Source: a virus
Direction: 5' to 3' (one strand)
Virus record (IMG/VR): IMGVR_UViG_3300010885_047252
Span: 1 to 64,000 of that record
DNA length: 64,000 nt
The notes beneath the pieces were generated by a model. It did not search any database and was not told the DNA's origin. It saw only the letters and a list, made by a program, of their open reading frames with translations. How positions within the stretch are numbered: position 1 is the stretch's first letter; every line of letters starts with the position of its first letter. A program made the translations under genes and the position numbers. This document shows positions 1 to 64,000 of this stretch, piece after piece.

Positions 1-1557
1 ATTTCGGGGACTCTTACAAAGAGTAGTAACGCTGACTACGTAAATATTCGTGTGTCCGACATTGCTAACGTGAATGTCACTGGTGCGGGTTTAACTGTAA
101 TATTCGGAAGTAATCCTAACTACATAACAGTCAATAACGCTAGTGCAGCCGTGATCGCAAAGAGTGTAGCAACTATTGCTCCAGTATTAACTGCCGGAAC
201 TTTATCTATTGTAGACTCATATGTTTACGCTGGTATAACTAACGCCGTTACATCCGCAGCCTCAAGCTTTATAGTTTTAGCCAACTCTCAATTTATAACA
301 GCAAACCTGAGTAATGTTGCCCCAGTTGTGCTGAATGGTTTTTATTCAATCTTTAACTGTGCTTATGACAAGCCTTCCTCAACCCTGGTTGCTACATCGG
401 GAACTGGTGGTCCCACTAATTCCATTGACTACTTCCAGTACATAAACGCAGAGAAGTTCATAACTCAGGGCGGAACATCGTCTCAATATGTAAAGGGAGA
501 TGGATCACTTGATTCTGTTGCTTACGCACCTCTTGCCACACCAACATTTACCGGAACGGTTTCTGGAATCACTAAATCAATGGTCGGTTTGGGCTCAGTT
601 GACAACACTGCTGACACTGCTAAGCCTGTATCTACTGCACAGCAAACTGCACTAGACCTAAAGGCTAATAGTGCAACACCTACATTTACTGGCATGGCAA
701 CTATACCTAAGCTTAAAGTTGGCGGCATAGAAATAGATACAACAAGTCCAGCAGACACGAACGTTCTTAAATACAATGCATCATTAAATAAATATATACC
801 AGGAGTTGCCTCTACTGTAGCATCTCTTGATGACTTAACTGATGTGACAGTAACTAGTGCAACTCCAAACCAAGTATTAAAATGGAACGGATCACAGTGG
901 GTCAATGCACAAGTTCCAGGAACAATTGATGGAACAACAAAACTTCAAACTATAGGAGATGCTTCTGCTACAACTTTTGTTGTTACCCACAATCTTTCTA
1001 CTAGAGACATTGTAGTGTCTATAACTGAAGCTATTTCTCCCTATGGTGTAATTAACACTAGCTGGGAAGCAACAAGTTTGGACACTATTACGATTTATTT
1101 TGAAACTCCTCCGTCATTAAATTCAATAAGAGTTAGCATTTATGCTGCAGTCTCAGGGCTACAAGTTTCTATAGGTCCTACAGGTCCAACAGGTCCTACA
1201 GGAGCTCCTTCTACGGTACCTGGACCAACAGGTCCTACAGGTGATTGGTCAACAGCACAGGCGGTCATCACTTATTCTACTGCCTGTGGAGGAGCAGACG
1301 GTCTTATATCTAGCGCAGCAGGGAAACTAGTTTATAATACTGGCTCACAAACTATCTATCTTAATTCTACTACTAACTTTTCCGTTGGTCAAAGAGTTGA
1401 CCTAATCCGTAAAAACTCTGGAACTTTTACTGTAGCTAATGGTTCTGGAGCAACAATTATTGGCACTCCTGGATTAACACTTAGAGCACAATGGTCGGCA
1501 GCATCAATTATCTGCATTGCCGCAAATGAGTATGTTATTGTTGGAGACCTTTCTTAA
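1..1557 (+). CDS. Tail-fibre-like protein with collagen-like segment, 5' partial
   Basis: Structural fibre-like protein. The frame is open to the first base of the window with no stop, so the gene starts upstream; the GTG at 52 is only the first in-window start. The body is rich in Ser, Thr, Ala and Val and contains TPTFTG-type repeats common in phage fibres. A short [10 protein letters not shown] collagen-like stretch follows, then a C-terminal domain of about 100 residues (STAQ... to GDLS) that recurs in the next gene. No in-frame CGG codon was found although CGG occurs many times out of frame. The exact fibre role is inferred. Confidence 0.75.
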   Translation: MSGTLTKSSNADYVNIRVSDIANVNVTGAGLTVIFGSNPNYITVNNASAAVIAKSVATIAPVLTAGTLSIVDSYVYAGITNAVTSAASSFIVLANSQFITANLSNVAPVVLNGFYSIFNCAYDKPSSTLVATSGTGGPTNSIDYFQYINAEKFITQGGTSSQYVKGDGSLDSVAYAPLATPTFTGTVSGITKSMVGLGSVDNTADTAKPVSTAQQTALDLKANSATPTFTGMATIPKLKVGGIEIDTTSPADTNVLKYNASLNKYIPGVASTVASLDDLTDVTVTSATPNQVLKWNGSQWVNAQVPGTIDGTTKLQTIGDASATTFVVTHNLSTRDIVVSITEAISPYGVINTSWEATSLDTITIYFETPPSLNSIRVSIYAAVSGLQVSIGPTGPTGPTGAPSTVPGPTGPTGDWSTAQAVITYSTACGGADGLISSAAGKLVYNTGSQTIYLNSTTNFSVGQRVDLIRKNSGTFTVANGSGATIIGTPGLTLRAQWSAASIICIAANEYVIVGDLS

Positions 1558-1579
1558 CGTAGCAAATAATATGATAAAA

Positions 1580-1585
1580 TATAAT
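1580..1585 (+). promoter_or_regulatory. Possible -10 box before collagen-like gene
   Basis: TATAAT in the short gap between the fibre gene stop and the ATG at 1620; no convincing -35 is visible, so this may be chance in AT-rich DNA. Confidence 0.25.
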
Positions 1586-1619
1586 GCATAACATTTATCA
1601 ATCTTTATGGAGTTAAATC

Positions 1620-2108
1620 ATGACAGTATTAAAACAGTATAATTCAGGAACATCACAATGGGAGCCAATTGTCTCAGGAGCTACTGGGCCAACAGGTGCG
1701 ACTGGGCCAACAGGTCCAACAGGTCCTACAGGAGCTGCTTCTACTGTAGCTGGACCTACTGGACCTACTGGGCCTACTGGGCCTGCAGGGACCAACGGGA
1801 CTAATGGAGACTGGTCAACAGCACAAACAGTGGCCGCATTTACAACAGGAAACTTAACTTCGGCTAGTGTAGGAAAACTGCTTTACAATACTGCTGCTTG
1901 TACCTTAACCCTTACTAGTTCTACTGGTTTTTCAGTTGGACAACGAGTGGACCTTGCCCGATTAAATGCTGGAGCATTTGTTGTTGCACAAGGTTCTGGG
2001 GCAACTTTGGTTGGAACTCCTGGTTATACACTTAGGGCGCAATATTCATCAGCGAGTATTATTTGTACAGCAAGCAATACTTATTTAGTAGTTGGGGACC
2101 TTTCCTGA
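1620..2108 (+). CDS. Collagen-like fibre protein
   Basis: A 162-aa protein. A short N-terminal segment is followed by about 40 residues of Gly-Pro-Thr/Gly-X-Y collagen repeats (about residues 20-60) and a C-terminal globular domain of about 95 residues, clearly homologous to the C-terminus of the preceding gene (shared [35 protein letters not shown]). A purine-rich RBS (tggag) precedes the ATG. The stop overlaps the next start (TGATG). Probably a trimeric fibre or fibre tip; the nearby prolyl-hydroxylase-like gene could act on its Pro residues (inference). Confidence 0.75.
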
Positions 2109-2447
2109 TGCCGTCCACAGTAGGGGTTGTTGCATCAAATAACTGCAGTCCAATCTTGAATATGCGGGAGTGTAACTCGTTTCTTTTCCAATGAAGAAGG
2201 TCCAGAAACAATTTTTGAAAGTTTTTATACTGCTATTGCTAATGGTTTGGCAGCTACAATATCGGTAACCACCAATGCCCCCAACAACGATATAATAACT
2301 ACCAATGGAGGTAGTATTGTCGCTGCAGATGCAGCAAGAAGTACATCTAGTTATACCAGACATCAGGCAGACCTTGCACTTACTCCAAGCTATTACCCAA
2401 TAATTACCTTAACAAACGCTGTTGGATCCGTCACAAAACAGCAGTAA
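2108..2447 (+). CDS. Small virion-region protein needing +1 frameshift at CGG
   Basis: The ATG at 2108 overlaps the previous stop. The first frame runs 19 codons to CGG at 2165 and would stop at 2190-2192. The +1 frame opens after a stop at 2157-2159 and continues to 2447. Reading CGGG (2165-2168) as one unit joins them into about 112 aa, including FFSNEEGPETIF and ending VGSVTKQQ. The shift can only occur within about 10 codons, and the CGG lies inside that window. Function unknown; position suggests a tail-associated protein. Alternative: a sequencing indel. Confidence 0.55.
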
Positions 2448-2455
2448 TCAAACTA

Positions 2456-3064
2456 CTATTTAAACTTAGGTCCCTCAACCCAAATTACAATAGACTTTCT
2501 TACTCCAGATAGAACTGGATTTACTCCGTGAAGCATGAATGATGGAAACAGTATGATCTGTCCCTTCTTTAATCTATGTAAAGATGGATTCCCGCTGAGG
2601 TGAATAAAGAATTCGCCACCTATAAAATCTTTTTCTGGTTCATTCAGAAGTAAACTTAAAGAAAGTTTTCTGGTGTCAATCATATAGCCTGGCTTATCTT
2701 CGCCAAAGATTAAATCAGTGTGAGCATCGTACTTGCCATTTTCCGATCCTTCGTATTCTGCATATTGAAAATATGAATATCCGTACAAATCAAAGCCATA
2801 GAATGTTTCGTTCACCTTTGCTATTGCTTGATTTATTCTACTTATAAACCATTCATTTTCAAGATCTACGTCATTAAAGCAGTTGTTAGATACTCTAGCT
2901 GATGGATTAGACCCGACCGTAGAAGCCTTATCTAATTTTTTGGTAGAACAATATTCTTGTATTCTTTGTATTTCTTCTTCAGTAAAGCAGTCTTCAGCCA
3001 GTATCCATGGTTCTGTTATTTTTGAGTGTGATCTTGGACTATTGGAGATTGTTTGCATAAGCAC
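2456..3064 (-). CDS. 2OG-Fe(II) oxygenase, prolyl 4-hydroxylase-like
   Basis: A 202-aa protein with the metal-binding set of the 2-oxoglutarate/Fe(II) dioxygenase fold: H-T-D (in YDAHTDLIF), a distal H (MLHGVNP) and the 2OG-binding R (GVRKSIVIW). Length and order match P4H/PiuC-type enzymes. These use O2, Fe(II) and 2-oxoglutarate to hydroxylate a substrate, classically protein proline. It is encoded leftward between rightward virion genes, close to a Gly-Pro-Thr collagen-like protein that is a plausible but unproven substrate. A second oxygenase-like gene lies near 45 kb. Confidence 0.75.
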   Translation of the reverse strand: MLMQTISNSPRSHSKITEPWILAEDCFTEEEIQRIQEYCSTKKLDKASTVGSNPSARVSNNCFNDVDLENEWFISRINQAIAKVNETFYGFDLYGYSYFQYAEYEGSENGKYDAHTDLIFGEDKPGYMIDTRKLSLSLLLNEPEKDFIGGEFFIHLSGNPSLHRLKKGQIILFPSFMLHGVNPVLSGVRKSIVIWVEGPKFK

Positions 3065-3087
3065 ATTTTATCATAAAAAATATTGCT

Positions 3088-3117
3088 TTGATAGGCAATA
3101 ATAGTAATTACTATAAT
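3088..3117 (+). promoter_or_regulatory. Sigma70-like promoter for the 3176 gene
   Basis: TTGATA, an 18-bp spacer and TATAAT in the divergent gap between the leftward oxygenase and the rightward fibre gene. Position and spacing fit a vegetative-type promoter reading rightward. Confidence 0.5.
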
Positions 3118-3175
3118 AGCTATCTGATTAATCTCGAGGGGTTAATTTTAATTTAGAAAGGTTTGGTTGAGGCCA

Positions 3176-3994
3176 ATGCCCAATTTTTATAATAGAATTC
3201 GTGCTAGAAAATTTAGCACAGTTTCTGACACTGCTATAGAGATAGCACCATACAATAGCGCTACTCCAAACTTTACCATCGATGCAGGTGGTAAGTTAAA
3301 CTGGTCTTCTGGATCTGCAACTGCAGATACAAACCTTTATAGATCTACCCCAAATACTTTAAGAACAGACGATAGTTTCGATATAGCTTCTGGGCAAACA
3401 TATCAAATAAATGGCGCAAACGTTTTAACCTCTACCTCATTAGGCTCATCTGTTGTAAGTTCTTCTTTGACTTCAGTAGGAAGCTTAACAGGATTAACAG
3501 CAGCAACGCCAAACTTTACTGGACCTTTAACGTCTTCTGGAACTTCAACTTTTCAAAGTACAGTCGTGCTTCAGCAGTCAAAAGAAAAGTTTACCGTTTC
3601 ATCTGCTGCTATTGGACCAATTGCAACAAACGTTTATGTTTTAGATGGTGCTGTTTATTACTACACTGGAACAATTGCTGATCTATTCAAATTTAATATT
3701 ACAGGAAACTCTTCAGGCACTACTTTAAAATCACTGTTAACCACAAATGTCGATGCTATCACCTTAGTTCTAATGATAGAGAATGGTTCTGGAGCTACAC
3801 CAACGGCTAAGTCTTTTGCCGCAAGTAGCTACTTAACTATCGACACAAGCGCAACTGTCAATATTAAATGGTTTGGCGGATCAAAGCCAGCAGGAAATAT
3901 TGGAACAGATGTTTATACATTAACCATCTATAAGACAAGCGATACTGGCAGCGGAACTTTCACCGTATTTGCTAGTCAATCTAAGTTCGCTTAA
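3176..3994 (+). CDS. Tail-fibre/virion structural protein
   Basis: About 272 aa from the ATG at 3176; a TTG at 3167, better spaced from the upstream agaaagg, would add three residues. The N-terminus is basic (NRIRARKFSTVSD), followed by Ser/Thr/Gly-rich repeats (TPNFTIDAGG, ATPNFTGPLTSSGTSTF) typical of phage fibres. The C-terminus (TDVYTLTIYKTSDTGSGTF) is beta-rich. No in-frame CGG. Followed after 12 bases by the adhesin gene with a strong RBS (aaggag). Exact role unassigned. Confidence 0.65.
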   Translation: MPNFYNRIRARKFSTVSDTAIEIAPYNSATPNFTIDAGGKLNWSSGSATADTNLYRSTPNTLRTDDSFDIASGQTYQINGANVLTSTSLGSSVVSSSLTSVGSLTGLTAATPNFTGPLTSSGTSTFQSTVVLQQSKEKFTVSSAAIGPIATNVYVLDGAVYYYTGTIADLFKFNITGNSSGTTLKSLLTTNVDAITLVLMIENGSGATPTAKSFAASSYLTIDTSATVNIKWFGGSKPAGNIGTDVYTLTIYKTSDTGSGTFTVFASQSKFA

Positions 3995-4006
3995 GGAGAT
4001 TTTAAG

Positions 4007-5642
4007 ATGCCTTTCTTAGCTGGTAGGGGACAAGGTGGACGAGGTATGTTTGGACTTGGTGGCGTTCCTGGTGCTCCAACATTCTTTAACACTTCTACAG
4101 CAATAACACCAGGCAACAATCAAGCAACGGTAGATTTTATAGTACCTTCTTTTAATGGTCGGATTATCCATTACTGGATACGAGTATGCCTTAGCTACTT
4201 CTGCTGATAGTTATGCTACTTACGGAGATTATCTAACATCTAGTTGGACATCAGGGACTTCTTTTATTATTACGGGATTGACTAATGGTACATTGTATAA
4301 GGTTAAAATAAGAGCAGTCAATCCTATTGGAAAAGGCGCAGAATCTTCAATAACAGAACCCTTCAAGCCATATACAACAGCTACTGTAACAACAACTACT
4401 GGTTCAGACGCAACAACAACACCAACTGCAACGACAACTAATGCCCCTACTAACACTCAATCATTTGGGACCTTGGTAACATTCCAAAGAACGGCTGGTC
4501 AAGCGGATTCCCCGTGGACAAATCCATACCCATCAGGAGCAACAACTGGAACTGGCACTCTAAATGGCTCTTCTGGAACTACTCACTTTGTATGGGGTAC
4601 AAGCTCTGGATCTTATCCTAATGAAGTAGCTGCAACAAGCAATGCTTATGCTAGAAGTACTTGGCCAAGAGGAACTACTGTTTATTATAAGGCAAGAGTA
4701 TATAACACTTCTTGTACTGCCACCTTTAACGGAACAGTTAATTCTAATGGAGCAAGCACTACTGTTACATTTGTTTATGGAACATCTTCCATTGCTGATC
4801 CTGTAAATCAAAATTATCCATCTTCAGTATCAGCAGGGACCGTCACTGCACTAACTGCAACTGCAGTAACAGCAAATGCAGTAAGTCTTGCTGCTGGTAC
4901 ATTCTATTACAGAACAAAAGCAGTTAATGCAGCTGGCACAACATATGGGGCAGAGCAGTCAATAGCAGTATCTGCCAAGTCTGCAACCGCTGCTTCGGAA
5001 CAGTCCTTCACTCCTCCAACAGTGGGTACTCTTTACGAACTAGTATGTGCAGGTGGTGGAGGCGGTGACTGGGGTGGATCAGGTGGTGGTGGTGGTGCGG
5101 TTGCTTACTACTCTTCTGCAGCAGCACCTGCGTCTCTCACTTTCACAGTTGGAGGCGGTGGTAGCGCCAACAATCCGGGCGAAACATCTACTATAAGTTT
5201 TCCAGGAGTAAGTATGAGCGGCGGTGGCGGTGGTGTTGGATACTGGAATAATGCTGACTACGCCGGTAGTTCTGGTGTTGCAAGTGGAGGAACATCGAAT
5301 TATCCATCAAGCGCATATACTGGTGGTGGATACGGATACATAGGAGACTCCGACGTTGGCTACGGTGGAGGTGCAGGTGCAGGTGGAAATGGCTTTAGTT
5401 ATCAGGTCTATAACACCCAATCTATAATTTATGCATATGGCGGTAATGGTGGACCAGCCGTAACCGTAAATGGTAATACATTTGGAGCCGGTGGAGGCGG
5501 ATATGGAGACTCATATGCTGGCGGTCCGGGAATAGGTAACTCGCCATACAGTGATTACGGTCGTGGTGGCTTTAGAAACCAAGCATATGGTCTAGTTGCC
5601 GCTACCGGTGGACTTGTTAGATTCAAATATTATGGCCCGTAA
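4007..5642 (+). CDS. FN3 plus glycine-rich adhesin, +1 frameshift at CGGA
   Basis: ATG at 4007 after an aaggag RBS. The first frame ends at 4207, while the rest of the protein is in the +1 frame. The shift must occur between 4143 and 4205; the only in-frame CGG is at 4160 (CGGA 4160-4163). Reading CGGA as one Gly gives PSFNGGLSITGYEYA, the canonical N-G-G-x-x-I-T-G-Y stretch of a fibronectin type III domain, so the shift lies inside a domain. The total is about 544 aa: FN3 (about residues 20-115), Thr/Ala-rich beta repeats, then a Gly-rich C-terminal domain (GGGGGDWGGSGGGGG) resembling phage adhesin tips. Likely receptor binding. Without the shift only 66 aa are made. Confidence 0.7.
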
Positions 5643-5669
5643 TAAAGGCAAAAAGGAAAGTTAACTATC

Positions 5670-6068
5670 ATGACAGATGAAAATTTTTTCATACATACTT
5701 TTGAAGAAGTTAAAGCAATAAGGCCTCAAATGCCTCAGTCTGTTATTGACGCACGACTTGAGGCATTTAATAGAGCAGGACACCCGGAAATTCTTTGTGA
5801 AGTTAATTCGCCCAACTGTGCCAAAAAAGGGTCGATAGCCCACCAGAAGGAATCAAGATACGGATTTTTTGGGTATAGACAACCTGATGTTGTTCAAACA
5901 TCCGACAACTACGTAATATGTTGCCCAATATGTCACAACTGGATTCATAATAACGTTCAGCAATCGGTAGAACTTGGATTTTTGCACCAATCATGGGCGG
6001 ATGGGTTTGACGACTCACTAGACCACGATGCAATAAGAGAAGCTTTAAGAAATATTACTGATTCTTAA
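5670..6068 (+). CDS. HNH-like zinc protein
   Basis: A 132-aa protein with Cys/His pairs arranged like an HNH nuclease: C..NC, an AHQKES stretch, then N-x-V-x-C-C-P-I-C-H-N-W-I-H-N near residues 88-103. These fit a zinc-stabilised beta-beta-alpha metal fold. It directly follows the adhesin gene with an aggaaag RBS. The last bases overlap the convergent gene at 6055. The catalytic His is not certain, so endonuclease activity is inferred. Confidence 0.5.
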   Translation: MTDENFFIHTFEEVKAIRPQMPQSVIDARLEAFNRAGHPEILCEVNSPNCAKKGSIAHQKESRYGFFGYRQPDVVQTSDNYVICCPICHNWIHNNVQQSVELGFLHQSWADGFDDSLDHDAIREALRNITDS

Positions 6069-6411
6069 TAAGCTCTTGTGGAATAATCCAGAGCTTACAG
6101 ATTGCTTCTGGTTCGATAGTCCCTTTGACTATTTCGCAAGCCCCGCCACCAATATAAAACACACAGTTGGCACACATTAATCCTTCTTCTTTAAAAGGAT
6201 TAGCACTTGCTGGAGCATAGTGAGCACCATCTGCCTTAGAGTCCTGCTTAAACATACCGAACTCTTCAACTGTACTTTCATAGTTCTCATACATCATCTG
6301 CTGTCTATCAGAAAGATTACCCTTAACATCATTAGCTTCAGGATCTTTCTCTGGAGTATCGTCTTGTGGTTCTTCGCTCTTAGAGTATTCTGACAGCCAA
6401 TAGTTTTTCAT
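6055..6411 (-). CDS. Small four-Cys protein, HiPIP-like, copy 2
   Basis: A 118-aa protein beginning MKNYWLSE. The C-terminal 45 residues carry MCANC...GGACEIV.G...EAICKLW, a four-Cys pattern shared with the upstream neighbour. Similar Cys boxes occur in small high-potential iron-sulfur-like phage proteins of head/protease regions. Its start overlaps the stop of the upstream paralogue. It may bind Fe-S or zinc; function unknown. Confidence 0.55.
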   Translation of the reverse strand: MKNYWLSEYSKSEEPQDDTPEKDPEANDVKGNLSDRQQMMYENYESTVEEFGMFKQDSKADGAHYAPASANPFKEEGLMCANCVFYIGGGACEIVKGTIEPEAICKLWIIPQELIKNQ

Positions 6412-6728
6412 TATTTTCTTCCAGGCTTTACTACGCCATCTGGAATTGCAGCAAGTCTGCAGTAGCCACCGTCTTCAACCGTTTGTGCTACAACCTTACA
6501 GACTCCAGAGCCTTCGTACTGGGCACAGTTGATACACATGACGCCAATGCTAGCGTTCTCATTCTGGGCTGCTTCAACGTAGCCAACCCAGATACCGTTG
6601 CTATCATCATTAGAAAGCTTTCCATACTTCTTGGCAATTGCAATTAAAGCATTAGAGAACTCTTGTTCTGCTGGAGCAAGTTTCTTCTCCATCTCTTCTA
6701 GCATCTCTGCTAACCAATAATCTTTCAT
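6411..6728 (-). CDS. Small four-Cys protein, HiPIP-like, copy 1
   Basis: A 105-aa paralogue of the next gene: MKDYWLAE start, charged helical middle, and a C-terminal MCINCAQY..SGVCKVV...GGYCRLAAIP box. The four cysteines (C-x2-C-x8-C-x11-C) probably bind a metal or cluster. Translationally coupled to the following gene. No function assigned. Confidence 0.55.
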   Translation of the reverse strand: MKDYWLAEMLEEMEKKLAPAEQEFSNALIAIAKKYGKLSNDDSNGIWVGYVEAAQNENASIGVMCINCAQYEGSGVCKVVAQTVEDGGYCRLAAIPDGVVKPGRK

Positions 6729-6742
6729 TTTGAATCCTTTAA

Positions 6743-6964
6743 TTAAGCTACTGCTTCGACTTCTAGTTTAGGTATGCAGCTTCTAGTGCAAAAGCTAGAG
6801 CCATTGTATTCATATATTATACCTTTAATAAGTGTTTTATTGCAAGTTGGGCAGGTAAATCCTTTGCCTGGAACTCCAAAATACATCACTGCTTTTCCAG
6901 GCAGTTCTTTTTTCTTCTCTGGGGTATTGGTAATATTCTTTTTTGCTGGTTTCTTTCCGGCCAT
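6743..6964 (-). CDS. Small zinc-finger protein
   Basis: A 73-aa protein with a Lys-rich N-terminus (AGKKPAKKN) and a treble-clef-like finger: FTCPTCNKTL followed by SFCTRSCIPK. Lies 14 bases upstream of the HiPIP-like pair and probably shares its transcript. Possibly nucleic-acid binding; specific function unknown. Confidence 0.5.
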   Translation of the reverse strand: MAGKKPAKKNITNTPEKKKELPGKAVMYFGVPGKGFTCPTCNKTLIKGIIYEYNGSSFCTRSCIPKLEVEAVA

Positions 6965-7030
6965 AACATATCTCCTAACATTGGGTACTATTCATATATA
7001 GTAACACAAAAAGTATTTGGAGCATAAAAT

Positions 7031-8543
7031 ATGGTATCAAGAGAAGAAAAAATGGACGTTGTTGCTGAGTCTCTTTTAAGGGATGAAAACCATCCAGATC
7101 CAGCAAAAGCAGAATTTAATAGAAGATGGAACGAACAGGTTCTTAAGGATAGTACGAGCTCTAATAAGGCAGCTCCATTCGGAGGAATGAGCGACAGAGC
7201 AATTCAAGATGAAATGTACTCCGATGCTAAAAATACTCCCTTAACTGCTAAAGTAACAGAAGAGGTTTCTGGCAAATCTCCAGTCTATCAAACAGCAGAT
7301 GACTTGGTTAAAGATTTTACCACTAAAGCTTCTAGTGCACAAGCTAATAAAGCTGGAGATATCCTAAAAGATATTTTTGATAAAACAGATTTTGCAAATA
7401 AACAATTTGATATTCCCGGCTCAACAAGACTTGTCACCGGCTCTGATGTACTGGGTAAACTTTCTGGCATAGAAATGACTGATCAAATAGGAGGAGTAGC
7501 AGCCTACAATCCAGGAAGTGGAAGAATGCAAATAAACCCCAACCTACTAGGGGTACTTCAACCAGAAGAAATAGCTACTACTTTTACTCATGAATTATTT
7601 CACACAGCAGCTGATGCATCGGGTTCGTTAGATGCGGAAAGATTAACTAGAGCAACCTCTCCAGGAGTGATGTCACTCGAAGATGCTAAGTATCTTGGAC
7701 AACAAGAAGGAATAGCAGATAGCTTTTCTAAACGGATTGATGGAAGAAGCTGGTTATAAGCCAGGAGCTAGTTTGTATGATACTCGCTTAGATATTAAAG
7801 AAAGGCAAATGAGATCACAAGGAGCAAGCATTTCAAGAGGAGAAATAAAAAAGTATTCCTTCATAGATGCAGATATTAATCCTGATATAAGACCTGGCTT
7901 TGGTACCTACTTTGGCGTGCCTGCAGACGTTGCATTCTCGCAAGATCCTGCAGTAATGGAAGCTATAGAAAAAAGTCCAGCAATATCCGCCATGAGAGAG
8001 GGGTATGAGTCTACTGTTGGATCTCATGGTGCTCAAGTATCAAGGGCAAATGCTACTAAGCATGTTCCTTTAGTGGATGAATATGATACTGGAGCAAAGT
8101 CCGCTGAAGTGATAAAACCAAAAGCACCACGAAAACCAAAACCAGGAGACTTCCTAATAGATGCAGAAGGAAGAACAACAGTAGTTCCACCAGAACCATT
8201 AAATGCTCCAATAAAATACGGAGATCTTGCAAAAAGTGCTAAGGCAACAGAGGCTGCAGCCCCAACTATTACAGCAAGTATAGAGGGTGTAGCCGAAACA
8301 GTAGCTAGTGGAGGAGCAGTTAGGGCTGAAGCTGCTATAACCCATTCAGGTTCAGCTGCTTCAAAGGCATCCCATGTAGCTGCATCTATTACTGCACCAA
8401 CTGCTGCAAGATCTACTCGCAGTCTAATGGACAACGCTTTAGAAGTAGGACAGAAAGTAACTAGAGGTCACTTGGGTGCTACTGCATTAGGTGTTGCTGC
8501 TGCTGGATTATTATTTGGTTATGCTAATAGAGATAAAAATTAA
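7031..8543 (+). CDS. HExxH metallopeptidase-like virion protein, +1 frameshift at CGGA
   Basis: ATG at 7031 after ggagc. The first frame encodes 234 codons to CGG at 7733 and would stop at 7757; the +1 frame opens after the stop at 7713 and runs to 8543. Joining at CGGA (7733-7736) gives about 503 aa. Residues about 170-235 hold a zincin-type site: FTHELFHTA (HExxH) and a downstream EGIADSF glutamate. The shift follows just after this site. The remainder has a Pro/Lys/Ala-rich linker and a C-terminal hydrophobic segment (TALGVAAAGLLFGYA). CGG at 7733 is the only in-frame CGG. Possibly a virion-associated protease. Confidence 0.65.
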
Positions 8544-9550
8544 TCTCTCCAGAGCCACTGTGGATTTTGCTTAGTCCACTCTACTGTTAGTTCCAAAGAC
8601 TTTTCTAGTGGCATTGGGGCAACCCATCCAGCATCTGCAAGCTTTGTTCCATCTAGTGCATAACGAAGATCATGTCCTGGTCTTGTTGTGTGGAAGTCTT
8701 GGAACTCAAACTTAAGTTCTTTGCCCCAGTACTTTGCTACAAGTTCTGCCATCTCTAGGTTATTAATTTCTCTCTCACCAACAATATGATACTTGTCTGG
8801 TCGATCTGCATTTGGATAATCTATTGCAGGAAGATTCTTTAAGATAAATACTAAAGCATCAGCTTGGTTTCTTGCGTGCAAGTAGAATCTTGATCCAATA
8901 TTCTCAGGAGTGCCGTGAATTGTCATTGGGATATCCTTCTCAAGACAATACATAATCTTTGGAATAAACTTCTCAGGGTCCTGACGCTCACCAATAATAT
9001 TCATTGTGTTAGTAATTACTACTGGAACACCAAAGGTACGCCAGTAAGATATGCATGCAGCTTCTTGCGCAGCCTTAGATCCAGAGTATGGGTTAGATGG
9101 AAGGATAGTATCCCATTCCTTGTGAGCATACCCCTTTGGAGCAGGGCCATACACTTCATCTGTTGATACGTGTAAGAATACTTCTGGCTTGATCTTGCGT
9201 GCAAGTTCCAGCATGTTAACAACAAGTGCTACGTTATTCATAATGAATGGTGCTGGGTCTGTGATTGATCTATCTACGTGTGAATCTGACGCCATAGAAA
9301 TAATATAATCAATGTGCCCAATGTCCTTTATCATTACATCAGAGAAAGGTACAGTAAGATCATGTGTAACAAGCTGAACACGGTGTCTGTTTGCTTCCCA
9401 AGAATTAATAGAAGTAATTCTATCTGTTACTCCACGATGACGGAAAGAGTCAGTGATAACTACATCCCAGTCAGTCGTCTTGAAGATGTGTTCTAAAGTA
9501 TGGTGACCGACGAATCCGCCAGCACCTGTGAGCAATACTCTCTTAGCCAT
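8540..9550 (-). CDS. NAD-dependent sugar-nucleotide dehydratase/epimerase
   Basis: A 336-aa extended short-chain dehydrogenase. Rossmann motif LLTGAGGFVGHHT (residues about 6-18), HVSTDEVYG, and catalytic Y-S-G-S-K near residue 150. Closest in layout to dTDP-glucose 4,6-dehydratase (RmlB) and UDP-sugar epimerases, acting on nucleotide-sugars in the cytoplasm. The STDEVYG segment favours the dehydratase. Likely alters surface sugars or supplies a sugar for virion or DNA modification (inference). Convergent with the frameshifted virion gene, overlapping by 4 bases. Confidence 0.85.
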   Translation of the reverse strand: MAKRVLLTGAGGFVGHHTLEHIFKTTDWDVVITDSFRHRGVTDRITSINSWEANRHRVQLVTHDLTVPFSDVMIKDIGHIDYIISMASDSHVDRSITDPAPFIMNNVALVVNMLELARKIKPEVFLHVSTDEVYGPAPKGYAHKEWDTILPSNPYSGSKAAQEAACISYWRTFGVPVVITNTMNIIGERQDPEKFIPKIMYCLEKDIPMTIHGTPENIGSRFYLHARNQADALVFILKNLPAIDYPNADRPDKYHIVGEREINNLEMAELVAKYWGKELKFEFQDFHTTRPGHDLRYALDGTKLADAGWVAPMPLEKSLELTVEWTKQNPQWLWRD

Positions 9551-9977
9551 TATTTAATTCCTTGTATTTCTTTCTGCTTCTGTATTCGATTGATCTATTC
9601 TTTTTAGCTTCTTTGCATTCTTCGCATCTGCACTTAAAATGATCATAACCATTTGATGTACCATGCACTATACCAGGGTAGTCTACTTCTGATATAGTTT
9701 TCTTTAGGTGACAAGCCTTACACAAAACTTGACAGTTAGCTAACTCTTTGTCTCTAACTTCTTTTCTTCTGCTCCATATGGAAGCAGTGTGCATAGTCTT
9801 GTACTCACGCTTGATGTGATCTACTTCTAGCTTTTCCGAAGAACCACAATGCTTACATGGACCATTAGCCAGAACCCAGTCAAGTCTTCTGTCTCTCATC
9901 CACTTTCTTTGATAGTCTTTTTGGTATGCTTTTCGTCTTTGTTCTTTTTCTTGATCAGTGCTCATTATCTTCTTCAT
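9543..9977 (-). CDS. HNH endonuclease
   Basis: A 144-aa basic protein. The N-terminus is highly charged (QRRKAYQKDYQRKWMRDRR), followed by CKHCG, LEVDHIKR and LCKACHLKKT: a zinc-knuckle HNH nuclease with D-H as catalytic core. A second CRCEECK pair lies near the C-terminus. A start at 9965 (MSTD) is also possible. Resembles free-standing homing-type HNH genes of phages. Lies immediately downstream of the odd tRNA. Confidence 0.75.
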   Translation of the reverse strand: MKKIMSTDQEKEQRRKAYQKDYQRKWMRDRRLDWVLANGPCKHCGSSEKLEVDHIKREYKTMHTASIWSRRKEVRDKELANCQVLCKACHLKKTISEVDYPGIVHGTSNGYDHFKCRCEECKEAKKNRSIEYRSRKKYKELNNG

Positions 9978-9988
9978 ATTCTTTAACT

Positions 9989-10064
<76 letters not shown>

Positions 10065-10171
10065 ATATTTGGTACTAGTATATCATGGATATAATTAATA
10101 TGATTTTGTTTTTGATTGGATTAATGCAAAGGTGGAGGGTTTATTGGACTCTATTAACAAACCCTGCAAAA

Positions 10172-10399
10172 TTAATTCCTATCATCTAGGTCATACCCAC
10201 CTAGTTTTACTGTAGCAGTAAACTCTTCTACTATTTTCATTACTTCATCCATCATAGATGGAAATTGTTTATTAGTATAAACAAATATGTCATTTAATGC
10301 ATCCGTTATTCGAAGTGCAGCTTTGTGGGTTTTCTCATGTGGCAGATCTGCTTTACAGATCACCGCATAAATCTTATTATAATTTTCCGTGTAACTCAC
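10172..10399 (-). CDS. Hypothetical protein, 75 aa
   Basis: Mixed helical small protein (MSYTENYNKIYAVI...), start overlapping the end of the upstream gene by 23 bases. No recognised motif. Confidence 0.45.
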   Translation of the reverse strand: MSYTENYNKIYAVICKADLPHEKTHKAALRITDALNDIFVYTNKQFPSMMDEVMKIVEEFTATVKLGGYDLDDRN

Positions 10400-10772
10400 T
10401 TAACTCCTCCTTTGTTGGATGTAACATTGTAGCAGAAACTAATAGACTATCAGTGAATTTCAAATCATATTCTAGCCTAATTCTTTTGTTTAAATCCATG
10501 TCATCTTCAGTCAATGGCACATAGGCATGGACGGTAATGTGCCCATGATAATATAGCTGTCTCAGCTCTGGCTCAGCATCTTCAAATGAGCTCTCGTCAA
10601 TAAAGAGATGCCCATTGTTATCAATATAATATTTATCAAGGCAGCACTCTAGATCCTTGGACTGAAACTGGTCCTGATCTATAACAGCATTAATGAACGG
10701 CCTATACTGAGACAATATATATGACTCTAGTGGCAGTGGATAGTCTATTGTAAAATAATCAAACATTCCCAT
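10377..10772 (-). CDS. Phage protein of the MGMFDY family
   Basis: A 131-aa acidic protein beginning MGMFDYFTIDYPLP, a start seen in a widespread family of uncharacterised phage proteins, with HLFIDESSFED and conserved aromatic residues. Upstream of the 75-aa gene and probably co-transcribed. Function unknown. Confidence 0.6.
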   Translation of the reverse strand: MGMFDYFTIDYPLPLESYILSQYRPFINAVIDQDQFQSKDLECCLDKYYIDNNGHLFIDESSFEDAEPELRQLYYHGHITVHAYVPLTEDDMDLNKRIRLEYDLKFTDSLLVSATMLHPTKEELSELHGKL

Positions 10773-10788
10773 AGAAGTATATTCTATC

Positions 10789-10809
10789 AGATAAATCTGT
10801 GGTTTGGGG
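10789..10809. repeat. 21-bp direct repeat, left copy
   Basis: Perfect 21-bp match (core TCTGTGGTTTGGGG) to 11663-11683, 874 bp away; the two copies bracket the single rightward HAD gene. Confidence 0.75.
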
Positions 10810-10861
10810 CTTTAAAAATTAAAAATGTTACTATATAATTATCTTAAAATAAGGATTGACT

Positions 10862-11668
10862 ATGGCTGAATCAATAAGATTAACTGGACCAGGTGGATAT
10901 AGGTCTAGAATAAGTATTGGTGAAGGGTCCGATATTTCTAGGCAGACTCTGCTTTCCAGAAGAAGCAGTAAAATAAGAAGCGGCAAAAGACCAGCTTTTA
11001 TCTTAGACTTAGACGAAACAGTATGGAGTACCACCCCTGAAGCTAAGGCCATAGAAAAAGACTTGATCGAAAGAATTAAGCCACAAAAAGGCTTTCTAAC
11101 TGCCAAAGATTGGGCTCCGTGGAGAAAAGAAGCTAGCAATGTAAAACCAATATCGGAAATGGTAGATTTTGTAAGAGGTTTACAAGGTGCTGGCATACAT
11201 CCAGTTATTATGACGGCCAGAGATGAGTCTAATAGAAAAATGGTAAGAAGCACACTTGGAGACTTGGGAATATCTACAGATAATTTAATGTTTAGAGGAT
11301 TATCGCAAGCTGCGCAAGATACTCCAAGTGATATTCTTAAAATGAGGATGATGCAAGATGTCTCAGGAGAATTTAATTTTCTTGCAATGTTAGATGACAG
11401 TGGTGCTAATTTAAGAAAAGCTATTCAATTTGGAGTTCCATTAGGTATACAGCCAGAAAAAGCCGGCTTTGATTCTGTAGAAGCTTCTGTAGTTAGGGGT
11501 CTTGGAATTTCTGAAGAACAGGGAACAAGGGCTTTGTCTAGAGCAGAAAGAGCCGTTAAGCCAATTTACAGGGCAGGAGTAAGAACTGGAGTACAAACCC
11601 CGGAGATGACTTCTAGGGTGATAGAGGGCTTCGAACAGGCGCTTAAGATTATGAGGTCTGTAAGATAA
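10862..11668 (+). CDS. HAD-superfamily phosphatase-like protein
   Basis: About 268 aa from the ATG at 10862 (aagga RBS; an upstream in-frame TTG at 10856 is less likely). HAD motif I FILDLDETVW at residues about 45-55, motif II MTARDESNRK near 120, and a C-terminal LAMLDDSGAN motif near 180. These fit Mg-dependent acid phosphatases or polynucleotide phosphatases; the substrate cannot be told. It is the only rightward gene among leftward ones here, has an AT-rich promoter-like upstream (TATAAT at 10834), and is framed by 21-bp direct repeats, the second overlapping its stop. It looks like an inserted module. Confidence 0.75.
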   Translation: MAESIRLTGPGGYRSRISIGEGSDISRQTLLSRRSSKIRSGKRPAFILDLDETVWSTTPEAKAIEKDLIERIKPQKGFLTAKDWAPWRKEASNVKPISEMVDFVRGLQGAGIHPVIMTARDESNRKMVRSTLGDLGISTDNLMFRGLSQAAQDTPSDILKMRMMQDVSGEFNFLAMLDDSGANLRKAIQFGVPLGIQPEKAGFDSVEASVVRGLGISEEQGTRALSRAERAVKPIYRAGVRTGVQTPEMTSRVIEGFEQALKIMRSVR

Positions 11669-11683
11669 ATCTGTGGTTTGGGG
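11663..11683. repeat. 21-bp direct repeat, right copy
   Basis: Second copy of the repeat at 10789-10809; spans the stop codon of the HAD gene. Confidence 0.75.
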
Positions 11684-11729
11684 TCATATAGAAAAAAAGA
11701 CTGTTTTTGAACGAACTAAAAAAAGAAGA

Positions 11730-12050
11730 TTACCCTACTAATTCTAGACCAAGAACTCTATTTGCGCGTTTTGGACACTTGTGTACAGGTGCCTCTTTAA
11801 TCCCAACTCCAACCTCTATCTTTGCATGGCAAGAGCTACAGTTCCACTTAGAAGGAGCAGGGTACACTATAGCTGACTCAATAGGCTTTGTGGCCTTAGA
11901 GGGCTTCTGAGAGGGCACTGGGGCCTTTTGAACAGGTACTGGAGTAGAGTCTACTGCACACTTTGGACAGAACTTTGGTTTTCTACCTCTTGAAGAGACT
12001 CTCTCCCACTTCTTGTTGCACTTGCTACAGGTAAGCTTTTCCTTGTTCAT
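11730..12050 (-). CDS. Double zinc-ribbon protein
   Basis: About 106 aa from the ATG at 12050. N-terminal LTCSKCNKKW..FCPKCA ribbon, a Pro/Lys-rich linker (VQKAPVPSQKPSK), and a C-terminal WNCSSCHAK...HKCPKR pair. Likely a small nucleic-acid- or protein-binding adaptor; function unknown. Overlaps the end of the upstream gene. Confidence 0.5.
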   Translation of the reverse strand: MNKEKLTCSKCNKKWERVSSRGRKPKFCPKCAVDSTPVPVQKAPVPSQKPSKATKPIESAIVYPAPSKWNCSSCHAKIEVGVGIKEAPVHKCPKRANRVLGLELVG

Positions 12051-12270
12051 TTTTAACCAGATCCTCAATAATAGTTTTAAAGAATTGTTCTACTGTTTGA
12101 CCTTGCAGCCCAGCAGCTGTAAGTATAGTATCAAATTCTTGTTTCGTAAACCTGATTGTACAGATTTTTTCTCCAGAGGTACTCTTAACTATAACTTTAA
12201 CTTTTTTATATTTTTCCCAAAAACATTTCATTTTTGAAAATGGAAAAGGGCCTATAAATTTTTTTCCCAT
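12025..12270 (-). CDS. Hypothetical basic protein, 81 aa
   Basis: Starts at 12270 behind a good Shine-Dalgarno (agggggt). Lys-rich N-terminal half, then an amphipathic helical tail (TILTAAGLQGQTVEQFF). The IRFTKQEFDTIL segment has a ribbon-helix-helix-like flavour, but this is not firm. Confidence 0.5.
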   Translation of the reverse strand: MGKKFIGPFPFSKMKCFWEKYKKVKVIVKSTSGEKICTIRFTKQEFDTILTAAGLQGQTVEQFFKTIIEDLVKNEQGKAYL

Positions 12271-12297
12271 TTTTACCCCCTATAGGAATTTTAAAAA

Positions 12298-12561
12298 CTA
12301 TTTGTTCTCTACAACTGCATCTTCTAATGGAGAAACTATAATTGTCTCTCCATCTGAGGTAACTCCAAACATACACCCTACGTTGTTGCCTTCAGGATCA
12401 GACGACGCATAGATAATGCTATCATCGTCAAATACAATAGCAACAGGGTATCCACCATAATAGTGCTCCCAGCCTTCAGCCTTAAGCTCTTCTTTGGTAA
12501 GCATTCTTACGTTTTTTACAGTAAGTCCTACGGGATACGCTACTTTATCTGAATTAGTCAT
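12298..12561 (-). CDS. Hypothetical protein, 87 aa
   Basis: Compact acidic protein (WEHYYGGYPVAIVFDDDSIIYASSDPEGN). The pattern suggests a small beta-sheet domain. The start overlaps the stop of the upstream gene. Function unknown. Confidence 0.5.
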   Translation of the reverse strand: MTNSDKVAYPVGLTVKNVRMLTKEELKAEGWEHYYGGYPVAIVFDDDSIIYASSDPEGNNVGCMFGVTSDGETIIVSPLEDAVVENK

Positions 12562-12748
12562 TTTGTTCCTCTTGTTTTACTATACATTTATCGCAATACC
12601 AAATTCGGTATATTTTTACCAATGTTATGAGTTCTGCATATTCTCCAGAACCTTCTGTAAACGGTTTTTTGCAATCATTGCAGTGATCATTATGCACTTC
12701 TTCTAATGCCCTATTCATGGCATTGCGCATTTCTATATGATCTACCAT
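12554..12748 (-). CDS. Small zinc-finger protein, 64 aa
   Basis: Contains DHCNDCKKPF and WYCDKCIV, a two-CxxC zinc ribbon in 64 aa. Coupled to the upstream and downstream ORFs by short overlaps. Confidence 0.5.
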   Translation of the reverse strand: MVDHIEMRNAMNRALEEVHNDHCNDCKKPFTEGSGEYAELITLVKIYRIWYCDKCIVKQEEQND

Positions 12749-13209
12749 ACGTTATTCTTTTTCCAGATTTCTGAATAAGGATTATTGTAAGATTCCTTGC
12801 GAGCAATAATCAACTGCTTAAGTGCTGTGTGCAATACAGGCCATTTAGTAGATAGCTCTCGCATGATGTGATCATGATGATCTGGATGGTTACCTTTATC
12901 AGTCAATGCGCTATATACGGCATCAAGTGCTAACTTTTCGTTTTTATGAACATGAGCTATCTTAGGAGATTGTTGATTTTTTTCATATTTTTCTATAGCT
13001 TCTTTTGCTTGTGCGTAATTTTTACCTTGATAAACAGATGTAATCTTTACATTCTTGGGAACAGCACTTCCAGAAGATGTAGTAAAAGTACTTGAAACTG
13101 GAAAGGTAGTAACCTGTTCCTTAGGAGGCGTTAAAGCCTTAGCAAGATTATTTATTGCAAGTGCAATGGTGTTCAAAGCTCTAGCTATTGATCTCATTGA
13201 ATTCTCCAT
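12742..13209 (-). CDS. Hypothetical protein, 155 aa
   Basis: The N-terminal helix (MRSIARALNTIALAINNLAKAL) has heptad-like spacing, followed by a Ser/Thr-rich linker and a His/Lys-rich C-terminus (GNHPDHHDHIMREL). No family recognised. Overlaps both neighbours. Confidence 0.5.
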   Translation of the reverse strand: MENSMRSIARALNTIALAINNLAKALTPPKEQVTTFPVSSTFTTSSGSAVPKNVKITSVYQGKNYAQAKEAIEKYEKNQQSPKIAHVHKNEKLALDAVYSALTDKGNHPDHHDHIMRELSTKWPVLHTALKQLIIARKESYNNPYSEIWKKNNVW

Positions 13210-13471
13210 TCTGTATTCTTTGTTTAAATTTTATTCCCCAATTATACCATTGACAGTCGGGACAAGAAGGATCGCAATCATGAATAGTAGGACCCAAGAT
13301 TGTAGCTTGAGCAGCTTCCATTTCAACGTAAGGATAAAACTCTTTAGCAAGTTTTTTGTATCTATTACGCTCATGCGTTAAGTCTTCAATTTGAATAATC
13401 ATTGCTTTCCAGTCGTCACGAAATCTGTCACGATCTTCAATTAATTTTTCAATATCTATTTCTTCAGACAT
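13181..13471 (-). CDS. Hypothetical coiled-coil/CxxC protein, 96 aa
   Basis: Charged N-terminal helix likely to form a coiled coil (EKLIEDRDRFRDDWKAMIIQ), followed by CDPSCPDCQWYNWG, a possible metal site. Function unknown. Confidence 0.45.
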   Translation of the reverse strand: MSEEIDIEKLIEDRDRFRDDWKAMIIQIEDLTHERNRYKKLAKEFYPYVEMEAAQATILGPTIHDCDPSCPDCQWYNWGIKFKQRIQNGEFNEINS

Positions 13472-13646
13472 CTGCTTGATCCTTATCTATGTCATCCCAA
13501 GTAAGATTAACATACGTTGGTTTTTTGTGGCAAATTCCACATGAACCCCATGTACCGTTTGCCCAGTGAAGCTTCCAGTAACGACAGCATTGAACTACAA
13601 TTTCAGGACCCCAATTAGAAGATAGTTTTTTTCGAGACTCTGTCAT
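13464..13646 (-). CDS. Small Cys/Trp-rich protein, 60 aa
   Basis: Contains VQCCRYWKLHWANGTWGSCGICHKKP, two Cys pairs consistent with a small zinc finger. Overlaps the next ORF by 8 bases. Confidence 0.4.
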   Translation of the reverse strand: MTESRKKLSSNWGPEIVVQCCRYWKLHWANGTWGSCGICHKKPTYVNLTWDDIDKDQADV

Positions 13647-13656
13647 AATGTGTAAG

Positions 13657-13848
13657 CTATTCTTTAACGAAGTTATATTCTATGTACTCTTGTATAAACA
13701 TTTCTTCTTTTTCAGATGAAGTGTTTGCGTTCTCGCTGATTAGATTTCCTGCTTCAGCGTATTCACTAAACCACAATCTATAGTCTGCAGCATCCATGTT
13801 TTGCCATGCTTCTTCAGCTTCGTTACGAAGTCTTTCAATCTGATTCAT
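13657..13848 (-). CDS. Hypothetical acidic protein, 63 aa
   Basis: Start chosen at the ATG at 13848 (MNQIERLRNEAEEAW). Predominantly helical and acidic. No known motif. Confidence 0.4.
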   Translation of the reverse strand: MNQIERLRNEAEEAWQNMDAADYRLWFSEYAEAGNLISENANTSSEKEEMFIQEYIEYNFVKE

Positions 13849-14038
13849 AATTACCAAAGTCTTGATAGTTATCTAGATTTACCAAGATATAGTCAAGCTG
13901 TTCAGGAGTAAGAGTTTTAGAATATTCACTAGCAGAGTAAAGCCACTCCCCATCTTCACGAATTGTTACATCCATCAAGTTAGCTTTAAACATTAAGAAT
14001 AAATCATTCTCTATAGAGGTCTTGTCTGGATCAGTCAT
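13835..14038 (-). CDS. Hypothetical protein, 67 aa
   Basis: Small acidic protein starting inside the end of the upstream gene (MTDPDKTSIENDLFLMFKANL). No recognised motif. Confidence 0.4.
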   Translation of the reverse strand: MTDPDKTSIENDLFLMFKANLMDVTIREDGEWLYSASEYSKTLTPEQLDYILVNLDNYQDFGNYESD

Positions 14039-14207
14039 GTTTAGCTCCTGGGCAATTCTCTATAAGAACGTGCATATAGTTAATATGATCAACTAACATT
14101 TTTATAGCTTCTCCAGTAACAAGATAATCTGCGTCTAGACCGTGAGACAGGTCAAGATTCCAGTCTTCATCTATGATGCATGTAGGTTCAAGGTCGTTGA
14201 TATTCAT
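14031..14207 (-). CDS. Hypothetical acidic protein, 58 aa
   Basis: Short ORF starting at the ATG at 14207, which overlaps the upstream TGA (ATGA coupling), and ending overlapping the next start. The sequence begins MNINDLEPTCIIDEDWN. Tight coupling on both sides supports it as real; function unknown. Confidence 0.5.
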   Translation of the reverse strand: MNINDLEPTCIIDEDWNLDLSHGLDADYLVTGEAIKMLVDHINYMHVLIENCPGAKHD

Positions 14208-14524
14208 AGGGAAGAATTACCAAAAAGGGAAGGCTGAGGAAAAGGAATTTGTCCTTGTGGCGCATAAACATCATCTAAATCATGAGTAATAATATCACCT
14301 TTAACATTTTGAATAAGAGATTTAATTAAAATCTTTGAAGCTAATTCATTCATAGCTTGACTAAGACATTCTTGTAGAAAAGTTTTTTCAGATTCAGAAA
14401 GATCTTTTAACTTTCCTTTTTTCTGAAAATCATCTATAGCAGTTTTGATTCTAGAATCTTGTTCAGAAATTTCTTTTACGGGAGCAGTGTAGGATTTTGG
14501 CATAGGCCAAGATGCAGATATCAT
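14204..14524 (-). CDS. Hypothetical helical protein, 106 aa
   Basis: Start chosen at the ATG at 14524, preceded by aaggag; the longer reading to 14605 lies inside the upstream gene. Central charged helices (RIKTAIDDFQKKGKLKDLSESE), Pro/Gln-rich C-terminus. It directly follows the proteasome-like gene, so it might be a partner (inference only). Confidence 0.5.
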   Translation of the reverse strand: MISASWPMPKSYTAPVKEISEQDSRIKTAIDDFQKKGKLKDLSESEKTFLQECLSQAMNELASKILIKSLIQNVKGDIITHDLDDVYAPQGQIPFPQPSLFGNSSL

Positions 14525-14537
14525 GAAACTCCTTAAA

Positions 14538-15152
14538 TTATTTTTCTTCTTCTTGTATAAAAGTAACGAATGGTCCACCAGTGTATGGATCAAAAGTGGA
14601 AGCAATCTTTAAAGCTTTTAATGTCATAGTCTTTGCTTGAGTAGGTTTTATCTCTGACTTATTAGACATAATAGCACTCATTGCTCCAAGAGCATAAGAA
14701 GATCCAGTACCAAGAGCATATACCCTACTGTTGTCTGAGGTCCAAGAGTAGTCTCCGTCAACAACGTAAATACAACCATCGATTACAACAAGGATAGTAG
14801 AAGCGTGTTCTGCTATATGAGAAGAGGTGTCTGTTTCTGGAGCTGCATAGCCTTGATTCTCAAAACAAGCACGCAGTGAAGGTATAAACTTAGTAGTTAT
14901 AAACTGATCTAACTTAGAACCTTTAGTTCCCGGTGGAGGAATAGGTGGTTGAAATGCATGATGAAGAATGTTAATTGCTCTCATGTCTCCAGCAGCACCC
15001 AACAAGTACTTTCCATTCTTAGCAACCTTGCAAGATCCAGGGCCTAGTGTTGTGATCTGTGAAGCAAAACCGCCATCATCTATAGTAGAGATTCTAGAGT
15101 CTACAGAAACTGCTGCAAAACCATCTCCCTGAATCGCAATAATTGTAGTCAT
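14538..15152 (-). CDS. Proteasome beta/HslV-like Ntn hydrolase
   Basis: A 204-aa protein of the proteasome/HslV/Anbu superfamily. After Met1 comes TTIIAIQGDGFAAVSVDSR. With Thr2 as the nucleophile, D17 and R19 of the superfamily fall exactly in place. GPGSCKVAKNGKYLLGAAGD supplies the conserved Lys/Gly region, and ALGTGSSYALGAM with LKALKIAS...YTGG matches the C-terminal GSG.YA.AA and helix of HslV-like proteins. Expected to act as a self-compartmentalising threonine peptidase. No propeptide: Met removal alone would expose Thr. Its unfoldase is not obvious; an AAA+ protein lies 8.5 kb upstream on the same strand with a ubiquitin-like system. Confidence 0.75.
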   Translation of the reverse strand: MTTIIAIQGDGFAAVSVDSRISTIDDGGFASQITTLGPGSCKVAKNGKYLLGAAGDMRAINILHHAFQPPIPPPGTKGSKLDQFITTKFIPSLRACFENQGYAAPETDTSSHIAEHASTILVVIDGCIYVVDGDYSWTSDNSRVYALGTGSSYALGAMSAIMSNKSEIKPTQAKTMTLKALKIASTFDPYTGGPFVTFIQEEEK

Positions 15153-15213
15153 CTAAAGCCCTTTACAGAATGAAATTATAAAATATTATACCGTAAATGA
15201 CAGAGGAATACAA

Positions 15214-15369
15214 CTATTTATTAGGAGTATAGTAAAGAGAGCCAAATACTTTAAAAGCTATCTGAGAGACGTCTTTAGGGGTGGCAATTTTATTATAGCT
15301 ACGATAGTGAGGATTATCGTAGTTGTACTTATTGGTAGACTTTTTGTTTCTCTTATTTCTTCTAGACAT
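15214..15369 (-). CDS. Small basic peptide, 51 aa
   Basis: Start ATG at 15369 overlaps the previous stop (TAATG). Sequence MSRRNKRNKKSTNKYNYDN is extremely basic, then a hydrophobic C-terminus (IAFKVFGSLYYTP). Possibly nucleic-acid binding. Confidence 0.45.
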   Translation of the reverse strand: MSRRNKRNKKSTNKYNYDNPHYRSYNKIATPKDVSQIAFKVFGSLYYTPNK

Positions 15370-15632
15370 TAAACTTCCAAAAGATCAGGGATAAAGTAAC
15401 CAACACGGTTGCCACTATAGATATTCCTAATGTTTGCATTAAAGAATTTACCATGAGAATGTGCCTTTACTAGAGCAGAATATATTTCAAATGGAACTTC
15501 ATTATATGTCCAGATTGATCCTGTGTTAAAGGTAACCATTAAAACTTCAGCATCTTCATACCAAGAAACTTTAATGATAAAAGAACTATCTAGTGGAGAG
15601 TTAGTGTATATTGGTTTCCGAACAGTTGTCAT
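15369..15632 (-). CDS. KTSC-domain protein
   Basis: An 87-aa protein matching the KTSC family: DSSFIIKVSWYEDAEVLMVTFNTGSIWTYNEVP...VKAHSHGKFFNANI. Members are small, often phage- or helicase-linked and of unclear function. The ATG overlaps the upstream TGA (ATGA). Codon 5 is an in-frame CGG followed by A (15618-15620) that must be read as a normal triplet, so CGGA does not shift obligatorily in leftward genes. Confidence 0.7.
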   Translation of the reverse strand: MTTVRKPIYTNSPLDSSFIIKVSWYEDAEVLMVTFNTGSIWTYNEVPFEIYSALVKAHSHGKFFNANIRNIYSGNRVGYFIPDLLEV

Positions 15633-15967
15633 TTAAAATCATCCTTAACATCATAAGCAACGAGATTGTCTTCAGTAAGAACTTGACCTTGATGATTGAC
15701 ACCCCAAACAACATCTTCTGTTCCACGAAGAGTAGGAGAACAAGTCATTAAAGGTTGATTCGCATACTTTAGTTCACCAGTTTCAGGATCTATAATTTCA
15801 ATTTCAGAATGAATAAGTTTTACTTTTTTAGTCTGCAACAAAGAAAGAACAGTAGCAACAGCCATAAAAAGCTCATCCATATGATAGCAGTCAGTAACTT
15901 CTAAAGCCATATAGACTTCAACTAGTTCCTTTTTATCTACTGGTATAACTGGATGTTCTTTTGACAT
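15629..15967 (-). CDS. Hypothetical protein, 112 aa
   Basis: Mixed alpha/beta acidic protein (MSKEHPVIPVDKKELVEVYMALEVTDC) with DPETGELKYANQPL. No family recognised. Translationally coupled to the KTSC gene. Confidence 0.5.
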   Translation of the reverse strand: MSKEHPVIPVDKKELVEVYMALEVTDCYHMDELFMAVATVLSLLQTKKVKLIHSEIEIIDPETGELKYANQPLMTCSPTLRGTEDVVWGVNHQGQVLTEDNLVAYDVKDDFK

Positions 15968-16016
15968 ATCAATTCTTTCTGGTTATTGATTTTTATACGG
16001 GTTCTTGAAGATGTAG

Positions 16017-16088
16017 TACCTCCACTAGGAATCGAACCTAGAACGAGAAATTAGAAGTTTCTTGTTATATCCATTTAACTATAGAGGC
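16017..16088 (-). tRNA. tRNA-Arg (UCU)
   Basis: Cloverleaf: acceptor GCCTCTA/TGGAGGT with G-U at 1-72, D-arm GTTA/TAAC, anticodon arm AGAAA-CTTCTAA-TTTCT (anticodon TCT, reads AGA/AGG), T-arm CTAGG/CCTAG with TTCGATT. CCA is not encoded; the genome reads CTA after the discriminator A. AGA is the favoured Arg codon in this AT-rich phage. Confidence 0.88.
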
Positions 16089-16100
16089 TAGAAGTCTTAT

Positions 16101-16544
16101 TTATCTAGATAGTATATCAGGGTATTGTTTTTCGTAAAAAGTATTTTCATCAACAAAAAGTTTAAGTTGAATAATTTTTGTTTCGTCTTTTATAAAATAA
16201 AAGAAACCATTCTGCCAATACAAACCTTGAACTAAATACCCAGAGATATTCTTGTAGTGATTAACTAAAGTATAAGATCCATCATCCAGCATTCTGTATT
16301 TAAATATACCTAGTGGAGTATTTGACCAATAAGATTCTTTTTCTAAAACACTATTAGGAAAGGGGATCTTTCCATGAAACTGAGAGAAAAAATCTATTAA
16401 TGCAGTTGCTTGCTCTACGCCTACTTCATCTGAATTATAAACAAACCACTTTTTGTATCCTTGATAGAATTTTAAAAAATGATATGATTCTTCTTCAGAC
16501 ATTGAAGGTTGAAATTTATCAAAATTTTCAATAGTTATCAGCAC
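16101..16544 (-). CDS. Hypothetical protein, 147 aa
   Basis: Aromatic-rich protein (YHFLKFYQGYKKWFVYN, LYWQNGFFYFIKDET), probably a globular beta-rich fold. First gene downstream of the UDG/16572 gene pair. Function unknown. Confidence 0.5.
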   Translation of the reverse strand: MLITIENFDKFQPSMSEEESYHFLKFYQGYKKWFVYNSDEVGVEQATALIDFFSQFHGKIPFPNSVLEKESYWSNTPLGIFKYRMLDDGSYTLVNHYKNISGYLVQGLYWQNGFFYFIKDETKIIQLKLFVDENTFYEKQYPDILSR

Positions 16545-16571
16545 AAATACATCCTATCAATAAAAAGAATA

Positions 16572-16958
16572 CTAGTCAATAGGAGTTTGAGAAATCATTA
16601 TCTTAACGTACAATGATTTTTTTTCTATATTAGATAAAAACTTCAAAGCGGACATTCGCCATTTCTCTTGTTCCATAAGAAAATTGTTAATCTCTTCAAG
16701 TTCATTTGAATCTGAATTATTGAGATTACGAATCTGCATCTTAGTCTTTGCTTTTTGACAACTTAGTTGTAGCTCCATATCTCTGCGAAGAGCTTGAAGA
16801 TTGTAGTTCCAGATTTGAAGATTATTATTTAAAATAGTTTTATCTTCTTCTGAAGCTTGTCCTTTTATGTCAGATATTACAATATTCCTAAATGAATTCA
16901 TTTCATCATCTGAAATATCTGCAATATATATATCTGACCAAATATCAGTCTGTGTCAT
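16572..16958 (-). CDS. Hypothetical helical protein, 128 aa
   Basis: Long charged helices (LQIWNYNLQALRRDMELQLS, ELEEINNFLMEQEKW) suggest a coiled coil. The start lies inside the 3' end of the UDG-like gene, indicating coupling to the replication/repair genes. No family recognised. Confidence 0.5.
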   Translation of the reverse strand: MTQTDIWSDIYIADISDDEMNSFRNIVISDIKGQASEEDKTILNNNLQIWNYNLQALRRDMELQLSCQKAKTKMQIRNLNNSDSNELEEINNFLMEQEKWRMSALKFLSNIEKKSLYVKIMISQTPID

Positions 16959-17697
16959 TTTGTGCTGCCTTTTTATAACAGAATTGGTACGCTTGTTTCA
17001 TATCAGCCTGAAAAGACTGAATGGCCGAATCGCCGGCTTTTAATACATAGTTTAAAGAATATAGTGGTAGTATTGGCCAAGACCCAAGCCAAGTTATTTT
17101 ATTCTTATAGTCTTTAATTTTAGCATCAATGCCTAAGAGAGCAGACAAAGTAGTAGCTCCAACAGTGCATATTAGCTTAGGGTTCATAATCTGTATCTCG
17201 TTATGAAGATAGTTAACGCAATTGTCTATGTATTGCTGTTGAATATCTTTAGTAGGACAACGCAATAAATAAGTAAGACAAGCCTTATCTGAAGTAAATC
17301 CAGATTCTTTCAAAGTAGAAACAAACAAAGCAGAAGCTTGTTGATCCATAGAAGAAGATTCAACTATGAACAATATGTCTGGGTTATTAACATTCCATTT
17401 TGGTAGAAGAGGAGTTTGGCTAGCAAAAGCACACTTTCTACAATTATGAGTAACAGTATGTAAATCAGTTATCTTCAAATTGTTAGAAGAAGCTATTGAA
17501 GAAATACGCGCATCTTGAACTACCTGTAAAAAGGTAGCGTTTGGTATTTTGGAATCTAAAGCATTGAAAATGGAAGACACTACTTCAGACTCCATAAAGC
17601 CGAGTTGACCATAAGTACGATCAACTGGCTTTACGGTATTGTCTAAAGCTTCTTCTATTAGCTTATCTACAAAAGAAGAATCAAACTCAGAATTCAT
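16945..17697 (-). CDS. Uracil-DNA glycosylase-superfamily protein
   Basis: About 250 aa from the ATG at 17697, which overlaps the end of the SSB gene. NCRKCAF resembles the Fe-S Cys pair of family 4/5 glycosylases. PDILFIVESSS replaces the usual GE-A-PG water-activating motif, YLLRCPTKD matches the middle N-x-x-K-C-x-P region loosely, and PKLICTVGATTLSALLG is the conserved core strand. LPLYSLNYVLK takes the place of the HPS loop. So the fold is recognisable but key catalytic residues differ; it may be an inactive DNA-binding relative or have altered specificity. Confidence 0.6.
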   Translation of the reverse strand: MNSEFDSSFVDKLIEEALDNTVKPVDRTYGQLGFMESEVVSSIFNALDSKIPNATFLQVVQDARISSIASSNNLKITDLHTVTHNCRKCAFASQTPLLPKWNVNNPDILFIVESSSMDQQASALFVSTLKESGFTSDKACLTYLLRCPTKDIQQQYIDNCVNYLHNEIQIMNPKLICTVGATTLSALLGIDAKIKDYKNKITWLGSWPILPLYSLNYVLKAGDSAIQSFQADMKQAYQFCYKKAAQNDTD

Positions 17698-18121
17698 CCG
17701 GAACGGAGAAAGAAGATTCTGACTTAGCTGCAGTTGCTGGAGCAGAAGAGTCACCTGACTTCTGGAAAGAAGAGCCAGCATATGTTACAGCTTCAGCTAC
17801 AATAACAACCTTAGAGCGATTTCCGCCATCTTGCTGCCAACGCTCTTGAATCAAGCGTCCAACTATTTGAATCTGAGATCCTTTTTTCATCTTTGATTCA
17901 GTAATCTGCTTGGACAAGAACATTGCATTTTTAGAAGAAAACTCAGAACCGTCCTTAAGGTAGTAGACTACATCAAAGTAACCACTGGATGGTCCAGCTC
18001 CTTTTTCACTGCCAGCATAGTCTACAGCAATACGAAGCTTAGCTATGTTGCCGTTGGCTATCAGTTCAGGCTCAGCAATGAGTCCTGCAGATAATATAAT
18101 TGTATTACGTGGATCAATCAT
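17687..18121 (-). CDS. ssb: Single-stranded DNA-binding protein
   Basis: A 144-aa protein with an OB-fold SSB domain: NTIILSAGLIAEPEL at the N-terminus, FDVVYYL in the middle, and KKGSQIQIVGRLIQERWQQDGG.RSKVVIVAEAV as the classic SSB strand set. Ends in an acidic tip (VPDEF) after a Ser/Ala-rich linker, as in bacterial SSBs that recruit partners through the C-terminus. Coats ssDNA in replication and recombination. Overlaps the UDG-like gene. Confidence 0.85.
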   Translation of the reverse strand: MIDPRNTIILSAGLIAEPELIANGNIAKLRIAVDYAGSEKGAGPSSGYFDVVYYLKDGSEFSSKNAMFLSKQITESKMKKGSQIQIVGRLIQERWQQDGGNRSKVVIVAEAVTYAGSSFQKSGDSSAPATAAKSESSFSVPDEF

Positions 18122-18137
18122 TTTATTTTGTTACTTT

Positions 18138-18380
18138 CTATTCAGTTGTTTTTTTAAAGGTATTTGATATTTCATCCAAGAAGGATGTAGATATATTAAC
18201 AGCTTCTACTGGACCATGTGTCACTATTAGGTGATCAATCATACTTAAGAATAGATTATATATTCCAGTCTTAAGGTCTGTTATGATATCAGTAGAAACG
18301 TAGTCACTTATCTCGTCGACCAAACCAGGGTCTTGAGTTTCTCGTTGCTCGTCAATATTAAATAAGTTATCTTTTGACAT
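18138..18380 (-). CDS. Hypothetical acidic protein, 80 aa
   Basis: Acidic, helical (MSKDNLFNIDEQRETQDPGLV). Lies between the MerR-like regulator and SSB and overlaps the regulator by 14 bases. Function unknown. Confidence 0.45.
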   Translation of the reverse strand: MSKDNLFNIDEQRETQDPGLVDEISDYVSTDIITDLKTGIYNLFLSMIDHLIVTHGPVEAVNISTSFLDEISNTFKKTTE

Positions 18381-18681
18381 TTGAATTTACCCTACTCGAC
18401 AAAGCGTCGTCTATAATTTCTGCTAAAAACTTTGAGTCTTTATAACCCTTGTCATACAATACAGATATGACAGGTTTCGGATCAATATGATCGTATGTCA
18501 ATAGTTGAAGATTTAAAAGATCATTAATTGTATAAATTCTATAATTATTTAAATCTCTTTTTGGTTCTGGATATTTCTTATTCTTTTCCCTATTAGCAAT
18601 AGTTAAAGTAGAAATGTTTAGTATCTTAGCAACCTCTGATCTATTAAATACAGGTTGAGAAGATTTGAGGTTTTTAGCCAT
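18367..18681 (-). CDS. MerR-like helix-turn-helix regulator
   Basis: A 104-aa protein with FNRSEVAKILNISTLTIANREKNKKYPEP, a winged-helix/MerR-type recognition module that selects a specific DNA site, followed by YRIYTINDLLNLQLLTYD. Too short for an effector domain beyond a small helical tail. Probably regulates the SSB/UDG operon or acts as a phage switch; targets unknown. Confidence 0.65.
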   Translation of the reverse strand: MAKNLKSSQPVFNRSEVAKILNISTLTIANREKNKKYPEPKRDLNNYRIYTINDLLNLQLLTYDHIDPKPVISVLYDKGYKDSKFLAEIIDDALSSRVNSNVKR

Positions 18682-18739
18682 TTTAAATACCTTTTTTAAA
18701 GTTTATATAAGTATATATTACCAAAATGGAGAAGAAATA

Positions 18740-20017
18740 TCAAGCAGGAAAATGAGAATCTAGAAGATTGTCAATATGGTAATTAAGAGAAGAAGGAGCA
18801 ATAGGAGATTGAGCAATTCTATTTGTTCTCAAAAATTCAATAGATTTAGAAATAGCTAAGTCTAAAGTCTTTTCAGTATTTCTAGACTTATCAATGATAT
18901 ATCTTTTAAAAGCAGATGAACGGTAAAGATTATCTCTAGTCAATGAAGAATCTTCAGGTTCACAACCGCAACCATCGCAGCATGAACAGTCGGGATCATT
19001 ACATTCACAATCGCATCCGCTATCACAATGAAAGTCATACTCTGACTCTTCAGCTATAGTTATATTATTATCTTGAATATATTGATCAAAGAACTCATCT
19101 CGCATATTAGTGTAATCAAATTCTTGAAACATAAAATCAGAAATGCTGTAATTAGTCCAATTGATAGAAGAAACATGCTCTAAAGGAACCTGTTCCCAAG
19201 CAGACAAGAGAGCTCCAGAATGACGTCTATGTAAGCTTGATCCTATCTGATTAATGGGATGATCTTTTAAGAATTGATATGAAACTTTAGAAGCATCGGT
19301 CTTGAGGTATTGTTCAAACTGTTCATACTTATTAGTGTAAATCATCTCTGCTAAGTTCTCGGTTATATCAAAGTTAAATCCACTATTCCAAACCCAGTCA
19401 TAAGCAGAAGCCATAACTCCAGAAATACTTCTTGGATACTTTTCAATATCATCAATACTCTCAAAGAAAGGTCTACAAAGTGCACCACTACCAAAGAAGT
19501 TAAAGATTGGAGGAGCATAAACTGTTTGGTTTTTGTCAAACAAAGAAGTCTTAGTAAAGTACATTCTTACAGAAGTTAAACGCATATCTTTTGGATTGTA
19601 CATTGCGATATAAACTTGCCAAGGAATAGGTAGATAATATTCAACTTGAAGAGTATCTTCGTCAATACTATCTTTGCCGTCTTGACTTACATTAATAACC
19701 TTATAGGAAGGAGGACGTTCAAATACGACTAGACCATGAGACAAGTATCGAACTCCAGGAAAAAATATGTCTTCTTGAGAACTAACATCTTGGCATGATA
19801 TATATGAATTTAAGAAATTAAGATAATTAGAATAATCATGTTCGCCAGCTTGAACAGTACTTCCAATAATCTTTTTATATTTAATAGTAGATTTAGGAAT
19901 CTTATCACCACGATCATGCCAAACGTTAGAATCATGAGGAGGATTAACGCACTCAATAAAGTTTGGTTTTTCAGAATCAGAAAGATCGTTAAAAATAAAA
20001 TCAGTTGGCGTTAACAT
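18740..20017 (-). CDS. E2-like/PRTRC-B-like protein with Cys-rich insert
   Basis: About 425 aa from the ATG at 20017. The N-terminal half matches the Prok-E2_D (PRTRC protein B) pattern: VVFERPPS, YLPIPWQVYIAMY, then TVYAPPIFNFFGSGALC. The last Cys in the G-x-x-C tip is the candidate thioester site of this predicted E2-like family. The C-terminal half contains a striking Cys-rich stretch at about residues 335-360 (CDSGCDCECNDPDCSCC) likely to bind metal. One of three paralogues in the cluster. Expected to work with the E1 and Ubl encoded 5-8 kb upstream. E2 activity is a family prediction. Confidence 0.6.
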   Translation of the reverse strand: MLTPTDFIFNDLSDSEKPNFIECVNPPHDSNVWHDRGDKIPKSTIKYKKIIGSTVQAGEHDYSNYLNFLNSYISCQDVSSQEDIFFPGVRYLSHGLVVFERPPSYKVINVSQDGKDSIDEDTLQVEYYLPIPWQVYIAMYNPKDMRLTSVRMYFTKTSLFDKNQTVYAPPIFNFFGSGALCRPFFESIDDIEKYPRSISGVMASAYDWVWNSGFNFDITENLAEMIYTNKYEQFEQYLKTDASKVSYQFLKDHPINQIGSSLHRRHSGALLSAWEQVPLEHVSSINWTNYSISDFMFQEFDYTNMRDEFFDQYIQDNNITIAEESEYDFHCDSGCDCECNDPDCSCCDGCGCEPEDSSLTRDNLYRSSAFKRYIIDKSRNTEKTLDLAISKSIEFLRTNRIAQSPIAPSSLNYHIDNLLDSHFPA

Positions 20018-21185
20018 CAGAGTGCCTATCGTTAAGTACAATGTATGGTTCAATTAAAGAATAATCTAAAGTAATATTATGATTAAAAGTAGTGTCATCT
20101 TTCTTGGAAAAATGATTTAGATAAACTTGAGAGATGATAAAAGGATTATCTATATGAGCACGAAGGTTAAAGTCACCGCTATTAGGATAGTTAGTTATAG
20201 TGACATTAGTTCTTATGCTTGAAAAGCTCTTGGAATCATTCTTATAACCATAAGATTCTAACAATCCAGGAACCTGTCTCATATAATAATAAGAATTGCT
20301 ATGAAGAAAATCCTCTACTGGCAAAGAAAAAGGCTTAGAATGTTTAATAATATTCTGTACTTCGTGACGATAGCCTGTATCGCCATGTCTTTTAACAGCA
20401 AGGTTTTTAAGGTGAGAAACAAAACCTAAGGTAGTATTTAAATCTAATTTAGACATTAGATAAATAAAGTTCTTATGAATTTCTGTATTGGTAAAACGAT
20501 ATCCGTTTGTATCAATAAATCTTTCAAGATTACTAGGAGCATTTTTATTAGAAACTAAATCGTCTTTAATATCATCAAAGTAATCCAGGCCTTGAACTTG
20601 AATTCCAAGATCTGAATTCCAACCAGCAAAATAAGAATTAAAGTAGAAATTATAAAGATCAAGGATAGAAGAGTCAGGAGTAAGACCTGCAGACTGAGGG
20701 CTATCTTGGCCCATGCAAACAGCCCCACTTGAACAGTTGGGAAAATAGCAAGGGATTAGATAGTCTGAAACAGAATCTATAGACTTATCATTAAAGTATA
20801 ATTCAAATTGAATACCGTGATTTGTAACGCTAATCTTAGATACACTCCAAGGCACCCAAACATAAGCGTCGTTTAAAGCTTTAACAGTTTTTCTATGCTT
20901 GTAAGATTTAGAAACAGAAAAATCTACAGGGATTTGAAAAGGAGGACGCTCAATTATATAGCATGTAGAATCAGAAGAAACATGTCGAACAGCCATAGGG
21001 AGAAGAGAGTAGTCTTTATCCAAAACAAGTAAAGAGTTAGACTTGTTAGCAATAGCAGCATTAAGGTTGTAAAGAGATGTAGTGTATTGGTGGATTACGT
21101 TATCCATTACATTGGTGCTACTAACGTAATTCAAATTAAATAAATAAGGATTATTATAAAGAGAGTAGTTAAAATAGCGCATCAT
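20001..21185 (-). CDS. E2-like/PRTRC-B-like protein
   Basis: A 394-aa protein. Contains the same core as its neighbour: CYIIERPPFQIPV, YVWVPWSVSKISV, GIQFELYFNDKS and FPNCSSGAVCMGQD, which matches the G-x-V-C-x-G tip of PRTRC-B/Prok-E2_D. Residues after about 190 are a family-specific helical tail. Overlaps the next E2-like gene by 17 bases. Function by analogy: accepting the ubiquitin-like protein from the E1. Confidence 0.6.
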   Translation of the reverse strand: MMRYFNYSLYNNPYLFNLNYVSSTNVMDNVIHQYTTSLYNLNAAIANKSNSLLVLDKDYSLLPMAVRHVSSDSTCYIIERPPFQIPVDFSVSKSYKHRKTVKALNDAYVWVPWSVSKISVTNHGIQFELYFNDKSIDSVSDYLIPCYFPNCSSGAVCMGQDSPQSAGLTPDSSILDLYNFYFNSYFAGWNSDLGIQVQGLDYFDDIKDDLVSNKNAPSNLERFIDTNGYRFTNTEIHKNFIYLMSKLDLNTTLGFVSHLKNLAVKRHGDTGYRHEVQNIIKHSKPFSLPVEDFLHSNSYYYMRQVPGLLESYGYKNDSKSFSSIRTNVTITNYPNSGDFNLRAHIDNPFIISQVYLNHFSKKDDTTFNHNITLDYSLIEPYIVLNDRHSDVNAN

Positions 21186-21186
21186 G

Positions 21187-21720
21187 TTATGGTACCAACG
21201 TCTTAATAAAAGATACTGGAACGGCAGAAGGTTGATCTTCGCTATCGATTTCTTGATCTTGATACTTAATCATCATCTCATCAAGAAGAGCATAATAAAA
21301 TACGATAACTTCTTGATCTAAAGAGTTATTAGCAAGTTCCAAATCAACATAATCAAATGTATTATAAACATTTGAAAACTGATCATAAATCTTATATGAA
21401 TAAGAAGATGTTTTAGTCTTGAATCGAGAAAGATAAAACGCAGTTGAATTTTCAGAAACAGACTTTTTTAAAATAGTAAAATCTGGATAATAAATAACAC
21501 AAGTATTTTGACGTGTAGGAAACTCACAACGCATGTGTTGATTTCCAGGTTCAGGAGCCCGCTGTGAAGAAGAGCAAGAATTTACTCCACCAGTGTTAGC
21601 GAACTTATAATCTTTACTAGCATTTAACATTGATGCAGAAGTAAAGTAAGCGCAAGATGCACGGGAGAATGTTGCAATAGATAGAGCAATCTCTTTATCG
21701 GTTAGTGTATTTTCATTCAT
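21187..21720 (-). CDS. Hypothetical protein of the Ubl cluster, 177 aa
   Basis: No family recognised. Starts behind ggagat. Several Cys and Ser (SCAYFTSASM, NSCSSSQRAPEPGNQHMRC). Contains an in-frame CGG (21559-21561) with G next, read without a shift. Lies directly upstream of the E2-like pair and is likely part of the same functional unit. Confidence 0.5.
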   Translation of the reverse strand: MNENTLTDKEIALSIATFSRASCAYFTSASMLNASKDYKFANTGGVNSCSSSQRAPEPGNQHMRCEFPTRQNTCVIYYPDFTILKKSVSENSTAFYLSRFKTKTSSYSYKIYDQFSNVYNTFDYVDLELANNSLDQEVIVFYYALLDEMMIKYQDQEIDSEDQPSAVPVSFIKTLVP

Positions 21721-21726
21721 TATATT

Positions 21727-22395
21727 TTATCTCCAGGTCATCTGTGAAGTGACGTAGTTTTTATCTTCAAGTTGTTTTATTATAGTGTAAAGTTCAAGTA
21801 TTTGTTGGTCACGTTTTTCAACTATAGATGCTAAAAAAGCGTTATCGTTTTGAATAAGTGAGTAGTTAGAAAGTAAAGAGTTAAAAGAATTTAAATAGTT
21901 TTCACTAGAAAGATCAGCAAAAACTTCTGTAGGTAAAAACAATTCTTTAGAAAATACAGAAGAAGAAATCAAAATAGCAGAGCTTTGACCCGGCCCAATT
22001 GTCCTTATTAAGTTGTTAGCAATCAAGTAAGAAAAGATAGCTGAATAAGCACTGGGAGTATATTCAGTAAAGAACTCATTCCTAAAAGAAATCTTAGAAC
22101 CAACATATATATAAACATGTTCGTCCATTCCTTCGGCAATAGAAGTAGCATGCTCTTTAGCAAGAGCTATATCAGAAGAGCTAAGGGAAGAAAGAGCTGA
22201 TTGTATAAATGAAACAGAAAAATAATTTATAGGTATTTCACTTACAAAAGCCCGCAAAGCAGGATATTGTTTTGTGCGAAGATAATGACCAAACAATGGA
22301 TTAAGCAAGTAAAGCTTGTCGCTCATACTTTCAAATGCTTGAACAATATTTTGGTTAAAAGCTTGTGGCTCAGATATATCAGATAAAAGTATCAT
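21727..22395 (-). CDS. Hypothetical protein of the Ubl cluster, 222 aa
   Basis: Mostly helical Ser-rich protein (SFIQSALSSLSSSDIALAKE). Contains an in-frame CGG (22252-22254) followed by G without frameshift. Coupled to the upstream small ORF. No family recognised. Confidence 0.5.
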   Translation of the reverse strand: MILLSDISEPQAFNQNIVQAFESMSDKLYLLNPLFGHYLRTKQYPALRAFVSEIPINYFSVSFIQSALSSLSSSDIALAKEHATSIAEGMDEHVYIYVGSKISFRNEFFTEYTPSAYSAIFSYLIANNLIRTIGPGQSSAILISSSVFSKELFLPTEVFADLSSENYLNSFNSLLSNYSLIQNDNAFLASIVEKRDQQILELYTIIKQLEDKNYVTSQMTWR

Positions 22396-22619
22396 TAGTT
22401 CTCCGTTAAAAGTGATTCAAAAGAAATAACCTTAGTTCTGAGAGATTCAGAAATAGGCAAACAAGAAATATGCAAAGAGATTATCTCTGGATAAACTTGT
22501 TTAGCTATAGGGTATATCTTAGAAAGATAATAAGTATTATTAATTAAAGCGTAATGCTCAGGGTCTACAATAAGTAGAGAAGAATTATTTACAGGTTCAC
22601 TCAGATAACTTTTGATCAA
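22395..22619 (-). CDS. Hypothetical protein, about 74 aa, uncertain start
   Basis: The frame extends to 22679, but the in-frame ATGs lie deep inside the upstream gene; TTG at 22619 gives a more normal overlap. Residues PVNNSSLLIVDPEHYALINN suggest a small globular domain. Confidence 0.4.
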   Translation of the reverse strand: MIKSYLSEPVNNSSLLIVDPEHYALINNTYYLSKIYPIAKQVYPEIISLHISCLPISESLRTKVISFESLLTEN

Positions 22620-23001
22620 CCACGTTTTTAATGGTTGCGGCAAGTTGTGGATCTTCTCCAGCCAATACATCTTCAGCACCTTCTTTTAGTAAATTTAAGA
22701 ACTGCTTACGGGAATCAGCAAGATTTTCTCTGAACAATTTTTCTTTTTCAGGACTATCAGTAAAGATAGTTAAGAGAAGGTTTTCTATGACAGAAGCTTG
22801 TTCGGCATAACCTGCAAATATTAAAGCAAATTGTTCTTCTAGTTTTTCTATTCTTTTATCTTTTTCAGCAAGACGCTTATCAACTTCATTTGAAAGAGCT
22901 ATGATAAGAGTCTGAACTTGTGATTTAAACATGTCAAAGTCAGTTATGTCTCCAAATAGAAATAGATCGTCTGGATTAGGCTGGTCATTTATCTCGGTCA
23001 T
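22597..23001 (-). CDS. Hypothetical coiled-coil protein, 134 aa
   Basis: Acidic N-terminus (MTEINDQPNPDD) then a long heptad-patterned helix (LSNEVDKRLAEKDKRIEKL) predicted to form a coiled coil, and an amphipathic C-terminus. Overlaps the upstream gene by 4 bases. Might be a scaffold of the Ubl/AAA cluster (inference). Confidence 0.5.
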   Translation of the reverse strand: MTEINDQPNPDDLFLFGDITDFDMFKSQVQTLIIALSNEVDKRLAEKDKRIEKLEEQFALIFAGYAEQASVIENLLLTIFTDSPEKEKLFRENLADSRKQFLNLLKEGAEDVLAGEDPQLAATIKNVVDQKLSE

Positions 23002-23621
23002 TGCGCGTCATACCAATCTGTATTGTTGACAGTGTAAGAGTTCAAAGAAAGATCAAGAAGATAAGAAATGCTTACAATGTCCTGACGAGTAACTTTAATA
23101 GAATCAACAGATAGAGGTGATTTCATATCAGGAATAAAAGCACCACTGTCAGATTTGCGAGCCTTGAAATGGCCAACCTTCCAGTTGAAAGCAGAGGTAT
23201 CAATATTGTCACCAGACTGCCAGTATTGAACCTTAAAGATTCTACTGATTACTTGATTGTTAACAGTAGCTCCTCCATAAGAAACAAATGATTCTGGAGT
23301 TGGAATGCCAAGGCGTTCATTAGCAGGAAAGTTAACAACTGCAGTACCGTTAGAAATTGAACGTAGGTAGGCAGCAAAATCAACTGCATCTACGAAACAG
23401 TTGGTGCTACTTTCAAGTTTGCCAGCAGGGGAAGTCTTGCCAATATCAACATTAAACTTCATTCCCTGAAACCAGGGACGAATGGATACAAAGCCACTTT
23501 GGCTTTTTGATTTAAACCATTTTTTGTAAAGTGTATTGTTATACTTTGGCTTGTCATCAGAAACTTCATTTTCAGAACCAAGGTTCTCAATCATTTCATC
23601 TATACTTGTGTGAATGTCCAT
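22998..23621 (-). CDS. Hypothetical protein next to AAA ATPase, 207 aa
   Basis: Start chosen at the ATG at 23621, after aaagga; a GTG at 23627 is in frame. Contains FVSIRPWFQGMKFNVDIGK and a C-terminal stretch with VTRQDIVSISYLLDLSL; beta-rich. Position immediately downstream of the AAA+ gene suggests a dedicated partner. Family not recognised. Confidence 0.5.
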   Translation of the reverse strand: MDIHTSIDEMIENLGSENEVSDDKPKYNNTLYKKWFKSKSQSGFVSIRPWFQGMKFNVDIGKTSPAGKLESSTNCFVDAVDFAAYLRSISNGTAVVNFPANERLGIPTPESFVSYGGATVNNQVISRIFKVQYWQSGDNIDTSAFNWKVGHFKARKSDSGAFIPDMKSPLSVDSIKVTRQDIVSISYLLDLSLNSYTVNNTDWYDAQ

Positions 23622-23626
23622 GTGCA

Positions 23627-25231
23627 CTATCCTTTAATTGACCAGGAGTCAGATTTAGCTTTAGTTTTAGTTTGTGTAGATAGTATATCATCTATTTCAT
23701 TATACTGGAAACTGGAAGCCCAGTCCCAGTTCTCATATGCATAGCGATAAAGGTCTTTAATCATATCACGTTCTTTATTCCAAAGAATATTACGCATATG
23801 AGGAGCAGCCTTTATCACGTCAGAAGTATTCAACTGACGGTGTTCTGCAGAAACAATATTAAATTTAACTTCTTTAACTAAAGATTTAATCTCAGCACCA
23901 GTAAAATACTTGGTAGCTTCTGCTATAGCATCATAGTTAAATCCATCTTCAGGAAGATAAATTTTAATAATCTCTACACGCTCTTCAATAGAGGGTAGAC
24001 CAACAAAGAATATTTTATCAAATCGTTCTGCACGAAGCATCTCTGGCTTAAGGTGGTTCAGCTGATTAGCAGCACACATTAAGAATACATCGTTAGGAAG
24101 CTCTTGAAGGCCCGTAAGAAACTCACCATGAACACGATCGGTAGTACCACCGTCTACGTGAGATGAGCTTTGACCACCAGACATGTCACGACCAAACTCG
24201 TCAATCCAAACACAAAGTGGAGCCATAACTTTAATTTGTTGAAAGACTGCACGCATGTTTTGCTCTGACTGACCAATGAATGAATTCATTACTTGACTCA
24301 CGCCAGTGCGAGCTAGGTCTAAGCCAAGAGCACTAGCAGTAGCCTCGCATATAGCAGACTTGCCAGTGCCAGGTATGCCAACAGTTAGCATACGACGAAT
24401 AGGTTGAATGCCAAACTTTTCGGCTTCTTGGGGATTGTTCCAAAAATAAAGATTACGCATAATAACAGTTTTAATATTGTCAAGACCACCAATTTGGTCA
24501 AACGTAATCTTAGGCTTAATGATCTCAAGAATACCATTCTTTTTAACATTAAGCATTTTAGCTTCGTAAACATAAGCAGAATCAATAGTGCCTTTATCAA
24601 GAATAGACATAAGACACAAATTAATGAATTTAGATTCACTCAATCCAAGGCCAGCATTAGCAATCTCTTTAGCTTTTGCAGAATCAATAACTTCGCCATT
24701 AGTAGAAACATGTATGTGATGAAGTATTTCATGAAGCTCATGAATAGTAGGATAAAGATCTTCGTGAACATAGAACATGTGTGCAATAGGCTCAGGGACT
24801 GGAGCAGCAGACAATACAATCATTTGAAGAGGCATTGAGTTAAGATCATCATTCTTAAAAGAAGAACGATATTGAGAATGTAATGAAGAAATCAATCCTG
24901 CAAACTGAACAGAAAATTCAGCAGGGTCTCCAACAAGATGATGGATAAATGTTTTAGATTTGTTTTTAGTTTCTTCTGAGTTTAACATATAGTCAAAAGA
25001 AAGACTAAGGTCAGAAGTAGTTTTAACTATCTTCTCACCTGGAATTTCTGGATGATCAATAGAAACAAGAATTGGTTTCCATTTGCCGTCTACGTACTTA
25101 GAGAAGCCTTCGTGATTAATAGTAAAGTATTCTCTTTTGGCATAAGAAGTAATATTTTCTTCTAGGCGATACGGGTCAGTAGTCTTAACCCATATCGCTG
25201 GAATGCCCAATTGTATTTGCTGAAAAAGCAC
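23627..25231 (-). CDS. AAA+ ATPase (Ycf46-like)
   Basis: A 534-aa protein. The N-terminal 250 residues (AIWVKTTDPYRLEENI...) resemble the region preceding the AAA module in Ycf46-type ATPases. AAA domain: FDQIGGLDNIK, Walker A GIPGTGKS (about 284-291), Walker B LCVWIDEFGR (about 339-348), sensor 1 CAANQ and the R-x-E-R-F-D arginine-finger region, followed by a small helical lid (FTGAEIKSLVKEV). A hexameric remodelling or unfolding ATPase is expected. It sits between the Ubl gene and the E2-like genes, so it may act on conjugated substrates or feed the Ntn hydrolase; this is inference. Confidence 0.8.
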   Translation of the reverse strand: MLFQQIQLGIPAIWVKTTDPYRLEENITSYAKREYFTINHEGFSKYVDGKWKPILVSIDHPEIPGEKIVKTTSDLSLSFDYMLNSEETKNKSKTFIHHLVGDPAEFSVQFAGLISSLHSQYRSSFKNDDLNSMPLQMIVLSAAPVPEPIAHMFYVHEDLYPTIHELHEILHHIHVSTNGEVIDSAKAKEIANAGLGLSESKFINLCLMSILDKGTIDSAYVYEAKMLNVKKNGILEIIKPKITFDQIGGLDNIKTVIMRNLYFWNNPQEAEKFGIQPIRRMLTVGIPGTGKSAICEATASALGLDLARTGVSQVMNSFIGQSEQNMRAVFQQIKVMAPLCVWIDEFGRDMSGGQSSSHVDGGTTDRVHGEFLTGLQELPNDVFLMCAANQLNHLKPEMLRAERFDKIFFVGLPSIEERVEIIKIYLPEDGFNYDAIAEATKYFTGAEIKSLVKEVKFNIVSAEHRQLNTSDVIKAAPHMRNILWNKERDMIKDLYRYAYENWDWASSFQYNEIDDILSTQTKTKAKSDSWSIKG

Positions 25232-25290
25232 TTTTGCTCCGTTTATATAATTATAAAATAATCTATAGCCTTTATAAAAAAGACAATGTT

Positions 25291-25330
25291 GTGGGGGAGA
25301 GTATGAATTTTAGCTCAAAATCTCCCCCAC
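25291..25330 (-). terminator. Intrinsic terminator after Ubl gene
   Basis: Perfect 10-bp stem (GTGGGGGAGA/TCTCCCCCAC) with a 20-nt loop, followed on the leftward strand by a T-rich run near 25273-25281. It separates the Ubl/E1/JAMM genes from the AAA+ gene. Confidence 0.65.
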
Positions 25331-25353
25331 GATCTTGTGGGGTACTAAATAAA

Positions 25354-25605
25354 TTAGCCCTTTTCGCCAGCACGGCGATGAAATTCAACATTGTCGTTAG
25401 CTTGAATGACATAGCTTTCGTCAAGCTTGTCTTTGCCCTTGTAAGCAATTGCGTCAGAGCTGATGCCCCAGAGCTTGCTGAACTGCTCACGTACTTCAGC
25501 AACTGTTTTACCAGAAACTGGAGCTGGCTGATTATAAACTCCGTAACGAACGTTAGCTACGCTACTTGATGATTGTGGGTTATTTTGGTTAGATGTAAGT
25601 TCCAT
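25354..25605 (-). CDS. Ubiquitin-like protein (PRTRC-C-like)
   Basis: An 83-aa protein with a beta-grasp pattern: VRYGVYNQPAPV (strands 1-2), TVAEVREQFSKLWG (helix), AIAYKGKDKLDESYVIQANDNVEFHRRAGEKG (strands and tail). The C-terminus FHRRAGEKG closely resembles the ending of PRTRC system protein C, a ubiquitin-like member, and finishes in Gly as expected for E1 activation. A 20-residue Gln/Asn/Ser-rich N-terminal tail precedes it. Good RBS (ggagaag). Lies 13 bases downstream of the E1-like gene. Confidence 0.75.
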   Translation of the reverse strand: MELTSNQNNPQSSSSVANVRYGVYNQPAPVSGKTVAEVREQFSKLWGISSDAIAYKGKDKLDESYVIQANDNVEFHRRAGEKG

Positions 25606-25618
25606 TTTACTTCTCCGT

Positions 25619-26365
25619 CTATATTGATATTAATGTGTTGACCATACGGTTGTATGGTTGAGCCATGCCCAATCCAAGATCAAAGTAGATCTCTGATTGT
25701 TCAGGATTTTGATTGGAAACAAGCGTGTGCTGGATCCGACCAAGAATAAATGCAGCAACTGCCATATTAGTTGCTAAGATTTGAGTTCCACCTTCGACCT
25801 CTGCGCGTTCTTGGCAAGACATCTCGCCAGGATTACGATCAGGTGGGTTCTGGTATTCAGGATGTGTCTCTACTGGATGTGCAGTGACATCTTGTCCATT
25901 GCGACGCTGATAATGATAAAGACTACCAAATAGGTTATCGTCATTACCACCAGTAAAAACATCTACGTTGTCGAGCTTTGAGGCTGCATCGAAAAGAATT
26001 TTACGAGCAGAGAAGTTATCAACAACAGCAAGGACTATGTCACCTTCAGTAATTAACTGAGAAGCTTTAATTTTGCCAGCTTCTTCATCAACATCAGGAT
26101 GATCATCAGAAACAACCCACTTAGGGATTGGAATGATCATAGTGCTACTAAACTGTTTAGAAAGCTCTAAAGCTTTAACAGAAGCTTTATTGCCCATCTG
26201 ACTAAAGTCTTGACGTTCAAGGTTCTTAGCTTCATAGTGATCACCATCAACGATGATCAAAGCAGAACCAGGAAACTTCCACTCAAGAAGTCTAACGACT
26301 CCTGATGCAAGCCAAGTGCCGATACCACCAGCACCGACCATTACAACTCTTTTAGGATTACTCAT
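25619..26365 (-). CDS. E1-like/ThiF-family adenylyltransferase
   Basis: A 248-aa protein. Nucleotide-binding VVMVGAGGIGTWLASG at residues 8-23, IIVDGDHYEAKNLERQDF (about 37-54, the D-x-D...N-x-x-R-Q signature), GNKASVKALEL, and a C-terminal GEMSCQERAEVEGGTQI whose Cys (about residue 180) matches the conserved Cys of PRTRC ThiF proteins. Would adenylate the C-terminal Gly of the adjacent ubiquitin-like protein using ATP and pass it to a Cys. Contains an in-frame CGG-A (25736-25738) read as a triplet. Overlaps the JAMM gene by 8 bases. Confidence 0.85.
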   Translation of the reverse strand: MSNPKRVVMVGAGGIGTWLASGVVRLLEWKFPGSALIIVDGDHYEAKNLERQDFSQMGNKASVKALELSKQFSSTMIIPIPKWVVSDDHPDVDEEAGKIKASQLITEGDIVLAVVDNFSARKILFDAASKLDNVDVFTGGNDDNLFGSLYHYQRRNGQDVTAHPVETHPEYQNPPDRNPGEMSCQERAEVEGGTQILATNMAVAAFILGRIQHTLVSNQNPEQSEIYFDLGLGMAQPYNRMVNTLISI

Positions 26366-27986
26366 AATATGAACCTTCGTATGCTATGTTAGAGAATGGT
26401 GAAAAATCTTTACATTCTTTAATGGGATTTTGAATTGGTGTTTTTGTAGAGGCAAACTCTAAGATAGACTTAAAGTATGGCTCACAACTCTTTGAATAAT
26501 AATATTCACAATTAAGACATCCAGCATTTCTGTCATAGACATCATATGGATGAGCCTGATCAAAATCCATAACATCAGAGTAAAGGACAGTGTTAAGACA
26601 GATGCACCTATATGCATCTTCTACAGGAATATTACAGCAAACTGTAAATCCTTCGTCAAATCCCTGATAATAAAAATTATCAAGCTCTTCAATTTCAATT
26701 TGAGAATCAGTAATTAAATTGGGAATATAATCATCAGACTTATCAGCTATGCGCAAAAGAGCGTCTTCACTGTTATCATTTTTAATCCAAAGATAATAAT
26801 TAACATTTGGATCTTTTTTGCGTTCACGAAGATATCGAGCACCAGACATCAATATTTCTGAATAAGAAGATTGAAGATCGCACATTAGAATGTCGCAATT
26901 AGGACAAATATTAACAAGCATTTCAGCAAGAGTAAAAGGATAAGAACAGGATAAACATTCTGCATCTTTATCAGAATAATCAACTTCAGCTATAATAATG
27001 TACGGATCAACGTCTTTTAGTTCAGGAAGCTCCTGAAGCCGAGAGTCTCCCTTAATCGTACCAGCTGGCGTATAGACCCGCTGTTGAGTTGCTGGCTGGA
27101 GTGGCGTAGACTGTGCCACCTGAGTAACCGAACCCCCCGCTATAGGGGGGAGTACTTTTTTTACTTTATCAGTCCAAGCAACAACCTCTGGATCAGGGTC
27201 TTTGGTTATTGTGAACGATTCAAAAACATCTTCAGGCTTAAGAGTATAGGCTGTTCCAGCCATCTGAAGCTCGATGTGATACTGAGTTGCGCCGTTGTTA
27301 ACAGAAGATTGCCAACCATAGGTTATATGGACACCATCAAAGTCTGCTTGGTCAGCATGGTCGGTCCCAGAGGCATATGCTGCCATCTTAGGATGACTAT
27401 GGACAGAGCCAACAATGAGTACATGATCTGGCTTCTGATCTACAATGCTATCGGCTTCATACTTACAGTGAACTGAAGTATTAGTTTGCTCAGGGACTAG
27501 GACTCCCCAACCTTGAGAAGTGCCTTCAAAGTTTGGATCAAAGGTCAATAGAACAATAGATTCAGTACCGTGCTGAGCATCGACAAGTCGGAAGAACTCA
27601 TCAAGCTTATCTATAATTACTTTAGGAATTGGAGGAAGAGAATACTCTGCCTCAACACGAACTGCTTCAAAGTCGTAAATGTCTTCGTTTTCAACTACGC
27701 TTACAGAACGACCAACAAAGTTATTAACAACTTTTACAATGCTGCTATTGTAGTCAGTAACAGTTTCGGTCCAAGGTGCAACGTAAGGATTAGTTTTAGC
27801 CTTGTGCTCGACCTTGCGACTTTCTGCAACGTTACATATGAGATAATAAATATTGAATCCGAGGAATTCAATTTCTTCCTCAATGTTTTCCCTGTTAGCC
27901 ATGAAGCAGGGGACTCCAGATTTAGTCCAGAAGTAAGTTAGATCTTCTAACTTAACATCCATGTATGTTATATTTTCAGTGTCCAT
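26358..27986 (-). CDS. JAB/JAMM isopeptidase with C-terminal zinc ribbons
   Basis: A 542-aa protein. A complete JAMM zinc motif H-S-H-x7-S-x2-D (in GSVHSHPKMAAYASGTD, residues about 193-210). The N-terminal third resembles the extension of PRTRC protein A. After a Gln/Thr-rich linker the C-terminus carries zinc ribbons (CLSCSY...CPNCD; CLNCEYYYSKSC). JAMM enzymes cleave ubiquitin-like proteins from conjugates or process their C-termini. Encoded immediately before E1 and Ubl, completing a conjugation/deconjugation set. Two in-frame CGG codons (27039, 27078) are read normally. Confidence 0.85.
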   Translation of the reverse strand: MDTENITYMDVKLEDLTYFWTKSGVPCFMANRENIEEEIEFLGFNIYYLICNVAESRKVEHKAKTNPYVAPWTETVTDYNSSIVKVVNNFVGRSVSVVENEDIYDFEAVRVEAEYSLPPIPKVIIDKLDEFFRLVDAQHGTESIVLLTFDPNFEGTSQGWGVLVPEQTNTSVHCKYEADSIVDQKPDHVLIVGSVHSHPKMAAYASGTDHADQADFDGVHITYGWQSSVNNGATQYHIELQMAGTAYTLKPEDVFESFTITKDPDPEVVAWTDKVKKVLPPIAGGSVTQVAQSTPLQPATQQRVYTPAGTIKGDSRLQELPELKDVDPYIIIAEVDYSDKDAECLSCSYPFTLAEMLVNICPNCDILMCDLQSSYSEILMSGARYLRERKKDPNVNYYLWIKNDNSEDALLRIADKSDDYIPNLITDSQIEIEELDNFYYQGFDEGFTVCCNIPVEDAYRCICLNTVLYSDVMDFDQAHPYDVYDRNAGCLNCEYYYSKSCEPYFKSILEFASTKTPIQNPIKECKDFSPFSNIAYEGSYYE

Positions 27987-28027
27987 TAATATCTCCGATA
28001 TATTTGGGTTCAGTGTTTTGTATTGAA

Positions 28028-29863
28028 TTAAAAGGGATCATCGCCAAGTGGTTGGACATTAATAGAATTAATGCCAGGATAAAGTTTGTGTTTTGCAACT
28101 ATTTCAACAAAAGCTGGAATATTAGGCTCAAAGTGTGCAACCATCATTCCACCGCTATTTTCAGTTACATTTCCTAAGCAGCCACCACAGCAAGCTGTAA
28201 CGGCTAAGGAAACAGAATCATCAAATGAATCAATTGGAGTAGGAGTGCAAGAACCAAATTGGGTTTGTGCTTTATCTTTAATTAAGCCACAAGGGCAAAC
28301 AAAGAAGTTAGGAGCACAAGAATCGCAGAATGAAACATATTCTGAAGTAGAGTTATTTGGATCATCAATGTTAATATCTACTGTCTTCAATGTAGGATAA
28401 ACAGATTGCCATCCAGTAGATGTAACAACAAGTTTATGACACGAAAGACATTCAGCAGTATCAAGTTCATTTTGTACTATATCTTTAGTAAAGCAAGTTG
28501 GACAAACTAAAGACAAGTCTTGAAGTCTATGGAATTTAGCTTGAACAGTATGAAGCTGCATGATCCCATTGCCACTCATTGCATACTCATCATCACAAGA
28601 AGAGCATTCAATGATTGTATCGTGAGCAGTATGGTACCAAGAATCAGTAGACTCTATGTATACAACGTTGTCATCTTCTTGATTGTAATACTTTTCGACA
28701 GAAGGAATAAGAACATAGTGACTCTCTAAGCAGTAAAGACAAAGAGAGTTATCGTGTGCATCCCAAACAGGATCTTCTTCTGTCATTATTTCCTCACAAT
28801 GGTTGCAAATCCATGTGTTCTCATCTTCGCTCTCATCTTCATTATTAGCAACCCAGAGCTTAGAAGTATCAAGGGTTGCAGAACCATTTTGTTCACGATG
28901 GGCTATAGTAAAATCATAAGGATTATCTTTGTTCTGATGAGTATATGTTACTGGAGCAGAAGCAAAAGAAGCTTTAATAAAAGTAGCAATTTCAGAATTT
29001 TTAAGTTCCATATCAGAACGAGAAATCTTATTGTACATTTTGGTGTGTTCACCGTCAGAATAGTATGCTTGATAGTTGCCAAGCATAGCCATAGCAAGAG
29101 TTAATGGAACTCCATTGTCATCATGTTGACCTTGATCGTCCATATCTTTTACTTTAACAGGAATTAAAAGATCAGAATCTAAAGTCCAATTGTAGCCATC
29201 TTCGGCTGACCTAGTTTGCCATACAGATGGATCCCAGAAGTATTCTGGTTTGCCAGCTTTTTGATAAAAGCGAGCACCGTCAGTTTCTGACATATTGGCA
29301 TCGTTGTATGTTTCAACACCAGAGCAGCGTTCAATAAAGCGACTGATCTTTTCGTTGAAAGGAAGGGCTGACCAATCATCTTTAAGATACAAGCATATCC
29401 AACCTACAGCATTGCCACGGTAACCTTTGCAGTTAATGTTTGGAAGATTAACATGATAGAGTTGATTATCAGGAGAGGTAATTGGAACTGGCGAATAAAA
29501 CATTTTTGCGCCAAGAAGGTTACCATTTTTAAAGTCACCAACTACAATTCGATAAGGCTGAGCAACATAGTATGCTTTAGCACTAGAGTCACCTTCGTAT
29601 GAACCCCAGTTAAGGTGATACATGCCAGGCTTATGTTGGGTAACAACTTGAGTATGAGGGCCAGCTGTTCTAATGGCTAGAACGCCAGTCCCATCAAGAG
29701 GCATGAGGCCTGTATCAAAAGAAGCATACTGTGAAAAGTTTTTATAAAAAGATACAATATCTTTATCTGTGACATGGTCAAGGTTAAAAGATTTAACAGT
29801 TGAACGAACAGTGAAAGCACCTTCCTCTGTAGCAACGAGTGAGTAGTTAAAAGTATCAGACAT
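28028..29863 (-). CDS. E2-like/PRTRC-B-like protein fused to zinc-ribbon array
   Basis: A 611-aa protein. Residues 1-250 resemble the two other E2-like proteins: YVAQPYRIVVGDF, LLGAKMFYSPVPI, LYHVNLPNINCKGY...GWICLYL. The C-terminal half holds at least five CxxC pairs in ribbon or RING-like arrangement (CNHCEEIM, CLYCLESHY, CSSCDDEY, CPTCFTKD, CLSCHKLV, CDSCAPNFFVCPCG). An E2-like module joined to zinc fingers is what one would expect of a combined E2/E3-like factor, but that is inference. Heads the JAMM-E1-Ubl gene order. Confidence 0.6.
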   Translation of the reverse strand: MSDTFNYSLVATEEGAFTVRSTVKSFNLDHVTDKDIVSFYKNFSQYASFDTGLMPLDGTGVLAIRTAGPHTQVVTQHKPGMYHLNWGSYEGDSSAKAYYVAQPYRIVVGDFKNGNLLGAKMFYSPVPITSPDNQLYHVNLPNINCKGYRGNAVGWICLYLKDDWSALPFNEKISRFIERCSGVETYNDANMSETDGARFYQKAGKPEYFWDPSVWQTRSAEDGYNWTLDSDLLIPVKVKDMDDQGQHDDNGVPLTLAMAMLGNYQAYYSDGEHTKMYNKISRSDMELKNSEIATFIKASFASAPVTYTHQNKDNPYDFTIAHREQNGSATLDTSKLWVANNEDESEDENTWICNHCEEIMTEEDPVWDAHDNSLCLYCLESHYVLIPSVEKYYNQEDDNVVYIESTDSWYHTAHDTIIECSSCDDEYAMSGNGIMQLHTVQAKFHRLQDLSLVCPTCFTKDIVQNELDTAECLSCHKLVVTSTGWQSVYPTLKTVDINIDDPNNSTSEYVSFCDSCAPNFFVCPCGLIKDKAQTQFGSCTPTPIDSFDDSVSLAVTACCGGCLGNVTENSGGMMVAHFEPNIPAFVEIVAKHKLYPGINSINVQPLGDDPF

Positions 29864-30254
29864 CTAAGTCTCCTAATATATTATCTAATTCTAAATCTAA
29901 GTTTACAGAAAAATCTCCAAAGGTTAAAGCAAACCAATTGGGATCTTTTTCAGCAAGTTCAATAATCTTAAGCTTGGGAAGAAGGTCATTACGAGCTTCA
30001 ATAAGATCGGCAACACGGTCTAAGGCTTTGCCAACTTTTTTCAGATCTTCACGATTCTCACTGATATTAAGAATGAACTTAATAACAGGCATATCCTCTA
30101 AAGTAAAATGATCTACAATTTTATCAATTCGATCATTGAGTATGCTAAGGTGGTTTTCTATTTCTTTCTTGACGTGCTTTGAGGAGTCAAGATTAAAATA
30201 AAAAGAATTTAAAGATTTGGAAGAAGATGGTATCTTCTCAGGATATATGTCCAT
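29856..30254 (-). CDS. Hypothetical helical protein, 132 aa
   Basis: Charged helices (KHVKKEIENHLSILNDRIDKI, LKKVGKALDRVADLIEARND) and an acidic C-terminus (NLDLELDNILGDLDV). Overlaps the E2-like gene start by 8 bases. No family recognised. Confidence 0.5.
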   Translation of the reverse strand: MDIYPEKIPSSSKSLNSFYFNLDSSKHVKKEIENHLSILNDRIDKIVDHFTLEDMPVIKFILNISENREDLKKVGKALDRVADLIEARNDLLPKLKIIELAEKDPNWFALTFGDFSVNLDLELDNILGDLDV

Positions 30255-30267
30255 AATTTACCTTTTA

Positions 30268-30663
30268 TTAGTATGGATTCATAACAGAAATTAATTCTTC
30301 AGTGTTAGAATATTTTTTTATAAGTAAGTCTAATTGTGTAGACCAAGTTTTAGTATTAAGGCCTTGTTGTGCAGCTATATTTAAAATGTATTTAAAATAT
30401 GTTTTTCTCTGTTTTGGAGTTAATCCACCCCAAAGACCATAAGCTTCTTGGTTAACCAAAGAAGTGTAAAGGCAATAGAATTGAACTGGGCAACCTTGAC
30501 AGTATCTCTTAGAAAGTGAACGCAGTATAGATTCTTTAGTATGAAAAAAATCTTCAATCTCAGAAGTAGAAAGACAAGAAGCTTTATCTTTCCAAGATGC
30601 TATAGAAGTATTTACATACTGTTGATGATGAATATATTCTTGAGTAACTTTTATTAAAGTCAC
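30268..30663 (-). CDS. WhiB-family iron-sulfur regulator
   Basis: A 131-aa protein. Four-Cys WhiB set: C in DKASCLS, then YCQGCPVQFYC (C-x2-C-x5-C), followed by the hallmark YGLWGGLTPKQR turn. WhiB proteins bind a 4Fe-4S cluster and usually act on the primary sigma factor; they are essentially confined to actinobacteria and their phages. Coupled by a 4-base overlap to the upstream gene and placed ahead of the Ubl cluster, which it may regulate (inference). Confidence 0.85.
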   Translation of the reverse strand: MTLIKVTQEYIHHQQYVNTSIASWKDKASCLSTSEIEDFFHTKESILRSLSKRYCQGCPVQFYCLYTSLVNQEAYGLWGGLTPKQRKTYFKYILNIAAQQGLNTKTWSTQLDLLIKKYSNTEELISVMNPY

Positions 30664-31319
30664 GACTTATATCCATGACCATTAGATTTTCTAATGTTAG
30701 CAAATATGCTGTTGATATATGTGTCAGAAGAAAGGTAGTCTTTTGCTGAACCAGTGTGCTGTTCAATAAGGGCAGAACTTGGTTCACGATTACATAGAGA
30801 ACAAACTTTTTTATAAAGTTCAATACTGTCAATAATGACAAAGTTTAAGATCTTACGCATTGAATGAAAGTATGTAGATACAAATCTTTCATCCATTTCA
30901 ATCTTAAATATCTCAGAAATTTTCTTAAAAATATCTTCATCAGTTTGTTCTGTTATTGCGTTAACAAAATCAATAATTAACATTCTCCGAAAAATAGACT
31001 CCTCAAGAATGTCACAATAAAGATTGTATTGAAAGTTTCCGTCAGTAAGAGAATTTAAAGTATTAAAAGTTGTGCGGGCATAGGCATTTGTTTGAAATAT
31101 AAAAGTATTGGCACTTTCATAAAGAGTTAATGCTAGCTTAGACCGCATTAACATAGAGCCAATCTTCTCTTCATCTATATCTGCACTCTCAATTATAGAA
31201 CGAAAGTCGTCTAAAGAAGAAGCGGTAGTAGAAGTATTAGGAAGTTTAATGGATGGTGGAATAGATGATGTCTCAGAAAAGAGGTCGTCATCGTTATCCG
31301 ACAGGTGGTTAAAAGACAT
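30660..31319 (-). CDS. Hypothetical protein, 219 aa
   Basis: Acidic disordered N-terminus (SDNDDDLFSETSSIPPS), then helices, and a CSLCNREP motif near the C-terminus. In-frame CGG codons at 30987 and 31143 are read without shift. First gene of the leftward unit after tRNA-Ile. Function unknown. Confidence 0.5.
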   Translation of the reverse strand: MSFNHLSDNDDDLFSETSSIPPSIKLPNTSTTASSLDDFRSIIESADIDEEKIGSMLMRSKLALTLYESANTFIFQTNAYARTTFNTLNSLTDGNFQYNLYCDILEESIFRRMLIIDFVNAITEQTDEDIFKKISEIFKIEMDERFVSTYFHSMRKILNFVIIDSIELYKKVCSLCNREPSSALIEQHTGSAKDYLSSDTYINSIFANIRKSNGHGYKS

Positions 31320-31365
31320 GGTTCTCCAATGTTATTTTGTCAGATTTTGATTTGAATATTTTTAG

Positions 31366-31439
31366 TACCGAGTACAGGAATTGAACCTGTTCAGGAAACT
31401 TATAAGGTTTCTTCCGTCATACCGTTCGGACCACTCGGC
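31366..31439 (-). tRNA. tRNA-Ile (UAU)
   Basis: Acceptor GCCGAGT/ACTCGGT with G-U at 1-72, D-stem TCCG/CGGA, anticodon arm GAAAC-CTTATAA-GTTTC (anticodon TAT, reads AUA), T-arm ACAGG/CCTGT. No encoded CCA; CTA follows the discriminator A. A UAU isoleucine tRNA is uncommon in bacteria, which normally use modified CAU. Confidence 0.8.
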
Positions 31440-31747
31440 TTGCAGCATTAATATACTACAAGCCACGTATTCGAAAATCTAATATCATAATATCCTTATT
31501 ATAGCAGAGTAATTGACAACAGGCAATGGGGTCGATATGGGGACCACTAGGATCATTGCTTTTTCCGTCAGCAATTCAGTTGGCTTATTTCTGTGTTTTA
31601 CCACGTAGTAAGATTGAATTTTCTAGCTGTTATCAAACTTATTGGTAACACTGTCGCTGTTACGTCCCAGTAAGCGCCGGTGTTACCAAATCAATTAACT
31701 AGCAGTCTTATCTACCAGCGTTAATAGACAAGGTTACTAGTTAAATC
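31440..31747. other. Noncoding gap with perfect hairpin
   Basis: No convincing ORF in about 300 bp. At 31642-31689 a 10-bp perfect inverted repeat (TTGGTAACAC/GTGTTACCAA) encloses a second short stem (CGCT/AGCG), so transcripts of either strand could fold. No T-run follows, arguing against a simple terminator. Confidence 0.5.
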
Positions 31748-32218
31748 TTAGTGGATTCTAAATCCACCACAGTTTTCAAGAAAGACTTGAAATTCTTTCA
31801 TAAGATCTAAATCCATGCAGTACCATGAGAGAGATGTTTTAACCTTTAGAGTGCCACTACAAGAGTTGCACTCTTGAGTTTTAACTGTGCCATCATCTTG
31901 AGGCCAGTCTCGAGTTCCTTTAGAATCGCAATATTTGCAATCCTCTAAAGGTATAGCTTCAATAGCTGCACGATAATCTGCAATATATTTTTCTATGATT
32001 CCTTTTTCTAAATCTTTTTTTAAAAGCTTAGAAAGAGCTGATGAATCTTTAGCGTTTAATCCAGAACCAGAATTATCATGGGGAGATTCACACCTGCCAC
32101 AAATAGCAGGATGAAGTTCTTCTAAGCAATTCCATAAAGGGTGCCAATACCAAACATTAGACCGAAAGTATTCGCCCTGTTGATTCTTTGGCATTATGCC
32201 ATAAACATCCATTCCCAT
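31748..32218 (-). CDS. Zinc-finger protein with DnaJ-like CxxC motifs
   Basis: A 156-aa protein beginning MGMDVYGIMP, a start shared by small phage proteins. ICGRCESPH, then CKYCDSKGTR...CNSCSGTLKV, which resembles the CxxCxGxG repeats of DnaJ-type zinc domains. C-terminus WYCMDLDLMKEFQVFLENCGGF. Likely metal-binding; function unknown. Confidence 0.55.
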   Translation of the reverse strand: MGMDVYGIMPKNQQGEYFRSNVWYWHPLWNCLEELHPAICGRCESPHDNSGSGLNAKDSSALSKLLKKDLEKGIIEKYIADYRAAIEAIPLEDCKYCDSKGTRDWPQDDGTVKTQECNSCSGTLKVKTSLSWYCMDLDLMKEFQVFLENCGGFRIH

Positions 32219-32227
32219 AATTAATCC

Positions 32228-32404
32228 TTAAATAAATTTACTTAATGGTAAAGTATAACGTTCGTGAGTAGAACAATAGTTTGTAAAGTTGTATATAGAA
32301 AGAAGAGTGTTACAGTTAGTGTGGTGACACTGTCTTTTGGTATCTGAATGGTTGACCTTGGAAGGTCGATCTATTCTAGCTGTAACGTTTATCTTGTTGC
32401 TCAT
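32228..32404 (-). CDS. Small zinc-finger protein, 58 aa
   Basis: ATG at 32404, TAA at 32228. RQCHHTNCNTLLS...YCSTHERY is the C-x4-C...C-x2-H finger found in many tiny phage proteins. Overlaps the end of the upstream gene. Confidence 0.5.
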   Translation of the reverse strand: MSNKINVTARIDRPSKVNHSDTKRQCHHTNCNTLLSIYNFTNYCSTHERYTLPLSKFI

Positions 32405-32664
32405 AATGTGTAAGCATCTCCGTTTTGCTGTATTTTAGAATCTTCATAAGGAGCTACTATACGACGATAGAGCTCAAGCTTTGCACATTCTAATGCTCCA
32501 ATGGCAGCATTAATGTTAGCATAATTCTTACCATGAGCAGTGATGTAATGATCAACTAGCTTGGTGATACAATAATTAAGATCACCAGCAGAATGAATCA
32601 CTGTTGATTTAAATGTCAACCGTTGGTCAAAGAACTCACGGTCTTCTTGTTTAATGTAAGGCAT
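32401..32664 (-). CDS. Hypothetical protein, 87 aa
   Basis: Start at the ATG at 32664 (MPYIKQEDREFFDQR). Helical, with CITKLVDHYITAHGKNYANINAAIGALECAKLELYRR, a pattern seen in small uncharacterised phage proteins (DUF-like). Function unknown. Confidence 0.55.
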   Translation of the reverse strand: MPYIKQEDREFFDQRLTFKSTVIHSAGDLNYCITKLVDHYITAHGKNYANINAAIGALECAKLELYRRIVAPYEDSKIQQNGDAYTL

Positions 32665-32665
32665 T

Positions 32666-32821
32666 TTATTGGTCCTGTTCTGGGTAATACCAATTTTTTG
32701 TAGGAGAATAAGCAATTCGAGAAGCAACATAAAAGATTAATATTGCAAAGAATTGTATGAATAAAGATTCGGTTAACCCTATATAGAGTAACCAAATATA
32801 CATAAAAATAGTTTTTAGCAT
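32666..32821 (-). CDS. Small membrane protein abutting tRNA
   Basis: The ATG at 32821 lies 3 bases after the tRNA discriminator (A-CTATG). 51 aa with one or two hydrophobic segments (FMYIWLLYIGL, FFAILIFYVA). If the tRNA is processed out, the mRNA would start only two bases before the AUG. Confidence 0.5.
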   Translation of the reverse strand: MLKTIFMYIWLLYIGLTESLFIQFFAILIFYVASRIAYSPTKNWYYPEQDQ

Positions 32822-32823
32822 AG

Positions 32824-32897
32824 TGGGCTCTGTGGGACTTGAACCCACGACCAACGGATTATGAGTCCGGCGCTCTAACCAACTGAGCTAAGAGCCC
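32824..32897 (-). tRNA. tRNA with CAU anticodon (Met or Ile2)
   Basis: Acceptor GGGCTCT/AGAGCCC, discriminator A, D-arm with GCTCAGTTGGTTAGAGC, anticodon arm CCGGA-CTCATAA-TCCGT (CAT), T-arm GTGGG/CCCAC. Elongator type. Met versus lysidine-modified Ile cannot be settled by eye. No encoded CCA; CTA follows. Confidence 0.9.
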
Positions 32898-33060
32898 GAA
32901 GGACAGTTGTGACCACCTGTGTCTGGGGTCAAGTGGATTGGTATATTCACTTTGTGGACAGGACAGTCGTAAACGAGTGTTAACCTGTAGCAATGGGGAC
33001 TGTTAGCTCCCAAGTAATTAGTGATTGCATGTCACTGCATAACATTAATCAAGTAAAATA

Positions 33061-33261
33061 TTAAAGCTTTCCAGCTCCTGGGACATATTGAGTAATCTTA
33101 CCTGCTAAAAACATAATTGAAGGCTGATCATCTCTATCGTATTCAGCGCCGATTGACAATAGTTCAATTATTTCTTCTTGTAATAAAGTAACTGCTAAAG
33201 TATCGTTTTGAAATTCGCCAGGAATATCAGCTTCAATTTCAATGTTAAATTTAACTTTCAT
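33061..33261 (-). CDS. Hypothetical protein, 66 aa
   Basis: Small acidic protein (MKVKFNIEIEADIPGEF), beta then helix. Starts within the end of the upstream ORF. Function unknown. Confidence 0.45.
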   Translation of the reverse strand: MKVKFNIEIEADIPGEFQNDTLAVTLLQEEIIELLSIGAEYDRDDQPSIMFLAGKITQYVPGAGKL

Positions 33262-33415
33262 GAGTTGGTGTAGCCTCTTCTGTAAGTAGTAGGTATAGAC
33301 GAATGTCTAATAATAGGTCTGTCATCTCAGATGACGAGACAAGCTGTTGACCAGAAATGTCTCCAATAGCTTTATCAACCATTTGGATAGCATTGTTTTT
33401 TGGATTAATAGTCAT
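33251..33415 (-). CDS. Hypothetical protein, 54 aa
   Basis: ATG at 33415, TAA at 33251; MTINPKNNAIQMVDKAIGD, helical. Overlaps both neighbours, as expected for a coupled set. Confidence 0.4.
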   Translation of the reverse strand: MTINPKNNAIQMVDKAIGDISGQQLVSSSEMTDLLLDIRLYLLLTEEATPTHES

Positions 33416-33693
33416 TACGCTTCCCCTCCACGTTTTTTATATATAGTAACTGCTTGCTCTAAGGTGCTGCAGTAATCGCCAGTAAAGGCTTCAAAGCCTT
33501 GAGGTCTTGCCACAACACTCCATACTACATATGGATGAAGTTGATTTTCTCCATGGCAAATAGTTATCCAATGAGCATAAGAGTCATCAAGAACTCTATC
33601 AGCTTTTTTAGTAAGCGCTAAAACAGTCCGATTGGTGTGACCTACGGTATCACCAACATGAAGTTCATTTAATAAGTTTAACTCATTGGTCAT
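33415..33693 (-). CDS. Hypothetical protein, 92 aa
   Basis: Beta-rich (VGDTVGHTNRTVLALTKKADRVLDD) with conserved aromatic positions and a basic tail. The ATG overlaps the upstream TGA. No family recognised. Confidence 0.5.
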   Translation of the reverse strand: MTNELNLLNELHVGDTVGHTNRTVLALTKKADRVLDDSYAHWITICHGENQLHPYVVWSVVARPQGFEAFTGDYCSTLEQAVTIYKKRGGEA

Positions 33694-33824
33694 AGAGTTT
33701 TGTCCTTAGTTGCTTTGCGGGCAGAATCAATCATTTCTTGAATGTCTTTCTCTTCTTCATGAAGTGAAATAAGAGTAATGATACCCCAAAGTGCACCAAT
33801 AGCAATGATTGCGTATATAAGCAT
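33690..33824 (-). CDS. Small single-pass membrane protein, 44 aa
   Basis: ATG at 33824; N-terminal hydrophobic segment (LIYAIIAIGALWGIITLI) and a charged tail (HEEEKDIQEM). ATGA overlap with the next gene. Confidence 0.45.
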   Translation of the reverse strand: MLIYAIIAIGALWGIITLISLHEEEKDIQEMIDSARKATKDKTL

Positions 33825-34039
33825 TACAATAAGTGAACATCATCTAAAAGATGAGTTGCTGGATGATTTATTTGATTAGAAAGCTTTTTAAAGTTTTTAC
33901 GCTTTTTAATTTTATAACCAGCTGTATGAAGATCAAGAACAATTTGTTCAGGAATACCATGCCAAATTGTAATGCCATACTTAGTTAAAGAATGGGCAAT
34001 AATATCAAGCTTATGCTTTTCGTGTAGTTTAAATATCAT
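33824..34039 (-). CDS. Hypothetical protein, 71 aa
   Basis: His/Lys-rich (MIFKLHEKHKLDIIAHSLTKYGITIWHGIPEQI). The C-terminus is basic. Function unknown. Confidence 0.45.
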   Translation of the reverse strand: MIFKLHEKHKLDIIAHSLTKYGITIWHGIPEQIVLDLHTAGYKIKKRKNFKKLSNQINHPATHLLDDVHLL

Positions 34040-34042
34040 TAG

Positions 34043-34129
34043 TTAATCCTTATGTGTGTAGGCATCGTAAACTATTCTTATAATAAAGAATGTAAACAAT
34101 GCGTTGAATAAGAGTACAGTTTTGTACAC
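34043..34129 (-). CDS. Possible 28-aa membrane peptide
   Basis: GTG at 34129 to TAA at 34043; one hydrophobic helix (TVLLFNALFTFFIIRIV). No clear RBS; weak candidate filling the gap between the cold-shock gene and the next ORF. Confidence 0.3.
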   Translation of the reverse strand: MYKTVLLFNALFTFFIIRIVYDAYTHKD

Positions 34130-34135
34130 TAAGAA

Positions 34136-34336
34136 CTATACAAGACGAACGTTGTTTGCTTCAGGACCTTTACGGCCTTCACCAATCTCGAACTCGACAC
34201 TCTGACCTGTGACAAGTCCACGTCGGCCAGATCCTTCTATGTTAGAAGAATGAACAAAGATGTCTCCATCTGTTTCTGTAGAAATAAAGCCAAAGCCTTT
34301 TTCTTCATTAAAAAATTTTACAATACCTGTAGGCAT
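34136..34336 (-). CDS. Cold-shock protein (CspA family)
   Basis: A 66-aa CSD protein of typical length: [19 protein letters not shown] with RNP1 (KGFGFIS) and RNP2 (DIFVHSS), ending EANNVRLV. Binds single-stranded RNA/DNA; in phages it may aid transcription antitermination or mRNA unfolding. The RBS is weak; located among small ORFs and tRNAs. Confidence 0.92.
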
Positions 34337-34376
34337 TAGTACTCGTTTCTATTATATTATTTGTTTGTTTATTTGT

Positions 34377-34652
34377 TTAATTATTATTTAAAAAATTAAC
34401 TAAGATAACATTATCGTTATCTGTTGTTTGATCGTTTTTATAATAAAGAATTTTAGATTTAGCTACTTGAAAAGATAGCGAACCGTGGTCGAAGGTATCA
34501 CGATAAAAATAAAGAATTTCATTTTCAGACATTTGTATATCTAAACGATATCCATCTTCTGCTAAAAAATATTTTAAAGCAGATTGTATAGAATCAAAAT
34601 GATCGTGAATTACACCTTCGTTTGAACGAGTGTAGTATATAGGATTAGACAT
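34377..34652 (-). CDS. Hypothetical protein, 91 aa
   Basis: Start chosen at the ATG at 34652, overlapping the upstream stop (TAATG). Tyr-rich mixed fold (YYTRSNEGVIHDHFDSIQ). Function unknown. Confidence 0.5.
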   Translation of the reverse strand: MSNPIYYTRSNEGVIHDHFDSIQSALKYFLAEDGYRLDIQMSENEILYFYRDTFDHGSLSFQVAKSKILYYKNDQTTDNDNVILVNFLNNN

Positions 34653-34864
34653 TACAGGTATGTCCATTTATCAATTCCAGGAATAAGACCTAATGTAGAT
34701 CCATTTTCCCAGTTTACAAAAACAGTACCATTGTCATCAACATAGTTAATAACACCTTGGGTACCAGGAGTTAAAGCAGTAAATTCATCAGTGCAACTAA
34801 TTAATTGAACTTTTTTTCCAATAAGAGTTTTACCGAATTGAGCATATATGTGATTGTTTTTCAT
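34652..34864 (-). CDS. Small SH3-like protein abutting tRNA-Asn
   Basis: ATG at 34864 directly after tRNA-Asn (G-CTATG). 70 aa, beta-rich with a KOW/SH3-like rhythm (TPGTQGVINYVDDNGTVFVNWENG). The tRNA 3' end GGGAG could also serve as Shine-Dalgarno sequence. Confidence 0.5.
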   Translation of the reverse strand: MKNNHIYAQFGKTLIGKKVQLISCTDEFTALTPGTQGVINYVDDNGTVFVNWENGSTLGLIPGIDKWTYL

Positions 34865-34866
34865 AG

Positions 34867-34939
34867 CTCCCAGAGTAGGGGTCGAACCTACGACCAACGG
34901 ATTAACAGTCCGTAGCTCTGCCAACTGAGCTATCTGGGA
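34867..34939 (-). tRNA. tRNA-Asn (GUU)
   Basis: Acceptor TCCCAGA/TCTGGGA, discriminator G, D-arm GCTC/GAGC, anticodon arm ACGGA-CTGTTAA-TCCGT (GTT), T-arm GTAGG/CCTAC with TTCGACC. CCA not encoded; CTA follows. Confidence 0.92.
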
Positions 34940-34946
34940 TAAATTT

Positions 34947-35207
34947 TTAAATTATTACTTCAATTGAAGAATCATAATTTTGCAACTGAGGGTTATCAAG
35001 AAGTTGAATAGCAAATAACGGAGTAAGGTCGTGATTATCTAAATCTGTTTCAGTATTAGCAAATGACAAAGTTAAATTAGCTTCATGAAGAGATAATAAA
35101 AGTTCTCTAAGGTCAAGGCCTATAGGTCTAAGATTGTCAATTAAACGATGAGCTAAAAGAATAAGATCTTGAGCTTCTTGACGTGTTGGTTGTAGTTTTG
35201 TTTTCAT
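34947..35207 (-). CDS. Hypothetical helical protein, 86 aa
   Basis: N-terminal amphipathic helices (RQEAQDLILLAHRLIDNL) and an acidic tail. RBS aaggaa. Function unknown. Confidence 0.5.
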   Translation of the reverse strand: MKTKLQPTRQEAQDLILLAHRLIDNLRPIGLDLRELLLSLHEANLTLSFANTETDLDNHDLTPLFAIQLLDNPQLQNYDSSIEVII

Positions 35208-35230
35208 GTTTTCCTTTATTGGTGGTTATT

Positions 35231-35500
35231 TTACCAACCGCAACGTGAAAATATCACAGCAGTTGAGAATACGTATATGAGTAAGAGTATTTCATACCTA
35301 TAACGAGAATAAGCTCTAGCAGTACGTATACCTTTACGGTATAGTTTATCTTGTTTTCTAGCTAATTGATGATTGTCTGTACGAAATGGATAAGTAAAGA
35401 AATGATGATCTTCTATTGTTTGATTATGCTTCATTCCGTAATCAATGCCGTCAGTATACGGTCTGATTTTTGGAATTAAAGTATTAATTAATTTTCTCAT
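35231..35500 (-). CDS. Hypothetical basic protein with C-terminal hydrophobic segment
   Basis: 89 aa, Arg/Tyr/His-rich (KQDKLYRKGIRTARAYSRYR), C-terminal hydrophobic segment (ILLLIYVFSTAVIF). Possibly membrane-anchored. Function unknown. Confidence 0.45.
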   Translation of the reverse strand: MRKLINTLIPKIRPYTDGIDYGMKHNQTIEDHHFFTYPFRTDNHQLARKQDKLYRKGIRTARAYSRYRYEILLLIYVFSTAVIFSRCGW

Positions 35501-35509
35501 AGAAAGTAA

Positions 35510-35647
35510 TTAGTTAACTAATGACGAGACAACAAAACCAATTACCAATGCTAGTGCGCCAAGTGCTAACATAGTTATGCCGACTTGTCTCATAGCAGAA
35601 GGAGTTGGCTTTGAGTTAGAAGATGGATTAAAAGGAGGTTGTTGCAT
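35510..35647 (-). CDS. Small membrane protein, 45 aa
   Basis: ATG at 35647 with aaggaaat upstream; Pro/Ser-rich N-terminus then one membrane helix (ITMLALGALALVIGFVVSSL). Confidence 0.5.
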   Translation of the reverse strand: MQQPPFNPSSNSKPTPSAMRQVGITMLALGALALVIGFVVSSLVN

Positions 35648-35690
35648 TTTATTTCCTTATTGTTGTTGTAATAGATATTATAGCACAGGG

Positions 35691-35773
35691 TACCCGAGAC
35701 CGGACTTGAACCGGTAAGATCTTGCGATCCGGGGGGTTTAAGCCCCCTGCGTCTGCCATTCCGCCACTCGGGT
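35691..35773 (-). tRNA. tRNA-Leu (UAA)
   Basis: An 83-nt class II tRNA: acceptor ACCCGAG/CTCGGGT, anticodon arm GGGGG-CTTAAAC-CCCCC (TAA), long variable arm GGATCGCAAGATCTT, T-arm ACCGG/CCGGT. Reads UUA/UUG, frequent in this phage. Confidence 0.92.
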
Positions 35774-35778
35774 GAGGT

Positions 35779-36039
35779 TTAATCTAGATTTTCAATACTA
35801 GACTGATAGTCTTGATAACTCATCCCAGAAGTAGTTAATATATTATAAACAGAATTGTAATGAGATTGTAAGTCTACAATTTGATCTTGAGACAATTTAC
35901 AATCTGGAATAGAAACATATCCTGGATAGGTAGTATCTTGTGCACTCATCATAGACTGCACCCAATTAATAAGATATTGGGTAGATTTAATTGTTGTTAA
36001 GTCTTCAGAAGAAGACGTGATCATAATAGACATTGACAT
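35779..36039 (-). CDS. Hypothetical protein, 86 aa
   Basis: Ser/Thr-rich helical protein (MSMSIMITSSSEDLTTIKSTQ). No motif recognised. Confidence 0.45.
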   Translation of the reverse strand: MSMSIMITSSSEDLTTIKSTQYLINWVQSMMSAQDTTYPGYVSIPDCKLSQDQIVDLQSHYNSVYNILTTSGMSYQDYQSSIENLD

Positions 36040-36049
36040 AATAGGGCTT

Positions 36050-36217
36050 TCAGCTATTGAATTTAATTATTTTATCCTTCAAACATTCAATACATAGGTA
36101 TTGATTATACTTAATAGATTTGTTTACATTTTTAGAAATTAAACCACAGTCAGCACAAGTATGATTGATATCTCTGTGTTGATACAAATTTTGTATAGGT
36201 TTAGGATTTTTCTTCAT
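36050..36217 (-). CDS. Small zinc-ribbon protein, 55 aa
   Basis: ATG at 36217, TGA at 36050. HTCADCGLI and YLCIECLKD form a four-Cys ribbon, resembling small phage fingers. Confidence 0.55.
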   Translation of the reverse strand: MKKNPKPIQNLYQHRDINHTCADCGLISKNVNKSIKYNQYLCIECLKDKIIKFNS

Positions 36218-36225
36218 CTATATTT

Positions 36226-36618
36226 TTAATATACAGATTTCATTAATAAAGATACTTGTTGGAGAGTTTCATAACTAACGGAATTGTAAATTCTTTCAGA
36301 AACACAGGGGCCAAGAAGTAGACAAGGACCATATAAAGTCTTAGTGTAATTTTTAGAGTTTGTTCTATATATAGCAGTGGCAAAAAAATTAATTAAATAA
36401 TCAATATTTAAATAAGAATTACATAGAGCTATGTTAAAGTTTTTATTGACTTCTATAAAAGATACATTATTAGAACTAAATACATAGGAAATTATTGAAG
36501 CGTAATCATCTGTTAAAACAGAAGGGTATTCCTTAGGAGGAACACTGATTGCTTTAATGGATTTAGATGGATTAGGTAATCCATTAATGGTATTACTTAA
36601 GATAGAATTTCTATCCAT
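36226..36618 (-). CDS. Hypothetical protein, 130 aa
   Basis: Starts one base after the protease stop. Mixed alpha/beta (SIISYVFSSNNVSFIEVNKNFNIAL), ending in a Cys-containing segment (GPCLLLGPCVSERIYN). Might be a partner or immunity factor of the upstream secreted protease, without direct evidence. Confidence 0.45.
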   Translation of the reverse strand: MDRNSILSNTINGLPNPSKSIKAISVPPKEYPSVLTDDYASIISYVFSSNNVSFIEVNKNFNIALCNSYLNIDYLINFFATAIYRTNSKNYTKTLYGPCLLLGPCVSERIYNSVSYETLQQVSLLMKSVY

Positions 36619-36619
36619 A

Positions 36620-38203
36620 TTACTTTTTCTTACATTTAGAAAGTTTAAGATTACACTTGGTAGAAAACTGAACAGTTTTAATAGACTTAATAATAGGTTT
36701 ATTCTTGGGATAAATGTTTATTCTAGTGCTATAAGCTGTTTTAGTACCATAAATGGTGAGCCCATAAAATTGACAATAGTCAATTGCTGAAGCAGGAACT
36801 AAAAGCTTATAGGAGTGAAAAGAATATACATCTTGTTTTGGAATAGTATAAGTATTTAAGTTATTACAGAACAATTCATAATGAGTTATAAATTGTTTAT
36901 TTTGATAAGGGTCACGATATTTAACCCAAACAAAGTTTTTGTATAAACCATTTAAATCAAGAAGAATAGGTTTTGGAATAGGAGGTAAAGTTAAAGGAGG
37001 AGGAACAACAGTAGTAGTTGTTGATGTAGTGACTGGGACAGGAAGAGTAGTTGTAGTAGAGGTAGTAGATGTAGTGATAACTACAGGCAAAGTAGTGCTA
37101 GTAGTAGTAGGTAGAGTTGTTGTGGTAGTTGTTGAAACAACTGGAAGAGTAGTGGTAGTGCTAGGAATTGTAGTAGTAGACACTGGGGTATCTGTAAACA
37201 TTGATGTAAAATCTAGTCTAGGTACAGATAGATTTGTATAAGCATCTTTAGAGGTTTTAGATGCAGATATAAAATCTGAAACAACTTTATCAACAGATTG
37301 AACACCAAACTTAGAACGATAGACTGCAAATGCTCCAGCTACAAATGGAGTAGCCATAGATGTACCTGAAGCCGATTGATATGCAGCACCAGTAATAGAA
37401 GATAGTATTCTAAATCCAGGTGCAGATAAAGTGGTATATTTATTTACATTTGAAAAATCTGCAATTAAAGATGTATTAGTATAAACAGCAGCAACAGAAA
37501 CAGCATGGGATATACAAGCAGGAGCACTCATGCCATAAGCATAAGAGTTACCTGAAGCTATGACTGTAGCTATATTAAGATCTTTAAGAGATTTAATAGC
37601 AGAAGTCATTTCTGGAATATAAGCGTCACAATTTGTAGTAAAAGTTTTAGATCCACCAAGAGACATGTTAATGGAAGTTATGCTGTACTGTGAAGAAATT
37701 GAATTAACCCAATTTAAAGCTTTAATGATATCATCATCATAAGCAGCTCCTGATGAATCAAAAACATTAATAACAATAATTTTGGCTTGAGGAGCTATTC
37801 CATGAAAGCTAGCATTACTGCCAACAACAATGCCAGCAACATGGGTGCCGTGCCAGTGAACTGGTTTAGCTGCACCAATTCCAATCATAGAGGTAGATCC
37901 ATTAGGGCATTTAGCAGCAAAGCAAGCTTCTAAAGCTACACGTCCTTGAAGAAATGGATGAGTAGAATCTACACCAGTATCCATGATAACTACATAAGAA
38001 TCTTGACCTTTATAATTAAGATCATAAGGTAAATTAGCTCCCACAAATGGGATAGATTCAGCTAAACTAAAAGTAAACTTAACTGGACCGTTTGCACGAG
38101 CAACATCAAAAGTGGTAGCATTGAGATTGTTTACTCTGTATATACAAATAGAAAACAATAATGCAGTAACTAAAAATAGTGATTTAAATTTAGAAATTTT
38201 CAT
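36620..38203 (-). CDS. Secreted subtilisin-like serine protease (S8)
   Basis: About 527 aa from the ATG at 38203 (TAATG overlap with the helicase stop). Signal peptide or anchor KFKSLFLVTALLFSICIY. S8 triad: Asp in VVIMDTGVDSTHP, His in HWHGTHVAGI, Ser in SASGTSMATPFVAG, with the oxyanion Asn in ASGNS. A Thr-rich linker of about 60 residues (STTTTTTLPTTTSTTLP) follows, then a C-terminal domain of about 100 residues. Such linkers are common in secreted proteins of aquatic actinobacteria. It would act outside the cytoplasm. A host-like cargo gene, unusual in a phage. Confidence 0.88.
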   Translation of the reverse strand: MKISKFKSLFLVTALLFSICIYRVNNLNATTFDVARANGPVKFTFSLAESIPFVGANLPYDLNYKGQDSYVVIMDTGVDSTHPFLQGRVALEACFAAKCPNGSTSMIGIGAAKPVHWHGTHVAGIVVGSNASFHGIAPQAKIIVINVFDSSGAAYDDDIIKALNWVNSISSQYSITSINMSLGGSKTFTTNCDAYIPEMTSAIKSLKDLNIATVIASGNSYAYGMSAPACISHAVSVAAVYTNTSLIADFSNVNKYTTLSAPGFRILSSITGAAYQSASGTSMATPFVAGAFAVYRSKFGVQSVDKVVSDFISASKTSKDAYTNLSVPRLDFTSMFTDTPVSTTTIPSTTTTLPVVSTTTTTTLPTTTSTTLPVVITTSTTSTTTTLPVPVTTSTTTTVVPPPLTLPPIPKPILLDLNGLYKNFVWVKYRDPYQNKQFITHYELFCNNLNTYTIPKQDVYSFHSYKLLVPASAIDYCQFYGLTIYGTKTAYSTRINIYPKNKPIIKSIKTVQFSTKCNLKLSKCKKK

Positions 38204-39873
38204 TAGTATCTTTTCTTGTAATCTATTTTGTTTTGAAGCCATTTAGGCTTAGGATTGTTCTCGTAGTAACGAGAGATGATTTGACTTGCCATACCTTTGG
38301 TCATATCTGACGTAATAGGTATTCCAATTCTTTTTAAAAGTTTTTGTTGAGAATCTGTTGGAGAATCAACTCTCCAAGCAGCAGATGAATCAAGTAGTGC
38401 AACAGATGCTGCACGGTTGTTTTGAATCCATTTGTCTGAACGAGCAAATGCTTCTCTAATGTCTGAAACAGTACCTAAAAGGGTAGTTGTTTTAGCATGG
38501 TTGTCATGTATAGTTACATTCCAACGACCAAGAGTATCGCACTTAATGCGCATATACTCTGTATTGTTTAAGCCAAGATGGTAATCGTCTTCACCAATTT
38601 CAGCCCAAACGAGTTTGGAATACTCCTGTACAACAGGATTAGGAGGAGGAGGCATAAACAAGTTAATGCGGGTATAAGCTATTTTGATGTCATCAGGATT
38701 GAGAACACGAACAGCTTCACCTGGACAGTAAGCCTCAAGTTCTTCAAACTTTTCAGCGACGTCTGTTAGACTCTGTCCTTGTAAATCGAATTCTGGTGGG
38801 AGACCCAACAGAGTAGGAAGGCCAATAGGTTTCTTGCCTATAGTGGTGTCTGCAATATCTATAATTGTACAATGCTTTTTACTTTCATGTAGGCGAGTTC
38901 CTCGTCCAACTATTTGAGTATAAAGTAAAGTTGATCGAGTAGGTTTTGCTAGAATAATAGTTTGAAGAGATGGCTCATCAAAGCCTTCAGTCAAAACGCC
39001 AACATTTACAATAACGGAAATCTGGCCAGTTGCAAACTGAGCAAGGATGCTTTCTCGTTCTTCTCGTGGAGTTGTTCCCACGATTACGGCGGTTGTTACC
39101 GACGCTTGCTTAAAGGATAAGGCCAAGTTTTCGGCGTGTCTGACGCCGGATGCGAATACAATGGCTTTCGTATCCATTGCCAAATTGCGATAAGTGGCAA
39201 CGACAAAAGCATTACGCTCAGGAGTATCCACTTTTTGTTCAAGCTGATCTTGGGCATATTCACCATTCCTTATTTCTACATCAGAGATGTCTACGTTTGT
39301 TTTAACTCTATAGCCGACGAGAGGGCAAAGCCATCCGTCTTTAATTAGATCTTGTATGGATTTATAGTATACTATTTCTTCAAATACGTCAATTAACCTA
39401 GTTGAATCTGACCTCTGTGGCGTTGCAGTAACGCCCAAGAGGAAATCAGGAGAGAAATAATCAATAATTCTTCTATAAGTAGGAGCAGCAGCATGATGGG
39501 CCTCATCTATAACTATGGTTTTAAAGTAATCTTTAGGATAAGCTTCAATACGAGGAGTATTGTTTCTACCTAAAGTAGCAACACTGGCAACGACTACGTC
39601 GACATGGCCAGCTTTGCGTTCTGCTTGTTCAATTTCTACAACAAGATTAGGATTAGAAGCCATAATCTTATTGCGAGCTTGTTCAAGTAATTCAGCTCTA
39701 TGAGCTAAGACTAACATTGGCAAAGAATCTTTGCGCAATATGGGAAGATGTGAAAATAAAATAGTTTTACCTGCACCCGTAGGTAATACAACAAGTTGTC
39801 TGTTAATGCCATTAGCTTCATTAGCTATAATAGCATCGAGTGCCTCTTGTTGATATGGGCGAAGGGAGATCAT
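38203..39873 (-). CDS. SF2 DEAD/DEAH helicase
   Basis: A 556-aa protein. Motif Q/I RPYQQEALDAI..VLPTGAGKT, motif Ia LAHRAELLEQA, motif II VIDEAHHA, motif III GVTATP, helicase C domain with FDEPSLQTIILAKPTRS and VGRGTRLH (motif VI). The organisation matches RAD25/UvsW-like and type III restriction-like SF2 helicases that remodel branched or duplex DNA. Probably involved in phage replication or recombination. Its stop overlaps the protease start. Confidence 0.9.
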   Translation of the reverse strand: MISLRPYQQEALDAIIANEANGINRQLVVLPTGAGKTILFSHLPILRKDSLPMLVLAHRAELLEQARNKIMASNPNLVVEIEQAERKAGHVDVVVASVATLGRNNTPRIEAYPKDYFKTIVIDEAHHAAAPTYRRIIDYFSPDFLLGVTATPQRSDSTRLIDVFEEIVYYKSIQDLIKDGWLCPLVGYRVKTNVDISDVEIRNGEYAQDQLEQKVDTPERNAFVVATYRNLAMDTKAIVFASGVRHAENLALSFKQASVTTAVIVGTTPREERESILAQFATGQISVIVNVGVLTEGFDEPSLQTIILAKPTRSTLLYTQIVGRGTRLHESKKHCTIIDIADTTIGKKPIGLPTLLGLPPEFDLQGQSLTDVAEKFEELEAYCPGEAVRVLNPDDIKIAYTRINLFMPPPPNPVVQEYSKLVWAEIGEDDYHLGLNNTEYMRIKCDTLGRWNVTIHDNHAKTTTLLGTVSDIREAFARSDKWIQNNRAASVALLDSSAAWRVDSPTDSQQKLLKRIGIPITSDMTKGMASQIISRYYENNPKPKWLQNKIDYKKRY

Positions 39874-39894
39874 ATTTTAGTTCCTTTTTAAAAA

Positions 39895-40080
39895 TTAAAA
39901 TCCAAACAGATCTATGTCACCATAAAATTGTTCGACAATCATTTTACTTTCAACCCTACGAATATAGTCAACTTCAATTATTTTACCACAGATAACAGTA
40001 TCATCGTGAATGATACAAGTTTTATCTGAGTTAATTTTTGGTTGAGTAATAAGTGGTTTTTTTTCGATTAATGTTAACAT
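39895..40080 (-). CDS. Hypothetical protein, 61 aa
   Basis: Short beta-rich ORF (CIIHDDTVICGKIIEVDYIRR) between the helicase and the 219-aa gene. Function unknown. Confidence 0.4.
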   Translation of the reverse strand: MLTLIEKKPLITQPKINSDKTCIIHDDTVICGKIIEVDYIRRVESKMIVEQFYGDIDLFGF

Positions 40081-40085
40081 AAGAA

Positions 40086-40745
40086 TTATCCAAACCTGAT
40101 AGCTATTGAATTCTTGTCATCAATGTTTTGTTCGTTCAAGATTTCATAATGGAATCCATTGACATTGAAATAACGAAGCACTTCTTCATAAGTGAATGGA
40201 CCAGAATTGTTTGAATGTGAAAACACAAAAAATAATTCTACCATATCACCAAGTGGAGAATCTCCACTAGTGACACTGTGAGCTACCTTATTGATAAAAG
40301 ATTCTTGCATAAGCCAGTTAATAGTATTATCTAAGTTATAAGTGTATGGGGTTGTATAGATTAAGCAATGGTCAGGAGTTACAAATGTAACAACCATTGC
40401 ATCTTTTTTAATATCGTCAGCAGAAGTTACTGTTACGTCGGTTGCGATGATAAATAATTCTGATGATATAGACATTGGGAAATAAAGCATTTCAGCCAAA
40501 GCAATATAGAGATCATCCTTATTTTCTGTGTCACGACAGGTAACTACGCCAACGATATTTTGATGACAACTGAATACAGACATAGTTGGGTGAAATGAAT
40601 CACGACCAAATTTGTCTACATGTTGTTCAAAGAATTTTTGAAACTTTAAATATTCTGAGTAAGGATTTTTGCAGATGTAAGATACATCTGAATCAAACTT
40701 TTCAGGAGATTCAAAGTAAAGATTATTAGAGTCTTCGTGAGACAT
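40086..40745 (-). CDS. Hypothetical protein, 219 aa
   Basis: Alpha/beta protein (VFSCHQNIVGVVTCRDTENKDDLYIALAEMLYFPM). No family recognised. Preceded by a strong terminator of the upstream large gene, so it has its own promoter or depends on read-through. Confidence 0.5.
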   Translation of the reverse strand: MSHEDSNNLYFESPEKFDSDVSYICKNPYSEYLKFQKFFEQHVDKFGRDSFHPTMSVFSCHQNIVGVVTCRDTENKDDLYIALAEMLYFPMSISSELFIIATDVTVTSADDIKKDAMVVTFVTPDHCLIYTTPYTYNLDNTINWLMQESFINKVAHSVTSGDSPLGDMVELFFVFSHSNNSGPFTYEEVLRYFNVNGFHYEILNEQNIDDKNSIAIRFG

Positions 40746-40770
40746 GAGGTTTCCTTGTTAAAATAAAAAA

Positions 40771-40810
40771 GGGTGTCCGCAAGTAGAATAATCTACTCAC
40801 GAACACCCTT
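40771..40810 (-). terminator. Intrinsic terminator of the 846-aa gene
   Basis: Long imperfect hairpin (AAGGGTGTTCGTGAGTAGA paired with its near complement) directly downstream of the gene, followed on the leftward strand by TTTTTTATTTT. Confidence 0.75.
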
Positions 40811-40832
40811 AAGTTAGTGTGATATGGCAATG

Positions 40833-43373
40833 TTAAAACATTGCGTTAGCTCTACGCTTAGGTGGTTCTGTATTGACATTGGTAAATACAATTGGTGAAG
40901 ATTGAGAATGAAACTTCTGATACTCAAGAGCATCGAAGAAAGAGTGCATTACAGAATCTTGATCAGGAAATGACCAAGATGTAACTGTATGTTCTTTCAT
41001 TTTTATCTTACCATCTGTATAGTTCATTACAACTCGATTACCAATACCATAGTGCTGAAGTGCGCGTTCTAAGTGTGGATACACTATGCGATTCATTACA
41101 ATTTGATCAGTAACCTTACCATTGCTGGTAGGAATATTAATAGAAGCAGAATACAATGCCAATATAAAGTCATGTTGATCCTGCGGACGTTCGAATGATT
41201 CTACGTGTTCTGATATTGCAGTATACAAGTATTCCCATTCGGTACGTTTAATTCCAGTTGATGCTTGAACGGTGTCGGCAGCATTTGCATTGAAAATATC
41301 CATACGGAATTGACGCAAAAGTGGAAGTGCATGAAAGTACAGGCGCTGTCCAAGTTTGTGAACAATATCCGAAGGACGGACATTCTCTTGTGCATGCTTG
41401 CTAATACGGTGGGTATAGGCACGATAATACTCAGTACAAAGTGTATTGAGTTGAGTGATTTTACCTTCGTATGTTTCTACTTCAGGATGCTTTGCAGCAA
41501 GTGAGCGGAAACGACTATGCCAAAAGTCACGGTCTATAGGTTTGCCAGTAGCGAGTACTTCTTCAACCATAACGCCTGCCTCTGTATCAATTGCAATACG
41601 ATCGTTAGGATCTGATGTTTGAGTACAACCATCAATTGCAGATTCTAGAGAACAAAGCTGTACAGTACGGTGTTGTCCAACAACCATAGAGTGTAGCATT
41701 GTAGCGTTAACATATCGACCGACATTGCCACCGTTCATAGCGGTGTCAATATCAGACATGACATCTTCAACAGAGTATACACTCGTTGATGGTCTAGGTT
41801 TAACTGGAGAGTTTTCACTGGGCAAGCCAGAGTAACTAACGTTTTCATTACGAATAGCAGTAGACAAACGAACGGGCCAGTTTCGACCGTTTACAACGGG
41901 GAACGAAACTTCTTCGCCGTTTGCCTTTTCCCATGTGGGATACCATTCATCTTCAACGTAGCTAAAGATTGAATACTCGCCATAACCGTTTGGTGAACGA
42001 ACAACAATGACGACTTTCTCGCCATCGTTTGGACCAGATTCCATAGTACGATAAAATAGTTTAAAGAAGTCATCTTCGTCATGACCGCCATGGCTCTCAT
42101 ACATTTCGAGCCAGTCAAAGTCACTGACTATATGAACACCAATGCTGTTAATACGACGAATGGTGCCTTCTTCTACTTCAATATCATAACCAGCCATACG
42201 TGCAAGTGATTCGGGAATCACCTGCTCATAGACTGAACATGGAATAGGAATACGCTTTTGAAGTGGTTTGGCGTGAGAAACAGCAAGTGTTTCAAATAGC
42301 CAGGGAGAATCCGTTACGGATAATCCCATACTAACCCAGCGATAACCAACATAGGATATACGAGAATGTGCTTCCACATCCTCAATGTCTTGATTTTCAC
42401 GTGAGAAGTTACGCATGAATACAGACTTCCAGTTAGTTAAAAGCTTTCCATCAATTGCTTGTTGGAACATCTTTTCATATTCTTCCTTAAGCCACATTTC
42501 CATGTCGGATTTACGGAACAACTTTGGAAAGTTGATAACAGTTTGATCATCTGTGATAACACGGCTCTTAGGGCCTTGTGGTTCTGCGAGCAGGCGATAA
42601 CCTCCATCATAAGTGATTTCGGTTTTCAGGTTTTCACGAGATGAAATAACATCAATGCCTTCAGGTAAATTATCAGAGACAATAAAATTGCCCTTGATCA
42701 TACCTTCAGGAGTAATGATACGACCATTAAATACTTTAGAATTTCCAAGGAAATTAATAAGTTGTGCTTTAATAGTTGGATCATAATAATACTCATTAGT
42801 ATCCAATGTGTTATGAGGTTCATACACGGGAAGATTCTCAATGCCAGCATGGATTAGGCGAGATGAAACAACAAAGCCACCGTCTAATAGACGGGGAATT
42901 GCTTCAACTACCCAATCAGCCCAGCCTGAGTTAAAATCATAACGAGTATACTCGGTAGATTCAACCCATTTGATATTCAATGTGTCGAAGTGAGCGTTGA
43001 TAAGAGTTGCGCGGTGAAATGATTTCAACCGCTTAGCTGTCTTACCGCCACCTTTGACATTAAAGCCCATGGTATTAAGTGTAGACATCCATCCTTCTTG
43101 TTCATCGATGATGCAAGCTACAATTTTGTTCTTGTCTACAAGAGCATATTGTACAGATGGATGAGAGATTAGACGTTCCACCTCTGCACGTTCAAATGCA
43201 TTAGTTGGAATTGGCAATGCTGCAATACGGTATTCTGGTGAACCAGAAAACTGAAGTGCATGACGCATTACGCCAATATCGTAAAATCCGAATTGGTAAT
43301 TATTATTAGAACGCAATGGGCCATTAGCCATTGCTTTCAAGCGAACGTTTGGTTTGTTTTGATTGTTAGTCAT
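40833..43373 (-). CDS. Large conserved phage protein, paralogue of the 56.9-kb gene
   Basis: An 846-aa cytosolic protein, paralogous over its first 500 residues to the protein at 56907-59246: shared GW.S..N.GF...K..KRL near 120, TPEGMIKGNF near 220, and HGGHDEDDFFK..R (about 428-440) followed by VRSPNGYGEYS. The G-G-x-D-x-D-D segment and the upstream K-G-N motif faintly recall catalytic barrels of two-barrel RNA polymerases, but D-x-D-G-D is not intact and I do not assign that activity. The 37-bp repeat array lies just upstream. Strong terminator downstream. Confidence 0.6.
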   Translation of the reverse strand: MTNNQNKPNVRLKAMANGPLRSNNNYQFGFYDIGVMRHALQFSGSPEYRIAALPIPTNAFERAEVERLISHPSVQYALVDKNKIVACIIDEQEGWMSTLNTMGFNVKGGGKTAKRLKSFHRATLINAHFDTLNIKWVESTEYTRYDFNSGWADWVVEAIPRLLDGGFVVSSRLIHAGIENLPVYEPHNTLDTNEYYYDPTIKAQLINFLGNSKVFNGRIITPEGMIKGNFIVSDNLPEGIDVISSRENLKTEITYDGGYRLLAEPQGPKSRVITDDQTVINFPKLFRKSDMEMWLKEEYEKMFQQAIDGKLLTNWKSVFMRNFSRENQDIEDVEAHSRISYVGYRWVSMGLSVTDSPWLFETLAVSHAKPLQKRIPIPCSVYEQVIPESLARMAGYDIEVEEGTIRRINSIGVHIVSDFDWLEMYESHGGHDEDDFFKLFYRTMESGPNDGEKVVIVVRSPNGYGEYSIFSYVEDEWYPTWEKANGEEVSFPVVNGRNWPVRLSTAIRNENVSYSGLPSENSPVKPRPSTSVYSVEDVMSDIDTAMNGGNVGRYVNATMLHSMVVGQHRTVQLCSLESAIDGCTQTSDPNDRIAIDTEAGVMVEEVLATGKPIDRDFWHSRFRSLAAKHPEVETYEGKITQLNTLCTEYYRAYTHRISKHAQENVRPSDIVHKLGQRLYFHALPLLRQFRMDIFNANAADTVQASTGIKRTEWEYLYTAISEHVESFERPQDQHDFILALYSASINIPTSNGKVTDQIVMNRIVYPHLERALQHYGIGNRVVMNYTDGKIKMKEHTVTSWSFPDQDSVMHSFFDALEYQKFHSQSSPIVFTNVNTEPPKRRANAMF

Positions 43374-43453
43374 ATTTTCTCCTTTGTACTAGTTAAACTA
43401 GTCCCTTCTTTTTTATTTACAATTTAGTTACATTCAGTTGTATGGAATGTAGT

Positions 43454-44000
43454 GTGTTTCATTTTTAAGCTATGACACTATCTGGATAGATGATTCATTT
43501 ATTGGTCATGATATAAGTCCGACTGGATGATTCATTCTGTTTAATTGATATTAGTTGATCCCATTGATTCATTCGAAGGAAATGGTATTCTCTGATGGAG
43601 TGATTCATTTTCTTCCTATGTTATTAGTTAGGCGCTTTGATTCATTTACAAAGTCTGTTACTAGTCTGCTAATTTGATTCATTCATGAACAATGATACTA
43701 TTTGGGTTTTTTGATTCATTCATATCATCTGATACAAGTTCGTAACTATGATTCATTTATTCTCTATGTTATTTATTTGCTTGTGGTGATTCATTCGTAC
43801 ACTTTGTTACTTGTTGTAAAACATGATTCATTCAACACGCATGTTAGTAATTTGTTTTGTTGATTCATTTCCAAGGCCTGTTACAAATCTGGCTCGATGA
43901 TTCATTTAAGCTATGTGTTACTTAATCTTATGATATGATTCATTTATAGGTAATGATACTGATCAACGAAGATGATTCATTCTACTTCTATTGTTACTTA
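43454..44000. repeat. 14-copy 37-bp iteron array
   Basis: GATTCATT begins at 43492, 43529, 43566, 43602, 43639, 43676, 43713, 43750, 43788, 43825, 43862, 43899, 43937 and 43974, a period of 36-38 bp. Each unit is tGATTCATTy-N9-t followed by a second conserved box GATACT/GTTACT/GTTATT, then 11-12 variable bases. A degenerate unit precedes the first copy. There is no ORF in the stretch. The 37-bp period (about 3.5 helical turns) and short conserved boxes suit cooperative protein binding, as in replication-origin iterons or centromere-like partition sites. Repeats are too short for CRISPR. Confidence 0.9.
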
Positions 44001-44001
44001 T

Positions 44002-44247
44002 TTAGTGGAGTAATTTAATTTTAGTATTTCTTCGGATGACAACTCTTGCACGAATTGATAGACCGCCCCATACACCATGGTTAATGTTATTTTCAATAGC
44101 ATATAAACCACATGGTGTTTTTACGGGGCAGTCTTGACAAAACGCAATAGCTTTTTTTGTTCCTGATACATGATCAGAGAAAAAGAAATTAGTATCTTTA
44201 ATTGATTTACATTTAGCAAATTCAATAAATGATTCTGATATAGGCAT
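44002..44247 (-). CDS. WhiB-family iron-sulfur regulator, second copy
   Basis: An 81-aa short WhiB: FAKCKS, then FCQDCPVKTPCGLYA (C-x2-C-x5-C) and HGVWGGLSIRARVVIRR with the G-V-W-G-G turn and a basic tail for DNA or sigma contact. Different length and sequence from the WhiB near 30 kb. It ends at the iteron array and begins behind an aaggaat RBS. Likely a phage transcription regulator exploiting the actinobacterial sigma factor. Confidence 0.9.
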   Translation of the reverse strand: MPISESFIEFAKCKSIKDTNFFFSDHVSGTKKAIAFCQDCPVKTPCGLYAIENNINHGVWGGLSIRARVVIRRNTKIKLLH

Positions 44248-44261
44248 TAGTATTCCTTATT

Positions 44262-44594
44262 TTAATAGCGAGTAAAGTTCATAGATACAGAACCAAAAAA
44301 GGCAATAGCAGCAGATGCTAGTAAGTAATTGTCTACTTTGAGTTCAAAACTATTAAACAAAATAGTTAAAGAATTTTTATTATTTTGATAATCATAAATA
44401 GGAATGAGCATAAGTGGCTCTAGTTCAGTATGAGTTTCGGAAATTTTAAGTTTAAGATCAAGATCTTGAATAACTTTATGTTCCGAAGGATTGTTATGAT
44501 TAAGATCAGTTAAAAATGATTTTACAAATTTATTTAAACTTTCATTCCAATGCTCAGGTGCATCTTGTAATTGTGGTTGGGTTGTGGTATTCAT
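44262..44594 (-). CDS. Hypothetical protein, 110 aa
   Basis: Beta/alpha protein ending in a hydrophobic segment (YLLASAAIAFFGSVSMNF). Preceded by aaggaat RBS. Function unknown. Confidence 0.5.
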   Translation of the reverse strand: MNTTTQPQLQDAPEHWNESLNKFVKSFLTDLNHNNPSEHKVIQDLDLKLKISETHTELEPLMLIPIYDYQNNKNSLTILFNSFELKVDNYLLASAAIAFFGSVSMNFTRY

Positions 44595-44596
44595 TG

Positions 44597-45184
44597 TTAT
44601 TCCTTATTAGTTAATAGGTTGGTTTGGTTTAAAAAGCTTTCAAACTTAGAGCGACCCTTGTTAGAGACTCGCCATAAGTTAAAAGCCCAACGGTCTGGGT
44701 CTACATCTTCTGTCCAATGTAAGTTCTTACAATTGAATTCGAAGACTTCGCCACCAGTCATCTGAATTTTGGTAACTTCAGGTGGATTGATTTGCTGGTC
44801 TTCAGGGACCCAATTGTACATTGGGTAAGCTTTAGAGTAGCACCATGTAACGTTGCCTAGATTGATTCCGACGGATCGGAAATCAGCATAAGCAGCATCT
44901 CGGTGTGGTTTAATGGTTCCGCCCTTGGAAACAAGTCCAAGGTCTGGTTCCCAACTAAACGTAGAACATAGTCCTGTTATATAGTCCCAAATCCTATCAT
45001 CTTGGAAACCAAGCTTGTAGTCTTGTACTTCGCTCAAAGGAGCTTCGTATGGGAACCATGAACGACGTCGAGATGGAGCATAGTTAGAAACGTCTGTGCC
45101 AAGGTTAGGTTCAATATTCTCTTCAAGATATTGAATAATGTTGGCTACGTTTTCAGGGCTAAGAGTTTTAATTATATTAAGCAT
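44597..45184 (-). CDS. Putative 2OG-Fe(II) oxygenase
   Basis: A 195-aa protein with TIKPHRDAAYADFRSVGINLG (HxD) and FNCKNLHWTEDVDPDRWAFNLWRVS (distal His and Arg), in the order of 2-oxoglutarate dioxygenases. The substrate is unknown; related phage proteins often act on nucleobases, DNA or amino acids. The second such enzyme in the window. Confidence 0.6.
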   Translation of the reverse strand: MLNIIKTLSPENVANIIQYLEENIEPNLGTDVSNYAPSRRRSWFPYEAPLSEVQDYKLGFQDDRIWDYITGLCSTFSWEPDLGLVSKGGTIKPHRDAAYADFRSVGINLGNVTWCYSKAYPMYNWVPEDQQINPPEVTKIQMTGGEVFEFNCKNLHWTEDVDPDRWAFNLWRVSNKGRSKFESFLNQTNLLTNKE

Positions 45185-45197
45185 TGTTCTTCTTTTG

Positions 45198-45470
45198 TTA
45201 TTTGATAATAGATTGAGTTGAACTTAGGCAAACGGAATTGCCTAATGCATCTTTGTGAATAGGATTGCAAAACAAGAATGTTGATTCTTTAGAATTTTGA
45301 TCCATATAATCAAGTTCTTTCATTGAATCAAGATCCTTAAGTTGATCTTGAGAGAGTCCAGGATTGTTTTTAACAACCCTGTTCATAAGAGTAAAGAACA
45401 TGTCATCAGCGCATGCGTCACAAAGTGTATTTGTTTTGCCTGACTTCCAGGTATAAATTTTAATTGCCAT
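45198..45470 (-). CDS. Hypothetical CxxC protein, 90 aa
   Basis: NTLCDACADDMFF near the N-terminus and a second Cys pair towards the end (LFCNPIHKD...VCLSS) may form a zinc site. RBS aaggaat. Function unknown. Confidence 0.45.
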   Translation of the reverse strand: MAIKIYTWKSGKTNTLCDACADDMFFTLMNRVVKNNPGLSQDQLKDLDSMKELDYMDQNSKESTFLFCNPIHKDALGNSVCLSSTQSIIK

Positions 45471-45491
45471 TATGATTCCTTATTATTTAGT

Positions 45492-45911
45492 TTATTTAAA
45501 TTTTCCTGTTGCATTAAAATATTCAAGAGATCCTGGTATTTTAGTCAACATTTTTTTTGCAGTAAGCAAGGGTAGTGTTTGGCTGTAAACAGCACGGTGA
45601 ATTTGTTTAATTTGCAATTTAGGAATCAACTTATCATAATAGTTATTATAATAATATTTAATAAACCAATTAAGCGTTTCGTCAGACATATCAAGGTGAA
45701 TATGAATGCGAGAAAGCTTTTTGTTTAGTTGATTAAAAATTGAATCAGTTATATGTGCATTTTTCTTTAGGTGATCAGCTGGAGTAGTAATAATTTCATA
45801 AAAATTAAGATATCCAGCTTCATAAAATTTATTGCGAAGAGTAATAGATAAAGTAAAATTGTTGTTTGTTACTGTTCTAATATCTTCATAAAGAAATTTA
45901 TAAATACTCAT
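45492..45911 (-). CDS. RNAP alpha-CTD-like helix-hairpin-helix protein
   Basis: A 139-aa protein. LSITLRNKFYEAGYLNFYEIITTPADHLKKN.HITDSIFNQLNKKLSRIHIHL follows the layout of the bacterial RNA polymerase alpha C-terminal domain (S-x-R-x-x-N-x-L...L...L-x-K...S-x-x-E-I-x-x-x-L). A free alpha-CTD-like protein could bind UP elements or activators and redirect host transcription. The similarity is by pattern only. Confidence 0.5.
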   Translation of the reverse strand: MSIYKFLYEDIRTVTNNNFTLSITLRNKFYEAGYLNFYEIITTPADHLKKNAHITDSIFNQLNKKLSRIHIHLDMSDETLNWFIKYYYNNYYDKLIPKLQIKQIHRAVYSQTLPLLTAKKMLTKIPGSLEYFNATGKFK

Positions 45912-45961
45912 TGTTGTTCCTTATTGGTTAGCTTATGGTGGGGGCTTGCGCCCCCACACGA

Positions 45962-46816
45962 TTAAGCAAATGGGTTTCCTGGGATAGCAATCTCGTGGAC
46001 ATGATCGCCGTGGGCAATAATGTATGGACGAGGTGCTGGTTCACCATAGTGAGCCTGAAACGCTACTGCGTGATAGTGAGACAAGAAAATTTTGACTGCA
46101 AATCTACGAGCTTGTGCATCGATCTGTGCGTCTGATAATATACCAGTCTCAAGAGTAGCACGTGTCTGATTAGCTTTAAAGTTTTTAGTGTCAAGAATCT
46201 CTTTAGCAAAGTCGGCATAATCGCCGGCTTCGTTCTTAGAAACTCTACGATCTTTATCTTGCTTGTATAGATGACCATAGAAGCATTCATCTCGTTTATA
46301 AAACTTCATGAAACTTTGGCCAATCTTCCAAGAAAGAGTCTTTAACTCTGCGTTGAAAGGACGCTTCTGACCCTTTTCCCATTTCTGGGTAGGATCAAGA
46401 CCTGCATATCGCCAAACGCTACCTGCAGTAGGAGCTTTTGTTATGTCAATATGTGCACATAGTCCAGCTGCAAGAACGGGACCAATGCCATACTGGCTAA
46501 GGGCCCATTGACCTGCAACTGTTGACTGAGCAAAGGCTTCAAGTGGGAACTTAAGTGACTTTTCCATAAGCTGAAGATTATAGGACAGAAACTCTACGAG
46601 TTCTGATGGTGAATCTTGAGTCTTAAGCTCTCGAGCTTGTGCAGAAAATGCCATGCGATTTTCTTGAATTGTGTAGTACGCATCGACTAGCTTACGAGTG
46701 GAGTTTTGATCCATCTCTGCAGCAAGTGAACGTACATCTCGGTTAAACCGAGTATACAATGGAAAGTCAAAGGTGTCGGGAGTAATGATATTGGTTTGTA
46801 GTTGTGGTTGATTCAT
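45962..46816 (-). CDS. IS110/IS116-like HhH-domain protein
   Basis: A 284-aa protein. YGIGPVLAAGLCAHIDI...AGSVWRYAGLDP...KGQKRPFNAELKTLSWKIGQSFMK matches the C-terminal Transposase_20 region of IS110/IS116 transposases. The N-terminal DEDD nuclease domain of real transposases is not visible, and there are no flanking repeats. Better read as a domesticated phage DNA-binding protein than as an insertion sequence. Confidence 0.65.
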   Translation of the reverse strand: MNQPQLQTNIITPDTFDFPLYTRFNRDVRSLAAEMDQNSTRKLVDAYYTIQENRMAFSAQARELKTQDSPSELVEFLSYNLQLMEKSLKFPLEAFAQSTVAGQWALSQYGIGPVLAAGLCAHIDITKAPTAGSVWRYAGLDPTQKWEKGQKRPFNAELKTLSWKIGQSFMKFYKRDECFYGHLYKQDKDRRVSKNEAGDYADFAKEILDTKNFKANQTRATLETGILSDAQIDAQARRFAVKIFLSHYHAVAFQAHYGEPAPRPYIIAHGDHVHEIAIPGNPFA

Positions 46817-46857
46817 TTTATATTCCTTATGTTATATGAATAGTTTTGGTACGGGTT

Positions 46858-47319
46858 TTAAGGTGTTGTTGTTGGGGTTCTTGAAGTAGCTTCTTTGAAA
46901 GCAGTACTTATTTTTTCTGGAAGCCAGAATGGAAATGTAATAACCTTTCCAATAAAGTAAAATAGTTTACAAAGATCTACGAATAGCTTCTTAGTTCTTT
47001 CTATTTGACTAGATATATTGTTCCTGTACTGCTTTAACACAGGTGCTCCGCCTTTGATTGCTTGTGGACTGTCATAGTTCCAATGCAAGAATGCATAACC
47101 TGGAATTGACAATACAGTTGAAATCATGGCTGCACCAAGTGCAATGATACCAGCAGCACCGAATGCAAGACCTAAGATAAATGACAAGGCAATTGATATT
47201 ACCATGTTAACCCATTTAATCTTATGAGCATTTTTGCGCCATGCTGGAATTTTAGCTGCAAACATAAGCTCGATTACAGTCGAAGCTATTGCAAGCATTA
47301 CCATCATAGTTAATAGCAT
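46858..47319 (-). CDS. Multi-pass membrane protein, 153 aa
   Basis: Three to four membrane helices (LLTMMVMLAIASTVIEL, VISIALSFILGLAFGAAGI, IIALGAAMISTVLSI) and a cytosolic tail ending in Thr/Pro. Good RBS (aaggag). Could be a holin-like or envelope protein, but no family is recognised. Confidence 0.55.
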   Translation of the reverse strand: MLLTMMVMLAIASTVIELMFAAKIPAWRKNAHKIKWVNMVISIALSFILGLAFGAAGIIALGAAMISTVLSIPGYAFLHWNYDSPQAIKGGAPVLKQYRNNISSQIERTKKLFVDLCKLFYFIGKVITFPFWLPEKISTAFKEATSRTPTTTP

Positions 47320-47417
47320 TTATTTCTCCTTCTATTGAAACTGGAAATTCTTATTTTTTGTAAAATCCAATTGCCCTTCTTTTTTGTATGAACAAAAAAA
47401 GATGATTACAATACTAA

Positions 47418-47445
47418 AGGGCCGGACTCTTGCGAGCCCGACCCT
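47418..47445 (-). terminator. Intrinsic terminator after the 47.5-kb gene
   Basis: AGGGCCGGACTC and GAGCCCGACCCT form a 12-bp stem with two mismatches and a TTGC loop; leftward CCCTTTAGTATTG follows, as at 50447. Confidence 0.6.
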
Positions 47446-47490
47446 AAGGTACCGTGATTTTAATTTTTATTTCTTAAAGTGTATTGACTA

Positions 47491-47835
47491 TTAGTTAGTC
47501 AACATTACCCAGAGATCAATCATTTTGGTCTTATCATTGAACTGCGATGCAGATGCAATGCGAAGATTGTCTTTTGCAGCGCGTGACGACAGAGAAGCTC
47601 TGAGTGACGCTAACTGCTTTTGGTTTGTTACTGGAATGTTCACGTGTGCCCATTCATTTCTGTTTGTAAGCAGGTTGCTATACAACTCAGAGATGACTGG
47701 ATTGCGACGCCGGCCCTTACCAGAGTTTACTGGTGGTTCACCTTTGATGAACGTCAGTAACTTGGTAGGCTCGGCAATAGCAAACTTACGTGGATTCCGA
47801 TCGATTTGAGTCTCGATGCTCTCGATAATAGCCAT
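47491..47835 (-). CDS. Hypothetical protein, 114 aa
   Basis: Start at the ATG at 47835 (aaggagc RBS); the frame extends to 47868. Basic alpha/beta protein (SGKGRRRNPVISELYSNLLTNRNEW) with a compact C-terminal half. Flanked by a terminator and a perfect palindrome, so probably its own transcription unit. Function unknown. Confidence 0.5.
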   Translation of the reverse strand: MAIIESIETQIDRNPRKFAIAEPTKLLTFIKGEPPVNSGKGRRRNPVISELYSNLLTNRNEWAHVNIPVTNQKQLASLRASLSSRAAKDNLRIASASQFNDKTKMIDLWVMLTN

Positions 47836-47854
47836 GGTGTGCTCCTTATATGAA

Positions 47855-47868
47855 TTGACAATTGTCAA
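47855..47868. promoter_or_regulatory. Perfect 14-bp palindrome, candidate operator
   Basis: TTGACAATTGTCAA in the gap between the wall-hydrolase stop and the 47835 start; dyad symmetry and position suggest a repressor or activator site. Confidence 0.4.
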
Positions 47869-47881
47869 AGTTTTTTATGAA

Positions 47882-48760
47882 CTATACTTTTGCTTTAATA
47901 TTCCAGTTTAATAATCTTCCACTAGAAAAGTGTAAGATCCAACTGGCAAATAAAGCGTTAACTGCTGGAGTCATTAAGTCGTCAGGACCATAACCAAATT
48001 GTTCTCTTAATGTTTTAAACCATGAAGAGTTGATTTGGAGTAGACCTGAGTCATATGACCCATTAGAGTTTAGTGTCCATACAAGTTGGCCATTTTCCCA
48101 TTTAGCATTGACGGCTCCAGGATTACATCTGGATTCACGCCAAGCAATATAGGAAAAGACTTTGTATGGAAGAGCATACTTCTTAAAGGTTTGTTCAAAT
48201 TGAGGACAATAGAACTGATTACCTACAGGAAGTTTAACTCTTAGTATAGTATCTTTTTTAGCTTTTAGGTAGGTGTTGTTTTTGACGCAACCCCATCCAT
48301 TGAATCCTACTGCTGAACGATAGAATGGCTTATTAGCTAATCTATCTTCTAGAGTAAGAAATTCATTTTTTGTTTGGTAACCTAGGACAGCTATTCTGTT
48401 AGCTACAACAATTTGTTCTAGCACAGTTGCCTTGGAAGGATGAGAAGCAAATTCTTTGCCTCCATAACCTTCCCAGGTAGATATGGCTATGCCAAGTCCA
48501 CCTCCCCAGTTACCACCATTTTGCCAGTCTTGGGCAGTCTCACATTGTGCTACTTTTTTCCAATACTTAATGGAAGGTCCCATTTTGAATGTGACTGTTT
48601 TCCATTTAGTAGGAGTAGTAGGTAAAGTGGTACTTCGGGGCTCGGCTGATTGTTCCGAGACACCTCCAAGATCTGTATCAGATGCTTGTACTGTTGTTGC
48701 TGGAATTACGCCAGCTATTGCCACAATAAGTGACAATATTATATTTCGTATGTTGCGCAT
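47882..48760 (-). CDS. Secreted Rpf plus lysozyme-like cell-wall hydrolase
   Basis: A 292-aa protein. Signal peptide RNIILSLIVAIAGVIPATTVQA. Residues about 60-135 match the Rpf transglycosylase fold (KKVAQCETAQDWQNGGNWGGGLGIAISTWEGYGG...EQIVVANRI) with the catalytic Glu in C-E-T. Residues about 195-285 form a second SLT/lysozyme-like domain (SYIAWRESRCNPGAV...SYDSGLLQINSSW). Cleaves peptidoglycan glycan strands. Rpf domains are characteristic of actinobacteria. A signal-containing endolysin or exolysin is likely. A 430-bp structured leader precedes it. Confidence 0.85.
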   Translation of the reverse strand: MRNIRNIILSLIVAIAGVIPATTVQASDTDLGGVSEQSAEPRSTTLPTTPTKWKTVTFKMGPSIKYWKKVAQCETAQDWQNGGNWGGGLGIAISTWEGYGGKEFASHPSKATVLEQIVVANRIAVLGYQTKNEFLTLEDRLANKPFYRSAVGFNGWGCVKNNTYLKAKKDTILRVKLPVGNQFYCPQFEQTFKKYALPYKVFSYIAWRESRCNPGAVNAKWENGQLVWTLNSNGSYDSGLLQINSSWFKTLREQFGYGPDDLMTPAVNALFASWILHFSSGRLLNWNIKAKV

Positions 48761-49194
48761 GGTATCGCTCCTTTCGTGTGGGTTTGCGATATCAGAAATA
48801 CTGATAACGCATTAGCAAACGCGCAGGTTGCGAAACCGAAGATGCACGGACACAACGAATTGTCCGTAGCAGTGGCAGGATTGCCTCTCCGACTTCGTAG
48901 ATATAACTATCTATTTGGGTTAGGGATGTTACCCCTGCCCGTTGCAAACGGGCATTACATATTGTATCACATAGATGATAGTGGTGTTTGTTTTTAAACT
49001 AAACAAGTTGTTCCTCCAGTGTTTTACCTTACAGAATATTATGTGGTATAATATTTTACTGTTTGAATTCCTATTGGAATTACGGTATAAACGGAAAAGG
49101 GAATACATTACTTAAATGTAAATATCCCGAAGAACTGTTGGGACAATTCCCCGGGATATTACAAAGACATTGTACTCCTGCGCTTCGTAATAAA
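48761..49194. other. Noncoding leader of the wall hydrolase
   Basis: No convincing ORF. Leftward transcripts would form several hairpins (GCCCGTTTGCAACGGGC; GGACAATTCGTTGTGTCC; TATCAGTATTTCTGATA) before an aaggag RBS. Actinobacterial rpf genes often have a c-di-AMP riboswitch here; I could not fit its consensus. On the rightward strand TATAAT at 49048-49053 precedes another hairpin-rich stretch (49085-49160), which might be a small RNA. Confidence 0.45.
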
Positions 49195-49491
49195 TTACGA
49201 TTCGTTTATAGTACCGAAAGTTAAAGTATTATTAACGTTATTGTCATGAATATTCTGGGCTTCTACGCTGCTATCATTGCTGCTGATAGCATTGTGAGAA
49301 GGAGCTGGATTAACTTTATATACGCCTCTACGAATTTGAGAGAATCTAGTAGGATTCTTTCTGAAGTAGATGTAAACGTTTTGAACAGTGCAACCAATTT
49401 CACTTGCAAGGTCTGCAACAGTTGTTTCAGTTCCTTGGGCATACTTTGTATTGATGAGCTGTTCAATAGCATTCTTTTTTCCTCTTGGCAT
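49195..49491 (-). CDS. Helix-turn-helix DNA-binding protein
   Basis: A 98-aa protein. Basic start MPRGKKNAIEQLIN, then TTVADLASEIGCTVQNVYIYFRKNPTRFSQIRRGVYKV, a winged HTH of the kind that gauges nucleoid or operator sites. Polar Asn/Ser-rich C-terminus. Possible regulator of the divergent leader region. Its target is unknown. Confidence 0.55.
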   Translation of the reverse strand: MPRGKKNAIEQLINTKYAQGTETTVADLASEIGCTVQNVYIYFRKNPTRFSQIRRGVYKVNPAPSHNAISSNDSSVEAQNIHDNNVNNTLTFGTINES

Positions 49492-49684
49492 TTTGATACT
49501 CCTCTATGAGGTCGTTTGGATTGATTTGGATTAATTTTAAGTATATAAAGGTATATAATAAAATCGTGTTAACTCTGATATTATTGTCAATATCTTAAGT
49601 TTTTTAGAAACCATCATTACAAACAATATAGGATATATAGTATAAATGAGCCTCAAGGTATATAAATTGAGGGTATTAACAAAA

Positions 49685-49942
49685 TTAGTTTTGAGATACG
49701 ACGATTCCGCGCATCTCAGCAATTATTTTTGTAGCTTCTAAGAGAGCATTAAAGCTCTGCTGAAGAGAAGATAGTCCTAGAATAAATTGATTTACTTTGT
49801 AAGAATTTCCTGAAGTAAAGTCTAATGTATAGAGGACGTCAGCGAACTGAGAAGACAGCTCGTTGTACTTTTCATAGCCAGATATTAAATCGGCTTGAAC
49901 CTCTTGGATCTTGAGATCAAGTTCTAGGGGTAGATTGGTCAT
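49685..49942 (-). CDS. Hypothetical helical protein, 85 aa
   Basis: Amphipathic helices (LELDLKIQEVQADLISGYEKYNELSSQF) with coiled-coil rhythm. Follows the next upstream gene by one base. Function unknown. Confidence 0.5.
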   Translation of the reverse strand: MTNLPLELDLKIQEVQADLISGYEKYNELSSQFADVLYTLDFTSGNSYKVNQFILGLSSLQQSFNALLEATKIIAEMRGIVVSQN

Positions 49943-49943
49943 G

Positions 49944-50402
49944 TTAGAATTTAGCTTTCTGAGTAATTAGGAGTGGATTAGTAGACCATACGGTCTCTGT
50001 TCCTAGTGAGTCATACATCTCAATTGAGCCTTGGATAAGGTCACCTGTGGGGACTGCTTGGCTTACTGTAGTGCGAATGCAAGTTCGATAGTCGAACTGT
50101 CCATTTGATGTATCTACGATCCATGTAATTCTTTGGTCTTCGCCACGTTGGCGAGCCTTTTGAATTTGAAGAGTTCCATAGGTGGACTTATTTAGGTTTT
50201 GAGTTATCCACAGGAACTGAGTTCCTTTTGAATTAGGTAAATTGACAGATGCATAGCCTCTGTGTTTGGGTAGGTAGATATCATATTTGATATCGTTATA
50301 GTGTAGTGTGTGTATGTCTAAATTGAAATCATATAGAGCGTCATACAATGAATTGTGAACGGCCAATATGGATTCAACCATAGGGGTTTCTAGTTGGGAC
50401 AT
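49944..50402 (-). CDS. Hypothetical protein, 152 aa
   Basis: Beta-rich protein (SVNLPNSKGTQFLWITQNLNKSTYGTLQIQ, RITWIVDTSNGQFDYR). No family recognised. Terminator upstream separates it from the 50.6-kb gene. Confidence 0.5.
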   Translation of the reverse strand: MSQLETPMVESILAVHNSLYDALYDFNLDIHTLHYNDIKYDIYLPKHRGYASVNLPNSKGTQFLWITQNLNKSTYGTLQIQKARQRGEDQRITWIVDTSNGQFDYRTCIRTTVSQAVPTGDLIQGSIEMYDSLGTETVWSTNPLLITQKAKF

Positions 50403-50446
50403 TAGTTTCCTTTGCCTTGTTAAAAGAGATTGAATTTGGTACTAAA

Positions 50447-50484
50447 GGGCCAGTCTCCTATATGAAGGGCTAGGAGACTGACCC
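50447..50484 (-). terminator. Intrinsic terminator hairpin
   Basis: GGGCCAGTCTCCTA/TAGGAGACTGACCC, a 14-bp stem with one mismatch and a 10-nt loop; leftward CCCTTTAGTACC follows, similar to the 47418 hairpin. Confidence 0.65.
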
Positions 50485-50599
50485 AGTAGCTAAATGATTA
50501 AAGTGTTGTAAATTGCTTAATGACAAGATCAATATGAGTGATATTGAGAGCAGCTAAAGGAGATAAAGCTGACTCTAGTTTACTAGACTTTAATCAAAT

Positions 50600-50806
50600 C
50601 TAGTCTTGTATTTTGTCGGTACCAGAGTCTAATTGGTTAAGAATTTGATCTATCATAGATAGAGAGTTCTCAATTCTTTGATTATCCTCATCGGTACCTA
50701 AGGGTTGGTCTTGTATTCTTTTAAGAGTCACTCTGTAAGAGTTAAGAGATTCCTTGAGAATGTTTAGTTCTTTTGGCTGTAGTATTGTCAAATTATTTAG
50801 ATTCAT
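50600..50806 (-). CDS. Hypothetical helical protein, 68 aa
   Basis: Leu-rich helices (LQPKELNILKESLNSYRVTLKRIQ) suggest a short coiled coil. Function unknown. Confidence 0.45.
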   Translation of the reverse strand: MNLNNLTILQPKELNILKESLNSYRVTLKRIQDQPLGTDEDNQRIENSLSMIDQILNQLDSGTDKIQD

Positions 50807-50841
50807 TTAAGATTCCCGTCGATAATTTTTTTTTGAATAGG

Positions 50842-51090
50842 TTATTCATCTTCATCAGGGAACATCTCATTCCAACATTCGGGGTGAGAACCAGAGATGA
50901 TTAGCTCACGATTTTGTTGGGAAAGTGTTGGCCAGATGTCTTGGACATATCTAGCCCTAGAGAGCCAATCGAGATAGTCGTTTGGTTCTACATAGATCCT
51001 GTTTTCTTCACGACAGTGTAGACAGGTATTTCTAATAATTTTGAGTTTTGTATCTGAAGTATCTCTTTGAGTAAAGTTATATAGCTTCAT
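50842..51090 (-). CDS. Hypothetical protein with CxxC, 82 aa
   Basis: RNTCLHCREENRIYVEPNDYLDWL and ELIISGSHPECWNEMFPDEDE; the pattern occurs in small phage proteins of unknown function (Cys pair, WL, SG..PECW). Possibly a zinc finger. Confidence 0.55.
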   Translation of the reverse strand: MKLYNFTQRDTSDTKLKIIRNTCLHCREENRIYVEPNDYLDWLSRARYVQDIWPTLSQQNRELIISGSHPECWNEMFPDEDE

Positions 51091-51097
51091 AATAATA

Positions 51098-51409
51098 TTA
51101 GAAGGCTGAAGAGGCTGCGTAGATAAGGTATGCGAACATGACTGTTAGCCCAATCGCCGGCAAATAAACTTCCATTGTTACCAATGAGATTAATGCCGAG
51201 ATAGTGAATATACCTTCAGCTATAACGTAGCTCTGTAGTGCCTTCTTCTTTCCCTTCTTTGAAGTGAGATATTTAACGGTTCGCCCGCAGGACAAACCTA
51301 GCTTGTGTGATATAGATTCTGATCTAGTATATGATACTGATACAGGGGGATATAGGGTAGGAGAATATGTCTTCATCATGTCTTTGTTTAAACTGATTGT
51401 ATTAGGCAT
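51098..51409 (-). CDS. Small membrane protein, 103 aa
   Basis: Start at the ATG at 51409. Basic middle (GRTVKYLTSKKGKKKALQ) followed by two hydrophobic helices (IFTISALISLVTMEV, LPAIGLTVMFAYLIYAA). Function unknown. Confidence 0.5.
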   Translation of the reverse strand: MPNTISLNKDMMKTYSPTLYPPVSVSYTRSESISHKLGLSCGRTVKYLTSKKGKKKALQSYVIAEGIFTISALISLVTMEVYLPAIGLTVMFAYLIYAASSAF

Positions 51410-51852
51410 TATATGTGTGGACAACTATATACTTCTTTCTAATATAATAATAAGATATCCCCAGTTAGGGCTGTGGATAATGTGGATAAACTTGTTTATT
51501 AACGCTTTTTTACTGGTGTTAGATAACTCTTGTAGAGTTTTTAGATAGCTTTTTTTACTGGGCCCCCACTTGAAAAGGTAGGGTAACAGTACTTTGCTTA
51601 ACAAAAATTATACATGTCAGTGCCTATAAGGCAGCTGAGCAGTAGGCATTTGCGCGTAGAACAATAGGGGTAGAACCTATTATGTATACGTATATGGGGT
51701 AGTATTATATACTAGGCAATTATGTGTATTTGCAATGCGGCGATTTGGGTTATAGTTTTTAAAATAAAAATCTTTACCAATGCCGAGATAGCAAAAAGGC
51801 CGGCGAAGGAGACCACCATTCCTTCTACCGACCCTTGCCGACAATACAACTC
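51410..51852. other. Noncoding stretch
   Basis: About 440 bp without a supportable ORF. Contains two near TATAAT-like clusters around 51700-51715 and, at its right end, the terminator of the 51.85-kb gene. Nothing else recognised. Confidence 0.4.
51798..51833 (-). terminator. Intrinsic terminator of HicA-like gene
   Basis: GGTCGG-TA-GAAGGA pairs with TCCTTC-G-CCGGCC (small internal loop), followed leftward by TTTTTGC. Confidence 0.6.
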
Positions 51853-52068
51853 CTATACAGGAAGCTGTATATTATAATATTTTTTAAAGTCACGTCTCAT
51901 AGGATGGAGGGCTGACTCTGTCCCATGTGTTGTGTATATTGGGCCCTTAATATCCGGAGGGGGGATAATCTTATAAGTGCCTGATTTGCCTCTTTCAACT
52001 TCAAATCCTAACCGCTTGAGTTCGGATAGTACCTTCTTCATTTGGGTGGATTGATGTTGCCGTGGCAT
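51853..52068 (-). CDS. HicA/YcfA-like RNA-binding protein
   Basis: A 71-aa protein with MKKVLSELKRLGFEVERGKSGTYKIIPP, the dsRBD-like fold start of HicA-type toxins, followed by IYTTHGTESALHPMRRDFKKY. The catalytic His of HicA (G-S-H-x-x) is replaced (SGTYKI). No hicB neighbour is seen. Either a divergent toxin-like RNase or a structural relative. Confidence 0.5.
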   Translation of the reverse strand: MPRQHQSTQMKKVLSELKRLGFEVERGKSGTYKIIPPPDIKGPIYTTHGTESALHPMRRDFKKYYNIQLPV

Positions 52069-52273
52069 AGTTATGTTTCTCCTGTATTAAATGTTGTACT
52101 GCCTTAGGATATGATTGTATCATCCCTATACGGGCATTGCAACCTATACAGAAGAAATATAATAGAACTTTGCAGGTTTTAAGGGTCGCTCGCTTCGCTC
52201 GCTCCCCATTTCTTAAAAATGATCTGAAAGTTCGGCGCTTTGCGCCTTATGCTAAAATAAAAAAATGTATATG

Positions 52274-52309
52274 CCCAGGTATAATACATTTAAGTATATT
52301 ATACCCGGG
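52274..52309 (-). terminator. Intrinsic terminator with palindromic TATAAT stem
   Basis: Inverted repeat GGTATAATAC/GTATATTATACC with outer CCC/GGG, 14 bp downstream of the 52.3-kb gene and followed leftward by ATTTTTTTATTTT. Two more GC-rich hairpins lie at about 52186-52206 and 52234-52246. Confidence 0.6.
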
Positions 52310-52322
52310 ACACACACGGTGT

Positions 52323-52586
52323 TTAGATGTTTGGATCTGTACTGTTGCCAAAGGAGTGCTCTTTGACGAACACTACGCGGTTTCTTTGTATGGCTTTGTC
52401 GAGACAGTCGTCACAGATGATTGCTTGGTATTCGTTCATGTCAAAAACAGAACCATAGCCAGCTACCATGATCATGTAGACGCCACCGTCAAGGTTTTCT
52501 GCAGATAGACCTGGGAGATCGTCTCTCCATAGATACATCACAGCCTTTTCGCAAACTATACATGGTGTGAGCATTGGTTCGCTCAT
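52323..52586 (-). CDS. Hypothetical CxxC protein, 87 aa
   Basis: MLTPCIVCEKAVMYLW and AIICDDCLDKAIQRN give two Cys pairs, likely one zinc site. The ATG overlaps the upstream TGA (ATGA). Function unknown. Confidence 0.5.
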   Translation of the reverse strand: MSEPMLTPCIVCEKAVMYLWRDDLPGLSAENLDGGVYMIMVAGYGSVFDMNEYQAIICDDCLDKAIQRNRVVFVKEHSFGNSTDPNI

Positions 52587-52789
52587 TACTTTCTCTCCTC
52601 TACAAGTTGTGTCAGATGCTTGATAACTAGTGCTTTGGCAGCTGGGTCATCCATTTTCAATGTACTGAGTAGTGCTTCGAGAAGGTCGTAGAGTTTTTCT
52701 TTGCTGTTCTTGTATGATTCAACTACCAAGCGGTACTGTTCAATCAGATCTTGCTGTTGTGTGATAATTTCTAGTGTTTCTGTTGTCAT
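52586..52789 (-). CDS. Hypothetical coiled-coil protein, 67 aa
   Basis: Entirely helical (LEIITQQQDLIEQYRLVVESYKNSKEKL). Probably an oligomerising partner of the coupled downstream gene. Confidence 0.5.
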   Translation of the reverse strand: MTTETLEIITQQQDLIEQYRLVVESYKNSKEKLYDLLEALLSTLKMDDPAAKALVIKHLTQLVEERK

Positions 52790-53118
52790 GGTTTTTCTTT
52801 CTTTGTATGAATAAAAAAATATTTATATATATTTATGTAGGTTTATGTAGTGGGTGTGGTAGAATTTGCATCTACTCATGTATCTTCCAGCTGAATATTG
52901 CGGGGGAGGGCTATATTTAGGGGAGTCATTACCTTCTAGGCACCCGTGGGTGGTATATTTGGTTAGATCATTCTCAATATACCAGTGAGAGGGTTTTCCT
53001 GGCTAACCATGCCAGTTTTCTACGCGCATACATACGAGATGTATCCGATTCGAAATCATAATCCCTTGAGGGTGAGCAGTTTCATATCGTGCTCAGGATA
53101 TTTCCTAGGAGGAAAATG
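52790..53118. other. Noncoding gap
   Basis: About 330 bp lacking a supportable ORF; contains an AT-rich block (52810-52850), several short imperfect hairpins, and on the rightward strand no obvious promoter. Nothing recognised. Confidence 0.35.
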
Positions 53119-54126
53119 TTAGAATGGCTTCTCGTCGCTCAAAGCAACCATTGGGGCTGACTCAATCGTTGCAGAGTTTGCACGAGCTGAGTTAGACCAA
53201 AGGTCACATGGAACTTCATTGCCATTGACAACCATGGTGAAACGACCACAAGGGGCATTCACTGGGTCATAGATGTCTTGTGGCTCTTTAGCACCAGAAG
53301 GTGTGACGAGAGTACGCTGTTGCGAACCAGCCCAGTTGCCAACCCATTGCTTAGCCATTTGAAGAAGTGCTTGACGCTTCTTTTCGGCTTCAGCGAGTTT
53401 AGCTTGGCTGAGTCCTTCCATCTTTGTACCGAGGAGGTGAGCTTGCATACGCAAACCATAGACACGTTGGAACGAATCTACAGTAGCATCAACAAAGTCA
53501 ACGAAGCCTTGGTTGGTACGTGACTTACTACGGTCAGTGGTACCAATTTCAAAGCTAGTCAATGGAACGCCAGTCTGGTGCTGATATGCAGCAACAATGC
53601 GACCAGGGTTGTCAATACGACCAGTAACATCGATTGCACCTGCAGCCTTGAATGCTTCGATTGCATGCTTAAAGCCTGCTTCGTTAGCACCAAATTGCTG
53701 GAAGAACAAACGCTGTCCACCGTTGAGGTTGAAACCATTGCGGATAAGACGTGCCTCGAAAGTATCACGATCGAGATCTTGACCACTTTCATTGACGAAT
53801 TTGTGGAGTAAGTCGATAAGACCAATCTTTTCGCCATCGACTGTAACAGTTACATCCATTTGTACAGGGTTCATAACGCCCGTAACGAGGTAGTATTGTT
53901 TGCCAGTATATGGTGAAGTTTGGTCAAGAATCGACAAACGTGTGAGACTTGCTTCACGAAGAGTCGCTTGAGCTGGAACTTCAATACCGTTGATGGTACC
54001 CTTGAAGTCGATTGTCTTACCAACCGTGAGGGTCCGAGTGCTTGAAGTTGGCTCGAGTGAATCAATGTTGTCAGCAATTGCCGAGAACAGTGAGCTGTCG
54101 AGTTTGAATTTGTCTAAAATTGACAT
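53119..54126 (-). CDS. Hypothetical cytosolic protein, 335 aa
   Basis: Alternating beta (IDFKGTINGIEVPAQATLREAS, MDVTVTVDGEKIGLID) and helical regions (AKLAEAEKKRQALLQMAKQW). Less AT-rich than the genes to the left. RBS aaggaaac. No family recognised; abundance-type codon use suggests strong expression, an inference only. Confidence 0.55.
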   Translation of the reverse strand: MSILDKFKLDSSLFSAIADNIDSLEPTSSTRTLTVGKTIDFKGTINGIEVPAQATLREASLTRLSILDQTSPYTGKQYYLVTGVMNPVQMDVTVTVDGEKIGLIDLLHKFVNESGQDLDRDTFEARLIRNGFNLNGGQRLFFQQFGANEAGFKHAIEAFKAAGAIDVTGRIDNPGRIVAAYQHQTGVPLTSFEIGTTDRSKSRTNQGFVDFVDATVDSFQRVYGLRMQAHLLGTKMEGLSQAKLAEAEKKRQALLQMAKQWVGNWAGSQQRTLVTPSGAKEPQDIYDPVNAPCGRFTMVVNGNEVPCDLWSNSARANSATIESAPMVALSDEKPF

Positions 54127-54222
54127 ATAATATGTTTCCTTATGTGTTTAGTTATGATTAATAGGTGATTAAAGGGTATATCTGTGTACACCCTTCTTTT
54201 TTTATTTACTGTTTTACTTGAA

Positions 54223-54444
54223 TCAGCTGTTAAATGTGGCGTTGAAATCAAGATCTTCATCCAGATCGATTTCTTCCGTTTCAACTGATTCATTTTTAGT
54301 AGGAATTACTTCTACAAAGCCAGCAGAGAACGCGTCTTTAATTGACTTTGCTTTCGTGCCTGTCTTGCCTGGTGCTGATTTAACACCTACAAGAGTCTTT
54401 GCTGTAATTTTGCCTGTAAATTTTGAAATATTTTCTATATTCAT
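54223..54444 (-). CDS. Small acidic-tailed protein, 73 aa
   Basis: Lys-rich N-terminal half (KFTGKITAKTLVGVKSAPGKTGTKAK) and a strongly acidic C-terminus (ESVETEEIDLDEDLDF). Bipolar charge resembles small DNA-binding or scaffold proteins. Function unknown. Confidence 0.5.
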   Translation of the reverse strand: MNIENISKFTGKITAKTLVGVKSAPGKTGTKAKSIKDAFSAGFVEVIPTKNESVETEEIDLDEDLDFNATFNS

Positions 54445-54621
54445 GTTGTTTTCCTTGTTTTGTTTATGGGTGGGTGGGTGGGTTATTTATTTATTCTGAG
54501 TTATTTCCAGGTAGAAATACTTCTAGTATTCCTAGAAACATGTCTATTATCCAATCAAACATCTGTTAGCCTCCTTTCCCTTCTTTTTTGTAGGGACAAG
54601 AGACTAACAAGATGTTTTAGA

Positions 54622-54798
54622 TTAGAGTGCACGACTAGTTGGACCAGTGTGATCTTCCCAGTTGTAGACAACGGCTAGCTGTTCTTTTTGAGGCCGGCGA
54701 ACAACCACATTCATAAAACCTGTTATTAACATATAATTAATAATAAGAGATACGAATGTGAAGGCTGTCACCATACCAGTTAAGTACCAGTACCACAT
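54622..54798 (-). CDS. Small membrane protein, 58 aa
   Basis: ATG at 54798 overlaps the upstream TAA. Two hydrophobic stretches (WYLTGMVTAFTFVSLII, YMLITGFMNVVV) and a polar tail. Function unknown. Confidence 0.5.
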   Translation of the reverse strand: MWYWYLTGMVTAFTFVSLIINYMLITGFMNVVVRRPQKEQLAVVYNWEDHTGPTSRAL

Positions 54799-55100
54799 TA
54801 TACTGCCTGCATTTCTGTTAACAGCGTATGCTTTGTGTACCATTCAACCATGGTGGTTGGGTGTTCACGCAAACGCTTTGAGTGTTCATGGTTATAGCCA
54901 GCACATTCTTTAAAGTATGCAGTGCCGTCATAAAGTGAAACATCGGCTTTGTTAGCCATTGTGTGATCGATGATCATGAGGACATTTAGGTCCATAGACA
55001 CGCGAATGTAGGCTTGACCACCGTTATGGTGATAGAGTCTGTTTTCTTGTGCCGCAAGATCAATAAGTTCTAATGATTGCATGTATGTAATTTGGTTCAT
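54798..55100 (-). CDS. Hypothetical protein, 100 aa
   Basis: Start at the ATG at 55100 (aaggaaa RBS; frame extends further). His/Tyr-rich (QENRLYHHNGGQAYIRVSMDLNVLMIIDHT). No family recognised. Confidence 0.5.
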   Translation of the reverse strand: MNQITYMQSLELIDLAAQENRLYHHNGGQAYIRVSMDLNVLMIIDHTMANKADVSLYDGTAYFKECAGYNHEHSKRLREHPTTMVEWYTKHTLLTEMQAV

Positions 55101-55201
55101 GCGTATTTCCTTTTCGTGAATGTAGAGCGTGCTTTGTCGCCGGCGTATAAACCGATGACGAAACACACTGTGGTGAATGCTACTGCGAGATGCTTACGCA
55201 T
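55097..55201 (-). CDS. Small membrane peptide, 34 aa
   Basis: ATG at 55201; hydrophobic helix (LAVAFTTVCFVIGLYAG) and a basic tail. ATGA overlap with the next gene. Confidence 0.45.
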   Translation of the reverse strand: MRKHLAVAFTTVCFVIGLYAGDKARSTFTKRKYA

Positions 55202-55367
55202 TTGTTGTCTCCTTGTTTGTGTGATTGTGCTTGTAGTTAGACCAGTTTTGAGTTAGGTCTATAGTCTTTTCGTCATCTTCAGAGTATGACTCTATAAGAT
55301 AGACGATGAACATTCCGAGGTATAAGCCAGCTGAAAGCCAGCGCATACGATTGATTATTACTGACAT
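55194..55367 (-). CDS. Small membrane protein, 57 aa
   Basis: ATG at 55367 (TAATG with the upstream gene); MRWLSAGLYLGMFIVYLI then a polar tail rich in Asp/Asn. Part of a chain of overlapping small membrane ORFs. Confidence 0.45.
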   Translation of the reverse strand: MSVIINRMRWLSAGLYLGMFIVYLIESYSEDDEKTIDLTQNWSNYKHNHTNKETTNA

Positions 55368-55567
55368 TAGTATGTCTCCTTGTTGTTAGTGTAAAACTCT
55401 AGTGAGCTTTTCATTGTTTGTGTTAAATTTTCAAATGTAACTATATTTAAATCTAAATAAATAAATTCGTATTGTAATTTCTGCATTTCTATTTCAGTAC
55501 CCCATTTTATAATGACGTTTGATTTAAAATTTACTAAGAAATATGAATTGAATATTGTTTCAGGCAT
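55367..55567 (-). CDS. Hypothetical protein, 66 aa
   Basis: MPETIFNSYFLVNFKSNVIIKWG, beta-rich N-terminus and polar helix. RBS aaggag. Function unknown. Confidence 0.45.
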   Translation of the reverse strand: MPETIFNSYFLVNFKSNVIIKWGTEIEMQKLQYEFIYLDLNIVTFENLTQTMKSSLEFYTNNKETY

Positions 55568-55701
55568 AAAATCTCCTTTTATATAGCCCTTCTTTTTAGG
55601 TGGTCTTAGGGTTAAACCCTAAAATAAAAAACAAGACACCAGTGTGAATGGCCAGCGATTAAACTGACCATTCACAACCGGGAGGTGTCATGCAAATTTT
55701 G

Positions 55702-55887
55702 TTATTTCCAAGATCCGTTGTGGATCATGTCGATGATTGCTGATTTTGGCTCAATGTAGAGGTCACCTGAGGGTGAGATCCATTGAACAAGGTCAAGCGT
55801 TGATTCCGCTTTGTTGAGTTGGGCGTTAGCAAGATCAATGAGATCCCGTGCGCGTAGTGTGTTTTTGGTTATTTCTGAAAGTTTCAT
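55702..55887 (-). CDS. Hypothetical protein, 61 aa
   Basis: Start at the ATG at 55887 with aaggag RBS; the much longer open frame upstream crosses regulatory hairpins and is not used. Helical (LRARDLIDLANAQLNKAESTLD) with a beta tail (SPSGDLYIEPKSA). Confidence 0.5.
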   Translation of the reverse strand: MKLSEITKNTLRARDLIDLANAQLNKAESTLDLVQWISPSGDLYIEPKSAIIDMIHNGSWK

Positions 55888-56196
55888 GTTTCTCCTTGAA
55901 GCTTTTGGGTATTGCCCCTTCTTTTCAGATGGGTTTTTAGGTGATCTTGGGGGTAAAGCCCAAAAATAAAAAGGTTTAGAACCCTGAGGTCTAACTCTTT
56001 TAGAAAAAATGTAAAACCCAGTACAACCATAATGGCGTACCAGGCGCGTAGCGACTGTCCAGGCACGAGTAGACCCCGAGCGAAGCGAGTGGGTCGACGA
56101 GTGACTGGAAAAAATAAAGGTAAACCCCGGCATCAAACCAATAAAGGAATGATGCCGAGGTACCTGATTCAAGAGTAGAGCACAAGGCCCAAGCAA

Positions 56197-56565
56197 CTAG
56201 AAGGGTTCGGAAACGGCTTCAGTTGCAGGGGCAGATGTACGCTTGTCAGCCCACTGGGTAGGCTGAACTGGAGCTGGGTTGACCAATGCGCAGTCACCAA
56301 AGAAGGAGACTTGTGCGCGTGGAACCTTGAGTGCGACAACGTCACCAGTCACGGTATCGGTGTAGTCATACTGGACTTCACCAACCTTGACGGTAGTTGC
56401 CTCAATGCGGTCCCACTTACGAGGTGCAGCTCCAACAGGAATGTACGCAAAGTGCGAAACTCCAGCAGGAAATGACTCGTGAGTGAGAAGAACCTTGACG
56501 GTCCGACCACTGGCAGCCAGCTCGGGATTTACCCAAGTGATTGTTGGGATGATTGAATGGGACAT
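56197..56565 (-). CDS. Hypothetical beta-rich protein, 122 aa
   Basis: Start at the ATG at 56565 behind ggaggt. Beta-strand rhythm (RTVKVLLTHESFPAGVSHFAYIPVGAAPRKW) with VALKVPRAQVSFFGD. Ends before a conserved terminator cassette. Function unknown. Confidence 0.5.
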   Translation of the reverse strand: MSHSIIPTITWVNPELAASGRTVKVLLTHESFPAGVSHFAYIPVGAAPRKWDRIEATTVKVGEVQYDYTDTVTGDVVALKVPRAQVSFFGDCALVNPAPVQPTQWADKRTSAPATEAVSEPF

Positions 56566-56906
56566 GATACCTCCAAAGTATCTACTCGCTGTTATTGAGG
56601 GCACGCGAGTCTCCCTTCTTTTCTGATTGAACCACGAATGGTCCAAGCAGACTTTAGAACGCCACGGTGACGTCCCTTCTTTTTAGCCCAACTCTGAGGT
56701 CAGGCCAAACTCACCCCCCGAATTTAGAAGATGAGACTTATAATTATAAATCTTTTACTCCGAAACCTGAGGTTAGGCTTGAGGATTGAGGGAAGACCTG
56801 AGGTCTAGCTAGAGGCCTGTGGTCTACCCTGTCACCATAAAAAGAAAACCCCCTACTACACTGGATGTGTAGCAGAGGGAATCCCTTCTTCTTCTGACTG
56901 ACTAGG
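56566..56906. other. Intergenic region with first terminator/palindrome cassette
   Basis: No ORF. Holds two CCCTTCTTTT boxes, degenerate GACCTGAGGTC palindromes (56696, 56795, 56810) and at about 56831-56890 the ACCATAAAAAGAAAACCCC-hairpin cassette, whose stem is CTACTACACTGG/TGTGTAGCAG-like. Confidence 0.55.

Positions 56907-64000: not shown

Follow-up and report, generated by a model that had tools for sequence, protein, structure and literature searches.

Does a phage genome that encodes a proteasome-like peptidase close to a set of ubiquitin-like conjugation genes use them together, as one proteolytic pathway, or do they represent separate modules of the same genome? We examined this question in a 64,000-nucleotide stretch of the IMG/VR virus record IMGVR_UViG_3300010885_047252 (positions 1 to 64,000; hereafter the window). 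A first-pass annotation had proposed that an N-terminal nucleophile (Ntn) hydrolase of the proteasome/HslV kind is encoded there beside an AAA+ ATPase and ubiquitin-like (Ubl), E1 and JAMM genes, and that together these could form a phage proteolytic pathway. Previous work described PPH and AAH as proteasome homologues of Group I that tailed phages have spread and for which no partner ATPase is known, and could give phage proteasome homologues neither a function nor a partner (Fuchs, Alva and Lupas 2021, PMC8665760); our literature searches recovered no paper later than this survey on the function of phage PPH or AAH. Our analyses support both the peptidase and the cassette as genuine. They favour a stand-alone HslV/BPH-like phage peptidase, which we regard as the probable reading, over a dedicated ubiquitin-proteasome pathway of the phage, which we regard as unlikely.

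Table 1. Positions and main characteristics of the window genes discussed in the text.
Feature	Position	Strand	Characteristics
NAD-sugar epimerase/dehydratase-like protein	8540..9550	-	
Ntn threonine peptidase, proteasome/HslV/BPH fold	14538..15152	-	204 aa, Met1-Thr2
Co-inherited protein	18740..20053	-	sub-threshold Prok-E2_D resemblance
Cdc48/PAN-like AAA+ ATPase, single-ring	23627..25231	-	Walker A/B intact, FIG pore loop, no HbYX tail
Ubiquitin-like beta-grasp protein	25354..25605	-	83 aa, C-terminus RRAGEKG
ThiF/E1-type adenylating enzyme	25619..26365	-	closest to PRTRC ThiF model, below cut-off (33.3 vs 144.75 bits)
JAMM/JAB metallopeptidase	26358..27986	-	HxHx7SxxD (HSHPKMAAYASGTD); closest named model PRTRC protein A, below cut-offs (19.4 vs 101.8 bits)
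WhiB-family protein	30268..30663	-	PF02467, 2.5e-14
Presumed secreted subtilisin-like protease	36620..38242	-	DTGVD, HGTHVAG, SGTSMATP; Thr/Ser-rich tail
Presumed TerC-like membrane protein	63200..63973	-	

A proteasome-fold threonine peptidase

The peptidase reading frame opens with an ATG preceded by a ribosome-binding-like AAAGGG, and its product begins MTTII; the plus strand of the same interval is broken up by stops. The Pfam Proteasome family (PF00227) matches the protein at 24.4 bits, above its cut-off of 22.4, and the phage library family phrog_1040, 'peptidase HslV family', matches it at 4.6e-21. An AlphaFold2 model, built from a shallow alignment of phage relatives (21 rows), reached a pLDDT of 86 and a pTM of 0.84 and has the four-layer alpha-beta-beta-alpha fold of proteasome-fold Ntn hydrolases, and comparison of this model using Foldseek and VIA-align recovered HslV, the bacterial (beta-proteobacterial) proteasome homologue BPH and 20S beta subunits at Z 18-19. 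Thus, the proposed identification as a proteasome/HslV-like Ntn hydrolase is borne out by family matches and by predicted structure.

The catalytic residues are those expected of an active enzyme of this fold. Counting Met1 as residue 1, proteasome Thr1, Asp17, Lys33 and Gly47 correspond to T2, D18, K42 and G55, with the Lys33 equivalent at K42 because an 8-residue insertion shifts its position; in mature numbering these are T1, D17, K41 and G54, together with GTG at 147-149 and D187. All 41 distinct homologues keep M1, T2, D18, S19, K42, G148 and G150, and 39 of the 41 keep the oxyanion G55 and D188, a degree of conservation far above chance. The spacing of Thr2, D17 and R19 given in the first-pass annotation holds in mature numbering (T1, D17 and R19 after removal of Met), but R19 itself is not conserved (26 R, 11 Q, 3 L and 1 A among the 41 homologues), and that list had omitted the Lys33 and Gly47 equivalents. 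Among close relatives dN/dS is about 0.02-0.03, which indicates purifying selection; values against the window copy are 0.07-0.22, in comparisons where synonymous sites are near-saturated. The gene is maintained, and the enzyme that it encodes is probably active.

A family profile search placed BPH first, at full length (1.7e-11), and HslV second, and among the top Foldseek rows the highest TMq likewise belonged to BPH with HslV close behind. The best NCBIfam model was HslV, far under its cut-offs (29.8 vs 137 and 28.0 vs 157.75 bits). Because the closest relatives are HslV/BPH-type peptidases, a closest kinship with unrelated Ntn amidases, which the annotation had named as one refuting outcome, falls away.

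A ubiquitin-like cassette on the same strand

The neighbouring genes are also what they had been taken for, given the Ubl fold, the ThiF match, the HxHx7SxxD motif and the Cdc48-like matches, and they constitute one tight cassette, with JAMM, E1, Ubl and AAA+ contiguous in all relatives examined. The predicted Ubl fold, of moderate model confidence (pLDDT 73), matches ubiquitin and ubiquitin-like proteins across nearly the whole match list, with Z up to 9.0, and its C-terminus is kept in relatives, reading RRSGEKG in a few. Two relatives (L068:8281-8535 and L072:10763-11017) encode a Ubl that ends in GEKGSL rather than GEKG; to be activated, such a protein would first have to be trimmed, for which the JAMM peptidase is a plausible candidate. 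The nearest solved relatives of the AAA+ protein are Cdc48/p97 D2 domains. Its tail carries a conserved aromatic motif (SWSIKG, SWDLKV, GFKW or TWK), and an HbYX docking tail is absent from the AAA+ C-termini read in the window and in relatives. We do not claim an E2 for the co-inherited protein between the peptidase and the cassette, because its Prok-E2_D match reaches only E 0.086 (0.036 in a relative). One 267 kb contig (G003; L003, L063 and L094) holds two divergent copies each of the Ubl cassette and the peptidase gene, and may be a chimera in which two phages were assembled together.

Linkage of the peptidase and the cassette

The arrangement had been described correctly: all of these genes lie on the minus strand, and the peptidase gene is downstream, 8.5 kb from the AAA+ gene and 9-13 kb from the Ubl, E1 and JAMM genes. 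Under a dedicated pathway, E1 would charge the Ubl, targets would be tagged, JAMM would recycle the tag, and the Cdc48-like AAA+ would unfold the target into a ring of the Ntn peptidase. Several observations agree with such a pathway besides the authenticity of all its parts and their shared strand. The distance between AAA+ and peptidase stays within 8.0-13.6 kb in relatives; one variant has many extra genes in between. Every E1-bearing contig also encodes the AAA+ (22 of 22) and 18 of the 22 encode the peptidase, the exceptions being two fragments of 14 and 21 kb and the pair G056/G057; when near-identical contigs are grouped, about 12 of 13 cassette sub-lineages have the peptidase. Seen from the other side, E1 is found in 6 of 44 peptidase-bearing viral contigs and AAA+ in the same 6, many of the others being short fragments; viral contigs in all of these counts may be incomplete.

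This linkage cannot be taken as proof of a pathway, because it can be traced to a single inherited phage segment from which the peptidase is missing in one lineage. The stretch from JAMM to the peptidase, including SSB and uracil-DNA glycosylase (UDG) genes, is collinear in cassette phages, and therefore the co-occurrence of peptidase and cassette represents block inheritance and is weak evidence of a joint function; SSB, UDG and other genes are as strongly linked to the cassette as the peptidase is, since the whole block descends as one. In the 193 kb G056 contig the whole cassette, with E1, Ubl and AAA+, is intact, and the AAA+ retains its aromatic tail motif, although the peptidase is absent from its own slot, which is bounded by homologues of the window genes at 15369 on the left and 11730 on the right and holds a 54-aa and an unrelated 121-aa reading frame. 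G057 similarly keeps the cassette, with E1, Ubl and AAA+, and has no peptidase, and in both the gene has evidently been lost cleanly and alone. In a tree of 41 Ntn proteins, those of cassette phages share one fork with a group of about 61% identity from phages without the cassette, and the order within this fork is not separated.

Each module occurs without the other

Related Ntn genes are found alone in at least six other phage kinds, beside unrelated genes. The complete 129 kb genome of DSL-LC01 has a copy of 47% identity and neither E1 nor a cassette-type AAA+. Members of the 61%-identical group have the gene between a metallophosphoesterase and a portal gene, and no other gene is common with the window within the 20 kb examined; in Pumpernickel, MTATph1, D'Alembert and Tunturi_5 it lies among tRNA, ligase or small unknown genes. 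A metallophosphoesterase directly precedes the peptidase in separate cassette-less contigs (L096:10861-12671, L021:2449-4281 and L127:4941-7009). Scans covering 84,980 genomes of bacteria and archaea recovered no chromosomal relative, the sole match being a phage-like contig in the bin of a gammaproteobacterial MAG. Phages ME3, KLEB27-3 and D69 have PRTRC-like or E1-like genes and no Ntn gene detectable by sequence, and none was found in mycobacteriophages and Rhodobacter phages that carry a related AAA+. For ME3, in which the sequence profile search found no Ntn gene, a BFVD entry has a proteasome-like predicted fold (E 7e-5).

A Ubl-directed pathway would put the peptidase wherever the cassette is, which is not the case in G056/G057, and the cassette wherever the peptidase is, which is not the case in DSL-LC01. 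Given that each part occurs without the other, that the linkage is no stronger than that of SSB and UDG, that the AAA+ lacks HbYX and that there is no HslU (no above-cut-off match in 14 peptidase- or cassette-bearing records, although the host could supply one), the joint pathway proposed in the first-pass annotation is not supported. We would still allow a small but real chance of some functional link between the peptidase and the cassette. It is improbable, though conceivable, that the Ubl/E1/JAMM/Cdc48-like AAA+ set tags and unfolds host or phage proteins for a proteasome-like phage ring, and that a host peptidase takes the place of this ring in the G056 lineage. Such a system would be the first counterpart of the ubiquitin-proteasome system to be encoded by a virus, and tag-directed degradation in viruses would then parallel the eukaryotic scheme, in which a tag, a segregase and a chambered protease work together. 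Phages that carry both modules, the cassette alone (G056) or the peptidase alone (DSL-LC01) offer a natural test of this idea.

A self-contained peptidase as the probable explanation

The evidence is most consistent with a self-compartmentalising threonine peptidase of the HslV/BPH type that probably acts without a dedicated ubiquitin-like tag. A Met-Thr start with no propeptide suggests that Met1 would be taken off by a methionine aminopeptidase of the host, leaving Thr1 exposed, where with Asp17 and the Lys33 equivalent it would act as the N-terminal nucleophile. By analogy with BPH, a tetradecameric double ring, and HslV, a double hexamer, the subunits may assemble into a closed single or double ring in which, during infection of the actinobacterium, peptides and unfolded polypeptides would be cut. 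A dedicated phage unfoldase is most likely absent, because helix H2 is followed by a long acidic loop, as it is in BPH; in the model, H2 spans residues 78-99, and the low-confidence loop at residues 100-116 aligns to the BPH acidic loop without a large gap. The gene would be a self-contained accessory gene that can move between phages alone and needs no ubiquitin-like tag, and the Ubl-E1-JAMM-Cdc48-like cassette would be a separate module of the same genome. Two observations count against this stand-alone reading, namely the retention of the peptidase in nearly all cassette sub-lineages, as a functional link would also give, and the presence of two candidate unfoldases in the same phages, the Cdc48-like AAA+ and a ClpA/ClpB-D2-like ATPase.

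It is also possible, though doubtful, that the protein is not a general protease and serves instead as a processing enzyme in capsid maturation, or as an Ntn-fold ligase or amidase. The former would suit its place in the 61%-identical group, where the portal gene follows directly and the major capsid gene a few genes later, and connectase demonstrates that a proteasome-type fold can act as a monomeric ligase (PMC8665760). We do not favour a capsid-maturation role, however, as the window gene sits in the SSB/UDG replication region and in DSL-LC01 other genes carry the annotation of capsid maturation protease; a ligase is disfavoured by the AlphaFold2 model, from which the connectase-type two-helix insertion between early strands is absent. 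Lastly, since the phages also encode a ClpA/ClpB-D2-like HSP100 ATPase, a ring fed by that protein or by a host ATPase is conceivable, and the AAA_2 and ClpB_D2-small domains, with (A/T)GF as a tripeptide close to where the ClpP-binding loop lies (in G001, G003, G045, G046 and G049), speak for it, but we judge this the least probable reading, because such a loop would point rather to ClpP, the gene is not adjacent to the peptidase, and the records searched from peptidase-bearing phages outside this lineage gave no HslU/Clp-like match.

The ClpA/ClpB-D2-like gene lies at L122:828-1892 (-) (G001:C1:46827-47891), with homologues in L121, L123, L124 and L125, and its product might hijack host ClpP.

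Host and other window genes

The WhiB-family gene of the window points to an actinobacterial host for this large virus. A WhiB gene is annotated just downstream of the peptidase in DSL-LC01, and a WhiB-like reading frame occupies this place in L031 and L127. The epimerase/dehydratase-like gene is 96% identical in G045, compared with 30-90% for most other compared genes, and appears to be either unusually conserved or recently exchanged. Two further genes, which we take to encode a secreted subtilisin-like protease and a TerC-like membrane protein, are listed in Table 1. The peptidases analysed here are well conserved as a set among phages of actinobacteria, hosts for which the 2021 survey found no AAH-bearing phage (PMC8665760).

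Comparison with known systems

The protein belongs with the phage proteasome homologues of HslV/BPH type that were reported in 2021. It shares with BPH (PDB 5OVS, 5OVU) the fold, the Met-Thr start without a propeptide and a similarly long acidic loop after H2, and it differs in being phage-encoded, in an identity of only about 20% and in an extra insertion near residues 22-38; the ATPase partner of BPH is not known, and the long acidic loop goes with the absence of an unfoldase (PMC8665760). With HslV it has in common the fold, T1/D17/K33/G47, a GSG-like turn and the C-terminal helix segment, but HslV works with HslU, as HslVU, whereas the phage that bears this peptidase has no HslU. PPH proteins are about 140 aa and lack H2, and we therefore reject that assignment for a 204-aa protein in which H2 is present. 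Assignment as a bacterial 20S beta subunit is also rejected, as TIGR03690 (20S_bact_beta) scores 17.0 bits against a cut-off of 191.9 and Thr directly follows Met1 with no propeptide. The cassette most resembles PRTRC-type Ubl/E1/JAB cassettes, whose ThiF and A proteins are the best-scoring models for the phage E1 and JAMM, and unlike these it has a built-in Cdc48-like AAA+. The Pup-proteasome of actinobacteria (Mpa/ARC with PrcAB) has the same chemistry and beta-subunit fold as the phage peptidase, whereas the phage tag, unlike that of the Pup system, is a beta-grasp Ubl.
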